This document shows positions 1 to 45,745 of a stretch of DNA of 45,745 nucleotides, piece after piece (the first letter of the stretch is position 1; each line of letters starts with the position of its first letter). This stretch comes from Candidatus Adlerbacteria bacterium (GTDB taxonomy: Bacteria; Patescibacteriota; Minisyncoccia; Phycocordibacterales; SBAW01), in NCBI GenBank assembly GCA_003135635.1, contig PLCJ01000001.1, positions 216,623 through 262,367 on the forward strand. Reading direction: 5' to 3'. Under the pieces are notes generated by a model, which worked only from the letters and a program-made list of their open reading frames with translations, was not told the DNA's origin and searched no databases. A program made the translations under genes and the position numbers.

Positions 1-55
1 ACAGGGAGTAAGTCGTAACAAGGCACGGGTAGCGGAAGCTGTTCGTGGAACAATT
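1..55 (+). rRNA. 16S rRNA 3' end (partial; gene begins before window)
   Basis: AAGTCGTAACAAGG is the conserved 3' 16S motif. It is followed by a helix-45 equivalent ACGGGTAGC-GGAA-GCTGTTCGT (25-46). The exact mature 3' end is unknown. Confidence 0.9.
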
Positions 56-292
56 CAAATTAAAGCTGTTCTGCCCCTCGTACGAGGGCGGGACTGAATG
101 GCGATGTTTCGCGTTTCGCGCGAAATGGATGATGGCACTACATCCCATAGATGTGCTCGCTTTGGCCGATACGCGTTCGGCTCTCGTTGATTGCCTAAAA
201 CTTCACAGAGTACGAAGTCTCAACAATTACGAACGGAACAAGAGAAAGGTGTGTTTCTATAAAATCAATTTTCTGCTACGATACTTTACTGC

Positions 293-366
293 GCGAGCGT
301 AGCTCAGTTTGGTAGAGCATCCGACTGATACTCGGGAGGTCCCAGGTTCGATCCCTGGCGCTCGCA
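293..366 (+). tRNA. tRNA-Ile(GAT)
   Basis: Acceptor GCGAGCG/CGCTCGC, D arm GCTC...GAGC, anticodon loop CTGATAC, T arm CCAGGTTCGATCCCTGG. CCA is not encoded. Confidence 0.95.
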
Positions 367-406
367 CTGGATTTTTCTCCTATTTCACGTAGCATGCCAA
401 AAGTAT

Positions 407-488
407 GGGCATGTGGCGGAATTGGTATACGCGTACGCCTCAGAAGCGTATGGAGCAATCCTTGGGAGTTCGAGTCTCCCCATGCCCA
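407..488 (+). tRNA. tRNA-Leu(CAG)
   Basis: Acceptor GGGCATG/CATGCCC, anticodon loop CTCAGAA, long variable arm, T arm GGGAGTTCGAGTCTCCC. CCA is not encoded. Confidence 0.95.
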
Positions 489-541
489 CAAAATATTTCT
501 ACAATATTGGAATTAAGGGCTGGAAATGATACCGTGATGAT

Positions 542-1048
542 ATGAAAGTGCGTGGTTTTACGCTTATTGAACTGCTTGTGGTAATTGCTATCATCGGTAT
601 TCTGGCTTCCATCGTACTTGTATCGCTTAATGGGGCTTACGCAAAAGCTCGTGATGCACATCGCAGAGCTGACCTTGAGACATTTCAAGCGGCACTTGAA
701 CTTTATTACAACGATAACGGCTCCTATCCATCTACTGGTGGAGCTCTATACTCCTCAGAGACAGGTGACGTACAGTCGAATAACAATGGCAATTGGATTC
801 CGGGGCTTTCGCCTACATATATTGCCACCCTACCGCATTCTCCCGGCGGACCCGTACTTGCCGGTAATTGTACTACGGGTGGTTATAAAAATGCGTATGA
901 ATATCGATCAGATGGCGTCAACTACAAACTACTTGCGCACTGTGGACCAGAAGGTACATGGACATCAAGCGATAGCGAATATGATCCTGTACGACCGACT
1001 ACAACCTGGATGGTGTGTAGCGGCGAGCCTGCATGTAGTACGTGGTGA
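542..1048 (+). CDS. type IV pilin/pseudopilin-like protein
   Basis: Prepilin N-terminal motif RGFTLIELLVVIAIIGILASIVLVSLN followed by a GspG-like region (DLETFQAALELYYNDNGSYPS). Confidence 0.9.
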   Translation: MKVRGFTLIELLVVIAIIGILASIVLVSLNGAYAKARDAHRRADLETFQAALELYYNDNGSYPSTGGALYSSETGDVQSNNNGNWIPGLSPTYIATLPHSPGGPVLAGNCTTGGYKNAYEYRSDGVNYKLLAHCGPEGTWTSSDSEYDPVRPTTTWMVCSGEPACSTW

Positions 1049-1087
1049 CCAATAAAAAGAAGTTCTAACTTCGTGAACGCATCTCTA

Positions 1088-1558
1088 CTAATTACACTTG
1101 CCTTGATTTCCATGAATACGCCCCCAGGGCACTCGAAGCCAAAGGCGTTCATGCGCCCAGAACAGAAAGATTTTGGTAAAAATTTCAGTAACACTAATAT
1201 TTATTGTTTGGAATGGATTCCGTGTAACCAATAGCGAGATGAGCGTAGTATCGAAAGTCGCAACGATCCGCCAGCTTGCTCCTTTTGCTATACTGCGCCG
1301 GCTCATTTCATACGGGTTATTATCTCTTCCTACCCTTATCCCATAGTGAATTTTTGTCCAAACCCGCTCGTGCAGGTAATAAAGAAGAATTTTTGTTGTG
1401 AACTCTATAAACCCGATTGTGAGCGCTTTTTTTATGCTGCCGGTAAAAATAAGCGCGAGTATAATGGTGTCAATTGTGCCAAAAAACCTCCAACTAATAC
1501 CTTTGGCGATACTCCGCAGGTGCGAGTCTTCCGTCGTTATACGCACTTCCGGAGTCAT
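1088..1558 (-). CDS. DUF2061-like membrane protein, two tandem repeats
   Basis: Two similar halves: RSIAKGISWRFFGTIDTIILALIFTG... and RSIAKGASWRIVATFDTTLISLLVTR... Start placed at the ATG 1558 (MTPEVRITTED), which follows TATACT by 7 nt. The ORF track extends further upstream. Confidence 0.8.
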   Translation of the reverse strand: MTPEVRITTEDSHLRSIAKGISWRFFGTIDTIILALIFTGSIKKALTIGFIEFTTKILLYYLHERVWTKIHYGIRVGRDNNPYEMSRRSIAKGASWRIVATFDTTLISLLVTRNPFQTINISVTEIFTKIFLFWAHERLWLRVPWGRIHGNQGKCN

Positions 1559-1657
1559 GCAATACAGTATAGAAGATTTCAACGCTTTACTTAACTGTAT
1601 CCTTTTGCATGTGAGAAAGTAGTTTGAACATACATCAATATTTGATACCATGCTTAC

Positions 1658-2287
1658 ATGACGTTCCTTCAAAAAGTAGAAGACGCGAAAAAGCTTCTAA
1701 CATGGGCAATAGCAGAGTATCCAAAAATTTGCGTCGGTTGCTCCTTCGGTAAAGATTCAATGGTAACGCTTCATTTAGTCATGAGTGTTAAAAAAGATAT
1801 ACCCGTTATATCCATACTCGCTGAAACGGAGTTTAAAGAGACGTATGAATTTGCTGAGAAGATGAAAAAAGAGTGGAATATCAACTTAACGACGCATCTT
1901 TTTAAACAAGTGGGAAAGGGAGAAAATTGCTGTGGGAAACCTAAGGTGGAGATGACAAAAGAAGCCCTAAAGCCTTATGACGCGTGGATTTCAGGAGTTA
2001 GAAAAACCGAAGGAATTACACGGGCGGACTTCGAGCCTGTAGAAACAAAAAACGGTCTCACAAAAATCAATCCAATTCTAGAATTCACCGAATTAGACAT
2101 CTGGCGGTATACGGCGCTCAATGGCATCCCGGTGAATCCAAAATACAAAGAAGGATATAGAAGTCTAGGATGCGCACAGTGTTCATTTCCTGAAGAAAGT
2201 GAAAGCGAGTCAGAGCGTGCAGGTAGGTGGAAAGGAACAGCAAAAGTGTGTGGAGAATGTGGTATACACACACAACCCTTACGCTAA
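1658..2287 (+). CDS. phosphoadenosine phosphosulfate reductase family (CysH-like)
   Basis: ICVGCSFGKDSMVTLHL PP-loop motif and the C-terminal ERAGRWKGTAKVCGECGIH signature. Confidence 0.85.
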   Translation: MTFLQKVEDAKKLLTWAIAEYPKICVGCSFGKDSMVTLHLVMSVKKDIPVISILAETEFKETYEFAEKMKKEWNINLTTHLFKQVGKGENCCGKPKVEMTKEALKPYDAWISGVRKTEGITRADFEPVETKNGLTKINPILEFTELDIWRYTALNGIPVNPKYKEGYRSLGCAQCSFPEESESESERAGRWKGTAKVCGECGIHTQPLR

Positions 2288-2356
2288 AAAAGATAGTACT
2301 AGCTTTAAGTGCTATAATTGCTACATCTATTATTAGTTAGATATTTATAATATTTT

Positions 2357-2836
2357 ATGAAAACATCAGCGATCGTTTGGATTGTCGTCATTGTCATCGT
2401 CGTTTTGGGTGGATGGTACTGGTGGTCAACACAAAACTCTTCGACGTTACTCACTCAACAAACGCAGACTTCAACGCAAACAAATACGCAAACTACTGTT
2501 ACGCCAGTCCTTGTTCTTGGAACAAATGCGACGCTTGGAAACTTTCTCGTCGCACAAAACGGCATGACTCTCTACCACTATACCAAAGATACATCAGGAG
2601 TCAGCAATTGCTCAGGTACCTGCGCTACAATTTGGCCGCCGTACACAGTTCCTTCTGGTGCCCCACTTGCCGTCATGGCGGGAATTACTGGTCAAGTAAG
2701 CACTCTTGTTCGGGCAGACGGCACGACGCAGTTGACCTACAATGGCATGCCGCTCTATTTCTACCACAGCGACACTAAGCCTGGTGATACGATGGGCCAG
2801 AATGTTGGCGGCGTGTGGTTTGTCGTGCAGCCGTAG
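2357..2836 (+). CDS. secreted repeat lipoprotein-like protein (PF03640-like)
   Basis: N-terminal TM segment, then GMTLYHYTKDTSGVSNCSGTCATIWPPY and GMPLYFYHSDTKPGDTMGQNVGGVWFVV repeats. Confidence 0.85.
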   Translation: MKTSAIVWIVVIVIVVLGGWYWWSTQNSSTLLTQQTQTSTQTNTQTTVTPVLVLGTNATLGNFLVAQNGMTLYHYTKDTSGVSNCSGTCATIWPPYTVPSGAPLAVMAGITGQVSTLVRADGTTQLTYNGMPLYFYHSDTKPGDTMGQNVGGVWFVVQP

Positions 2837-2861
2837 GTCTCTATAGGGTATAAACAAATGT

Positions 2862-2905
2862 GAGAGGCGGCCATCCGGAGTGGAATGGCCGCATTCTCTT
2901 TATTT
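2862..2905 (+). terminator. putative Rho-independent terminator
   Basis: GAGAGGCGGCCAT...ATGGCCGCATTCTC stem (8 bp perfect core) followed by TTTATTT. Confidence 0.75.
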
Positions 2906-2933
2906 GCATAACCCACACACTCAGCTACTTTGG

Positions 2934-2949
2934 TATACTGTCTTTTGTG
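2934..2949 (+). promoter_or_regulatory. extended -10 promoter feeding a leaderless GTG start
   Basis: TGG-TATACT (2934-2939), then GTCTTTT (7 nt), then GTG 2947. Confidence 0.7.
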
Positions 2950-3819
2950 GAGCAAAAAGTTGTTGGCATATACCATAAAAGCTGCATTGACGGAACAACA
3001 GCCGCGGCTGTTCTTTGCAGGAAGTTTCCCGAGACAAAGACGTATTCCCTAAGCCATGACTTCGGGCTGGATGACATTACTCCAATCCTTAAGACAATTA
3101 CCCCCGATACAAAAGTTTTTACGCTAGATTGCGCCTTAGGAGTACAAGAGATTCTCACGCAAGGTAGTGCAGTGACAACCATTGATCACCATATTAGCGT
3201 CAATGAAAGACTTAATCTGCTTGCGAAAACGAATACGAAATTTACGTATGTATTTGATAATGAAAAATCAGGAGCATCACTTACCTGGTCATATTTTTTT
3301 TCTGATAGTCCTATTCCAGAAGTAATACGTCTCGTGGAAGATAGCGATCTGTGGCGATGGAAATTCGGAGACGATACAAAATATGTAAACAATTATCTTT
3401 CAACGCTCGTGAATAAACCCGAGGAAATACTGCCGCTCCTCATTGATTTACCCAAAAGCGTAAAGGAGCAAGGAGCTATCATTTCTCAGTATGCCAAAAT
3501 TCTCATCGATCAATTTGTCAGTGAAGCAAAACCAGTGACTCTTTTTATTGGTCCATATACTGTTCCTGCATACAATGTTACTACTTTTTTTAAATCTGAG
3601 ATTGGCGACTCTCTTTCAAAGATCTCAAATAGCCCCGTCTGTCTTTTTACCATCATCGGTGAGCGGGTAAGGCTCAGTTTTAGGAGCCAAAAGGGTCAAC
3701 ACCCATCTCCTCTTGAGCTTGCAACCATAGCGGGCGGAGGAGGGCACGAGAATGCGGCGGGGGCGAGTATTCCTATCGCTGTCTTTCTTAATATGCTTCA
3801 CATAGGAGGTTCCTCATGA
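2947..3819 (+). CDS. DHH family phosphoesterase
   Basis: HKSCIDGTTAA, TIDHHISV and C-terminal GGGGHENAAG (DHHA1). Start revised from 2860 because the upstream stretch is a terminator plus promoter. Confidence 0.85.
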   Translation: MEQKVVGIYHKSCIDGTTAAAVLCRKFPETKTYSLSHDFGLDDITPILKTITPDTKVFTLDCALGVQEILTQGSAVTTIDHHISVNERLNLLAKTNTKFTYVFDNEKSGASLTWSYFFSDSPIPEVIRLVEDSDLWRWKFGDDTKYVNNYLSTLVNKPEEILPLLIDLPKSVKEQGAIISQYAKILIDQFVSEAKPVTLFIGPYTVPAYNVTTFFKSEIGDSLSKISNSPVCLFTIIGERVRLSFRSQKGQHPSPLELATIAGGGGHENAAGASIPIAVFLNMLHIGGSS

Positions 3820-5153
3820 TCGAGTATAAGAAATACTTCAAGGACAAGCGGATTACTGTTGTGGGGCTTGGTCTCCTTGGCCGGGGGTTGGGTGACGTGC
3901 GTTTCCTTGCCGCGCAGGGCGCAGATCTCATCGTCACTGATCTCAAAGATAGCGAAGCGCTCAATTCCTCGCTGCAACAATTGCGCGATTTTCCCCATAT
4001 TCACTATACCCTCGGGCACCATGACAAGGCAGATTTTCAAGATCGTGACCTCATTTTAAACGGTCCCGCTGTGCCGCTTGACTCACCATATATCGCTTGG
4101 GCCCGTAGCCGAGGTATCCCCATCACCATGTCCGTTGCACTCTTCGCGCGTCTTGTGCGACAAGAAGGTGCAATGGTGATCGGAGTTACCGGCACTCGTG
4201 GCAAATCAACAACCACATACCTTATTGCAGACATCGCACGCACGACCGGCCGCAGAGTCCTTCTTGGCGGGAACATACAGGGAATCTCCACACTCGCTCT
4301 GCTGCCTGAGGTCACCCGCGATACTATTGTCGTGCTTGAGCTTGATTCATGGCAGCTGCAAGGGTTCCGCCAGGAAAAGCTCAGTCCTGATATTGCCGTA
4401 TTCACGACGCTTTATCCCGATCATCTTAATTACTATCATGGTGATATGGATCTATATCTGAGAGATAAGGCAGAAATATTTCTTCATCAGAGCAACAAAG
4501 ATACACTTATCCTCGGTGAGCAGGTGAGCGATATCGTGCAAAAAAAATACGCTGGGCAAATTGAGTCACACGTTATTGTTACCAACCAAAAGGATGTGCC
4601 AGACGACTGGCAGCTGCGTATTCCTGGTATCCATAATCGCGCAAACGCTGCGTGCGCCATTGCGGTGGGCCATACGCTTGGTATAGGAGAGGAGCGCATC
4701 CGCGCTGCGTGTGAAGGATTTGAGGGAATTGCGGGGCGGCTACAGTTTGTGCGCGAGTTGCGTGGCATCTCTATCTACAACGACACGACTGCCACTACGC
4801 CCGAGGCTACGATAGCGGGCCTGCGTGCGCTTGATCCAGAGGAAAAAAGAAACACAGTGCTTATCATGGGAGGCGCCGATAAGGGGCTTAATATGTCCGC
4901 ATTGGTGCCCGAGATTTCCTTGCATTGCAAAAAAGCTATCCTCCTTGCGGGAAGTGGTACAGAAAAAATACGCGGTGATCTCGGAAACACCCCAGTGTAT
5001 CACACACTTGAGTCTGCACTTAGGGCAGCTCTTGATGTATCAAGCGTTGGTGATGTCATTTTATTTAGCCCCGCTTTTGCGTCATTTGGGATGTTTAAAA
5101 ATGAATATGATCGGGGAGAGCAGTTCATGCACGCCGTTCAAGAACTTTCATGA
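3816..5153 (+). CDS. murD: UDP-N-acetylmuramoylalanine--D-glutamate ligase
   Basis: Mur ligase motif GVTGTRGKSTTTYLIADI, LELDSWQLQGF and C-terminal MGGADKGLN...LFSPAFASFGMFKNEYDRGEQF. Confidence 0.93.
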   Translation: MIEYKKYFKDKRITVVGLGLLGRGLGDVRFLAAQGADLIVTDLKDSEALNSSLQQLRDFPHIHYTLGHHDKADFQDRDLILNGPAVPLDSPYIAWARSRGIPITMSVALFARLVRQEGAMVIGVTGTRGKSTTTYLIADIARTTGRRVLLGGNIQGISTLALLPEVTRDTIVVLELDSWQLQGFRQEKLSPDIAVFTTLYPDHLNYYHGDMDLYLRDKAEIFLHQSNKDTLILGEQVSDIVQKKYAGQIESHVIVTNQKDVPDDWQLRIPGIHNRANAACAIAVGHTLGIGEERIRAACEGFEGIAGRLQFVRELRGISIYNDTTATTPEATIAGLRALDPEEKRNTVLIMGGADKGLNMSALVPEISLHCKKAILLAGSGTEKIRGDLGNTPVYHTLESALRAALDVSSVGDVILFSPAFASFGMFKNEYDRGEQFMHAVQELS

Positions 5154-6454
5154 ATATTGATTGGAGTACCATATCGCGGGTGCATCTCATTGGCATTGGG
5201 GGTGTTGGCATATCTGCCTTAGCGCGGCTCCTCATTGATAGGGGGATAGTGATATCTGGCACTGAAGATAACGAAAGCTCCGAAACCCTGGATGGACTGC
5301 GCGCTCAGGGTGTTTCTATTTCTCTTGATCTTGATCCCCACGCTTTGCCAGAAGCACAGTGCTATATCTACAGCGACGCATGGCTTACGAAGCACCCACA
5401 GGTTCTCAAGGAAGCCCGTCGCAGAAAAACACTCGTACTTTCCTATTTTGAGGCGCTTGGATCTATTGCTCGCTTAAAGAAAGTAATTGCTATAGCAGGC
5501 GCACACGGCAAAACAACGACCACCGCGATGATGACTGATGTACTTGAAGCGGGCGGACTTGATCCTACCGCTATCATTGGTTCACTGCGCGACAAAACGG
5601 AAAGCAATTTTCGCTCCGGCAAGGGGAATTATTTTATCGTCGAGGCTGATGAGTATCGTCGGCATTTTCTTAATTTCTCTCCAGAGATACTGGTCATCAC
5701 CAATATCGATGCAGATCACCTCGACTACTACCATGATCTTGGGGATATACAATCGGCATTTCAAACGCTTGCACAAAAGGTTCCTGCCAAGGGCTTTCTG
5801 GTATGTAACACCGGAGAGGAAGCGATACAACCAATTATTAAAGGACTCTCCTGCAGTATTGTTGATTATCGGCCTTTTATTGATCCGACTCTTTCGCTTC
5901 AGGTTCTACCGCTTCATTATCCAAACGTCGCCGCAGTGCTTGCAGTTGCAACGCTCATTGGTATTGATCCTTTGCTTGCACGTCAGACACTCTCTCATTT
6001 CTCTGGCACCTGGCGGCGGTTTGAATATAAAGGAAAGACAAAAAAAGGGGCCCGGGTATACGATGACTACGCTCACCATCCAACTGAAATTGCCATAACC
6101 CTTACAAGTGTTCGCAAGCAGTTCCCTGAGGGAAATTTGTTGGTTGTATTTCAACCGCACCTGTATAGTCGCACCCGGTTCTTGATGGAGGAGTTTGCTG
6201 GAGCGTTTAGTGTAGCAGACGATATCCTTATTGCTCCCATCTTTGCCGCCAGGGAGGCCTCAGAGCCTGCGGTATCAAGCCACGTGCTTGCCGAAAAAAT
6301 ACGCACCCGTGGCAAACAGGTACAGGCACTGGATTCCTTCAGCGAAATAGAGGAGTATCTTCTGGCGCATGCTCGGGGTGGAGATACTATTGTGGTTATG
6401 GGAGCGGGTGATATCTATAGGGTGGCTCAGCATATCACCCTGAAGCCTCTATGA
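5150..6454 (+). CDS. murC: UDP-N-acetylmuramate--L-alanine ligase
   Basis: HLIGIGGVGISALARLL, AGAHGKTTTTAMM, YDDYAHHPTEI, FQPHLYSRTR. Confidence 0.95.
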   Translation: MNIDWSTISRVHLIGIGGVGISALARLLIDRGIVISGTEDNESSETLDGLRAQGVSISLDLDPHALPEAQCYIYSDAWLTKHPQVLKEARRRKTLVLSYFEALGSIARLKKVIAIAGAHGKTTTTAMMTDVLEAGGLDPTAIIGSLRDKTESNFRSGKGNYFIVEADEYRRHFLNFSPEILVITNIDADHLDYYHDLGDIQSAFQTLAQKVPAKGFLVCNTGEEAIQPIIKGLSCSIVDYRPFIDPTLSLQVLPLHYPNVAAVLAVATLIGIDPLLARQTLSHFSGTWRRFEYKGKTKKGARVYDDYAHHPTEIAITLTSVRKQFPEGNLLVVFQPHLYSRTRFLMEEFAGAFSVADDILIAPIFAAREASEPAVSSHVLAEKIRTRGKQVQALDSFSEIEEYLLAHARGGDTIVVMGAGDIYRVAQHITLKPL

Positions 6455-7149
6455 AACAACCCCACGCAAAACTTTCTGTCGTTGCAACGCCGATTGGGAA
6501 TCTTGAAGATATTACGCTGCGCGCACTGCGCACTTTGAAAGAAGCAGATGTAATTGCGTGCGAAGATACTCGGGTGAGTAAAAAACTACTCATGCATTTT
6601 AATATCCATACACCGCTCATTTCTTTTCATGCCCACAGCGGAAAGCGGGGTATGGAGAAAATTCTCAGCCTTCTTAAAGAAGGAAAGACACTCGCTCTAG
6701 TGTCAGACGCTGGCACGCCCGGAGTCTCCGACCCGGGACTTGAACTTATATCGTTCGTACGCGAGCACCTGGGAGATAGAGTGAAAATAGAAACGATCCC
6801 TGGACCCTCGGCTCTTGTCGCCGCTATTTCTATCTCTGGTCTTCGGGTAGCCTCTTTTGTTTTTTATGGTTTTCTGCCACCCCAAAAAGGAAGAGAGAAA
6901 ATATTTACAAAGATTGGAGCAGAGAAGCGCGCGAGCATTTTTTATGAATCTCCCTATCGCATTATAAAAGCACTCAACTCTCTTGGGGTGCATCTGACTC
7001 CCACGCGTCGTGTTGGTGTTTTTCGTGAGCTTACGAAGATATATGAAGAATCTATTGTTGGTGGAGTTCAGCATGTATGTCAAATACTTTTGGATCATCC
7101 GGAAAAGCAGCGCGGAGAATTTGTAGTGATCGTTGAGGAGGAAAAATAA
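6451..7149 (+). CDS. rsmI: 16S rRNA (cytidine(1402)-2'-O)-methyltransferase
   Basis: VATPIGNLEDITLRALRTLKEADVIACEDTR, VSDAGTPGVSDPG, IPGPSALVAAISISG. Confidence 0.95.
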   Translation: MKQPHAKLSVVATPIGNLEDITLRALRTLKEADVIACEDTRVSKKLLMHFNIHTPLISFHAHSGKRGMEKILSLLKEGKTLALVSDAGTPGVSDPGLELISFVREHLGDRVKIETIPGPSALVAAISISGLRVASFVFYGFLPPQKGREKIFTKIGAEKRASIFYESPYRIIKALNSLGVHLTPTRRVGVFRELTKIYEESIVGGVQHVCQILLDHPEKQRGEFVVIVEEEK

Positions 7150-7172
7150 GCCCGTGGTACAATCAGAGGCGT

Positions 7173-7424
7173 ATGTCAAAAGAGATGAGCATAATACTCC
7201 TTGGAATATGGCTTATTATCGTGCCATATCTGGGGGTGCCGAGTTTTTGGCGCACAGTACTTATTGTCCTTTCTGGTATTGTCATTGCTATTATGGGCTT
7301 ACTCATGCGCGGAGAAACACTTTCCCGCGGGACTGTGCGCAATAAAAATCATCCATTCATTGAAAATATCCGGCATGAGGGAGAAAGCTCATATGAGCGC
7401 CAAGAAAACACGCTCATCCAATAG
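7173..7424 (+). CDS. small membrane protein, unknown function
   Basis: 83 aa with two hydrophobic segments. Preceded by TGG-TACAAT 9 nt upstream of the ATG. Confidence 0.6.
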   Translation: MSKEMSIILLGIWLIIVPYLGVPSFWRTVLIVLSGIVIAIMGLLMRGETLSRGTVRNKNHPFIENIRHEGESSYERQENTLIQ

Positions 7425-7463
7425 TTCCTCAGCTAGCTGTACATTTTTGGTATACTGAAGGTG

Positions 7464-9125
7464 ATGCAGGAAAATGGGAAGGATATAACCTATTTCGCTC
7501 AGACAAATGCACGGGGTAAAAATACACCCTTTGGTATAAAGCGCAAAGATCGGGAGCGACACATGTATGTCATCGGCAAGACCGGTGTCGGAAAGTCGAC
7601 GCTTCTTGAGAACATGGCGATACAAGATATTCGCAATGGTGAGGGTGTTGCCTTTATCGATCCGCACGGCTCTGCCGCTGAGCGGTTGCTTGAATATATT
7701 CCGGAGCATCGCATAAAAGACGTGGTATATTTCGCACCTTTTGATATGGATGCTCCGGTTGCTTTTAACATCATGGAGGATGTGGGCTACGACAAACGAC
7801 ACCTCGTCGTCTCTGGACTTATCACCGCTTTCAAAAAAATATGGGTAGACGCCTTTAGTGCACGTATGGAATATATACTTTCAAACACACTTCTGGCTCT
7901 TCTTGAGTATCCGGGTGCGACGATGCTTGATGTCAACCGTATGCTTGTCGAAAAACCGTTTCGTAAAAAGGTCATCGATAACATGACGGATCCCATTATA
8001 AAAAAGTTTTGGACCGAAGAATTTGCGAATTACTCAGATCGCTATACCCAGGAAGCAACGCCTGCCATTCAAAACAAAGTCGGTCAATTTACCTCCAATC
8101 CATTAATCCGCAACATCATCGGCCAACCGAAGTCGTCCTTTGATCTGCGCCAGATCATGGATGAAAAGAAAATCATCATCATGAATCTCTCCAAGGGCCG
8201 TATTGGTGAAGTCAACGCAGGGCTTCTCGGAAGTATGCTCGTGACGAAGCTCTATCTTGCGGCGATGTCACGCGCCGATACGCCGCACCTGCTTCCAGGC
8301 CTTCCTTCATTCTATTTTTATGTCGACGAATTTCAGACGTTTGCGAATGAAAGTTTTGCCGATATTCTCTCGGAAGCACGTAAATACAAACTCAATCTCA
8401 TTATTGCGCATCAATATATTGAACAAATGGAGGAAGAGGTACGCGACGCCGTGTTTGGCAACGTCGGCACGACGATTGCCTTTCGTGTAGGCCCTTTTGA
8501 TGCCGAAGTGCTTGAGACGGTGTTTCAGCCAAGGTTTACCGTATCTGACTTAGTCAATCTTGGTATCGCGCAAATTTATCTCACTCTCATGATCGACGGC
8601 ACCGGCAGCCCTCCTTTTTCTGCAAGCACGCTTCCACCTTTTGACTTGCCTCCTCGTCGGTTCGTGCCACAAATACTTGCTGCCTCTCGCACACAATTCG
8701 GCAGACCACGCGCTGATATAGAAGCTGCCATAGCAAAATGGCATGAGCCGGAAGCGCGTCCGGTTCATGAATCAAAACCTCAGCCACATATGGAATCACG
8801 TCCAAGGCAGACCTTTCCGGGCGGCCATCGTGAGCGGAGTAATTATTCTCCCCAACCTAAAAGAGATGCACCACGACCCCAGCTACACCGACCACCGCTC
8901 TCAGGAGAGAATAATCTTCGCGAGGCACTTACCCGAGTGACCGGGACTCCTCAGTCTGGCGGCCACGGCGGCGGTACGCATGCAGCAGATTTAAAAGATG
9001 TTCTTGCACATGTGGCACCTACCGCACGCGCTGAAGAGCCAGCACCAGCAGCGCTACCGGAGAAAGTCCTACGCGAGATGCTCGCAGTTGATCCAGATAT
9101 GCCAGGGGATCTCGGGGAGGCATAG
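7464..9125 (+). CDS. type IV secretion/conjugative coupling ATPase-like protein (VirD4/TraD/DUF87-like)
   Basis: Walker A VIGKTGVGKSTLLENMA, HGSAAERLL, FYVDEFQTFANESFADILSEARKYKLNLIIAHQYIEQ. ATG 7464 lies 7 nt after TATACT; the track uses GTG 7461. Confidence 0.85.
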   Translation: MQENGKDITYFAQTNARGKNTPFGIKRKDRERHMYVIGKTGVGKSTLLENMAIQDIRNGEGVAFIDPHGSAAERLLEYIPEHRIKDVVYFAPFDMDAPVAFNIMEDVGYDKRHLVVSGLITAFKKIWVDAFSARMEYILSNTLLALLEYPGATMLDVNRMLVEKPFRKKVIDNMTDPIIKKFWTEEFANYSDRYTQEATPAIQNKVGQFTSNPLIRNIIGQPKSSFDLRQIMDEKKIIIMNLSKGRIGEVNAGLLGSMLVTKLYLAAMSRADTPHLLPGLPSFYFYVDEFQTFANESFADILSEARKYKLNLIIAHQYIEQMEEEVRDAVFGNVGTTIAFRVGPFDAEVLETVFQPRFTVSDLVNLGIAQIYLTLMIDGTGSPPFSASTLPPFDLPPRRFVPQILAASRTQFGRPRADIEAAIAKWHEPEARPVHESKPQPHMESRPRQTFPGGHRERSNYSPQPKRDAPRPQLHRPPLSGENNLREALTRVTGTPQSGGHGGGTHAADLKDVLAHVAPTARAEEPAPAALPEKVLREMLAVDPDMPGDLGEA

Positions 9126-9126
9126 C

Positions 9127-9450
9127 TCAGCAGTATTCAGGATGATGCATCATCTTAAGCGGAGGGGTGTAGACATGATAGGTTATTGCGACCGTATCTG
9201 ACTTATTACCCATTATATGAATGATGTCGGGAGTTTCATGAAAAATCTCTCCTTGGCTGTGGGTAAGGCTTCCCAAAAATTTTCCGCTTGCTTTATCAAA
9301 TCTGTTTTCATACACCTTACCCTCAAGAACCTCTATAATTCCGTAGGAATCTCCATGACTGTGTGCGACGCTTTTTGAAGCGATCGGCCAAGTTATTTTT
9401 ACTTCTTCCTTCTTTTCATCTAGAGCAACTATCTCTCGAATGTAGTTCAC
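9127..9450 (-). CDS. cupin-fold protein (cysteine dioxygenase-like)
   Basis: VAHSHGDSYGIIEVLEGKVYENRFD...HETPDIIHIMGN cupin motifs. GTG start lies 7 nt after TATAGT on the minus strand. Confidence 0.65.
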   Translation of the reverse strand: MNYIREIVALDEKKEEVKITWPIASKSVAHSHGDSYGIIEVLEGKVYENRFDKASGKFLGSLTHSQGEIFHETPDIIHIMGNKSDTVAITYHVYTPPLKMMHHPEYC

Positions 9451-9584
9451 CGCTTCTACTATACTCTAATGGGAAGGAGTTATTTGAACCCCTGTTGATA
9501 TTAGCAAAAGGCTATTTCATATGGATTTTTTGGAGTACCGTTTGATATTGAGTAAACTGCTCAGGCAGAGTACAGTGGACAATT

Positions 9585-10460
9585 ATGCATGAGCACAAGA
9601 TGGTACTGGTGACCGGTGGAGCGGGATTCATCGGATCGCATCTCTGTAAAGAGCTCGCTGGTAGAGGCTACCGGGTTATTTCCCTTGATAACTATTTCAC
9701 TGGCTTAAAAGAAAACCATGTGGAGGGAGTGGAGTATCGGAACGGGCATACAAAGGACATTGAAAAACATGTTCCGGAGACACCCGACATTGTCTACCAT
9801 TTGGGGGAATATGCCCGAGTTGCGCCGAGTCTACAGGAGCCTGCGGTAATATGGGATTTGAATATGGATGGCACCTTTGGGGTCTTGGAGTTTTGTAGAA
9901 AACGCAAGTGCAAAATCGTCTACGCAGGCTCATCAACGAAACTTGCAGCACCACGGACAGACGGCGTATCGGGCCCCGATCTGGCGCCTTATACCTGGAG
10001 CAAGGCTGCCAACAGTGAGCTTACGTGCAATTACGGACTATGGTACGGCGTGCCCTACGCGGTGGTGTATTTTTATAACGTGTACGGACCGCGTGAACGA
10101 GCCGGCACGTACGGCACGGTAATAGAAATATTTAAACAAAATTATCTGCAAGGAGAGCCCTTTAAGATTAATGCCCCTGGCACTCAGACACGCATATACA
10201 CCCATGTGGATGATACGGTCGCTGCGTTAATTCTTGTGGGCGAAAAAGGGGAAGGTGATGGGTATGGAATAGCCTCACAGGAAAGCTATTCGCCACTTGA
10301 TCTAGCGAAGTTATTTGGAGGTGAGGTCGTCATGATGCCGGAGCGCAAAACAAGCAGGCCATCGTCATCTGTCGATACGTCACGCATAGAGGCTCTCGGG
10401 TGGAAGCCGATGCGGAAACTCAAAGAGTATATTCAAGAAATTAAGAAAGAGAAACGATAG
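9585..10460 (+). CDS. NAD-dependent epimerase/dehydratase (UDP-glucose 4-epimerase-like)
   Basis: VTGGAGFIGSHLCKEL, YAGSSTK, PYTWSKAANSE, YFYNVYGPRE. Confidence 0.88.
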   Translation: MHEHKMVLVTGGAGFIGSHLCKELAGRGYRVISLDNYFTGLKENHVEGVEYRNGHTKDIEKHVPETPDIVYHLGEYARVAPSLQEPAVIWDLNMDGTFGVLEFCRKRKCKIVYAGSSTKLAAPRTDGVSGPDLAPYTWSKAANSELTCNYGLWYGVPYAVVYFYNVYGPRERAGTYGTVIEIFKQNYLQGEPFKINAPGTQTRIYTHVDDTVAALILVGEKGEGDGYGIASQESYSPLDLAKLFGGEVVMMPERKTSRPSSSVDTSRIEALGWKPMRKLKEYIQEIKKEKR

Positions 10461-10479
10461 AAGATTATCCCTTTTTCCC

Positions 10480-11691
10480 ATGAAAAGAATTCTCATCTTT
10501 TCCCTCGCATACTACCCGAGATTTATAGGGGGCGATGGAGTAGCGATTAAAGAAATTACCAATCGCATCGATCCTAGCGATATAGAGTTTCATATGGTGA
10601 CGTCGCGATTTGATTCGACGCTCCCTAAAGTAGAGAAGATAGAAAATGTACTAGTACACCGCATCGGATTTTCAAAGCAAAATCCATCAATGGAAGATCT
10701 TAAAAAATTTCCTCTCTACTACACTAAAGCGATGTTTCAGTTCTCTGCCGCGTGGAAGGCGTTGTCGCTGCACAGGACCCATAAATATGACGCAATATGG
10801 GCAATGATGGCCCATTCAGGCGGAGTGCCTGCAGTGATTTTTAAATTTATACATCCTGAAATCCCCTATATTCTCACGCTCCAAGAAGGAGATCCACCAG
10901 AGTATATAGAGCGCAAAATGAGACCGCTTTGGCCGTTATTTTCCATGACATTTACAAAAGCTGATATTGTACAAACCATTTCAAATTTTTTGGCGGAGTG
11001 GGCACGACAACGAGGATTTAAGGGCCCTGTGGAAGTTATCCCGAACGGCTTTAACACAAGTAATATATCAAAGGTGTACTCGGAGGAAGAGTTATCAGTG
11101 CTAAAGAAAAAAATCGATAAAAAAGACGGAGACATATATCTCATCACGGTTTCGCGATTAGTGCATAAAAATGCGGTCGACGATGTTATTGGAGCGCTTA
11201 CTCTTCTGCCTGCGCGTGTACACCTTCTGGTAGTTGGAGGAGGACCTGATGAGAAATCTTTGAAAGAACTCGCCGTCACTCTAGGAGTATCTGGGCGAGT
11301 TATCTTTGTAGGGCAGGTGGATACGGGCGAAACGACAAAATATAGAAGAATCTCTGATATTTTTGTACGCCCGAGCCGCTCCGAGGGCATGGGTAATTCA
11401 TTCGTATCAACAATGGCGGCCGGACTCCCCGTTATTGCTACTCAGGAAGGCGGCATCGCTGATTTCCTTTTTGATGCGAAGAGAAATCCCGATAAGCCGA
11501 CTACTGGTTGGGCGGTGGACAAAGATAGTCCTGAACAGATTGCTGAAACGGTAAAAGAAATCCTTGCTCATCCTGAAGAGGTTAAAAAGGTCGTTGAAAC
11601 TGCAAAGAAGTTTGTTTCGGAGAACTATGACTGGGATGTTATTGCAAAAAATATGAAGGAAAAGATTTTTGAGCGAGTGTTTAATAAATAG
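10480..11691 (+). CDS. glycosyltransferase family 4
   Basis: GGDGVAIKEI, VIPNGFNTSNI, VSRLVHKNAVDDVIGAL, VRPSRSEGMGNSFVSTMAAGLPVIATQEGG. Confidence 0.9.
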   Translation: MKRILIFSLAYYPRFIGGDGVAIKEITNRIDPSDIEFHMVTSRFDSTLPKVEKIENVLVHRIGFSKQNPSMEDLKKFPLYYTKAMFQFSAAWKALSLHRTHKYDAIWAMMAHSGGVPAVIFKFIHPEIPYILTLQEGDPPEYIERKMRPLWPLFSMTFTKADIVQTISNFLAEWARQRGFKGPVEVIPNGFNTSNISKVYSEEELSVLKKKIDKKDGDIYLITVSRLVHKNAVDDVIGALTLLPARVHLLVVGGGPDEKSLKELAVTLGVSGRVIFVGQVDTGETTKYRRISDIFVRPSRSEGMGNSFVSTMAAGLPVIATQEGGIADFLFDAKRNPDKPTTGWAVDKDSPEQIAETVKEILAHPEEVKKVVETAKKFVSENYDWDVIAKNMKEKIFERVFNK

Positions 11692-11700
11692 TCAATTTGT

Positions 11701-12762
11701 ATGCGGATACTCATGATAAGCACCGACAGGACGATGTTTTTGTCACAAAGTTCCGTTCAAGCTCGTACAGAAAAGTATGCCGCTGCGGCGGGTGAAATGG
11801 ATGTCATTGTATTTGCACTCAAAAAACTGGATCTTAAAAGCATCTCAAAAGATGCTCTTAGCATCTACCCCACAAATTCTTCTTCCAAGCTTCTCTACAT
11901 ACGCGATGCGGTAAAAATTGCCCGGACTCTTCCACGTCCAGATGTAATAACAGCGCAGGATCCGTTTGAAGCTGGGCTTGCCGCCTTATATATAGCTCGC
12001 CATTTCAACGTTCCGCTTCATATACAGATACACACAAATTTTTCCGCGTCATCATTTATCAGTCACCACTGGCCACTGAACGCTATTCGGCTCCTGCTAG
12101 CAGGCTACGTACTTTCTCGCGCGACCCGCATTCGCACGGTTTCAAACAAGATACGAGAGGGGATATTGAAGAACTATCATCTCACCATTCCCGTATCGGT
12201 GTTGCCGATATTTGTAGATACGTTGCGATTCAAGAATACACTAGTCCCTGAAACACTCTCCGTACGGTTCCAATCGTATGACAAAAAGATACTCGTGGTA
12301 TCGCGGCTTGAGCGGGAAAAAGGAGTAGAGATGGCAATTCGTGCGCTTGCCGAAGCTTCCATTGCAACCTCCTGCCTTATTATCCTTGGCGAAGGGCGTG
12401 AGCGCGAAAGGCTTGAGGAAGAAGCAAAACACCTTAATATTTCATCACAGGTATTTTTTGAAGGACGGCAGGATCCAGCAGCCTACTACAAGCTTGCCGA
12501 CGTCGTTCTTTTTCCGTCAGATTCCTACGATGGATACGGCATGGTGATTATTGAGGCGCTTGTTGCAGGTACACCTGTCATTGCAACTGATGTAGGAATA
12601 GCGCGAGACGCGGGCGCGATAGTAGTTCCTATTGAGGATTTTCCAAAGACACTCACGAGCTTGCTGAGTGGTTCCAAAGAGCAGGCACGCCTCTTAGATT
12701 ATCCCTATGGCGAAGAGGCGGCGTACGTGCGAGAGTGGGTGGCAGATATTGCGGCCAAGTAG
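11701..12762 (+). CDS. glycosyltransferase family 4
   Basis: VLPIFVDTLRF, VVSRLEREKGVEMAIRAL, GRQDPAAYYKLADVVLFPSDSYDGYGMVIIEALVAGTPVIATDVG. Confidence 0.9.
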   Translation: MRILMISTDRTMFLSQSSVQARTEKYAAAAGEMDVIVFALKKLDLKSISKDALSIYPTNSSSKLLYIRDAVKIARTLPRPDVITAQDPFEAGLAALYIARHFNVPLHIQIHTNFSASSFISHHWPLNAIRLLLAGYVLSRATRIRTVSNKIREGILKNYHLTIPVSVLPIFVDTLRFKNTLVPETLSVRFQSYDKKILVVSRLEREKGVEMAIRALAEASIATSCLIILGEGRERERLEEEAKHLNISSQVFFEGRQDPAAYYKLADVVLFPSDSYDGYGMVIIEALVAGTPVIATDVGIARDAGAIVVPIEDFPKTLTSLLSGSKEQARLLDYPYGEEAAYVREWVADIAAK

Positions 12763-12799
12763 TTCGCATAATTAAGAGCATTTTATATAATAAGCTGCA

Positions 12800-13717
12800 A
12801 TGACTGAAAAGAAACCTCTTCTTGGCTTTATTGGACAAGGCTTTATTGGAAAAAACTACTCAGATGATTTTGAGCAGCGGGGATACACCGTTATTCGCTA
12901 CTCTCTTGAGGAGCCGTACCAAGCAAACAAAGAGCACATACGAGAGTGCGACATTGTATTTATTGCAGTGCCCGCACCCACGGTGCCAACAGGCAAGAAG
13001 CGAGGTGATGGGCATCCAGAGGTTCATTTTGACGGTAGTACTATACGCGAGGTAATTGGGCTTGCACGCGAGGGCGCTATTGTAGTTATAAAGTCTACTA
13101 TTGAACCTGGAACAACAGAGTTACTCCAAGCGCATTATGCAGACAAACTCATTCTCCATTCGCCCGAATTTCTTTTGGAAACCACCGCTGCTCAGGATGC
13201 AAAGCATCCTGAGCGCAATATAATAGGAATTCCTAAAGATACTAAGGAGTATCGCGAAGCTGCAGAGCGTGTTATAGCACTCCTCCCCAAGGCTCCTTAT
13301 ACGCTTATATGTGACGCCCGCACGGCGGAACTTATAAAATATGCAAATAATGCCTTTCTTTTTATCAAAATTGTATTTGCGAATATTTTTTATGAGCTCG
13401 CTAAAGAAAATGGTATTGACTGGGAAGTATTGCGCGAGGCTATTGGCTCAGATCCACGCATTGGCCCCAGTCATCTAGATCTCCATCTGAAGGACGATCC
13501 TCCAGGGGTAATGAGACGTCGAGGGGCGGGGAGGAGCTGTTTTATAAAGGATTTTGCAGAACTCAGTGAGCTATACGCAAAAACTTTTCCCGAGGACAAA
13601 CATGCAATTATGGTGTTGCGCGGCTTTGAGTACAAAAATAGTGAACTGCTTCGCGCCGCTGACAGGTACATTAATCTTCTTGAAGGCGTATATGGTCCGG
13701 ATACCGGCAAAAAATGA
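12800..13717 (+). CDS. UDP-glucose/GDP-mannose dehydrogenase family, short form
   Basis: GFIGQGFIGKNYSDDF Rossmann motif, VIKSTIEPGTTE, SPEFLLE, LIKYANNAFLFIKIVFANI, and GRSCFIKDFAEL with the Cys. About 305 aa, with no obvious C-terminal UDP-binding domain. Confidence 0.85.
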   Translation: MTEKKPLLGFIGQGFIGKNYSDDFEQRGYTVIRYSLEEPYQANKEHIRECDIVFIAVPAPTVPTGKKRGDGHPEVHFDGSTIREVIGLAREGAIVVIKSTIEPGTTELLQAHYADKLILHSPEFLLETTAAQDAKHPERNIIGIPKDTKEYREAAERVIALLPKAPYTLICDARTAELIKYANNAFLFIKIVFANIFYELAKENGIDWEVLREAIGSDPRIGPSHLDLHLKDDPPGVMRRRGAGRSCFIKDFAELSELYAKTFPEDKHAIMVLRGFEYKNSELLRAADRYINLLEGVYGPDTGKK

Positions 13718-14523
13718 AAAGTACGAACTACTATGAGTTTACTGTTTCCCTTGTGCACAAAGCAGGTGTTCGCCTCAAGGCGGCTCGTACGAAAATGTTT
13801 GAGGTCTCACATAAGGGGAGTGACGAGCGTGATTTAGTAACGAGTGTTGATCTGGAGATCAATGATTTTTTAATTGCAGAAATTAAACGCGCATATCCTG
13901 AACACCGCATTTCTTCGGAAGAGGGAGGTGATGTGGTGGGGCAGGATGTTATTGAATATGAGTGGAAACTTGATCCAATAGACGGGAGTGCTAACTTCTC
14001 TAGAAATATTCCTCACTTTAATGTATGTGCTGCGCTTCTGTATAAAAATGTTCCTATAGTGGGCGCGGTATATAACCCCATCACCGAGGAGATGTTTAGC
14101 TTTGAGCAAGCCCAAGGAGCATTTTTAAATGGTATGCCCATACGAGTAAGTACCATTACTGAACCGAAAGATGCACAAGGACTCATCAGTTTTGGTCATG
14201 ACCCATTATTGCTGGATTGGTCAGTTGCAACTTTTCGCGATTGTGTTAAATCACTCAAAAAGTTCAAAAGTCTCGGCTCCTCTGCTCTGGACCTTTCTTT
14301 TCTTGCGGCTGGTCGCGTAGATGTGGTGATCTACGGCACCCTTCGATTAAGTGATTGTGCAGCCGGCATCGGTATAATCCGTGCAGCGGGAGGAGAAGTA
14401 TATACACCCGGTGGTGTGCCTGTTGAAATCAGCTCAAACACACAAACCATTATTGCTACATCAAACAGGGAACTGTTCGATAAAATACAACCACTTCTTC
14501 ATCAAGAGTTGCTCCCGCGTTAA
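13714..14523 (+). CDS. inositol monophosphatase family protein
   Basis: EEGGD, WKLDPIDGSANFSRNIPHF, GAVYNPITEEMF, LRLSDCAAGIGIIRAAGG. Confidence 0.9.
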   Translation: MKSTNYYEFTVSLVHKAGVRLKAARTKMFEVSHKGSDERDLVTSVDLEINDFLIAEIKRAYPEHRISSEEGGDVVGQDVIEYEWKLDPIDGSANFSRNIPHFNVCAALLYKNVPIVGAVYNPITEEMFSFEQAQGAFLNGMPIRVSTITEPKDAQGLISFGHDPLLLDWSVATFRDCVKSLKKFKSLGSSALDLSFLAAGRVDVVIYGTLRLSDCAAGIGIIRAAGGEVYTPGGVPVEISSNTQTIIATSNRELFDKIQPLLHQELLPR

Positions 14524-15647
14524 TGCTTGGCGTCCTTAAGCGCCTCTCTGTTTCTACTCTTTTCCTCCTCGGTTCGAAGTGCTTCCTGCGCATCACGAAA
14601 CGCTGCTACATTTTTTTCTGGTAGCTCTTTATCATCTAGGATTGCACTCATTACTGTAGTCCAAAATCCTATACGCAGCCTTGTTATGTCGGCTAATTTG
14701 CCGGAGGTTTTTGTAAGAGCATTCGTATGAAACTGAAGCAGAAGTCCGAGCTTGAATACGCGCATCAGCCGCAAATCCAAATACTCCTTCTCTCCGCGAT
14801 TCTCCCTAACGTACTGCACAAGCATTTTCTCTAGCGCAGGATTGTACTGCGTCATGAAGTTAATAAAACGTGCCCACCCTTCGTATTTGTTTCCAAAATA
14901 AATTGAGGTGTGGTCAAGAAGATAAATGTCGTGATGGACTACCCGCAAGTTATGCAGGGACAAATCGTGGTGGGTAAGAAAACCACAGTATCGCTCTATA
15001 ACCGTGCGGTGTTGACGCAAAAACTCCAGAGCTCTATTCATAACAGTCGCGAGCTCTTTGTTATGAGGATCGCTCTCCAAAGAGCTTTTTCTAAACTCCT
15101 CAAATGCCTCAAGATAATCTTGCACGGAGACCATGCCAAAGACATTTTGTATCGTATGGGCATGGGCGTACGTAGTGGCGTACACTCCCTCTTGGGTTTC
15201 AAATGCGCGCAGTGCCAAGAAGAACTGCTCTTCCAGGGGCCTGGTAAGAAAAGGCTTGTCTTGCTCTATAAACGCAGTCGCGCGGAGAGTATAGCCGTCG
15301 CGCGCGGTAAAGAGAAGCTCTTCGGGTGAAAAAAATGTCCGCACCGCAAAGTTAAGCGCATGGAGCACTTCCTGGGCAGTGCGCTCTTTTTCTATTTCCC
15401 GTATACCCTCTGGGTTGCTGCTCACTTTAATAACCACACGCTTGCCGTCAAAGCGGCGCCTGCCTAAAAGCACCAGCTTATGCCCGCTCATGAGGTACCG
15501 CTCTCCTCCTATCTGGGGTTGCTTAGGATCAAGCACGAATCCAAGCGCTTCGATAAGGGGTCGTGCACTTTTTAATTCTTGTTCTCGATACTTTTCCCAC
15601 TCGTCTTGCCTAAGCCTAAGGGAGACGAACGTTTCCTTTGCGCGCAT
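14520..15647 (-). CDS. kinase-like-fold protein (APH/lipopolysaccharide-kinase-like), function unknown
   Basis: VVIKVSS lysine region, LTHHDLSLHNLRV catalytic-loop-like HxDLxxxN, IYLLDHTS metal-binding-like Asp. Confidence 0.6.
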   Translation of the reverse strand: MRAKETFVSLRLRQDEWEKYREQELKSARPLIEALGFVLDPKQPQIGGERYLMSGHKLVLLGRRRFDGKRVVIKVSSNPEGIREIEKERTAQEVLHALNFAVRTFFSPEELLFTARDGYTLRATAFIEQDKPFLTRPLEEQFFLALRAFETQEGVYATTYAHAHTIQNVFGMVSVQDYLEAFEEFRKSSLESDPHNKELATVMNRALEFLRQHRTVIERYCGFLTHHDLSLHNLRVVHHDIYLLDHTSIYFGNKYEGWARFINFMTQYNPALEKMLVQYVRENRGEKEYLDLRLMRVFKLGLLLQFHTNALTKTSGKLADITRLRIGFWTTVMSAILDDKELPEKNVAAFRDAQEALRTEEEKSRNREALKDAKH

Positions 15648-15689
15648 ATCATGGGCATCTTATAATCATTCACACCCTCTGGCAATTAC

Positions 15690-16643
15690 ATGAAGACCGT
15701 ACTCATAACCGGAGCTGCAGGATTTGTGGGGTCTAATCTTTCCCTTGCGCTTCTTGAAGAAGGATACCGGGTGGTCGGAGTAGATAATTTTGACGACACT
15801 TACGATCCGCGCTTCAAGGAAGAGAATATTGCTCAGTGTCTCAGCAATCCGAATTTTGAGCTTGTGCGCCTCAATATCTGCAACCGTGCTGCCCTGCAGG
15901 AGCTTTTTGAGCGCGTACAGCCACAACTTGTGGCACATCTTGCAGCCAAGGCCGATACGCGCGCCGCAGTGGAGGACCCATATCCATATGTTGAGAACAA
16001 CATTCTGGGAACACTGAATATTTTTGAGACAGTACGCCATACTCCCCTTGAGAATATGGTATTTGTTTCTTCCTCTTCGGTATATGGAAACGATACCAAA
16101 GTACCTTGGAAAGAAGACGCCGCTGCTAATCATCCAATATCGCCGTACGGTGCCACTAAACGCGCGGCAGAGCTTTTTGCGTACAGCTATCATCATAATT
16201 TTGGTATGTCCATTACGTGCCTGCGCTACTTTAATGCGTACGGCGAGTATAATAGACCCAATATGGTGCCCTACCTCTGGGCACGGGCACTTCTGCGTGG
16301 AGAAGAGGTTGAGCTTTCTGGAGCGGGTACGCGCAAACGCGACTACACCTATGTTGGGGATACCGTACGGGCGACTATAGCTGCGCTCAAAAAGCCCTTA
16401 GGGTATGAAATTATCAATATTGGCAATAATCATCCGCTCTCGCTTCTGGAGCTGCTCGGGGTGTTTGAGAAAGTGCTCGGGGTTACTGCACGCGTTAAAG
16501 AGCGGCCAAGCCATCCTGCGAGTGTTGAAGAAACATACGCTGATATTTCCAAGGCTCAAAAACTTCTCGGATGGAAACCTGAAGTGCCTATAGAAGAGGG
16601 GATAAAACGTCTAGTGACGTGGGTGCGCGCAAACAGACTCTAA
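15690..16643 (+). CDS. NAD-dependent sugar-nucleotide epimerase (UDP-glucuronate 4-epimerase-like)
   Basis: LITGAAGFVGSNLSLALLEEGYRVVGVDNFDDTYDPRFKEENI, SSSSVYG, SPYGATKRAAE, RYFNAYGEYNRPNM. Confidence 0.9.
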   Translation: MKTVLITGAAGFVGSNLSLALLEEGYRVVGVDNFDDTYDPRFKEENIAQCLSNPNFELVRLNICNRAALQELFERVQPQLVAHLAAKADTRAAVEDPYPYVENNILGTLNIFETVRHTPLENMVFVSSSSVYGNDTKVPWKEDAAANHPISPYGATKRAAELFAYSYHHNFGMSITCLRYFNAYGEYNRPNMVPYLWARALLRGEEVELSGAGTRKRDYTYVGDTVRATIAALKKPLGYEIINIGNNHPLSLLELLGVFEKVLGVTARVKERPSHPASVEETYADISKAQKLLGWKPEVPIEEGIKRLVTWVRANRL

Positions 16644-17762
16644 AAGATCGCACAAGGTTTTAAGGTGTGCATCCCAAGAAAATTTCTCGGCAAGAATTTT
16701 CTTTCCTCCGGATACGAGACGTAAGCGTAATGCCGGGTCGGTAAAGAGTCGCTCCACCGCGCGGGCAAGTTCCACATTATCCCCGGGCGCAACTAATAAT
16801 CCTGACTCTTCGTCATACACTACTTCATTGGTTCCTGGGATGTTGGTGGCAACGATCGGTATTTCTGCTGCAAAACTGGTAAGCACGGTATGGGGCAGTC
16901 CTTCGTAGATTGAATTAAGTACGTATACCTCTGAGTTTTTGCGTATGTGCCAGGTCTCTGCCCGTGAGACTCTCCCCAGAAAGGTAACGTACTTAGCGAT
17001 GCCAAGCGTGTGGGCAAGTTCCTTAAGATTCTCTTCCTCGGGCCCATCCCCCGCAATGAGGAGGCGTACATCGGAAAACTCTTGACTCAGGAGCGCCGTC
17101 GCACGAATAATCCCCCCTACTCCTTTCCATTCAACGAGCCTGGCGGTAGTCACTATTTGATGCGGTACAGGGTGAGCGGTAAACGGCAAGGTTTCTGTTT
17201 TTTCCGCAGCGTTATAGTTTATTACTACGCACTTTTTCTCTACGCGGTAGGCACGGATGATCACGTCCCCGAGATACTTTGAGGGAGTGGTCACTGCCTG
17301 AGCGTTTCGCAAAACAAAACCCTGCACACGCATGAGAAAATGGATTTTAAAAGAGCCTTCGGGTGCTTCGAGGAATTCCTGGAGCGATTTTGTCGTATAG
17401 CGCAGCTGTGTGGCCCGCTCCCATGCCTCATCGCCTACGAACTTAACAACAACCGGGATACGGCGCAGTTTTCCTACGATGATAGCAGGCAGCCCTGCCG
17501 CCGCGGCATTTTGCACATATATCACCTCAGCACCGCGGGCTGCATGAAAGAGAGTGATCGTGTATTTAAGAAGACGTACCGGAAGTGGTCGCCTTTTGCT
17601 CACGGTGATAAGCGTGGTACCAGGAATCTTTTCTGAGGTACTCGCATAGGCCACAATAACGATCTCATATTTCTCCCGGAGCCGTTGGGCAAGTTCTTTA
17701 ACGTAGGTAGCAGGCCCTCCGATTTCAGGCGGGTAGAGAGGGGTCGCAAGGATAATTTTCAT
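16611..17762 (-). CDS. glycosyltransferase family 4
   Basis: PLYPPEIGGPATYVKELAQRL, VTTARLVEWKGVGGIIRATALL, VLNSIYEGLPHTVLTSFAAEIPIVATNIPGTNEV. Confidence 0.92.
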   Translation of the reverse strand: MKIILATPLYPPEIGGPATYVKELAQRLREKYEIVIVAYASTSEKIPGTTLITVSKRRPLPVRLLKYTITLFHAARGAEVIYVQNAAAAGLPAIIVGKLRRIPVVVKFVGDEAWERATQLRYTTKSLQEFLEAPEGSFKIHFLMRVQGFVLRNAQAVTTPSKYLGDVIIRAYRVEKKCVVINYNAAEKTETLPFTAHPVPHQIVTTARLVEWKGVGGIIRATALLSQEFSDVRLLIAGDGPEEENLKELAHTLGIAKYVTFLGRVSRAETWHIRKNSEVYVLNSIYEGLPHTVLTSFAAEIPIVATNIPGTNEVVYDEESGLLVAPGDNVELARAVERLFTDPALRLRLVSGGKKILAEKFSWDAHLKTLCDLLESVCAHPRH

Positions 17763-17833
17763 ACGTTAGGAGTGTATCACGGGGCTTGTTTTCAAAGTAT
17801 CGGGGTACTGGGAAAATTGATACAATGGCGCCC

Positions 17834-18949
17834 ATGCGCCTTCTTATTTGCACCCAGGCGGTTGACCGTAATGATCCCATACTGGGATTTTTTCACCGAT
17901 GGATTGAAGAGTTTGCCAAGCACTGCACGGAGGTTCTCGTGGTATGTCTCTTTGAAGGAGATCATGCACTGCCGAGCAACGTGCGTATTTTTTCCCTCGG
18001 TAAAGAAAAGCTCTCCGGGAGCGCACAGAGCTACCGCGAGAAGTCTAGTTTTATGGGAAAAATGGTGTTGCGCGTCTCCTATGCAAGGCGTTTTTTACAC
18101 TTCATATGGCGCACGCGACGGCAATATGACGGAGTGTTCGTGCATATGAATCCAGAGTACATCGCTCTGGCGGGTCCTTTGTGGAGAGTTATGGGAAAGC
18201 GCGTGGTGCTGTGGTACACCCACAAAGCAACACCACTTCTCCTTCGCCTTGCACTTCCACTGGTTGATCGGATCTTCACGGCCTCTCCGGAGAGTTTCCG
18301 CCTTGTTTCCTCCAAAGTTTCTGTCACGGGACATGGCATCGATGTGGAGCGTTTTATGCCACCGCGAAAGCCACCTAGTGGCACCGTGCGTCTCATAACC
18401 AGTGGGAGGATTACCCCCATAAAAGGCCTCGATGTGCTCATTGAGGCATTTCTTCTTCTTAAGAAGCGTAACGTCAAAGCGACGTTTTCAATTATAGGTA
18501 GAGCGGGCTCTTCCAAAGACCGTCTGTATGAAGAGACACTGCGCGCTCAACTTACAGAAGCAGGGGAAGAGCCGGAGAAGGTCTTTGAAGGTTCGCTATC
18601 CCACGCGCAGATGCCCGAGCGCCGGACCTATGCCGACTACTTTCTTCATGCAAGTGAAACCGGGTCTCTTGATAAGGCGGTACTTGATGCTGTTATGTCA
18701 GGAGTACTGCCCATCTCTTCAAGTGAAGCGTATGAAGAGCTCTTTATGGGATATGAGGCACTCTTGCACTGCTCCCGAGGTGATAGCGCTGCCCTTGCTG
18801 CTAGGATTATATCTCTTGAAGCACTTTCAGAAACTAGGCGTGAAGAAATCCGGAAGGCCTTGCGTGAACGTGTCGTGCGAGGTCACAGCCTCGCGGGTCT
18901 TGTGCAGCGCATACTTACGGAGTTTCCTGAGAGTAAATCATGGATATGA
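17834..18949 (+). CDS. glycosyltransferase family 4-like
   Basis: MRLLICTQAVDRNDPILGFF, VTGHGIDVERFMPP, SGRITPIKGLDVLIEAFLLL. Start revised to ATG 17834, 7 nt after TGA-TACAAT. Confidence 0.87.
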   Translation: MRLLICTQAVDRNDPILGFFHRWIEEFAKHCTEVLVVCLFEGDHALPSNVRIFSLGKEKLSGSAQSYREKSSFMGKMVLRVSYARRFLHFIWRTRRQYDGVFVHMNPEYIALAGPLWRVMGKRVVLWYTHKATPLLLRLALPLVDRIFTASPESFRLVSSKVSVTGHGIDVERFMPPRKPPSGTVRLITSGRITPIKGLDVLIEAFLLLKKRNVKATFSIIGRAGSSKDRLYEETLRAQLTEAGEEPEKVFEGSLSHAQMPERRTYADYFLHASETGSLDKAVLDAVMSGVLPISSSEAYEELFMGYEALLHCSRGDSAALAARIISLEALSETRREEIRKALRERVVRGHSLAGLVQRILTEFPESKSWI

Positions 18950-20046
18950 ATCTCTATTATCTAGCCAACATCCGCTTCCCGAATGAGAAAGCACATGGCA
19001 TACAAGTGCGAGAGATGTGCAATGCACTTGCAACATTTGCTTCGGTGACGCTTATAGTGTCTACACGAAAGACTCAAGGGGAGCCTTATGCGTTTAGGCT
19101 TGACCCCCAAGTGCATGTAGTGCGAATTTTTACTCCCAATACTGCGCACCTCGGCAGATTTGGTTTTTTTCTCGCTGCCTTCTTCTTTGCGACCGGCTCT
19201 GGGTTATATCTTCTGACTCATAAAAAAGATACCTATGTGCTCACTCGTGAATACTTTTGCGCGGCAGTCTCTGCTCTGTGCGCAAGGCGCACTGCTTGGG
19301 AATCCCACCGCGGGGAGTGGAATTGGCTTATCCGTTTTGCGCTGTGCTCTGGTGTGTCTGTGATCGCCATATCTCGCGGGCTCAGGAATTTTTATATTTC
19401 AAAAGGAGTTCCTACGGAGAAAATTTTTGTTGCTCCGGATGGAGTCGATCTTTCCCGCTACCGAGATCTTCCGAGTAGGGAAGAAGCACGTCAACGTGTG
19501 GGACTCCCGCTTGATAAAACTATCGCTATATATAACGGCCACTTGCATACTTGGAAGGGAGTGGAAACTCTGGCACAAGCGGCTCGGCTTCTGCCGGAGT
19601 CCTTTGAAGTTATTTTCATGGGAGGCATGGACCACGACATCGCTGCATTCAAAGGGAAATACGGAGAAGATCCACGGATAGTCATTATTGGTCGCAAACC
19701 CGATGAGGAACGTCCTTTGTACTTGCGCGCTGCCAATGTTGCGGTTATTCCCAATACTGCCACAGAAGAGATATCGGCCACGTATACCTCACCACTTAAA
19801 CTTTTCGGTTATATGGCTGCGGGAGTGCCCATTGTTGCTTCTGATCTTCCGTCTTTACGGGAGGTGCTTACAGAGAAGAATGCCTTTTTTGCCCGGCCCG
19901 ATGATGCTTCTTCTCTGGCGCAGACTATTATAGAAGCTAGCAACGCAAAAGATGCTGATATGCGAGCAGAAACTGCCAGGAAAGATGCCGCACAGTATGG
20001 ATGGAAAAATCGGGCGTCCGCGATCCTTTCGTTTATGAAAGTATAG
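18946..20046 (+). CDS. glycosyltransferase family 4
   Basis: ANIRFPNEKAHGIQVREMCNAL, VAPDGVDLSRY, GHLHTWKGVETLAQAARLL, SPLKLFGYMAAGVPIVASDLPSLREVL. ATG 18946 overlaps the upstream TGA; the track uses 18940. Confidence 0.9.
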   Translation: MNLYYLANIRFPNEKAHGIQVREMCNALATFASVTLIVSTRKTQGEPYAFRLDPQVHVVRIFTPNTAHLGRFGFFLAAFFFATGSGLYLLTHKKDTYVLTREYFCAAVSALCARRTAWESHRGEWNWLIRFALCSGVSVIAISRGLRNFYISKGVPTEKIFVAPDGVDLSRYRDLPSREEARQRVGLPLDKTIAIYNGHLHTWKGVETLAQAARLLPESFEVIFMGGMDHDIAAFKGKYGEDPRIVIIGRKPDEERPLYLRAANVAVIPNTATEEISATYTSPLKLFGYMAAGVPIVASDLPSLREVLTEKNAFFARPDDASSLAQTIIEASNAKDADMRAETARKDAAQYGWKNRASAILSFMKV

Positions 20047-20071
20047 TCATATCTATTCTTTGAATTTTAAT

Positions 20072-20605
20072 ATGGAATCTTTAGAGCACATACGAGATGA
20101 ATGCAAAGACATTTATGATCTCGGACAACCAGGGCCGGGAATGAAAGACTTTTTCCTTCATAACAACTATCAAACAATTGATATAAATGAAAATGGAAAG
20201 CCCGATATTATTGGAGATGTTCATCACTTACCCCTTCCCGATAACAGCGCGGATGCAATTTTAGCTTCTTCTCTTTTGGAACATTGTCACTCGCCTCACA
20301 TAGTAGTAGAAGAAATGAAGCGTGTGCTTCGCCCTCGTGGGAGAATTTTTATCACAGTTCCTTTCATTCACCCGTACCACGGGGGGCTAAACCGGGGAAC
20401 ATATTGTCCTGATTATTATCGTTTCACTAAAGATGGTGTAATGTATCTTTTCAGGGATTTTGAGATTGAGATTACAAGTGATGGGGGATTTTTTACTTCT
20501 ATGTCCTATTTTCTTCCAAAATTAAAATTTCTAAAAAACATGGAATTTTTATATTCCAATGGAAAATCTCGCCACCAATATTTTGTGTATGGATATAAAC
20601 AATAA
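20072..20605 (+). CDS. class I SAM-dependent methyltransferase
   Basis: PDIIGDVHHLPLPDNSADAILASSLLEHCHSPHIVVEEMKRVLRPRGRIFITVPF. ATG 20072 preferred over the upstream TTG. Confidence 0.85.
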   Translation: MESLEHIRDECKDIYDLGQPGPGMKDFFLHNNYQTIDINENGKPDIIGDVHHLPLPDNSADAILASSLLEHCHSPHIVVEEMKRVLRPRGRIFITVPFIHPYHGGLNRGTYCPDYYRFTKDGVMYLFRDFEIEITSDGGFFTSMSYFLPKLKFLKNMEFLYSNGKSRHQYFVYGYKQ

Positions 20606-20631
20606 CTTTATGCACAAAATGGTTCATTTGT

Positions 20632-21261
20632 ATGAAAAAACTCACTAGACAAAAATTAGAGAAATTTTTGGAGCTTCATGCTACAGATGAAAAGGTTTTA
20701 GATGTAGGCTCAGGCAACTCTTCTTATGGAAAGTTTTTTCCGAATCGACTTACTCTAGATTATGATCCACTTCGCAAGCCTGATGTTGTGGCAGATGCAT
20801 GCCATCTTCCTTTTGAGGATAACTCGTACCATACAATTATCTGTACCGAAATGCTAGAACATGTGATTGATCCTAAGCAAGTCGCTAGAGAATTTTATCG
20901 TGTTCTAGATACTGGAGGAAAACTCATTCTTACTACTCGCTTTGTGTATCCATTCCATGATGCACCAGAAGATTATTGGAGATTTACCCCAAGCACCTTG
21001 AAGCATATTTTCTCGGATTTTTCTTCGGTTGCTATTACTGCAGAAAGTAAAGAAATGACCACTATTAGTATTTTACTAGAGAGGATTATTCTTCAAACAA
21101 AAACGCGAGGCGGAAAATTCACAAAATTCTTACTGCTCATTCTCTCTCGGTTCTTTACCACACTGGACTGGATTGTGATAAAGAGCTATGGGAATATACA
21201 AAAAACGACTGAAGTAGAAGAGATAATGTCATCGGGATATTACGTGGTCGCACGAAAATAA
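20632..21261 (+). CDS. class I SAM-dependent methyltransferase
   Basis: VLDVGSGNSSYGKFFPN, DACHLPFEDNSYHTIICTEMLEHVIDPKQVAREFYRVLDTGGKLILTTRF. Confidence 0.88.
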   Translation: MKKLTRQKLEKFLELHATDEKVLDVGSGNSSYGKFFPNRLTLDYDPLRKPDVVADACHLPFEDNSYHTIICTEMLEHVIDPKQVAREFYRVLDTGGKLILTTRFVYPFHDAPEDYWRFTPSTLKHIFSDFSSVAITAESKEMTTISILLERIILQTKTRGGKFTKFLLLILSRFFTTLDWIVIKSYGNIQKTTEVEEIMSSGYYVVARK

Positions 21262-21297
21262 CATGCAAACTCTATTTATCCATGGAAGGGTATCACT

Positions 21298-22392
21298 ATG
21301 AAAATTGGATTTATTGCCGAGCCATATGAAGAATCCAACGCGTCAGGCATGGGATATTTAGTGTTGGAATTGATGAAAAACTTTCTTGCGGAGGGATCTC
21401 AGCACCAGTTTACATTTTATTCATCCAGGCCCATAAGTACGGAGATACTTACAGCTCCATTTCGCAACGTTCTTGTCCCGCGAAACTTCATTAAGAAATT
21501 CTTTTGGTTTTTGATCTTGCGGGAGGATATTGATGTGCTTTTCTTTGTTGCACCACTTCTGCCATTATGGATATCTAAGAGGATAAAAACCATTATCATA
21601 TGTCAGGAATTGGCCAGTCAAAAAATAAGGCCAAAACAGTTTGCCGACAAAATAGTAGCGATTATACGTGACCAAGTGCTTATGCCATTGTGCATATCGC
21701 GTGCATGCAAAATCATAGTTCCTTCTAAAGCGACGAAAGAAGATGTTCTCAGATTTTATAATGTAGCCTTGGACAAAATAACTCTTGTATATAATGGTTT
21801 CCAGGAATTGCGGCCAACTGAGCACAATACTATCTCGCTGGAAGCGAATATGAAGCCCTTTTTCTTTTTTGCAGGAAAGATTAAATTCCGTAAGAACGTA
21901 CATGGCATCGTATCTGCGTTCATCTTATTCAAGAAAAAAACCCACGTTGATTGCAAGCTGGTAATCGCTGGTGATTCTGGCGGCGAGTATTGTCACACTA
22001 TTGTGCAGGAGCTGGAGAAGAATGGTCTTGCACATGAAGTATTTTTTGTCGGGTATGTGTCTAAGGCTATGCTGTATGCATTATATGCAAACGCTTGTGC
22101 GTTTGTCTTTCCTTCACTAAATGAAGGGTTTGGCATGCCAATCTTGGAAGCTATGAGCCTTGAAACGCCAGTTATAACGTCAAAGATTTCTTCCATGGCT
22201 GAGATTGCGGGTGATGCTACGTTGCTGGTTAATCCGTTCGATATTGAGGATATCAGCAATGCCATGGAGAAAGTGTTCTTTAACAGCGAACTTCGAACGA
22301 AACTGATACAAAAAGGATTCCAAAGAGCAAAGTTGTTCTCCTGGCAAAAAGCTGTCCGAGAATATTTGGCACTAGCCCAGACTCTAAAATAG
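21298..22392 (+). CDS. glycosyltransferase family 4
   Basis: VYNGFQELRP, FFFAGKIKFRKNVHGIVSAF, FVFPSLNEGFGMPILEAMSLETPVITSKISSMAEIAGDATLLVNPFD. Confidence 0.92.
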   Translation: MKIGFIAEPYEESNASGMGYLVLELMKNFLAEGSQHQFTFYSSRPISTEILTAPFRNVLVPRNFIKKFFWFLILREDIDVLFFVAPLLPLWISKRIKTIIICQELASQKIRPKQFADKIVAIIRDQVLMPLCISRACKIIVPSKATKEDVLRFYNVALDKITLVYNGFQELRPTEHNTISLEANMKPFFFFAGKIKFRKNVHGIVSAFILFKKKTHVDCKLVIAGDSGGEYCHTIVQELEKNGLAHEVFFVGYVSKAMLYALYANACAFVFPSLNEGFGMPILEAMSLETPVITSKISSMAEIAGDATLLVNPFDIEDISNAMEKVFFNSELRTKLIQKGFQRAKLFSWQKAVREYLALAQTLK

Positions 22393-22555
22393 TGAAATTT
22401 CATGGAACAACCACCAAAGTGTAGAAAAGAAAGAAACACCCTATTCTGCGCTGTTCTTTCAACCTTACTGGTGGGAAGAATTATGCAACATGTAACTACA
22501 GCTCTTTAATTATTGTTGCATTGTATAAGCTATTATTTTCTGGTAAGTTTGAACA

Positions 22556-23593
22556 ATGGGAAAAAAAATTGCACTTATTACAGGGATCACCGGCCAGGAT
22601 GGTTCCTACCTTGCCGAACTTCTTCTTGAAAAGGGCTATGAGGTCCATGGGCTAACGCGGCGCGTGAGCACTTTTAATAGACAAAACATACAACATATTT
22701 TTGATACTGAAGAGAAAAGGGAAAAATATCTTCACTACGGAGATATGGCAGATCTCAACTCTATTGTTTCAACACTTAAACAAGTCCGGCCTGATGAGGT
22801 TTATAATCTAGCAGCACAATCTCATGTAAAAATTTCCTTCGAAGTTCCTTTCTATACAGCTCAAGCCGATGCCTTGGGGGTCCTCTCTCTTTTAGAAGCA
22901 GTCCGTTTGCTAGAACTTCCTTCAAAAATCTATCAGGCATCTACATCTGAATTATATAGTGGAGATAAAAGTGAAGTTCCACAAAATGAGAAAACTTCAT
23001 TTAAACCTAGAAGTCCATATGGTGCAGCTAAGTTGTATGCTTTTGAAATTGCTCGAATTTATCGTGAGAGTTATAAAATGTTTATTACTAATGGCATTCT
23101 ATTTAATCATGAAAGTCCACGTCGTGGCTTCAATTTCCTTTCAAGAAAAGTAGTGCGTGGGGTTGCGGCAATTCACAATAAAACCATGGATACGATTGAA
23201 CTTGGTAATCTTGATGCATATCGAGACTGGGGATATGCACCCGAATATATGGAGGCAGCATGGTTAATGCTTCAGCAAAAGGAACCTTCTGATTATGTTA
23301 TCGCAACGGGTAAAACACATTCTGTACGTGAGTTTACTGAAAAAGCTTTTCAAATGGTCGGAATTACTCTCAAATGGGAAGGATCCGGTCTCTCTGAGAA
23401 GGGGATTGATACAAAGACAGATAAGATTTGTGTAATCGTGAATAAAAATTATTTTCGGCCCAACGAAGTTGATTATTTGTATGGTGATTCAGCTAAGGCA
23501 AAAAAAATACTCGGATGGGAAGCAAAAACTACCTTCGAGGAACTTATTAAGATTATGATCGAAGCAGAGATACATAATCTTTCCTCAATTTAG
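22556..23593 (+). CDS. gmd: GDP-mannose 4,6-dehydratase
   Basis: ALITGITGQDGSYLAELLLEKGYEVHGLTRRVSTFNRQNI, NLAAQSHVKISFEVPFYTAQADALG, NGILFNHESPRRGFNFLSRKV, YRDWGYAPEYMEAAWLMLQ. Confidence 0.95.
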   Translation: MGKKIALITGITGQDGSYLAELLLEKGYEVHGLTRRVSTFNRQNIQHIFDTEEKREKYLHYGDMADLNSIVSTLKQVRPDEVYNLAAQSHVKISFEVPFYTAQADALGVLSLLEAVRLLELPSKIYQASTSELYSGDKSEVPQNEKTSFKPRSPYGAAKLYAFEIARIYRESYKMFITNGILFNHESPRRGFNFLSRKVVRGVAAIHNKTMDTIELGNLDAYRDWGYAPEYMEAAWLMLQQKEPSDYVIATGKTHSVREFTEKAFQMVGITLKWEGSGLSEKGIDTKTDKICVIVNKNYFRPNEVDYLYGDSAKAKKILGWEAKTTFEELIKIMIEAEIHNLSSI

Positions 23594-23603
23594 TTCATTT
23601 AGC

Positions 23604-24716
23604 ATGGGAAAATCGCCTACGATTGGATACTTAACCACCGAACTTTCATCGCGGAACGGATGGGGACGCTATTCTCGTTCTTTGGTTGAAGCAATAGGGG
23701 ATACAGCAACAGTGCGTGTTCTTACCATGCGTGGAGCTCCGAATGAAACTACTATAACAGACGTAAGATGTGTTTTACCTTTAGCAAATTTTCACCCATT
23801 TGCGCAGTTATTGATTGCATGGCAGACATTCAGAGCTTTTCGCCACTGCGATATTATCCATGTTTTAGTGGAACCTTATGCTCCTGGTGCAGTCCTTGTT
23901 GCACAATTACTCAGAATTCCAATAACAATGACGATGCATGGAACTTATTCACTACCACCCGTGCATTTTTCGACTAAGAAACTAATGATGAAATATATGT
24001 ATCAGCATCTCACACGTACAACCACTGGTTCTTTGTACACAGAAAAGAAGGTTCGGGAAATTGTTTCGATTGGTGTGTGCGAATTTATTCCAAACGGTGT
24101 AAATCTAGAAAAATTTTATCAGATTCCAAGTATTCCAAAAGAAGAACGTATTCTGACAGTAGGTGCATTGAAACCTCGTAAGGGTGTCGATATTGTTATT
24201 CGCGCGCTTGCTATTCTTAAAGATGAATTTCCACATTTGCAGTATAGCGTCATCGGCGACGATGATAGAGGAGCTTTTTTTCAGGAACTACAACAACTTG
24301 TGGGAGATCTTGATATAAAAGAACGGGTAGAGTTTATAAATTATATTAAGGATGAAGATTTAGTAAAACTATATAATCGCTCAAAAATTTTTGTTCTCGC
24401 TGCGCGAGATAGTGAGGGAAGTTTTGAGGGATTTCCTATGGTATTTTATGAAGCAAATGCTTGTGGTACGCCAATTATTTCAACAAAAGGATTCGGATCA
24501 GAGTATGCAATAAAAAATGGCAAAAATGGTTTTGTTGTTGAACCGGATAACCCGCAAGCAATTGCGGATGCCATACGCATGTTATTAATTGATAAGGAGC
24601 AGTATACTTTTATGCAGAAGGGTGCTCTTCATGAGGCAGCTGAACATACCTGGGAGAAGGTCGCAATTAAACTAGAAGCGTTCTATAAACGAGCAATAAA
24701 CCAACAATCACTATGA
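23604..24716 (+). CDS. glycosyltransferase family 4
   Basis: TELSSRNGWGRYSRSLVEAI, FIPNGVNLEKFYQ, VGALKPRKGVDIVIRALAIL, EGFPMVFYEANACGTPIISTKGFG. Confidence 0.92.
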   Translation: MGKSPTIGYLTTELSSRNGWGRYSRSLVEAIGDTATVRVLTMRGAPNETTITDVRCVLPLANFHPFAQLLIAWQTFRAFRHCDIIHVLVEPYAPGAVLVAQLLRIPITMTMHGTYSLPPVHFSTKKLMMKYMYQHLTRTTTGSLYTEKKVREIVSIGVCEFIPNGVNLEKFYQIPSIPKEERILTVGALKPRKGVDIVIRALAILKDEFPHLQYSVIGDDDRGAFFQELQQLVGDLDIKERVEFINYIKDEDLVKLYNRSKIFVLAARDSEGSFEGFPMVFYEANACGTPIISTKGFGSEYAIKNGKNGFVVEPDNPQAIADAIRMLLIDKEQYTFMQKGALHEAAEHTWEKVAIKLEAFYKRAINQQSL

Positions 24717-25813
24717 AAGTTCCATTTCTTGATCCACACCTGACGAAAAGAGATATTAACGAGCTCGTGAGCTCAATTAGAAGCGGCTGGTTAGCATATG
24801 GTCCATATACAGCAACCCTAGAACAAGAATTAGCAAAATATCTTCAAGTACCCCACGTCGTTATGACAGCAAGTGCGACTGCCGCCCTTCATATGTCTCT
24901 TATTTTAGCGGGGGTAAAAGAAGGGGATGAAGTTATTACAACACCACTTTCATGGGTTGCGACGAGTAATGTTATTTTATACCAGCGTGCAAAAATAGTT
25001 TTTGCTGATGTTGATCCCACAACTGGTATTTTAGACCCCGAGGAAGTAGTAAAAAAAATTACAAAAAAGACAAAAGCAATTTTGCTTGTACATTTGTATG
25101 GCCAAATGGCGGATATGAAGCGCTTTAAGACTCTTGCAGATAAATATAATATTGCTCTTATTGAAGACACAGCACATGCGCTAGAAGCAAAACGAGATAA
25201 TCTTCGTCCTGGGCAGAACGGATTTTCTGCCTGCCTAAGCTTTCATGTCGCAAAAAATATTACCTCAGGACAAGGTGGTGCAATTATTTTACATACGGAA
25301 GAACAGGCACGTTTAGCAAAATTGTTAAGACGAGACGGGGTAATGAATACTCCCGACGGCAAACGCCGCATGATAACTTTTGGTTATAAGTATGATGCTA
25401 CCGATTTCCAAGCAGCGCTCTTGATGCATCAGTTAAAACGGATAGAAAAACAACATCAAATGCGCACAGAGGTATTTGAGCGCTATAGAAAGATGTTTGC
25501 TGGTGTACCGGGTATCGACTTTCCTAAACTTGTACAAAACGCAGTTCACTCAGGACATATGTTTGTGGTCTGGGTCGACCCCAAAAAACGCGACTTCATC
25601 CGCGCCGCACTTCTTAAAAAAGGAATTCAAACTTCCATACATTATGATCCTATTCATCTTGAACCATATTATAAAGAAACATTTGGGTATAAAGAAAATG
25701 ATTTTCCTATTGCAGAAAGGCTCGGCGCATCAACTATCACACTTCCGACCTATTCCAAATTAACTCGACGGCAGCAGAACTACATAATTAAGAACCTCGT
25801 ATCACTTGTCTAA
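24713..25813 (+). CDS. DegT/DnrJ/EryC1/StrS family PLP-dependent aminotransferase
   Basis: VVMTASATAALHMSLILAGVKEGDEVITTPLSWVATSN, LIEDTAHALEA, SFHVAKNITSGQGGAI. Confidence 0.92.
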   Translation: MKVPFLDPHLTKRDINELVSSIRSGWLAYGPYTATLEQELAKYLQVPHVVMTASATAALHMSLILAGVKEGDEVITTPLSWVATSNVILYQRAKIVFADVDPTTGILDPEEVVKKITKKTKAILLVHLYGQMADMKRFKTLADKYNIALIEDTAHALEAKRDNLRPGQNGFSACLSFHVAKNITSGQGGAIILHTEEQARLAKLLRRDGVMNTPDGKRRMITFGYKYDATDFQAALLMHQLKRIEKQHQMRTEVFERYRKMFAGVPGIDFPKLVQNAVHSGHMFVVWVDPKKRDFIRAALLKKGIQTSIHYDPIHLEPYYKETFGYKENDFPIAERLGASTITLPTYSKLTRRQQNYIIKNLVSLV

Positions 25814-25822
25814 TGGTAGGAT

Positions 25823-27058
25823 ATGAAAATTCTTATATTGCAGGATGACTTTCCGCCGCACCATGCCGGTGGGGCAGCAGTTGTTGCTTATAATCTGGCC
25901 AAGGGTTTCAAAAAATCTGGTCATGATATCTTGGTAATAACAACAGTACAGAAGCGAAGTCTTGTCGGACGGGAGACGATGGATGGGATAGAGGTGGAGA
26001 GATTGTTTTCTGAATATCATGAACGTTGGCGAGGATATCTTTCTCTCTATAATCCGCAGACTATTCCTGCCTTAAAAAAGATAATGAAAAAATGGCAGCC
26101 CGATATTGTACATGTGCACAACGTACATTGGTATCTTTCCTACCATTCACTAAAAATCGCTGGCTATACAGGCGCAAAAGTTTTTCTTACCGCACATGAT
26201 GGGATGCTCTTTCATTATGGCAAGCCACACGATGACAAAAGGGTGAGTGCTTTAGAACTAATGAAATCATACCGGCTTCGCTATAACCCCTTACGTAATT
26301 ATTGCATACGACGGTATCTGCGATACGTTACCAACATAGTTGCAGTAAGTGATGCACTGAAGCGAGCCCTAAACAATAATGATATCAGTAACGTACACGT
26401 TATTCATAACGGCATTGATGTAGAAAGATGGATAGAGCCCGAAGAATCAGTGGAGACTTTTAAAAAACACTATGGTCTCGGCGATTCTGTCATTTTGTTC
26501 GGTGGCCGACTCTCCGGCTCAAAAGGTGCAGGAAAGATGATAGAAGCCCTGGATATTATTGTGAAGACCATTCCAAATACGCAACTTTTAATTGTAGGCC
26601 AAAAAGATGCATATGCACAAAAAATGCTTGTACAGGCGCAAGAAAGAGGCGTGGTAGACGGAATATTATTTACAGGGTGGATTTCAGGGCATATATTGCA
26701 TCAGGCATATCATGCTGCATCAGTTGTTGCTGTACCCTCTTTGTATCTTGATCCCTTCCCCACGGTGAATCTTGAGGCAATGGCGTGTAATAAACCGGTA
26801 GTTGCAACATGCTTTGGCGGTTCAGTGGAAGTAGTTTCTGATGGGATTACGGGGTATATTGTCGATCCGTTTGATGTGCCCACAATGGCAGCAAAAATAG
26901 CTGAGATCCTGAAAGACAAAGAAAAGAAAAAAGTATTCGGACAGGCAGGATATGAAAAAGTAACAAAAGAATTTACTCTCGAAAAACAAACAGCGACATA
27001 CGAGCGCATTTTTGTTTCTTCTGGGAAGGATGCAGAATCCTTAAATACTGTCATTTAA
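25823..27058 (+). CDS. glycosyltransferase family 4
   Basis: DDFPPHHAGGAAVVAYNLAKGFKKSGHDILVIT, VIHNGIDVERW, FPTVNLEAMACNKPVVATCFGGSVEVV. Confidence 0.92.
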   Translation: MKILILQDDFPPHHAGGAAVVAYNLAKGFKKSGHDILVITTVQKRSLVGRETMDGIEVERLFSEYHERWRGYLSLYNPQTIPALKKIMKKWQPDIVHVHNVHWYLSYHSLKIAGYTGAKVFLTAHDGMLFHYGKPHDDKRVSALELMKSYRLRYNPLRNYCIRRYLRYVTNIVAVSDALKRALNNNDISNVHVIHNGIDVERWIEPEESVETFKKHYGLGDSVILFGGRLSGSKGAGKMIEALDIIVKTIPNTQLLIVGQKDAYAQKMLVQAQERGVVDGILFTGWISGHILHQAYHAASVVAVPSLYLDPFPTVNLEAMACNKPVVATCFGGSVEVVSDGITGYIVDPFDVPTMAAKIAEILKDKEKKKVFGQAGYEKVTKEFTLEKQTATYERIFVSSGKDAESLNTVI

Positions 27059-27101
27059 CGGCAAGTGAATACGGCACAATTGCTTGTAGTAGAATGCTGC
27101 T

Positions 27102-27860
27102 ATGGAAAAAGAATTCGTGAAATATAAAGAGCGGGGAAGTATGCACTGGCGTGAGATGATGAGTCGTGATGTGCGCCACTATAATGCTACCCAGCAAGCA
27201 TGCTACGACTGGATAATGCGATATCTGGAAAATATGCATGGCAAAAAAATACTAGACGTTGGGTGTGGCGATGGCGCGCTGACTTACTCTGTGGCGCTTT
27301 GTGGCGCTGAGATGACCGGCATTGATACCGAAGCACTTGGTATCAAATTGGCTGAAGAAAACGTTCGTTCAACAGGCGAGAATGTACACTGTGTCTTTAT
27401 TGTGGGATCTGCCTACAAGCTGCCCTTTCCTGACAACAGTTTTGACGATGTTGTGAGTTGTGAAGTAATAGAACATGTTGATAATCCAGAGAAAATGGTT
27501 GCTGAAGCGAGCCGTGTGCTGAAGCCAGGGGGTAAGTTTATTCTTACCACTCCTTATCGCCTAACTGAGGTGCCTACTGATCCTAACCATGTACGTGAAT
27601 ATTATCCGAGAGAACTAGAGCGCATGCTTATGGGATATTTCTCTCGTGTTGAAGTAAAACTTACTCACCACATATTTTGGTTTGGACTTTATACATATAC
27701 ATTTCGTCGCTTCAAAAGGCGACAGTTCGGCAAATGGTTTGTGAACATGCTCGCGCTTTGGTTTCGCTATAATCCTTTTATGATCGATTATTCCAACCCT
27801 ACGAAATTTGACCGGTTTGTACAGTTAGTGGCGATTGCCCAAAAAGATCCAGTGAGATAA
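27102..27860 (+). CDS. class I SAM-dependent methyltransferase (UbiG/UbiE-like)
   Basis: KKILDVGCGDGALTYSVALCGAEMTGIDTEALGIKLA, VVSCEVIEHVDNPEKMVAEASRVLKPGGKFILTTPY. Confidence 0.92.
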   Translation: MEKEFVKYKERGSMHWREMMSRDVRHYNATQQACYDWIMRYLENMHGKKILDVGCGDGALTYSVALCGAEMTGIDTEALGIKLAEENVRSTGENVHCVFIVGSAYKLPFPDNSFDDVVSCEVIEHVDNPEKMVAEASRVLKPGGKFILTTPYRLTEVPTDPNHVREYYPRELERMLMGYFSRVEVKLTHHIFWFGLYTYTFRRFKRRQFGKWFVNMLALWFRYNPFMIDYSNPTKFDRFVQLVAIAQKDPVR

Positions 27861-27862
27861 TA

Positions 27863-28822
27863 CTATTTCTCCAACAATCTCTTGATATTTTTATAGATAT
27901 TTGGAAAATGGTTTTTAAATGGGCGCATAAGACGCTGACGGAATTGTTTATCTACTCCAAAATGATAACGGTAGACATAATTATCTGCCTCACGGTTGAT
28001 CATGAGCTCTTTGGGATGAGTGAGCGGAAAATGCATCGCATGTATACGCATTTCAGCCTGTTCAGTCTTACTTTTAGTGTGCGTAGCGCGCTCGTTGAAG
28101 CCTATATTTGAAATGAGGTTAACACTTGCGGTCAGAGAAATGCCTCCACGTGACATACATGCGAGGGCCCACTGGCCATCCCAACTATCCTTGACATGTT
28201 TTTTGTAGTAGCTGTCCCATTTCATCTCGAAGAGATCATACGCGCCATGGTTATGAAAACTATCAATAAGTACTCGGGATTCTCTGAGGGCAGGCCACTC
28301 CTTGATATCAAAGTCATAGAATTTCCATGCGCGCCGCCAGGTTGCCCAGCCATTTATCATTGGAATGAAGGAGGCATAATAACTTTCACGGATATTAAAA
28401 TTGGAGTTATTTTCTTGGAAACAGTTACCGACAATATGCATAACTCGCTCGTCATGAGCATATTTTTCTAGAAGTTCCTGTGCAAATGGAAAAAAAGAGG
28501 GATGGGCGATACAGTCATCTTCCAGGATTATTGCCTGCTCAACTTGCTCAAAAACCCACGTGATGCCAGTCGCAGGTCTGTACCCACAGCCAAGGTTTTT
28601 TTCCGCATAATTCCTGTGGACCACACACGGCCAATCAACACCTTTTTCTACTACCGCGCGTGCTGCTTCGCACAACGAACGATCTGCTTCATTACGTGGA
28701 CCATCGGCTATCACAAAAAGTTGTCTAGGACGTGCTTCTCGTATAGCAGCGAATGCTCTCGCTGTCTCTTTAGGACGATTAAAAATAATTAGTACTACTG
28801 ACACATCCAATTGCTCAGACAT
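27863..28822 (-). CDS. GT2/nucleotide-diphospho-sugar transferase-like protein
   Basis: VSVVLIIFNRPKETARAFAAI, AIILEDDCIAHPSFFPFAQELL, INGWATWRRAW. Confidence 0.78.
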   Translation of the reverse strand: MSEQLDVSVVLIIFNRPKETARAFAAIREARPRQLFVIADGPRNEADRSLCEAARAVVEKGVDWPCVVHRNYAEKNLGCGYRPATGITWVFEQVEQAIILEDDCIAHPSFFPFAQELLEKYAHDERVMHIVGNCFQENNSNFNIRESYYASFIPMINGWATWRRAWKFYDFDIKEWPALRESRVLIDSFHNHGAYDLFEMKWDSYYKKHVKDSWDGQWALACMSRGGISLTASVNLISNIGFNERATHTKSKTEQAEMRIHAMHFPLTHPKELMINREADNYVYRYHFGVDKQFRQRLMRPFKNHFPNIYKNIKRLLEK

Positions 28823-30092
28823 ATATAATTTCTTTATCTAAGGTGTTCTTATAGAGAAAATAATTAAGAATAGCCACTATAATCCTAGTAATGATTCGCG
28901 CTACAATAAGTCCAATTAATCCCCAAAAAATAATACCCAGGAACATAAGTCCAATCTGCAAAACAGAATAAACACTATAAGCTATATACTGCTCTTTTAT
29001 TTTTTTCTTTGCGGTAAGATATGAGTTTGCAGGATCAAGAGTGAGGGTCAATAGCCAAAGAGCATATACCTGGGAATATCCTATGGCGCCGATATATTTG
29101 GGAAATAAAAATGTAAATATAAATGGTGCAGAAAGAATATAAGCAACGGTCACTATTACACTAAAAATGAAGAACCAAAGAAATTTATTTCCCATGGTAC
29201 TTTCAATTTCTTTTTTAGTGCGTTTAACAAATCCAGCTTGCACCATTGCATCAAATGTCTTCAGCGGTCCTTTTATTTGGTCAGGGATGGCTGCGGCGAA
29301 GTTATAAATTGCCAACTCAACGGCACCAATGTAATGGAAGACTAGTATCTGATCTAAATTATCTGCAATACCACCCAGAATACCCATCACACTCAAATGT
29401 TTGCCATATGAAACCATGCCCGTGTCAATTTTTTGTGGGTCAGGTTTGTATACCTTGGTTGTCCGAAAATAAAAATACAGATCAGCAAGAAGATTTGCGA
29501 CAAAATATACAGCGACAAGGATAAGAGGATTATTGGTAAGAAAAACAGTAACGATTAGTGCACCAACTGGAATAACGTTGTCGAGAATGGCATATACCTG
29601 TTGGCGTACAAAATCTCTTTTTCCTGCCAAGAAGGCGAGAAATAGACTAGAGCTACCAAGCAAGGGGGCAAGACACCCGCCTATTAATATCTCTGCAGCA
29701 ATTCTCGGGTTATGGAGTGTAAAATAATAAGAAGCAATGGCGATAGCTCCAACAAATATAAAAAAACTCCAACGAATATTAGTCCAAAAGCCTCTTTGCA
29801 GTGATCCATCAAAACCATTGGCGGTTGATTGAAGCACGGCACTCCCGATGCCGACGAGGGAAAATGAAGATAAGATAGCGATAACCGAAAGGACATATTT
29901 ATATTCGCCATACGTTGCCTTTGAAAGGAAATGGCTTACTACAATTGCAAGTACAAGGGAAGCAGCTATGCTACTGATCTGGGAAATAACTGACCAAATT
30001 CCTCCAGATGCGAGGTATACCATGTCGGTCTTTGTGTATTTTTCGCTCCACCGCAAAAGACGGACAAAAGATCTTTGTGGTTTATCGGTCAT
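28815..30092 (-). CDS. polysaccharide flippase (Wzx-like, MOP superfamily)
   Basis: Multi-TM protein with VVSHFLSKATYGEYKYVLSVIAILSSFSLVGIGSAVLQS near the N terminus. Start placed at MTDKPQRSF. Confidence 0.85.
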   Translation of the reverse strand: MTDKPQRSFVRLLRWSEKYTKTDMVYLASGGIWSVISQISSIAASLVLAIVVSHFLSKATYGEYKYVLSVIAILSSFSLVGIGSAVLQSTANGFDGSLQRGFWTNIRWSFFIFVGAIAIASYYFTLHNPRIAAEILIGGCLAPLLGSSSLFLAFLAGKRDFVRQQVYAILDNVIPVGALIVTVFLTNNPLILVAVYFVANLLADLYFYFRTTKVYKPDPQKIDTGMVSYGKHLSVMGILGGIADNLDQILVFHYIGAVELAIYNFAAAIPDQIKGPLKTFDAMVQAGFVKRTKKEIESTMGNKFLWFFIFSVIVTVAYILSAPFIFTFLFPKYIGAIGYSQVYALWLLTLTLDPANSYLTAKKKIKEQYIAYSVYSVLQIGLMFLGIIFWGLIGLIVARIITRIIVAILNYFLYKNTLDKEIIYV

Positions 30093-30116
30093 AAAGAAAT
30101 TAATACAGGGCAATAA

Positions 30117-30941
30117 CTACTCAAGCATAACCTCATGATGTACTTTTTTACTAACGGCGTAATAATTCTGGTCATGAGGAGAAGGAATATATGGCTTAGT
30201 TGTGGTATATCCATATGATTTTAATAAATTAAATATAGGGGTGGCATCTTTTACGTGCGGCTCCGCAACTTCAAACGAGAGAACATCGATACAGGCTTCA
30301 GAAAGTAACCGATGAGCTCCCCGCAAAACCGCCAATTCATGGCCTTCAACATCAATTTTTATGAATCCTATATTGTCTAAATTATTATACTTCGCAAAAG
30401 CATCTAATGTCGTTATATGTACCATTTGAGTTGAAACAGGTTTTGCCCCCTCCTCCGTAGTAGGCATAGTAGGTATATGGATGGAATTCCACACGGACTT
30501 TCCTGGAATAAAAATGTGCATCTGTGCGGTGCTGACCGTATCGCCCAACGCTGAATTTACCGGTACGATATTAGTGCGCTTGTTTAGATTAGTGGTTTCT
30601 TGTAACCATTCGAATGTCTGTAGGACTGGTTCAAATGCATACACGGTTTTTGCAAGACGACTGAGATACACAGCGTGAATTCCTATATTTGCCCCCGCAT
30701 CAATGACTACCTTTCCATTCGCGTAGCGATCATACATGGAAAACTCATACTTGTAGTTTTCACGCGTCAAAAGTTTTTTAATGGGAATCATGTCAAACGG
30801 ATACAATCGCATTTTGATGCCGAAATTGTCCCGTACGATGACCGAACCAATTCTACGTCTTATTGAATAATAAGAAGCTTTTATCTGCAAAATAATACGA
30901 TTGTATGTAGCGGACAAAAACATCTTGGTACTGGAAAACAT
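30117..30941 (-). CDS. FkbM family methyltransferase
   Basis: VVIDAGANIGIHAVYLSRLAKTVYAFEP, IGFIKIDVEGHELAVLRGAHRLL. Confidence 0.92.
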   Translation of the reverse strand: MFSSTKMFLSATYNRIILQIKASYYSIRRRIGSVIVRDNFGIKMRLYPFDMIPIKKLLTRENYKYEFSMYDRYANGKVVIDAGANIGIHAVYLSRLAKTVYAFEPVLQTFEWLQETTNLNKRTNIVPVNSALGDTVSTAQMHIFIPGKSVWNSIHIPTMPTTEEGAKPVSTQMVHITTLDAFAKYNNLDNIGFIKIDVEGHELAVLRGAHRLLSEACIDVLSFEVAEPHVKDATPIFNLLKSYGYTTTKPYIPSPHDQNYYAVSKKVHHEVMLE

Positions 30942-31038
30942 GGTGCACTCAATATTAGCGTTTATGTGTATATCAGGCTAGGATCACAATATCTACGATA
31001 CTCCTTATAACCCGTCGTATTATGGTAGAGTGTCTTTT

Positions 31039-32106
31039 GTGAAAGTGTGTCTTTTTGGGATTTATAACCCTCAATACGCTCGTAACTATGTTTTAAAATC
31101 GGGGTTTTTAAAACATGGATATACGGTAGTGGAGTGTCGAGTTGACCCCACCGAGCACACAGGTCTCACTAAATATTGGCTTCTCTACAAAGAATATCGA
31201 AAAATAAGAAAAGAGCATTTTGAACATATCATCGTTTGTTTCCCGGGGCATATTACTGTTTTTATTGCCCGGTTGCTTTTTGGAAAGAAAATTATATTTG
31301 ACGTATTTATTTCGCTCTATGACTCAAACGTGTTTGATCGGCAAACTTATGGCCCAAACACTTTGCGCGCATGGCGCGATTGGCTGCTTGATTGGAGTAG
31401 TTGCAGACTTGCCAGCACGTTACTTTTTGATACGAAGGAACATATACACTATTTTTCAGAAACTTTTGGTGTAGCGCAGAGCAAATGTATACGAGTGTTT
31501 ATAGGCACTCAGGATGACATTTTTTATCCAAGACCCACACCCAACAATAAGACATTTACCGTTACTTTTCATGGCTCATTTATTCCACTACACGGAGTTT
31601 CATATATTGTCGAAGCTGCGCAGATTTTGAGAGATGAAGAAATACTCTTTCATATGATTGGCGAAGGACCAGAGACAAGGGCTACTCAAAATAAAATTCA
31701 TGCACTCAACCTTCACAAGAGTGTACTGTTTTTTGGCAGAGTGTCTTTGGAAGAATTGGCTCAACATATTGCACGAAGTGATATTTCCCTCGGCATTTTC
31801 GGGAACACGCCAAAAGCATTCCGAGTTATTCCAAACAAAATATATGAATCTATGGCAATGCAGAAAGCAATCATCACTGCAGATACTCCTGCGGTTCGCG
31901 AACTGCTCAGTGAAAAAACTACATTGCTCATTCCTTCTGCAAATCCCACTGCACTTGCCTCAGCAATCCTTGAGCTGAAGCATGATGAAATAAAGCGCCG
32001 CCAGATTGCTCTTGCCGCCAGGGAGCTTTTTCAATCTTCTCTTCTTCCCGAACATATTGTGGGGAGACTCCTGAGCTCGCTCAAGGAGCATCGTCTTTAC
32101 CCATAG
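31039..32106 (+). CDS. glycosyltransferase family 4
   Basis: GPETRATQNKIHALNLHKSVLFFGRVSLEELAQHIARSDISLGIFG, VIPNKIYESMAMQKAIITADTPAVRELL. GTG 31039 lies 7 nt after TGG-TAGAGT; the track uses 31030. Confidence 0.87.
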   Translation: MKVCLFGIYNPQYARNYVLKSGFLKHGYTVVECRVDPTEHTGLTKYWLLYKEYRKIRKEHFEHIIVCFPGHITVFIARLLFGKKIIFDVFISLYDSNVFDRQTYGPNTLRAWRDWLLDWSSCRLASTLLFDTKEHIHYFSETFGVAQSKCIRVFIGTQDDIFYPRPTPNNKTFTVTFHGSFIPLHGVSYIVEAAQILRDEEILFHMIGEGPETRATQNKIHALNLHKSVLFFGRVSLEELAQHIARSDISLGIFGNTPKAFRVIPNKIYESMAMQKAIITADTPAVRELLSEKTTLLIPSANPTALASAILELKHDEIKRRQIALAARELFQSSLLPEHIVGRLLSSLKEHRLYP

Positions 32107-32129
32107 GCGTGCTATAGTATTCCTCGTAT

Positions 32130-34391
32130 ATGCCGTACACAAAATACCTCCGCTGGATAATTCTTGCTCTCCTTTCACTTGCATTTTTGATTCCTTTTAT
32201 TGTCGCTGACGGTTCGTTCATTCCAAATATGTTCTTTCCTTTTATCACTGGAAAGAACTTCGCATTTCGCATACTGGTGGAACTCCTTGCGGGATTCTAC
32301 GTGCTCTTGGCCCTTAGAGAACCGAAGTACCGTCCGCACGCGTCCATTTTGATGTGGGTGCTTTTGGGGTTTGTGGTATGGATGGGGATTGCAACTGCAG
32401 CGAGCGTTGATCCAATCAAAAGCTTCTGGAGTAATTTCGAGCGCATGGAAGGATATCTCAGCATCCTTCATCTTTTTGCGTACTGTGTTATTGCGGGCGC
32501 CGTGGTCTCGGCAGAGGAGTGGTGGGATAAGCTGTTTCAGATCTCAATTGCCGCCAGCGTGCTGGAGGGGTTTATTGCGCTTTTCCAAATCATACATCTA
32601 TTCGGGTTTGCGCCGAGCTCCCAGAGCGGCGCGCGTGCGGATGGCACTTTTGGTAATGCGACGTACCTGGCCGTGTACATGCTCATAAATCTTTTCCTCA
32701 CGCTTTTTGTACTTGTGCGCATGCGCCGTCCCCACATCCTCCAGGGGTATTACGGTATTGCGCTTATCCTGCAGGGGGTAGCGGTGTACTACACGGAGAC
32801 GCGTGGCACACTTCTTGGCCTCCTCCTTGGGCTCGTTGTGGTTGCGGTATGGATCGCCTGGAAAGCAAGAGAGGTGGAATGGCATACCCTCAGGCGTATA
32901 TCCCTGGGTGCGCTCATCACAATTGCGATTCTGGTTGTTGGATTTTTGGGACTGAGTGGTACTGCTCTTGTGCAACACTCTCCCACACTTACCCGGCTCG
33001 CCTCTATTTCGCTCAATGATCCCACGGTACGCACCCGCCTTTTATACATCTGGCCTATGGCCCTGGAGGGATTTAAGGATAAGCCGATACTCGGGTGGGG
33101 CCAGGAAAACTTCAACTTTGTTTTCAACAAATATTACGTCCCTGCCATGTATGACCAGGAGCAGTGGTTTGATCGTGCGCACAACGCTTTTCTTGACTGG
33201 CTTATCGCGGGTGGACTGCCTGCCTTTCTCCTGTATCTTTCTCTTTTTGTATTTGCGATCTGGGCTGTGGTGCGCTCTCGCCTCAGCGTCCCTGAACAGG
33301 CGGCACTCCTGGGACTTCTGTGCGCGTACGCGTTTAATAACCTCTTCGTGTTTGACAACTTAGTGAGCTATATCTATTTCTTCATCATCATCGCCTTTGC
33401 TCATGGACTTTCTCCGCGCAAGCCACACGCTCTCTTACTCTTATCTCGTCCAGCCTCCGAGCACATTATGGCTATTGCAGCGCCGATAGTCCTTGTGCTG
33501 ATGGGCATCGGCATATGGGTGGTAAACGTCCCCGGCATCGCGCGGGCTGAAGGGCTCATCGTTGCGCTTACTACCCAGAATTTAACCGCCACCGCAACGG
33601 CTGCCCAAGGTTCACCCAAAGACCCAGCAAACAATTTGGCAGAGTTTAATCAGATACTGAGTAGTCCAGGATGGCCCGGAACGCCGCTTGGCCGACAAGA
33701 GGTGGTTGAGCAGATGCTCCAGTTTGCCTCCAATACCATTTCTCCCTCTACCTCGGTGAGTCCCAATCTCAAGCAGCAGTTCTACACCGCTTCGCTTAAT
33801 GCCGCGACGGCATTTCTTGCCACCAGGCCACACGATGCGCGACTGGAGCTCTTTGTGGGCACATTTCTCAATGCCTTCGGGCAAGCACAAGCGGCTCAAC
33901 AGTACCTTCTCATGGCGCACAATGACTCTCCACAGAAACAAACCATTCTCTTTCCACTCGGTATAACTGAAATCAGTACGGGTAATACTGCCCAAGGAAT
34001 AGCATATCTTCAGCAAGCGTTTAACGGAGATCCCGCATATACGCAGGCTCGTATATTTTATGCCGCGGGCCTCTACTACACCGGAGGGAAGGCACAGGCG
34101 GATGCCCTCCTCATGGAAGGGTTTGGGACGGTGCTCGTGAATGATTCGACGTTGCTCCAGGTATATATCGATACCAAGCAATACGATCGCGTCGTTGGTA
34201 TATGGCAGATACGGGTACAACAAGACCCCAGCAATAGCCAGACACACATTGGACTTGCGGCTGCATATTTTGCCCAGGGCAATAAAGCACAAGCCATTGC
34301 AGAGCTGCAACGTGCAGCTCAGCTCGATCCCAACCTTGCGCCTCAGATTGACTCTATTATTACGCAGATTCAAAATGGAACACTTAAGTGA
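32130..34391 (+). CDS. O-antigen ligase/polymerase family (Wzy/WaaL-like) with C-terminal TPR region
   Basis: Multi-TM N-terminal two thirds with TFGNATYLAVYMLI, YYTETRGTLLGLLLGL, GWGQENFNFVFNKYY, FDRAHNAFLDWLIAGG. C-terminal TPR-like helices (THIGLAAAYFAQGNKAQAIAELQRAAQLDPN). Confidence 0.9.
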   Translation: MPYTKYLRWIILALLSLAFLIPFIVADGSFIPNMFFPFITGKNFAFRILVELLAGFYVLLALREPKYRPHASILMWVLLGFVVWMGIATAASVDPIKSFWSNFERMEGYLSILHLFAYCVIAGAVVSAEEWWDKLFQISIAASVLEGFIALFQIIHLFGFAPSSQSGARADGTFGNATYLAVYMLINLFLTLFVLVRMRRPHILQGYYGIALILQGVAVYYTETRGTLLGLLLGLVVVAVWIAWKAREVEWHTLRRISLGALITIAILVVGFLGLSGTALVQHSPTLTRLASISLNDPTVRTRLLYIWPMALEGFKDKPILGWGQENFNFVFNKYYVPAMYDQEQWFDRAHNAFLDWLIAGGLPAFLLYLSLFVFAIWAVVRSRLSVPEQAALLGLLCAYAFNNLFVFDNLVSYIYFFIIIAFAHGLSPRKPHALLLLSRPASEHIMAIAAPIVLVLMGIGIWVVNVPGIARAEGLIVALTTQNLTATATAAQGSPKDPANNLAEFNQILSSPGWPGTPLGRQEVVEQMLQFASNTISPSTSVSPNLKQQFYTASLNAATAFLATRPHDARLELFVGTFLNAFGQAQAAQQYLLMAHNDSPQKQTILFPLGITEISTGNTAQGIAYLQQAFNGDPAYTQARIFYAAGLYYTGGKAQADALLMEGFGTVLVNDSTLLQVYIDTKQYDRVVGIWQIRVQQDPSNSQTHIGLAAAYFAQGNKAQAIAELQRAAQLDPNLAPQIDSIITQIQNGTLK

Positions 34392-34479
34392 GTAAGAAGC
34401 TTGCGACAAAGCTTCCTTGTGATAGAGTGAGTGCGTGAGTGCCGCGGTGCGGCTTAACAAAACAACATCCTGCGAAAAT

Positions 34480-34505
34480 CCCCGCTTCGGCGGGGCTTTT
34501 CGTTT
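34480..34505 (+). terminator. Rho-independent terminator
   Basis: CCCCGC-TTCG-GCGGGG stem-loop followed by CTTTTCGTTTT. Confidence 0.9.
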
Positions 34506-34514
34506 TAGGGAAAA

Positions 34515-34613
34515 TGATATACTACCCGTAGGTGTGCTTCGCGCGGGGAGCGACTGCACTCACATTTAGGATAATATTTTGGAGCTCGCACCCGCTTCCC
34601 GCACGAAGCGTAC
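34515..34613 (+). ncRNA. putative structured RNA or murB 5' leader
   Basis: Extended -10 TGA-TATACT (34515-34523). A long helix GTGTGCTTCGCGCGGGGAGCG (34532-34552) pairs with CGCTTCCCGCACGAAGCGTAC (34593-34613) with three G-U wobbles and one mismatch. Confidence 0.55.
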
Positions 34614-34664
34614 AGTTATATGAAAAAATAGTTACTGCCTCCTATCTGGCGCAGTTCTCTGGAT

Positions 34665-35666
34665 ATGAAAGAACACGTACCCCTTGCCCCCTATACTACT
34701 TTTCGCCTCGGTGGCCCGGCGCGTGTTTTTTTTATTGTGCACGACGTCGACGAGATCAAAGAAGCGCTTTCCTTTTCCCACGAGTACTCGCTTCCTATCC
34801 TTATCCTCGGGAGTGGTTCCAACGTACTTATTACTGAGGGAGGATTTGACGGCGTAGTCATTAAAATAGAACTTCAGGGAATAACGAAAGAGGAAAATAA
34901 AGATGGGGTGGTATATATCGCCTCCGCCGGAGAATCGTGGGACGGTTTGGTTGAGCGCGCATGCAAAGAAGGATTGTGGGGAGTAGAAAATCTCTCAGGG
35001 ATTCCTGGCACTGTTGGCGCAGCACCCATACAAAATATCGGCGCCTATGGCAGTGAACTCAAAAATACACTTCTTTGGGTAGAGGCGCTTGATACTACCT
35101 CTGGAGATCTCGTGCGGCTCACTGCCGAGGAGTGCCAGCTCAGCTATCGCACCAGCGTATTTAAACGCTACCGTGATCGCTACATCATTGTGCGTGTTGC
35201 GTTCTCCCTGCTTAAAAGCGGTACTCCCAATATTGCCTACCGTGATCTTGCTGCTCGATTTTTGGGCACTCCGCCCTCCTCGCCGGGGGATATTCGCGAC
35301 GCGGTACTCACCATCCGCTCGGGCAAATTTCCGGATCTCTCCAAAGAGGGTACCGCAGGGTCCTTTTTTCTTAATCCGATTGTTCCTCAAGAAAAAGCTA
35401 TAGAACTTGTGAAGCGTTATCCAGAGCTCCCGCATTTTTCTGCGCAAGGAGGCATTAAACTCTCCCTTGCGTGGCTTCTTGATCACGCGCTTAATCTCAA
35501 AGGAGCACACGTTGGTGGGGCACGGCTCTATGAGCACCAGCCATTGGTCATAGTGACTGATAAAACTGCAACGACTAGTGATGTACTTGCACTCAAAGAA
35601 AAAATTTTTGCACGCGTGCGGGATATGTTTAATTTCTCTATTGATACCGAGATACGCATCATTTGA
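34665..35666 (+). CDS. murB: UDP-N-acetylmuramate dehydrogenase
   Basis: APYTTFRLGGPARVF, LILGSGSNVLI, ENLSGIPGTVGAAPIQNIGAYGSEL, GTAGSFFLNPIV, LLDHALNLKGAHVGGARLYEHQPLVIV. Confidence 0.94.
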   Translation: MKEHVPLAPYTTFRLGGPARVFFIVHDVDEIKEALSFSHEYSLPILILGSGSNVLITEGGFDGVVIKIELQGITKEENKDGVVYIASAGESWDGLVERACKEGLWGVENLSGIPGTVGAAPIQNIGAYGSELKNTLLWVEALDTTSGDLVRLTAEECQLSYRTSVFKRYRDRYIIVRVAFSLLKSGTPNIAYRDLAARFLGTPPSSPGDIRDAVLTIRSGKFPDLSKEGTAGSFFLNPIVPQEKAIELVKRYPELPHFSAQGGIKLSLAWLLDHALNLKGAHVGGARLYEHQPLVIVTDKTATTSDVLALKEKIFARVRDMFNFSIDTEIRII

Positions 35667-35719
35667 GATATCCACAGATGAAATTTTTTTTTCGTTGTAT
35701 ATACAAACATATTCATTGA

Positions 35720-35975
35720 TACTAGATGGAGAGCATCGAGATGCTTCTGTTGGGTTGTCCTAGGGCTTACAACAGAAGAGGTCGAACGATGCGCAACCAA
35801 TCGCGCGATTCGTCGCAACTATTATGGCAAAGAAAAGAAAAGCAGCATCAAAGAAAAAGCGCCGCTAACCGCGCTTTCCCACCGGAGCTCTATGGCGAAG
35901 GTGGGATGCATGTAGGTGCTCACTTACATGTAATCCTCTCGAAAGAAAAATCGCCGACTGTTCGGCGATTTTTCT
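35720..35975 (+). ncRNA. putative structured intergenic transcript, possibly with a micro-ORF
   Basis: Promoter-like TTGTAT-17 nt-GATACT upstream; hairpins AGCATC-GA-GATGCT and CTTCTGTTG...CAACAGAAG; terminator at the end. Confidence 0.45.
35824..35868 (+). CDS. putative 14-aa polycationic micro-ORF (MAKKRKAASKKKRR)
   Basis: ATGGCAAAGAAAAGAAAAGCAGCATCAAAGAAAAAGCGCCGCTAA read directly from the sequence. No independent support for expression. Confidence 0.3.
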   Translation: MAKKRKAASKKKRR

Positions 35976-35979
35976 TATG
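35944..35979 (+). terminator. Rho-independent terminator with perfect 14-bp stem
   Basis: AGAAAAATCGCCGA-CTGT-TCGGCGATTTTTCT. Confidence 0.9.
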
Positions 35980-36025
35980 GTGAAACGTGAGGTGCCATAA
36001 GGTCAAATATGCTAATATGTACGCC

Positions 36026-38482
36026 ATGTTTTCTTTAAAATCCGTCCTTGGCGGCACCACGGCGGTAGTGCGCCAACACGCCAAAGTAGTTCAAGAGATC
36101 AATGCACTTGAGCCTCAGATGCAGGCGCTTCCCGAGGAAATCTTGCGTGGTAAGAGTGAAGAATTCAAGCATCGCCTTCAAGCGGGCGAGACTATCGATG
36201 CGCTCATTCCTGAAGCCTTTGCGGCGGCGCGAGAATCCGCACGACGCACCACGAGACTCCGACCATTTGATGTGCAGCTTATCGGCGGCATTGTGCTCCA
36301 TACGCGCGGTATTGCTGAGATGAAGACGGGTGAAGGAAAAACCTTGGTAGCAACTCTCCCGGTATATCTCAATGCGCTTTTAGGAAAGGGAGTGCATGTG
36401 GTTACAGTCAATGATTATCTTGCACGGCGCGACGCGGTGTGGATGGGACAGGTGTACGCGGCGCTTGGTATGAGTGTCGGTATTATTAATACCGACGCAT
36501 CCTATCTCTACGACGCTGAGCACATTGAAGCTGACGTTATTCGAGATCAAGAAGGAGGATTTCGTATCTTCTATGAATTCCTACGCCCCTGTTCGCGCCG
36601 GCAGGCATATGAGGCGGACATAACTTATGGCACCAATTCGGAATTTGGCTTTGATTACTTACGCGATAACATTTCGTACAACCCTTCGGAGCTCCGTCAG
36701 CGAGGACACGTGTTTGCCATAGTCGATGAAGTCGACTCAATTCTTATTGATGAGGCACGCACGCCGCTCATTATCTCTGCCCCCGCCGCTGAATCAGAAG
36801 ACCTCTACCGCACGTTTGCGGGCATTGCGGGACGGCTTACGCAAGAGAGCGATTATACCGTCGATGAAAAGCGCAAAGCCATACAGCTCACGGACGCCGG
36901 CATCGAAAAGGCGGAAAAGATTCTTGGTATTGATAATCTCTATACGGAAAAGGGTATCAAATACGTGCATCACCTTGAGACCGCAGTGCGCGCCAAAGCA
37001 CTCTTCCACAAAGACAAGGAGTACGTGGTGCGCGGCGGTGAAGTCATCATCGTTGATGAATTTACTGGCCGCCTGCAGCCGGGGAGGCGCTGGAGCGAAG
37101 GGTTGCATCAGGCGGTAGAAGCCAAAGAAGGCGTCGCGGTTCAAAAAGAAAGCCGGACGTTCGCAAGCATCACCTACCAAAATTATTTTCGTCTCTATGA
37201 AAAGCTCGCCGGTATGACGGGTACCGCAAAAACATCTGCAGAAGAGTTTTACAAGGTCTACGGACTTGATGTGGTTGAGATTCCGACCAATAAAGAGGTT
37301 ATCCGCACCGATACTAATGATCTCATTTATCAAACTGAAAATGGTAAGTTCTCCGCAGTTGCAAGTAAGATAAAGGCGCTCCATGAAAAGGGTCAGCCAG
37401 TATTGGTGGGCACCGTGTCTATTGAAAGAAACGAGCTTCTCTCGGCATACCTCAAACGCGAAGGCATTCCGCACGAAATCCTCAATGCAAAAAACCACGA
37501 ACGTGAAGGAGAAATCATCGCTGACGCCGGCAAACGTGGAGCGGTGACGGTTGCGACCAATATGGCTGGTCGCGGCGTTGACATTAAACTCGGCGGAGCC
37601 ACTGCCGGGCCCGAGGCACATGAGGAAGTAAAATCTCTCGGCGGCCTTTTTGTTCTTGGAACGGAGCGTCACGAGGCAAGACGTATCGATAATCAACTGC
37701 GCGGTCGCTCAGGCCGACAAGGTGATCCCGGTGAGACACAATTTTATGTCTCCCTTGAGGATAGCCTCATGCGCATTTTTGCCTCAGACGCGATCAAAGG
37801 ACTTATGGGACGCTTCGGCATCCCTGAGGAAGAGCCGATACAAAATGGCATGGTAAGTAGGGCTCTTGAGAGCGCACAGACAAAAATAGAAGGATTCAAT
37901 TTCGACGCGCGCAAACACGTGCTTGAGTTTGACAACGTACTTGATCGACAGCGGCGCGCCGTCTATGAACGCCGCAGAAAAATTCTCACCGGCTCTCTTG
38001 AGGATGTTGCCTCTGTACTTTTGGAGCTTGCGGGGGAAAGTGAAGCGGCAAAACAGATAGTTGAGAAAAAAGAGCTTGAATTTGGTCGGGAGCAATTTCT
38101 CCTTGTTGCTCGCGGGGTACTCCTTCAGACGCTTGATATGCTCTGGGTTGAGCATCTGGAATCAATGGAATATCTGCGCGGGAGCGTCTCGCTGCGCGCC
38201 TACGGCCAGCGCGATCCGCTTACTGAGTACCGTCGCGAAGGAACCCGGATATACAAAGATATGGAGCAGGCCTTCACTGAGAAAGTATTTGAAATAGTGG
38301 AGGGGCTCCAAAGCCAGCAGACGGGGACTGCCCCCCCTCCTGCCGCACCATCCCAAGGACTCTCGGCGGGGGAGCCCGGTCGCAATGACCCCTGTCCGTG
38401 CGGCTCCGGCAAAAAATGGAAACACTGTGGCTTGTTAGGGAGTGCGGAGCACATAAGGCTTATGCGCGAAAAAATGAAATGA
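36026..38482 (+). CDS. secA: preprotein translocase subunit SecA
   Basis: RPFDVQLIGGIVLHTRGIAEMKTGEGKTLVATLP, VTVNDYLARRDA, VDEVDSILIDEARTPLIISAP, C-terminal GRNDPCPCGSGKKWKHCG zinc motif. ATG 36026 lies 7 nt after TGC-TAATAT; the track uses 35987. Confidence 0.97.
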   Translation: MFSLKSVLGGTTAVVRQHAKVVQEINALEPQMQALPEEILRGKSEEFKHRLQAGETIDALIPEAFAAARESARRTTRLRPFDVQLIGGIVLHTRGIAEMKTGEGKTLVATLPVYLNALLGKGVHVVTVNDYLARRDAVWMGQVYAALGMSVGIINTDASYLYDAEHIEADVIRDQEGGFRIFYEFLRPCSRRQAYEADITYGTNSEFGFDYLRDNISYNPSELRQRGHVFAIVDEVDSILIDEARTPLIISAPAAESEDLYRTFAGIAGRLTQESDYTVDEKRKAIQLTDAGIEKAEKILGIDNLYTEKGIKYVHHLETAVRAKALFHKDKEYVVRGGEVIIVDEFTGRLQPGRRWSEGLHQAVEAKEGVAVQKESRTFASITYQNYFRLYEKLAGMTGTAKTSAEEFYKVYGLDVVEIPTNKEVIRTDTNDLIYQTENGKFSAVASKIKALHEKGQPVLVGTVSIERNELLSAYLKREGIPHEILNAKNHEREGEIIADAGKRGAVTVATNMAGRGVDIKLGGATAGPEAHEEVKSLGGLFVLGTERHEARRIDNQLRGRSGRQGDPGETQFYVSLEDSLMRIFASDAIKGLMGRFGIPEEEPIQNGMVSRALESAQTKIEGFNFDARKHVLEFDNVLDRQRRAVYERRRKILTGSLEDVASVLLELAGESEAAKQIVEKKELEFGREQFLLVARGVLLQTLDMLWVEHLESMEYLRGSVSLRAYGQRDPLTEYRREGTRIYKDMEQAFTEKVFEIVEGLQSQQTGTAPPPAAPSQGLSAGEPGRNDPCPCGSGKKWKHCGLLGSAEHIRLMREKMK

Positions 38483-39594
38483 AAAGCCCCGAGAGATTCA
38501 TACAAGATATTTTAGCGACAACCGGTATCTCTCTTAATGGAGGAAATCCTTGGGATATACACGTGCACAACCCAGCGCTTTACCGCAGGGTGCTGAGCGA
38601 GGGCTCAATTGGTCTTGGTGAGTCATATATGGATGGATGGTGGGACTCTGAAAAACTTGATGAATTTTTTTATAGGATTTTTATTGCTGAGCTTCATGAG
38701 TACGTCGAACCGAAATTTCAAATGCTACAGCAAATATTTTTAGCGAAGTTTTTTAATTTACAGTCCAAGCGCAAAGCGTTTGAAGTAGGAGAGGCGCACT
38801 ATGATCTTGGGAATGATCTTTTCCAAATCATGCTTGATCCGCGGATGATCTACACCTGTGGGTATTGGAAAGAAGCCCGTGACCTTGAGTCGGCGCAAAT
38901 AGCAAAACTTGATCTTGTGTGCAGAAAAATCGGTTTGCACCCCGGTCAGAGAGTCCTTGATATTGGGTGTGGATGGGGAGGATTCGCCAAATTTGCGGCG
39001 GAGCGCTACGGGGTGAGCGTGGTCGGCATTACCGTCTCAAAAGAGCAAGCGGTGCTCGCTCGTGAAAAAACAAAAGGATTGCCAATAGAAATTTTGCTTC
39101 AGGATTATCGTGACGTACATGAACAATTTGACCACGTTATCTCTCTTGGCATGTTTGAGCATGTGGGAGAGAAAAACTATGGCGTATATGTGAAAACTAT
39201 ACTGCGTTGTTTAAAGCCGGGAGGATTGTTTCTTCTTCATACCATTGGAAGGAATGTATCCCAGAGTATTATTGATCCTTGGACGCAGAAGTATATTTTT
39301 CCCAATGGTATGCTTCCTTCCATACAACACATTGGAAAGGCTATTGAAGGCCTCTTTGTTATGGAAGACTGGCATAATTTTGGCGTGGATTACGATCGGA
39401 CGCTTATGGCCTGGCATAGTAGGTTTAGCGAAGGGTGGCCGAAATTAGAAAAAGAATATGGCAAGCGTTTTTTCCGTATGTGGCGGTATTGGCTTCTCTC
39501 AAGCGCAGCATCTTTTCGTTCTCGAAGTAACCAATTATGGCAGATAGTGCTTTCCCCAAAGGGGGTTCCTGGGGGATATGTATCCATTCGATGA
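38479..39594 (+). CDS. cfa: cyclopropane-fatty-acyl-phospholipid synthase family protein
   Basis: GLGESYMDGWWDSEKLDEFF, HYDLGNDLFQIMLDPRMIYTCGYW, VLDIGCGWGGFAKFAAERYGVSVVGITVSKEQ, FEHVGEKNY. Start at ATG 38479 overlapping the secA stop. Confidence 0.93.
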   Translation: MKSPERFIQDILATTGISLNGGNPWDIHVHNPALYRRVLSEGSIGLGESYMDGWWDSEKLDEFFYRIFIAELHEYVEPKFQMLQQIFLAKFFNLQSKRKAFEVGEAHYDLGNDLFQIMLDPRMIYTCGYWKEARDLESAQIAKLDLVCRKIGLHPGQRVLDIGCGWGGFAKFAAERYGVSVVGITVSKEQAVLAREKTKGLPIEILLQDYRDVHEQFDHVISLGMFEHVGEKNYGVYVKTILRCLKPGGLFLLHTIGRNVSQSIIDPWTQKYIFPNGMLPSIQHIGKAIEGLFVMEDWHNFGVDYDRTLMAWHSRFSEGWPKLEKEYGKRFFRMWRYWLLSSAASFRSRSNQLWQIVLSPKGVPGGYVSIR

Positions 39595-39606
39595 ACTTTT
39601 TTTCCT

Positions 39607-40344
39607 ATGATCCCTCTTACCTTTATTCCCGCCGCATTTTTTGCAGGAGTGCTTATGTTTTTAGCGCCCTGCACCCTCCCCATTGTGCCGGGATATTTAG
39701 CATTTATTGCGGGAGCGCAAAAGGGTGAAGTCCTCACCCGTCGAAAAATTCTTGTAAACGCAATCGCCTTTGTGGTGGGCTTTACGCTCATATTCGTGCT
39801 GCTCGGGGTATTTTCTGGAAGTATTGGTTTACTGCTCGGGCCCTGGCGGCAACTGCTTGGTCGGTTGGCGGGAGTCATGTTTATTCTCTTTGGTATCACG
39901 ATGCTCGGCCTCTTCCAAGTCCCCATGCTTTCTCGCTCGCATAATATCCAGGCACCCCATTTTTTGACTCTGGGTCGCTGGGAGAGTTCGCTTTTTTTGG
40001 GAATACTCTTTGCACTCGGTTGGAGTCCGTGTATTGGACCAATCCTCGGCACACTGCTTTTATTTGCTTCTATATCGGGAAGTGCACTACAAGGTGCACT
40101 CCTCCTTACCATTTTTTCTCTTGGTCTTGGAGTTCCGTTTATACTGAGCGCTCTGTGTATCAAAGAAATCAGTCGCTTTACCGTGCGTGCGGGAGTATTC
40201 ACCCGCATACTCTCTGTGTGTGCAGCCAGTATTCTTATTTTTCTTGGTGTGCTCATGGTTCTCGGGGACACGGGTCTTCTTATTTCGTGGGGATATGGCG
40301 CGCTTAGTTTTATTCACTACGACAATCTGCTGAAGTACATGTAA
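39607..40344 (+). CDS. cytochrome c biogenesis/DsbD transmembrane family protein (CcdA-like)
   Basis: LMFLAPCTLPIVPGYLAFIAGA and LGWSPCIGPILGTLL conserved Cys motifs; multi-TM. Confidence 0.9.
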   Translation: MIPLTFIPAAFFAGVLMFLAPCTLPIVPGYLAFIAGAQKGEVLTRRKILVNAIAFVVGFTLIFVLLGVFSGSIGLLLGPWRQLLGRLAGVMFILFGITMLGLFQVPMLSRSHNIQAPHFLTLGRWESSLFLGILFALGWSPCIGPILGTLLLFASISGSALQGALLLTIFSLGLGVPFILSALCIKEISRFTVRAGVFTRILSVCAASILIFLGVLMVLGDTGLLISWGYGALSFIHYDNLLKYM

Positions 40345-40391
40345 CTGTATGTGCATTGCCACACCATACCCTCTGGCATACAATATTTAGT

Positions 40392-40733
40392 ATGTTCATA
40401 CTGAAAGCCATTCTTAAAATAGTGCTCACCGCGGGAGCCCTTATCGGTATCGCCCATTTCGTGCCGGGGATTGCCATCACCAGTTTTTATTCTGCTTTTA
40501 TTGTAGCGGTTGTGTGGGGGCTCATCATGCTTTTCGTGCGCCCGGTGTTGGCGCTTCTGACCCTTCCCATCACACTCCTCACCCTTGGTCTTTTTACGTT
40601 TGTGCTGAATGCGCTTCTCTTCTGGTTTATTGCTACGTTTGTCTCAGGATTTACGGTCTTGGGCTTTGTTCCGGCTCTTGAAGGATCTGTGTGCCTCACC
40701 CTTGTGGGTTGGGTGCTCCACCTTTTGCTCTAG
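40392..40733 (+). CDS. small membrane protein, phage holin family 4 (PF04020)-like
   Basis: MLFVRPVLALLTLPITLLTLGLFTFVLNALLFWFIATFVSGFTV. ATG 40392 lies 7 nt after TACAAT. Confidence 0.8.
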   Translation: MFILKAILKIVLTAGALIGIAHFVPGIAITSFYSAFIVAVVWGLIMLFVRPVLALLTLPITLLTLGLFTFVLNALLFWFIATFVSGFTVLGFVPALEGSVCLTLVGWVLHLLL

Positions 40734-40737
40734 ACTC

Positions 40738-41724
40738 ATGGCACTTGTTGATGAGCTCACCATATATGCCTCGGCAGGAAGGGGCGGCGACGGCGCAGTG
40801 CGCTGGTTGCACCTTAAAGGAAGGGAGTATGCTGGCCCCGCAGGAGGCAATGGAGGGGATGGGGGCGATGTCTATATTGAGGGGGTACGGGATATTGCCC
40901 TTCTTGCGCGCTACCGGGGGGATAAAACCTTTCTTGCCGGCGATGGGGTTTCCGGTGGAGGGGATGGTCAGGACGGTCACCGAGGCAAGGATCTCGCCAT
41001 TAATTTGCCCGTGGGGAGTGTAATCATCAATAAAGAAACCGGGGAGCGCTACGAGCTCTTGCGCGAGCACGAGCGGAAACTGGTGCTCAAGGGTGGCCGG
41101 GGCGGAGCGGGGAATAAGGTATTTAAATCCTCGGTGAATCGCTCGCCGAGCAAAAGTATGCCCGGGGTTCAGGGCGAATCCGCCGATCTCTCAATCGAGC
41201 TTCGCCTTATCGCTGATGCAGGTCTTATTGGGCTCCCTAACGCGGGGAAGACCTCGCTTCTTAATGCGCTCACCAATGCCACGGCAAAAGTTGGTTCCTA
41301 TGCATTTACGACGCTTGATCCCAATCTCGGGATGCTGTACGGATACGTGCTTGCGGATATCCCGGGCCTCATAGAAGGCGCTTCAAGCGGTAAGGGCCTG
41401 GGAAGTAAATTCCTGCGGCATATCGCCCGCACCAAGCTCCTTGTTCACTGTGTATCTCTGGAATCTGACACTCCCTTAAAAGATTGGGAAACGGTTCGAA
41501 AGGAGCTCACTCAATTTGAAAAGGGAATGCTCAATGAAAAACCTGAATTACTTCTCTTAACGAAATCGGATACTAAAGACACTGCGTATATTGAAACGAT
41601 TGTAGAGAAGTTTCGCTCGAAAGGAAAAGAAAGCATTGTGATATCGGTGCTTGATGATCTATCGCTCGAGCGTTTTCAAAAAATCCTTACTCAGGAGCTC
41701 TCCCATTTGGTGGAGTTTTCATAA
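40738..41724 (+). CDS. obgE: GTPase ObgE/CgtA
   Basis: DELTIYASAGRGGDGAVRWLHLKGREYAGPAGGNGGDGGDVYI, GLIGLPNAGKTSLLNALTNA, TTLDPNLGML, ADIPGLIEGAS. Start revised from 40609. Confidence 0.95.
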   Translation: MALVDELTIYASAGRGGDGAVRWLHLKGREYAGPAGGNGGDGGDVYIEGVRDIALLARYRGDKTFLAGDGVSGGGDGQDGHRGKDLAINLPVGSVIINKETGERYELLREHERKLVLKGGRGGAGNKVFKSSVNRSPSKSMPGVQGESADLSIELRLIADAGLIGLPNAGKTSLLNALTNATAKVGSYAFTTLDPNLGMLYGYVLADIPGLIEGASSGKGLGSKFLRHIARTKLLVHCVSLESDTPLKDWETVRKELTQFEKGMLNEKPELLLLTKSDTKDTAYIETIVEKFRSKGKESIVISVLDDLSLERFQKILTQELSHLVEFS

Positions 41725-41771
41725 AAAAGTTTTTGCTTTGCGTGTGACCCTGAGGTATATTGCCTGTATCC

Positions 41772-43190
41772 ATGGCAGTGTATCGGCCAACTATTGGTCT
41801 TGAAATTCACGCAGAGCTCAAAACCATAACGAAAATGTTTTGTGGGTGTCGCAATGACCCCGATGAGCGTCAGCCAAACCGAAATATTTGTCCCGTATGT
41901 ATGGCGCATCCCGGGACGCTTCCGGTCATTAATAAGGAAGCAGTGCACAAAACACTTCTTGTGGGCAGTGCGCTCGGAGGGACACTGGCTACCTACTCTG
42001 AGTTTGATCGCAAAAATTATTTTTACCCCGATATTCCGAAGGGCTACCAAATCAGTCAGTATGCCTACCCCTTGGTCTTGGGCGGCACGCTTGCGGGCGT
42101 TCCCATCACCCGGGTGCATCTTGAGGAAGACACCGCACGCTCGCAGCACGAGGGAGAGAAAAGTTTAATTGACTACAATCGCGCTGGTGTGCCGCTTATG
42201 GAGCTCGTGACCGAACCCGCAATCCATACGGCTGCTCAGGCAAGCAATTTTGCACGCGAGCTGCAACTTCTTTTGCGCTACCTCAGTGTCGGGGAGGCGA
42301 ATATGGAAAAAGGGGAAATGCGTGTTGAGGCAAATATTTCCCTCAGCACCAACGATACGCTTGGTACCAAGGTTGAAATAAAAAATATCAATTCCTTCCG
42401 TAGCGTCGAGAAGGCAATTGCCTATGAGATTGAGCGCCAAAGCGCTGTCCTTGAGAAGGGAGATATTGTCCTTCAAGAAACTCGTGGTTGGGATGATATA
42501 CGACAAATAACCTTCTCGCAGCGCAAAAAAGAATCCTCCCATGATTATCGCTATTTTCCCGATCCTGATCTGCCGAAACTTCTCATATCGGACATTGAAG
42601 ATTTCTCTTTAGAGCATCTTACTGCGCAGCTCGGCGAGCTGCCGGCACAGCGTCGTGTGCGCTACCATAGCCTCGGTCTTAAGCCGGACGATGCTGATAT
42701 GTTTGTGCGCGAGCCTCTCTTCGGAAATTTTTTTGATGTTGTACTGAAGAGAGCAACTCCTGAACTTACACTGCTTGCAGCAAATTACCTGGCGAGTGAT
42801 ATCGCGGGAAAATACGAACGCAAAGAGATGCAAGAAAACTGGTTGGTTGATCGCTCAAATGCGAAGCGATTTAGTACACTCATGGAAATGGTCATTGAAG
42901 GAAAACTTTCCTCCCGTGGAGCAAAAGATACGTTGGCCCTGATGCTAAGAAGTACAGAGAATCCGGAAGAGCTAGCAGCGCACAACAACCTCCTTCAGGA
43001 GAGTAACACTGCGGCACTCAGCACTATCGTAGCTAAGATTTTAAAAGAGCAGCCACAGGTTGCCCTTGAGTACAAATCTGGAAAGGGGAGTGCACTGCAA
43101 TTTTTGGTGGGACAAGCGATGAAAGAAAGTGCCGGTAGAGCAAATCCCGCAACGCTCATCGAACTTATACAAGAGGCTCTTAAAGTGTAG
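41772..43190 (+). CDS. gatB: Asp-tRNA(Asn)/Glu-tRNA(Gln) amidotransferase subunit B
   Basis: YRPTIGLEIHAELKTITKMFCGC, ICPVCMAHPGTLPVIN, RKNYFYPDIPKGYQISQY, EDTARSQH, DYNRAGVPLMELVTEP. Confidence 0.96.
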   Translation: MAVYRPTIGLEIHAELKTITKMFCGCRNDPDERQPNRNICPVCMAHPGTLPVINKEAVHKTLLVGSALGGTLATYSEFDRKNYFYPDIPKGYQISQYAYPLVLGGTLAGVPITRVHLEEDTARSQHEGEKSLIDYNRAGVPLMELVTEPAIHTAAQASNFARELQLLLRYLSVGEANMEKGEMRVEANISLSTNDTLGTKVEIKNINSFRSVEKAIAYEIERQSAVLEKGDIVLQETRGWDDIRQITFSQRKKESSHDYRYFPDPDLPKLLISDIEDFSLEHLTAQLGELPAQRRVRYHSLGLKPDDADMFVREPLFGNFFDVVLKRATPELTLLAANYLASDIAGKYERKEMQENWLVDRSNAKRFSTLMEMVIEGKLSSRGAKDTLALMLRSTENPEELAAHNNLLQESNTAALSTIVAKILKEQPQVALEYKSGKGSALQFLVGQAMKESAGRANPATLIELIQEALKV

Positions 43191-43208
43191 GAAGGTTTTA
43201 CACAGGGA

Positions 43209-43235
43209 TGACTTCCGTAGCGGAAGTCATTTTCC
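43209..43235 (+). terminator. putative terminator / operator palindrome
   Basis: Perfect inverted repeat ATGACTTCCG-TAG-CGGAAGTCAT followed by TTTT, just upstream of the -10 TATACT. Confidence 0.65.
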
Positions 43236-43249
43236 GGTATACTTACGGC

Positions 43250-43972
43250 ATGGACGAACTAGAAATCTCGGGTAAGCGATACATCTCGTCTCGGCAGGCA
43301 GCAAAGGACCATAAATATCATCCAGATTATATCGGCCAGCTTATTCGAGCAAAAAAAGTAATAGGTCTAAAAGTGGGCAGAGCTTGGTATGTTGAGGCCG
43401 ATGCCCTCAATGATTATTTCAATACAGAAGCTTTTTCTAAAGTGAAAGAGGAAAAGATCATACCTATCAGTGTGGATGTCCCCAGATCTTTTCCCCCCGT
43501 CGCTGTTGCTGTGGAAACAGTTGTATCTTCCCCTGTACACAAGATGGGTACTGCTGAAAAGTCCAGGGCGTCTGCTGAGGAAGATAAGCCAACGATTCTT
43601 CATATTAGAAAACTTACGGATGAAGTATTTGAAAATGATATAATAAAAAACAAAGGACGATTAACATATAGCACAGACAGCGGACCCCTTTTTCCTCCCA
43701 TTGAAAGAAAATCTAAACAAACTCTCCCTTTGGTGGCGCCACCCTATCAATCGCACATTATCAGTAGGGAGCCGTATTCTGAAATAGTTAGAAAAAATTA
43801 CACGCTACCCGTATTGGCCCTTGGTCTCATCGGTATAGTAACTATTCTTCTGAGCGCTCTGGTGTCAATTGGAAGTGCCTCAATCCTCTCCATGGGGAGC
43901 GATGGACAGGTCGCAGCGGCGATTTCCTTTGACGGTGCCTACTTGGCGTCACTTATGCAATTTGTCAAATAA
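43250..43972 (+). CDS. HTH/excisionase-like N-terminal domain protein with a C-terminal TM segment
   Basis: RYISSRQAAKDHKYHPDYIGQLIRAKKVIGLKVGRAWYVEADALNDYF, then TLPVLALGLIGIVTILLSALVSIG. ATG 43250 lies 6 nt after TATACT; the track uses 43208. Confidence 0.7.
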   Translation: MDELEISGKRYISSRQAAKDHKYHPDYIGQLIRAKKVIGLKVGRAWYVEADALNDYFNTEAFSKVKEEKIIPISVDVPRSFPPVAVAVETVVSSPVHKMGTAEKSRASAEEDKPTILHIRKLTDEVFENDIIKNKGRLTYSTDSGPLFPPIERKSKQTLPLVAPPYQSHIISREPYSEIVRKNYTLPVLALGLIGIVTILLSALVSIGSASILSMGSDGQVAAAISFDGAYLASLMQFVK

Positions 43973-44345
43973 TAGATTTTACTTCTGAATATACACCGCT
44001 GAATTACTTGCATCTAGTAAAGAGCTAAAATTGATCTGAAAAACCTTAAGATTGATGAGTATCGTTTATCCGATATTCTTTTTATAGGTAAAAATGATCA
44101 TATTTTGAAATCTTTATCGGATAATCGATTTTTTATATAGATTTGTTTACCAAGAAATGTTTCAGATGCTATTTATAAGCATATTACTGGGGTACAGGTA
44201 AGGGCTCCAATACTAAAAAGTCTTGATTTAAAAAGGGTGCTTTCCTGAGGTCTTTGACCTCATTTACCTTATATATCCACAGTATATCTGAGGAATCGTT
44301 CTTATCCTTGTAAGGGCGCTGCGGTACTATGGTTCTCACAGGGTA

Positions 44346-44378
44346 AGGTCGCTCGGCGACCTGGCCCATTTTTTTATT
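44346..44378 (+). terminator. putative hairpin terminator in the intergenic region
   Basis: AGGTCGC-TCG-GCGACCT followed by GGCCCATTTTTTTATTTT. Confidence 0.5.
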
Positions 44379-44459
44379 TTAATCCACGTATAACTTCATT
44401 CTCTCACACTAAATATAGCAACAGCCGAACTCTCTATGTAAACAAAAGTCTTTTCGGAC

Positions 44460-45745
44460 ATGAACTCAGATAATAAATTTTCTTTAAAGACGTTCGATCA
44501 GCCGATGCTTTCAAGTCGTAAAGCAGCAAGGCTTTTGAAATGTGCCCCAGACTACATCGGTAAGCTGTGTCGTGAAGGCAAGCTCGAAGGTGTCCGTACA
44601 AAAAATGCTTGGCTGGTAAGTCAAGCATCCTTGGAACTCTTTCAAGAAAATCGAGAGATTCTCAAGGCACAACGCTCCACCGCCCTTGCGCAAGAACGAA
44701 AGCAGAAGATTGAGGAATACCGCCAACAAAACGGTATCCCACTCAAATCAAAACGTCCGCTTGGACCATTTCTTTCAGGAGTAACCGCACTCGTTATTGG
44801 AAGTATATTTTTGTTTGGGGGAATCACTTCAGCAAATGTACTGCGCCATTCTTTTTTGCAAAACTTTCTTCCGGCGGCAGTTGCAGAACTAAACTCACCA
44901 TTTTTTGGAGGATCTCCGCTTCAGATAACTATTCCATCGTTAGGGGGCATTGCTGGCGGTCAAACATCTTTTGTTTCCAATATTGGTGACTCTATCTCTG
45001 GCATACATGATGTTCTATCAAATTTGTTCTCGTCCTTCTTTGCTCCCAATCATTCAGTAGTTACTGTTGTGTCGCCTACACCGGCGCCTGCAGAAAATAT
45101 ACAAGCAGTAGCACAACCTCAACAAACGGTTTCCTCATCAACTCCATCAACGCCAAAAATTACAACGACGCAAGGAACAACGATTGTGCAACAGAATACC
45201 TATCCTGTTATTGAACGTGTTGTTACGCAAACTGCAGGTGGAGTTACGGAAGATGAGCTCACTACACGTCTTCAAGAATTAGGTAATGCACTACGGCAGG
45301 AGCTGTATGCAAATGCTGGTAATAACACGACACCAACATATGCAAGCGGTGGCTTTACTAATTCTATAGCACTGAGCAATCGTATCGACAACTTGAGCAA
45401 CGTTACGATTTCAAACGGAACGCTAACAGGCGGGACGGCAACTGGCCTACTTGCACTTACAGTAACCGGACAGACAACGCTCACCAACGCCTCAACGACA
45501 CAACTAACCGTCAGCAACAATACATATCTGGCAACCGCTGGAGGCAATGTGGGGATCGGCACCACCTCACCCTTCACCACCCTTACGGTTCAAGGCAACG
45601 GCTTCTTCTCCGGGAACTTGACTGCAGCAAATGTGACCGCCACCGGCACCTTGGCACTAACCGGACAAGCAACGTTTACCTATGCTTCAACAACACAACT
45701 AACCGTCAGCAACAACACCTACCTTGCAACTGCAGGAGGCAACGT
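44460..45745 (+). CDS. large repeat-containing surface protein with HTH-like N terminus (runs off the window)
   Basis: MNSDNKFSLKTFDQPMLSSRKAARLLKCAPDYIGKLCREGKLEGVRTKNAWLVSQASLELF, TM GPFLSGVTALVIGSIFLFGGI, then Ser/Thr-rich region and VGIGTTSPFTTLTVQGNGFFSGNL repeats. Open to the window end, so absent from the ORF track. Confidence 0.8.
   Translation, partial: MNSDNKFSLKTFDQPMLSSRKAARLLKCAPDYIGKLCREGKLEGVRTKNAWLVSQASLELFQENREILKAQRSTALAQERKQKIEEYRQQNGIPLKSKRPLGPFLSGVTALVIGSIFLFGGITSANVLRHSFLQNFLPAAVAELNSPFFGGSPLQITIPSLGGIAGGQTSFVSNIGDSISGIHDVLSNLFSSFFAPNHSVVTVVSPTPAPAENIQAVAQPQQTVSSSTPSTPKITTTQGTTIVQQNTYPVIERVVTQTAGGVTEDELTTRLQELGNALRQELYANAGNNTTPTYASGGFTNSIALSNRIDNLSNVTISNGTLTGGTATGLLALTVTGQTTLTNASTTQLTVSNNTYLATAGGNVGIGTTSPFTTLTVQGNGFFSGNLTAANVTATGTLALTGQATFTYASTTQLTVSNNTYLATAGGN
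45504..45745 (+). repeat. 195-bp (65-aa) in-frame tandem repeat, second copy truncated by the window end
   Basis: CTAACCGTCAGCAACAA at 45504 recurs at 45699; protein STTQLTVSNNTYLATAGGN appears in both copies. Confidence 0.85.

Follow-up and report, generated by a model that had tools for sequence, protein, structure and literature searches.

The anti-Shine-Dalgarno (anti-SD, aSD) sequence at the 3' end of 16S rRNA, by which the ribosome recognises mRNA start sites, is treated as near-universal in bacteria and taken for granted by gene finders, in 16S annotation and in models of bacterial initiation. It is absent across an order of ultra-small Patescibacteria in Paceibacteria, where a different, conserved tail follows helix 45 (h45); on a 16S tree this absence traces to a single loss. 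We found it in a window of 45,745 nucleotides, the whole stretch of DNA analysed here (bases 216623-262367 of contig 3 of a 95% complete MAG of 602,608 bases in 3 contigs), and we infer that the genome belongs to an Adlerbacteria-type member of Paceibacteria, phylum Patescibacteria. The original prediction, made from sequence alone, had left open how far the loss extends and whether it had been described before; its extent proved to be an order. The loss in the 16S 3' tail is real in the DNA and the interpretation offered there is supported, the mature 3' end being inferred from DNA.

Helix 45 and the sequence that follows it

The only 16S rRNA gene found in this genome (G000:C3:215420-216682) was matched by the covariance model RF00177 over model positions 1-1533, at the score given in Table 1, despite two gaps, namely an N run inside the gene that directly precedes the window start and a second gap (NN) in the 16S body; because these N-gaps interrupt the gene, only scaffolding connects its 3' fragment to the body. 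The elements then run in the order AGTCGTAACAAGG, h45 (CACGGGTAGC-GGAA-GCTGTTCGTG) and the tail GAACAATTCAAAT. The original prediction had described these letters, an h45 paired over 9 bp (6 Watson-Crick, 3 G-U) and the absence of an anti-SD from tail and spacer; all three claims held, and h45 gained one further pair (C24-G47), its arms (24-33/38-47) forming 7 Watson-Crick and 3 G-U pairs. Pair 29-42, which is G-U in the window, is G-C or C-G in relatives, a compensatory change that argues for selection on h45, and the h45 feature of RF00177 (GGAA loop, paired stem) is met by this change and by the 10-bp stem. KsgA, the methylase of the h45 loop, is present (200.7 bits). The RF00177 feature of CCUCC in a single-stranded 3' tail is not met: the canonical GATCACCTCC after h45 is swapped for GAACAATTCAA, CCTCC is absent within 90 nt of AAGTCGTAACAAGG, and the predicted duplex with the SD consensus amounts to -1.6 kcal/mol for the new tail vs. 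-16.1 kcal/mol for the canonical tail.

Table 1. Positions of the 16S 3' end, its elements and the neighbouring genes within the window
Feature	Positions	Strand	Remarks
3' end of 16S rRNA gene	1..58	+	RF00177 match, 996.6 bits; conserved AGTCGTAACAAGG at 11-23; remainder upstream across N-gap
Helix 45, 10 bp, GGAA loop at 34-37 (KsgA site)	24..47	+	Folds as drawn; z -3.25 for 20-60
Replacement 3' tail GAACAATTCAA instead of GATCACCTCCTTA	48..58	+	Conserved over 48 families; no CCTCC
Spacer hairpin (GTTCTGCCC...GGGCGGGAC), just downstream of tail	68..94	+	Predicted fold
tRNA-Ile (GAT), downstream of 16S	293..367	+	
tRNA-Leu (CAG)	407..489	+	

Taking one tail per family from 48 families, we obtained the consensus GAWYAWTTCAA, which is conserved up to window position 58, the information falling from 1.85 to 0.30 bit at the position after it. 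Because this sharp edge lies near the normal 16S length, it suggests that the mature rRNA continues to end with the new tail. Of the letters of CCTCC, the new tail retains the middle T and C; neither of the first two Cs remains, and an A mostly stands in place of the last one.

Many genus-mates have a hairpin at the place of the spacer hairpin of the window, with a changed stem sequence. Of 142 distinct tails, a set biased toward tails retrieved with the ATTCA pattern, 113 have TGAA, the reverse complement of TTCA, 1-4 nt after TTCA, where shuffled trailers would give 3.1; the window genome has no TGAA after its tail and carries TTAAA there instead (window 48-62), and in the order-wide family list G, T and A occupy three TGAA-related places in 20, 26 and 27 of 48 families. 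It is possible that the TTCA-TGAA arrangement serves as a maturation or 3'-end processing signal. A leader-trailer processing stem around the 16S was rejected as unspecific, its own pairs reaching -15.1 kcal/mol vs. -14.6 kcal/mol for mismatched partners.

A single loss on the 16S tree

Within the order, a pattern left open at the tail matched 121/327 genomes, and 120 of these 121 have no CCTCC; since the pattern ends in a non-G base and MAGs often lack the 16S, the remaining genomes count as unread rather than negative. CCTCC is missing from all 120 genomes of the order whose 3' end is native and readable, which is far beyond chance. The sole CCTCC genome (G149) carries a foreign-looking h45 (GTAGCCGTATCGGAAGGTGCGGC), which we take to be Bacteroidota-like, on a 4-kb contig that is likely contamination. 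Across the class, the ATTCA tail was seen in 14 of 384 genomes, all 14 in the window's order, and the canonical tail in 74 of 384, all but one outside it. In a scan of 381 genomes of the phylum, the matches examined outside the order retain CCTCC with few exceptions; these include, within the same class, f40 (CACTTCTT), f54 (CAATTAAA), f67 (CACTACAT) and f79 (CATTTCTT), beyond this class f205 (TACCGCCT), as well as a single TATCTCC in G869. Among named genomes, a pattern scan placed the tail in at least 119 contigs (Adlerbacteria, Nomurabacteria, Zambryskibacteria, Campbellbacteria and others).

Gap-free full-length 16S genes from the same genus and from three other genera of the family share the 3' ending of the window, the complete chromosomes AWSN01000001.1 and OY282360.1 carry the same type of 16S 3' end, and the gapped 16S body of the window genome (h45 and tail excluded) groups with its own genus at 99/94; because these three lines agree, the doubt raised by scaffolding is removed. 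Of the observations named in advance as able to overturn the loss, those open to a check in assembled DNA failed to appear: only one 16S was found in the genome, not a second normal copy; related genomes agree with the window rather than showing CCTCC after h45; and CCTCC lies within 40 nt in 2/143 tails, both times in the variable spacer, which speaks against a tail displaced downstream, just as the normal distance of the tail from h45 argues that no intron displaces it. A chimera or pseudogene fails at the lineage level, where gap-free relatives and complete chromosomes read alike.

On a 42-row 16S tree built without h45 and tail, 29/29 aSD-less rows of the order stand on one side of a branch (100/100) and require a single change; the loss in the order is one event on this tree. 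On a 57-row tree the aSD-less rows taken together require four changes, of which well-supported branches force at least three, with the provisos that its bootstrap is not settled, that CCGCC was scored as aSD-less and that some rows are partial.

Degenerate or lost aSDs (CTTCT, TTTCT, CTACA, ATTAA) also occur in other families of the class (L307, G063; L308, G159; L309, G118; L310, G086). These families lie on separate branches of the 16S tree and represent parallel erosion; in G159, GGAGG/AGGAG still precedes some starts (8 vs. 0 and 2 in controls). Outside the class, family f205 (L311 = G736, L312 = G902) has CCGCC where CCTCC is expected. GGCGG was rejected as the partner of this tail (0/166 genes in G902, 4-mer set), and GGAGG was not enriched before starts in the same genome (3/166 genes, 4-mer set).

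Signals before start codons and ribosomal factors

Genes were called by a hexamer-based script without SD information, start codons thus being predicted, in samples that spanned 111-245 kb of each genome; a 49-kb stretch of E. coli served as the positive control, and SD-like 4-mers starting at -15..-7 were compared with two upstream control zones. Five genomes of the order gave background (60/752 genes vs. 49 and 54 in control zones), as did the window genome taken singly (19/235 vs. 23 and 24), compared with 65/598 vs. 44 and 36 in four aSD-positive relatives of the class, 44/227 vs. 10 and 10 in two aSD-positive genomes of other classes, and 31/60 vs. 0 and 5 in E. coli. SD use is therefore clear outside the class, weak in aSD-positive class members and at background in the order, where 2/5 sampled genomes have a slight excess (G564, p=0.028; G454, p=0.051). 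Motifs complementary to the new tail were not enriched before starts in the window genome or in four others; TTGAA/TGAAT/GAATT at -20..-3 numbered 10 vs. 14.1 expected in the former, and the other four had no excess.

TATAAT (≤1 mismatch) peaks at -14..-12 of start codons, a peak that is absent in E. coli, and TANNNT at -14..-11 precedes 66/235 genes of the window genome vs. 20 and 10 in control zones; G526 has no significant -10 excess by the TANNNT measure. In a sigma-70 promoter, about 12 nt separate the first base of the -10 hexamer from the site where transcription starts. Because the box stands at -14..-12, we infer that transcription starts at or next to the AUG, a leaderless arrangement, and it is likely that the mRNAs of many genes begin at the start codon, although this is read from DNA with no transcript data. 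The box near the start is also found in aSD-positive G143 and G220, so the leaderless signature probably preceded aSD loss.

IF3 is present, its C-terminal domain scoring 32-53 bits in the order vs. 53-80 bits in aSD-positive relatives; the lower scores hint at relaxed constraint, although general divergence may account for them. Era, which binds GAUCACCUCC (PMC10582724), fell below the cut-off in 45/45 genomes, aSD-positive ones included, in agreement with PMC12641178; because aSD-positive relatives lack Era too, its loss probably came before that of the aSD. The window genome yielded no bS21; loss of this protein was rejected as an explanation, hits being weak or none in both the aSD-less and aSD-positive groups, while S1 gave only partial matches in both groups. 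One complete chromosome of the order (G564, OY282360.1; L204-L213) has 26% GC, low coding density and a 13.9-kb open frame, and KsgA had no match in it; an altered genetic code behind the low coding density was rejected, as reading through any single stop gives no help.

Explanation, precedent and genomic surroundings

We consider a joint explanation likely, in which a single ancestral aSD loss, a new conserved tail and an SD-free, largely leaderless initiation belong together, the mode of initiation being inferred. The aSD would have been lost once in the common ancestor of this Paceibacteria order, and the 3' tail would have turned into a different conserved sequence of about 11 nt. Ribosomes would start without mRNA:16S pairing, largely on leaderless mRNAs, the -10 box 12-14 nt ahead of the start codon letting transcription begin at or next to the AUG, and the remaining genes would rely on unpaired starts or on coupling to the gene upstream. 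The conserved UUCAA would then be kept for another role, the likeliest being maturation of the 3' end or a contact within the 30S subunit. CCUCC was probably under weak selection even before it was lost, since aSD-positive relatives already lack Era and carry leaderless signatures. The analysis demonstrates the changed sequence, how widely it is spread, that it arose once on the 16S tree, the intact h45 with KsgA, and the lack of any excess of SD motifs or tail complements. Against the explanation stand the conserved tail, which is not expected from simple decay and leaves some tail function unexplained, the leaderless starts and mature 3' end, which are inferred from DNA with script-predicted starts, and the slight SD-zone excess in G564 and G454 together with the lack of a significant -10 excess in G526.

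The rival that survives best, and that we nonetheless judge unlikely, holds that the aSD tail was deleted, that the mature 16S ends close to h45 and that ATTCAA is a trailer or processing motif. In its favour, TGAA after TTCA (113/142 distinct tails, 3.1 expected) resembles a processing signal, and TTCAA occurs shortly after CCTCCTTTCT in three aSD-positive relatives; however, the conserved block has the normal tail length and keeps the canonical U11 and C12 before conservation drops, and TTCAA is absent there in 27/30 aSD-positive relatives. Very unlikely, and already largely refuted, is a recoded anti-SD that pairs with a UUGAA-like upstream SD in a natural orthogonal ribosome: conservation over 48 families is what a functional recognition sequence would show, but the TTGAA group is not enriched at -20..-3 (10 vs. 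14.1 expected in the window genome; no excess in the other four genomes), and the seeming enrichment in G600 and G526, obtained when every 5-mer complementary to the tail is counted, takes in ATAAT, which belongs to the -10 box. An assembly chimera, a pseudogene or a second normal 16S missing from the MAG can draw on two N-gaps inside the 16S, one directly before the window, and on 95% completeness, but is all but excluded and refuted at the lineage level by the agreement of the tail across many independent assemblies without gaps and across two complete chromosomes, by an h45 that covaries among relatives, by the one 16S in the genome, and by the sole CCTCC of the order (G149) having an h45 unlike the rest, on a 4-kb contig.

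Going further than the single-loss explanation that we prefer, a bolder reading sees a new kind of bacterial 16S 3' end, in which a conserved UUCAA replaced CCUCC on one occasion and is selected for a function of its own (maturation of the 3' end or a 30S contact), SD-type initiation was lost lineage-wide and leaderless initiation became the main mode; we lean slightly against it. Were it true, the parallel erosion in related families of the class would make the stepwise loss of a near-universal element traceable.

Joint loss of aSD and SD is already known (Bacteroidetes, haemotropic Mycoplasma, insect symbionts; PMC3522020, PMC6107228). Lim, Furuta and Kobayashi 2012 (PMC3522020) reported non-anti-SD in 15/1,182 genomes, from Proteobacteria (3), Flavobacteria (9) and haemotropic Mycoplasma (3), in which, as here, no 16S copy has CCTCC and the SD-like sequences have gone along with it. 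The non-anti-SD criterion of no 16S copy with CCTCC is met here (one 16S in the 95%-complete window genome, 120 genomes of the order alike), as is that of no SD-like sequences before genes, with two genomes in slight excess. Unlike the order described here, the 2012 set consists mostly of insect symbionts and eukaryote parasites, with no Patescibacteria and no order-wide loss. A 2018 re-annotation of 16S 3' ends (PMC6107228) listed 128 organisms without CCUCCU and likewise found that no variant SD matched any variant aSD and that SD is absent where the aSD is; its cases are concentrated in Bacteroidetes, Tenericutes and Proteobacteria, and its text contains neither the word Parcubacteria nor the word candidate. 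Flavobacterium-type SD-less initiation (PMC6847099) also involves genes without SD, but its ribosome retains the aSD that is gone here. The CPR ribosome biogenesis survey of Amikura et al. 2025 (PMC12641178), on the same phylum and class, has most Paceibacteria without era, as we do, but notes only that the 16S 3' terminus is often not fully annotated, and Dalgarno and anti-SD are absent from its text; aSD loss may explain this frequent incomplete annotation in the phylum.

No prior report of aSD loss in Patescibacteria, Parcubacteria or CPR turned up in the literature searched, which did not cover Nikolaeva et al. 2021. That work (Nikolaeva, Gelfand and Garushyants 2021) reportedly deals with loss of the aSD in genomes smaller than 1 Mb, and because it may include members of this group, priority is not certain. 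Compared with the known losses, what differs here is one deep loss across an order, a substitute tail that is itself conserved, promoters of the leaderless type, and further losses in parallel close by. A loss by single descent, parallel losses and low-SD aSD-positive relatives together allow tests of why the aSD is kept and of the order of loss; start prediction and expression design that rely on the SD are expected to fail in these organisms.

No 23S rRNA adjoining the 16S was detected by Rfam, and only two tRNAs follow downstream in 45 kb (window 1-45745 and L002 1-4400 searched); we infer from this search that the rRNA genes appear unlinked in the window genome. A GC-rich element with a closing stem lies 0.3 kb upstream of the 16S (L002 3958-4082) and looked 5S-like by eye; a 5S rRNA at this place was rejected for want of Rfam support even at E 10. 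Window positions 1658-2287 hold an open frame that resembles, by eye only, a PAPS-reductase-type protein (CSFGKDSMVTLHL), in what is a very reduced genome.
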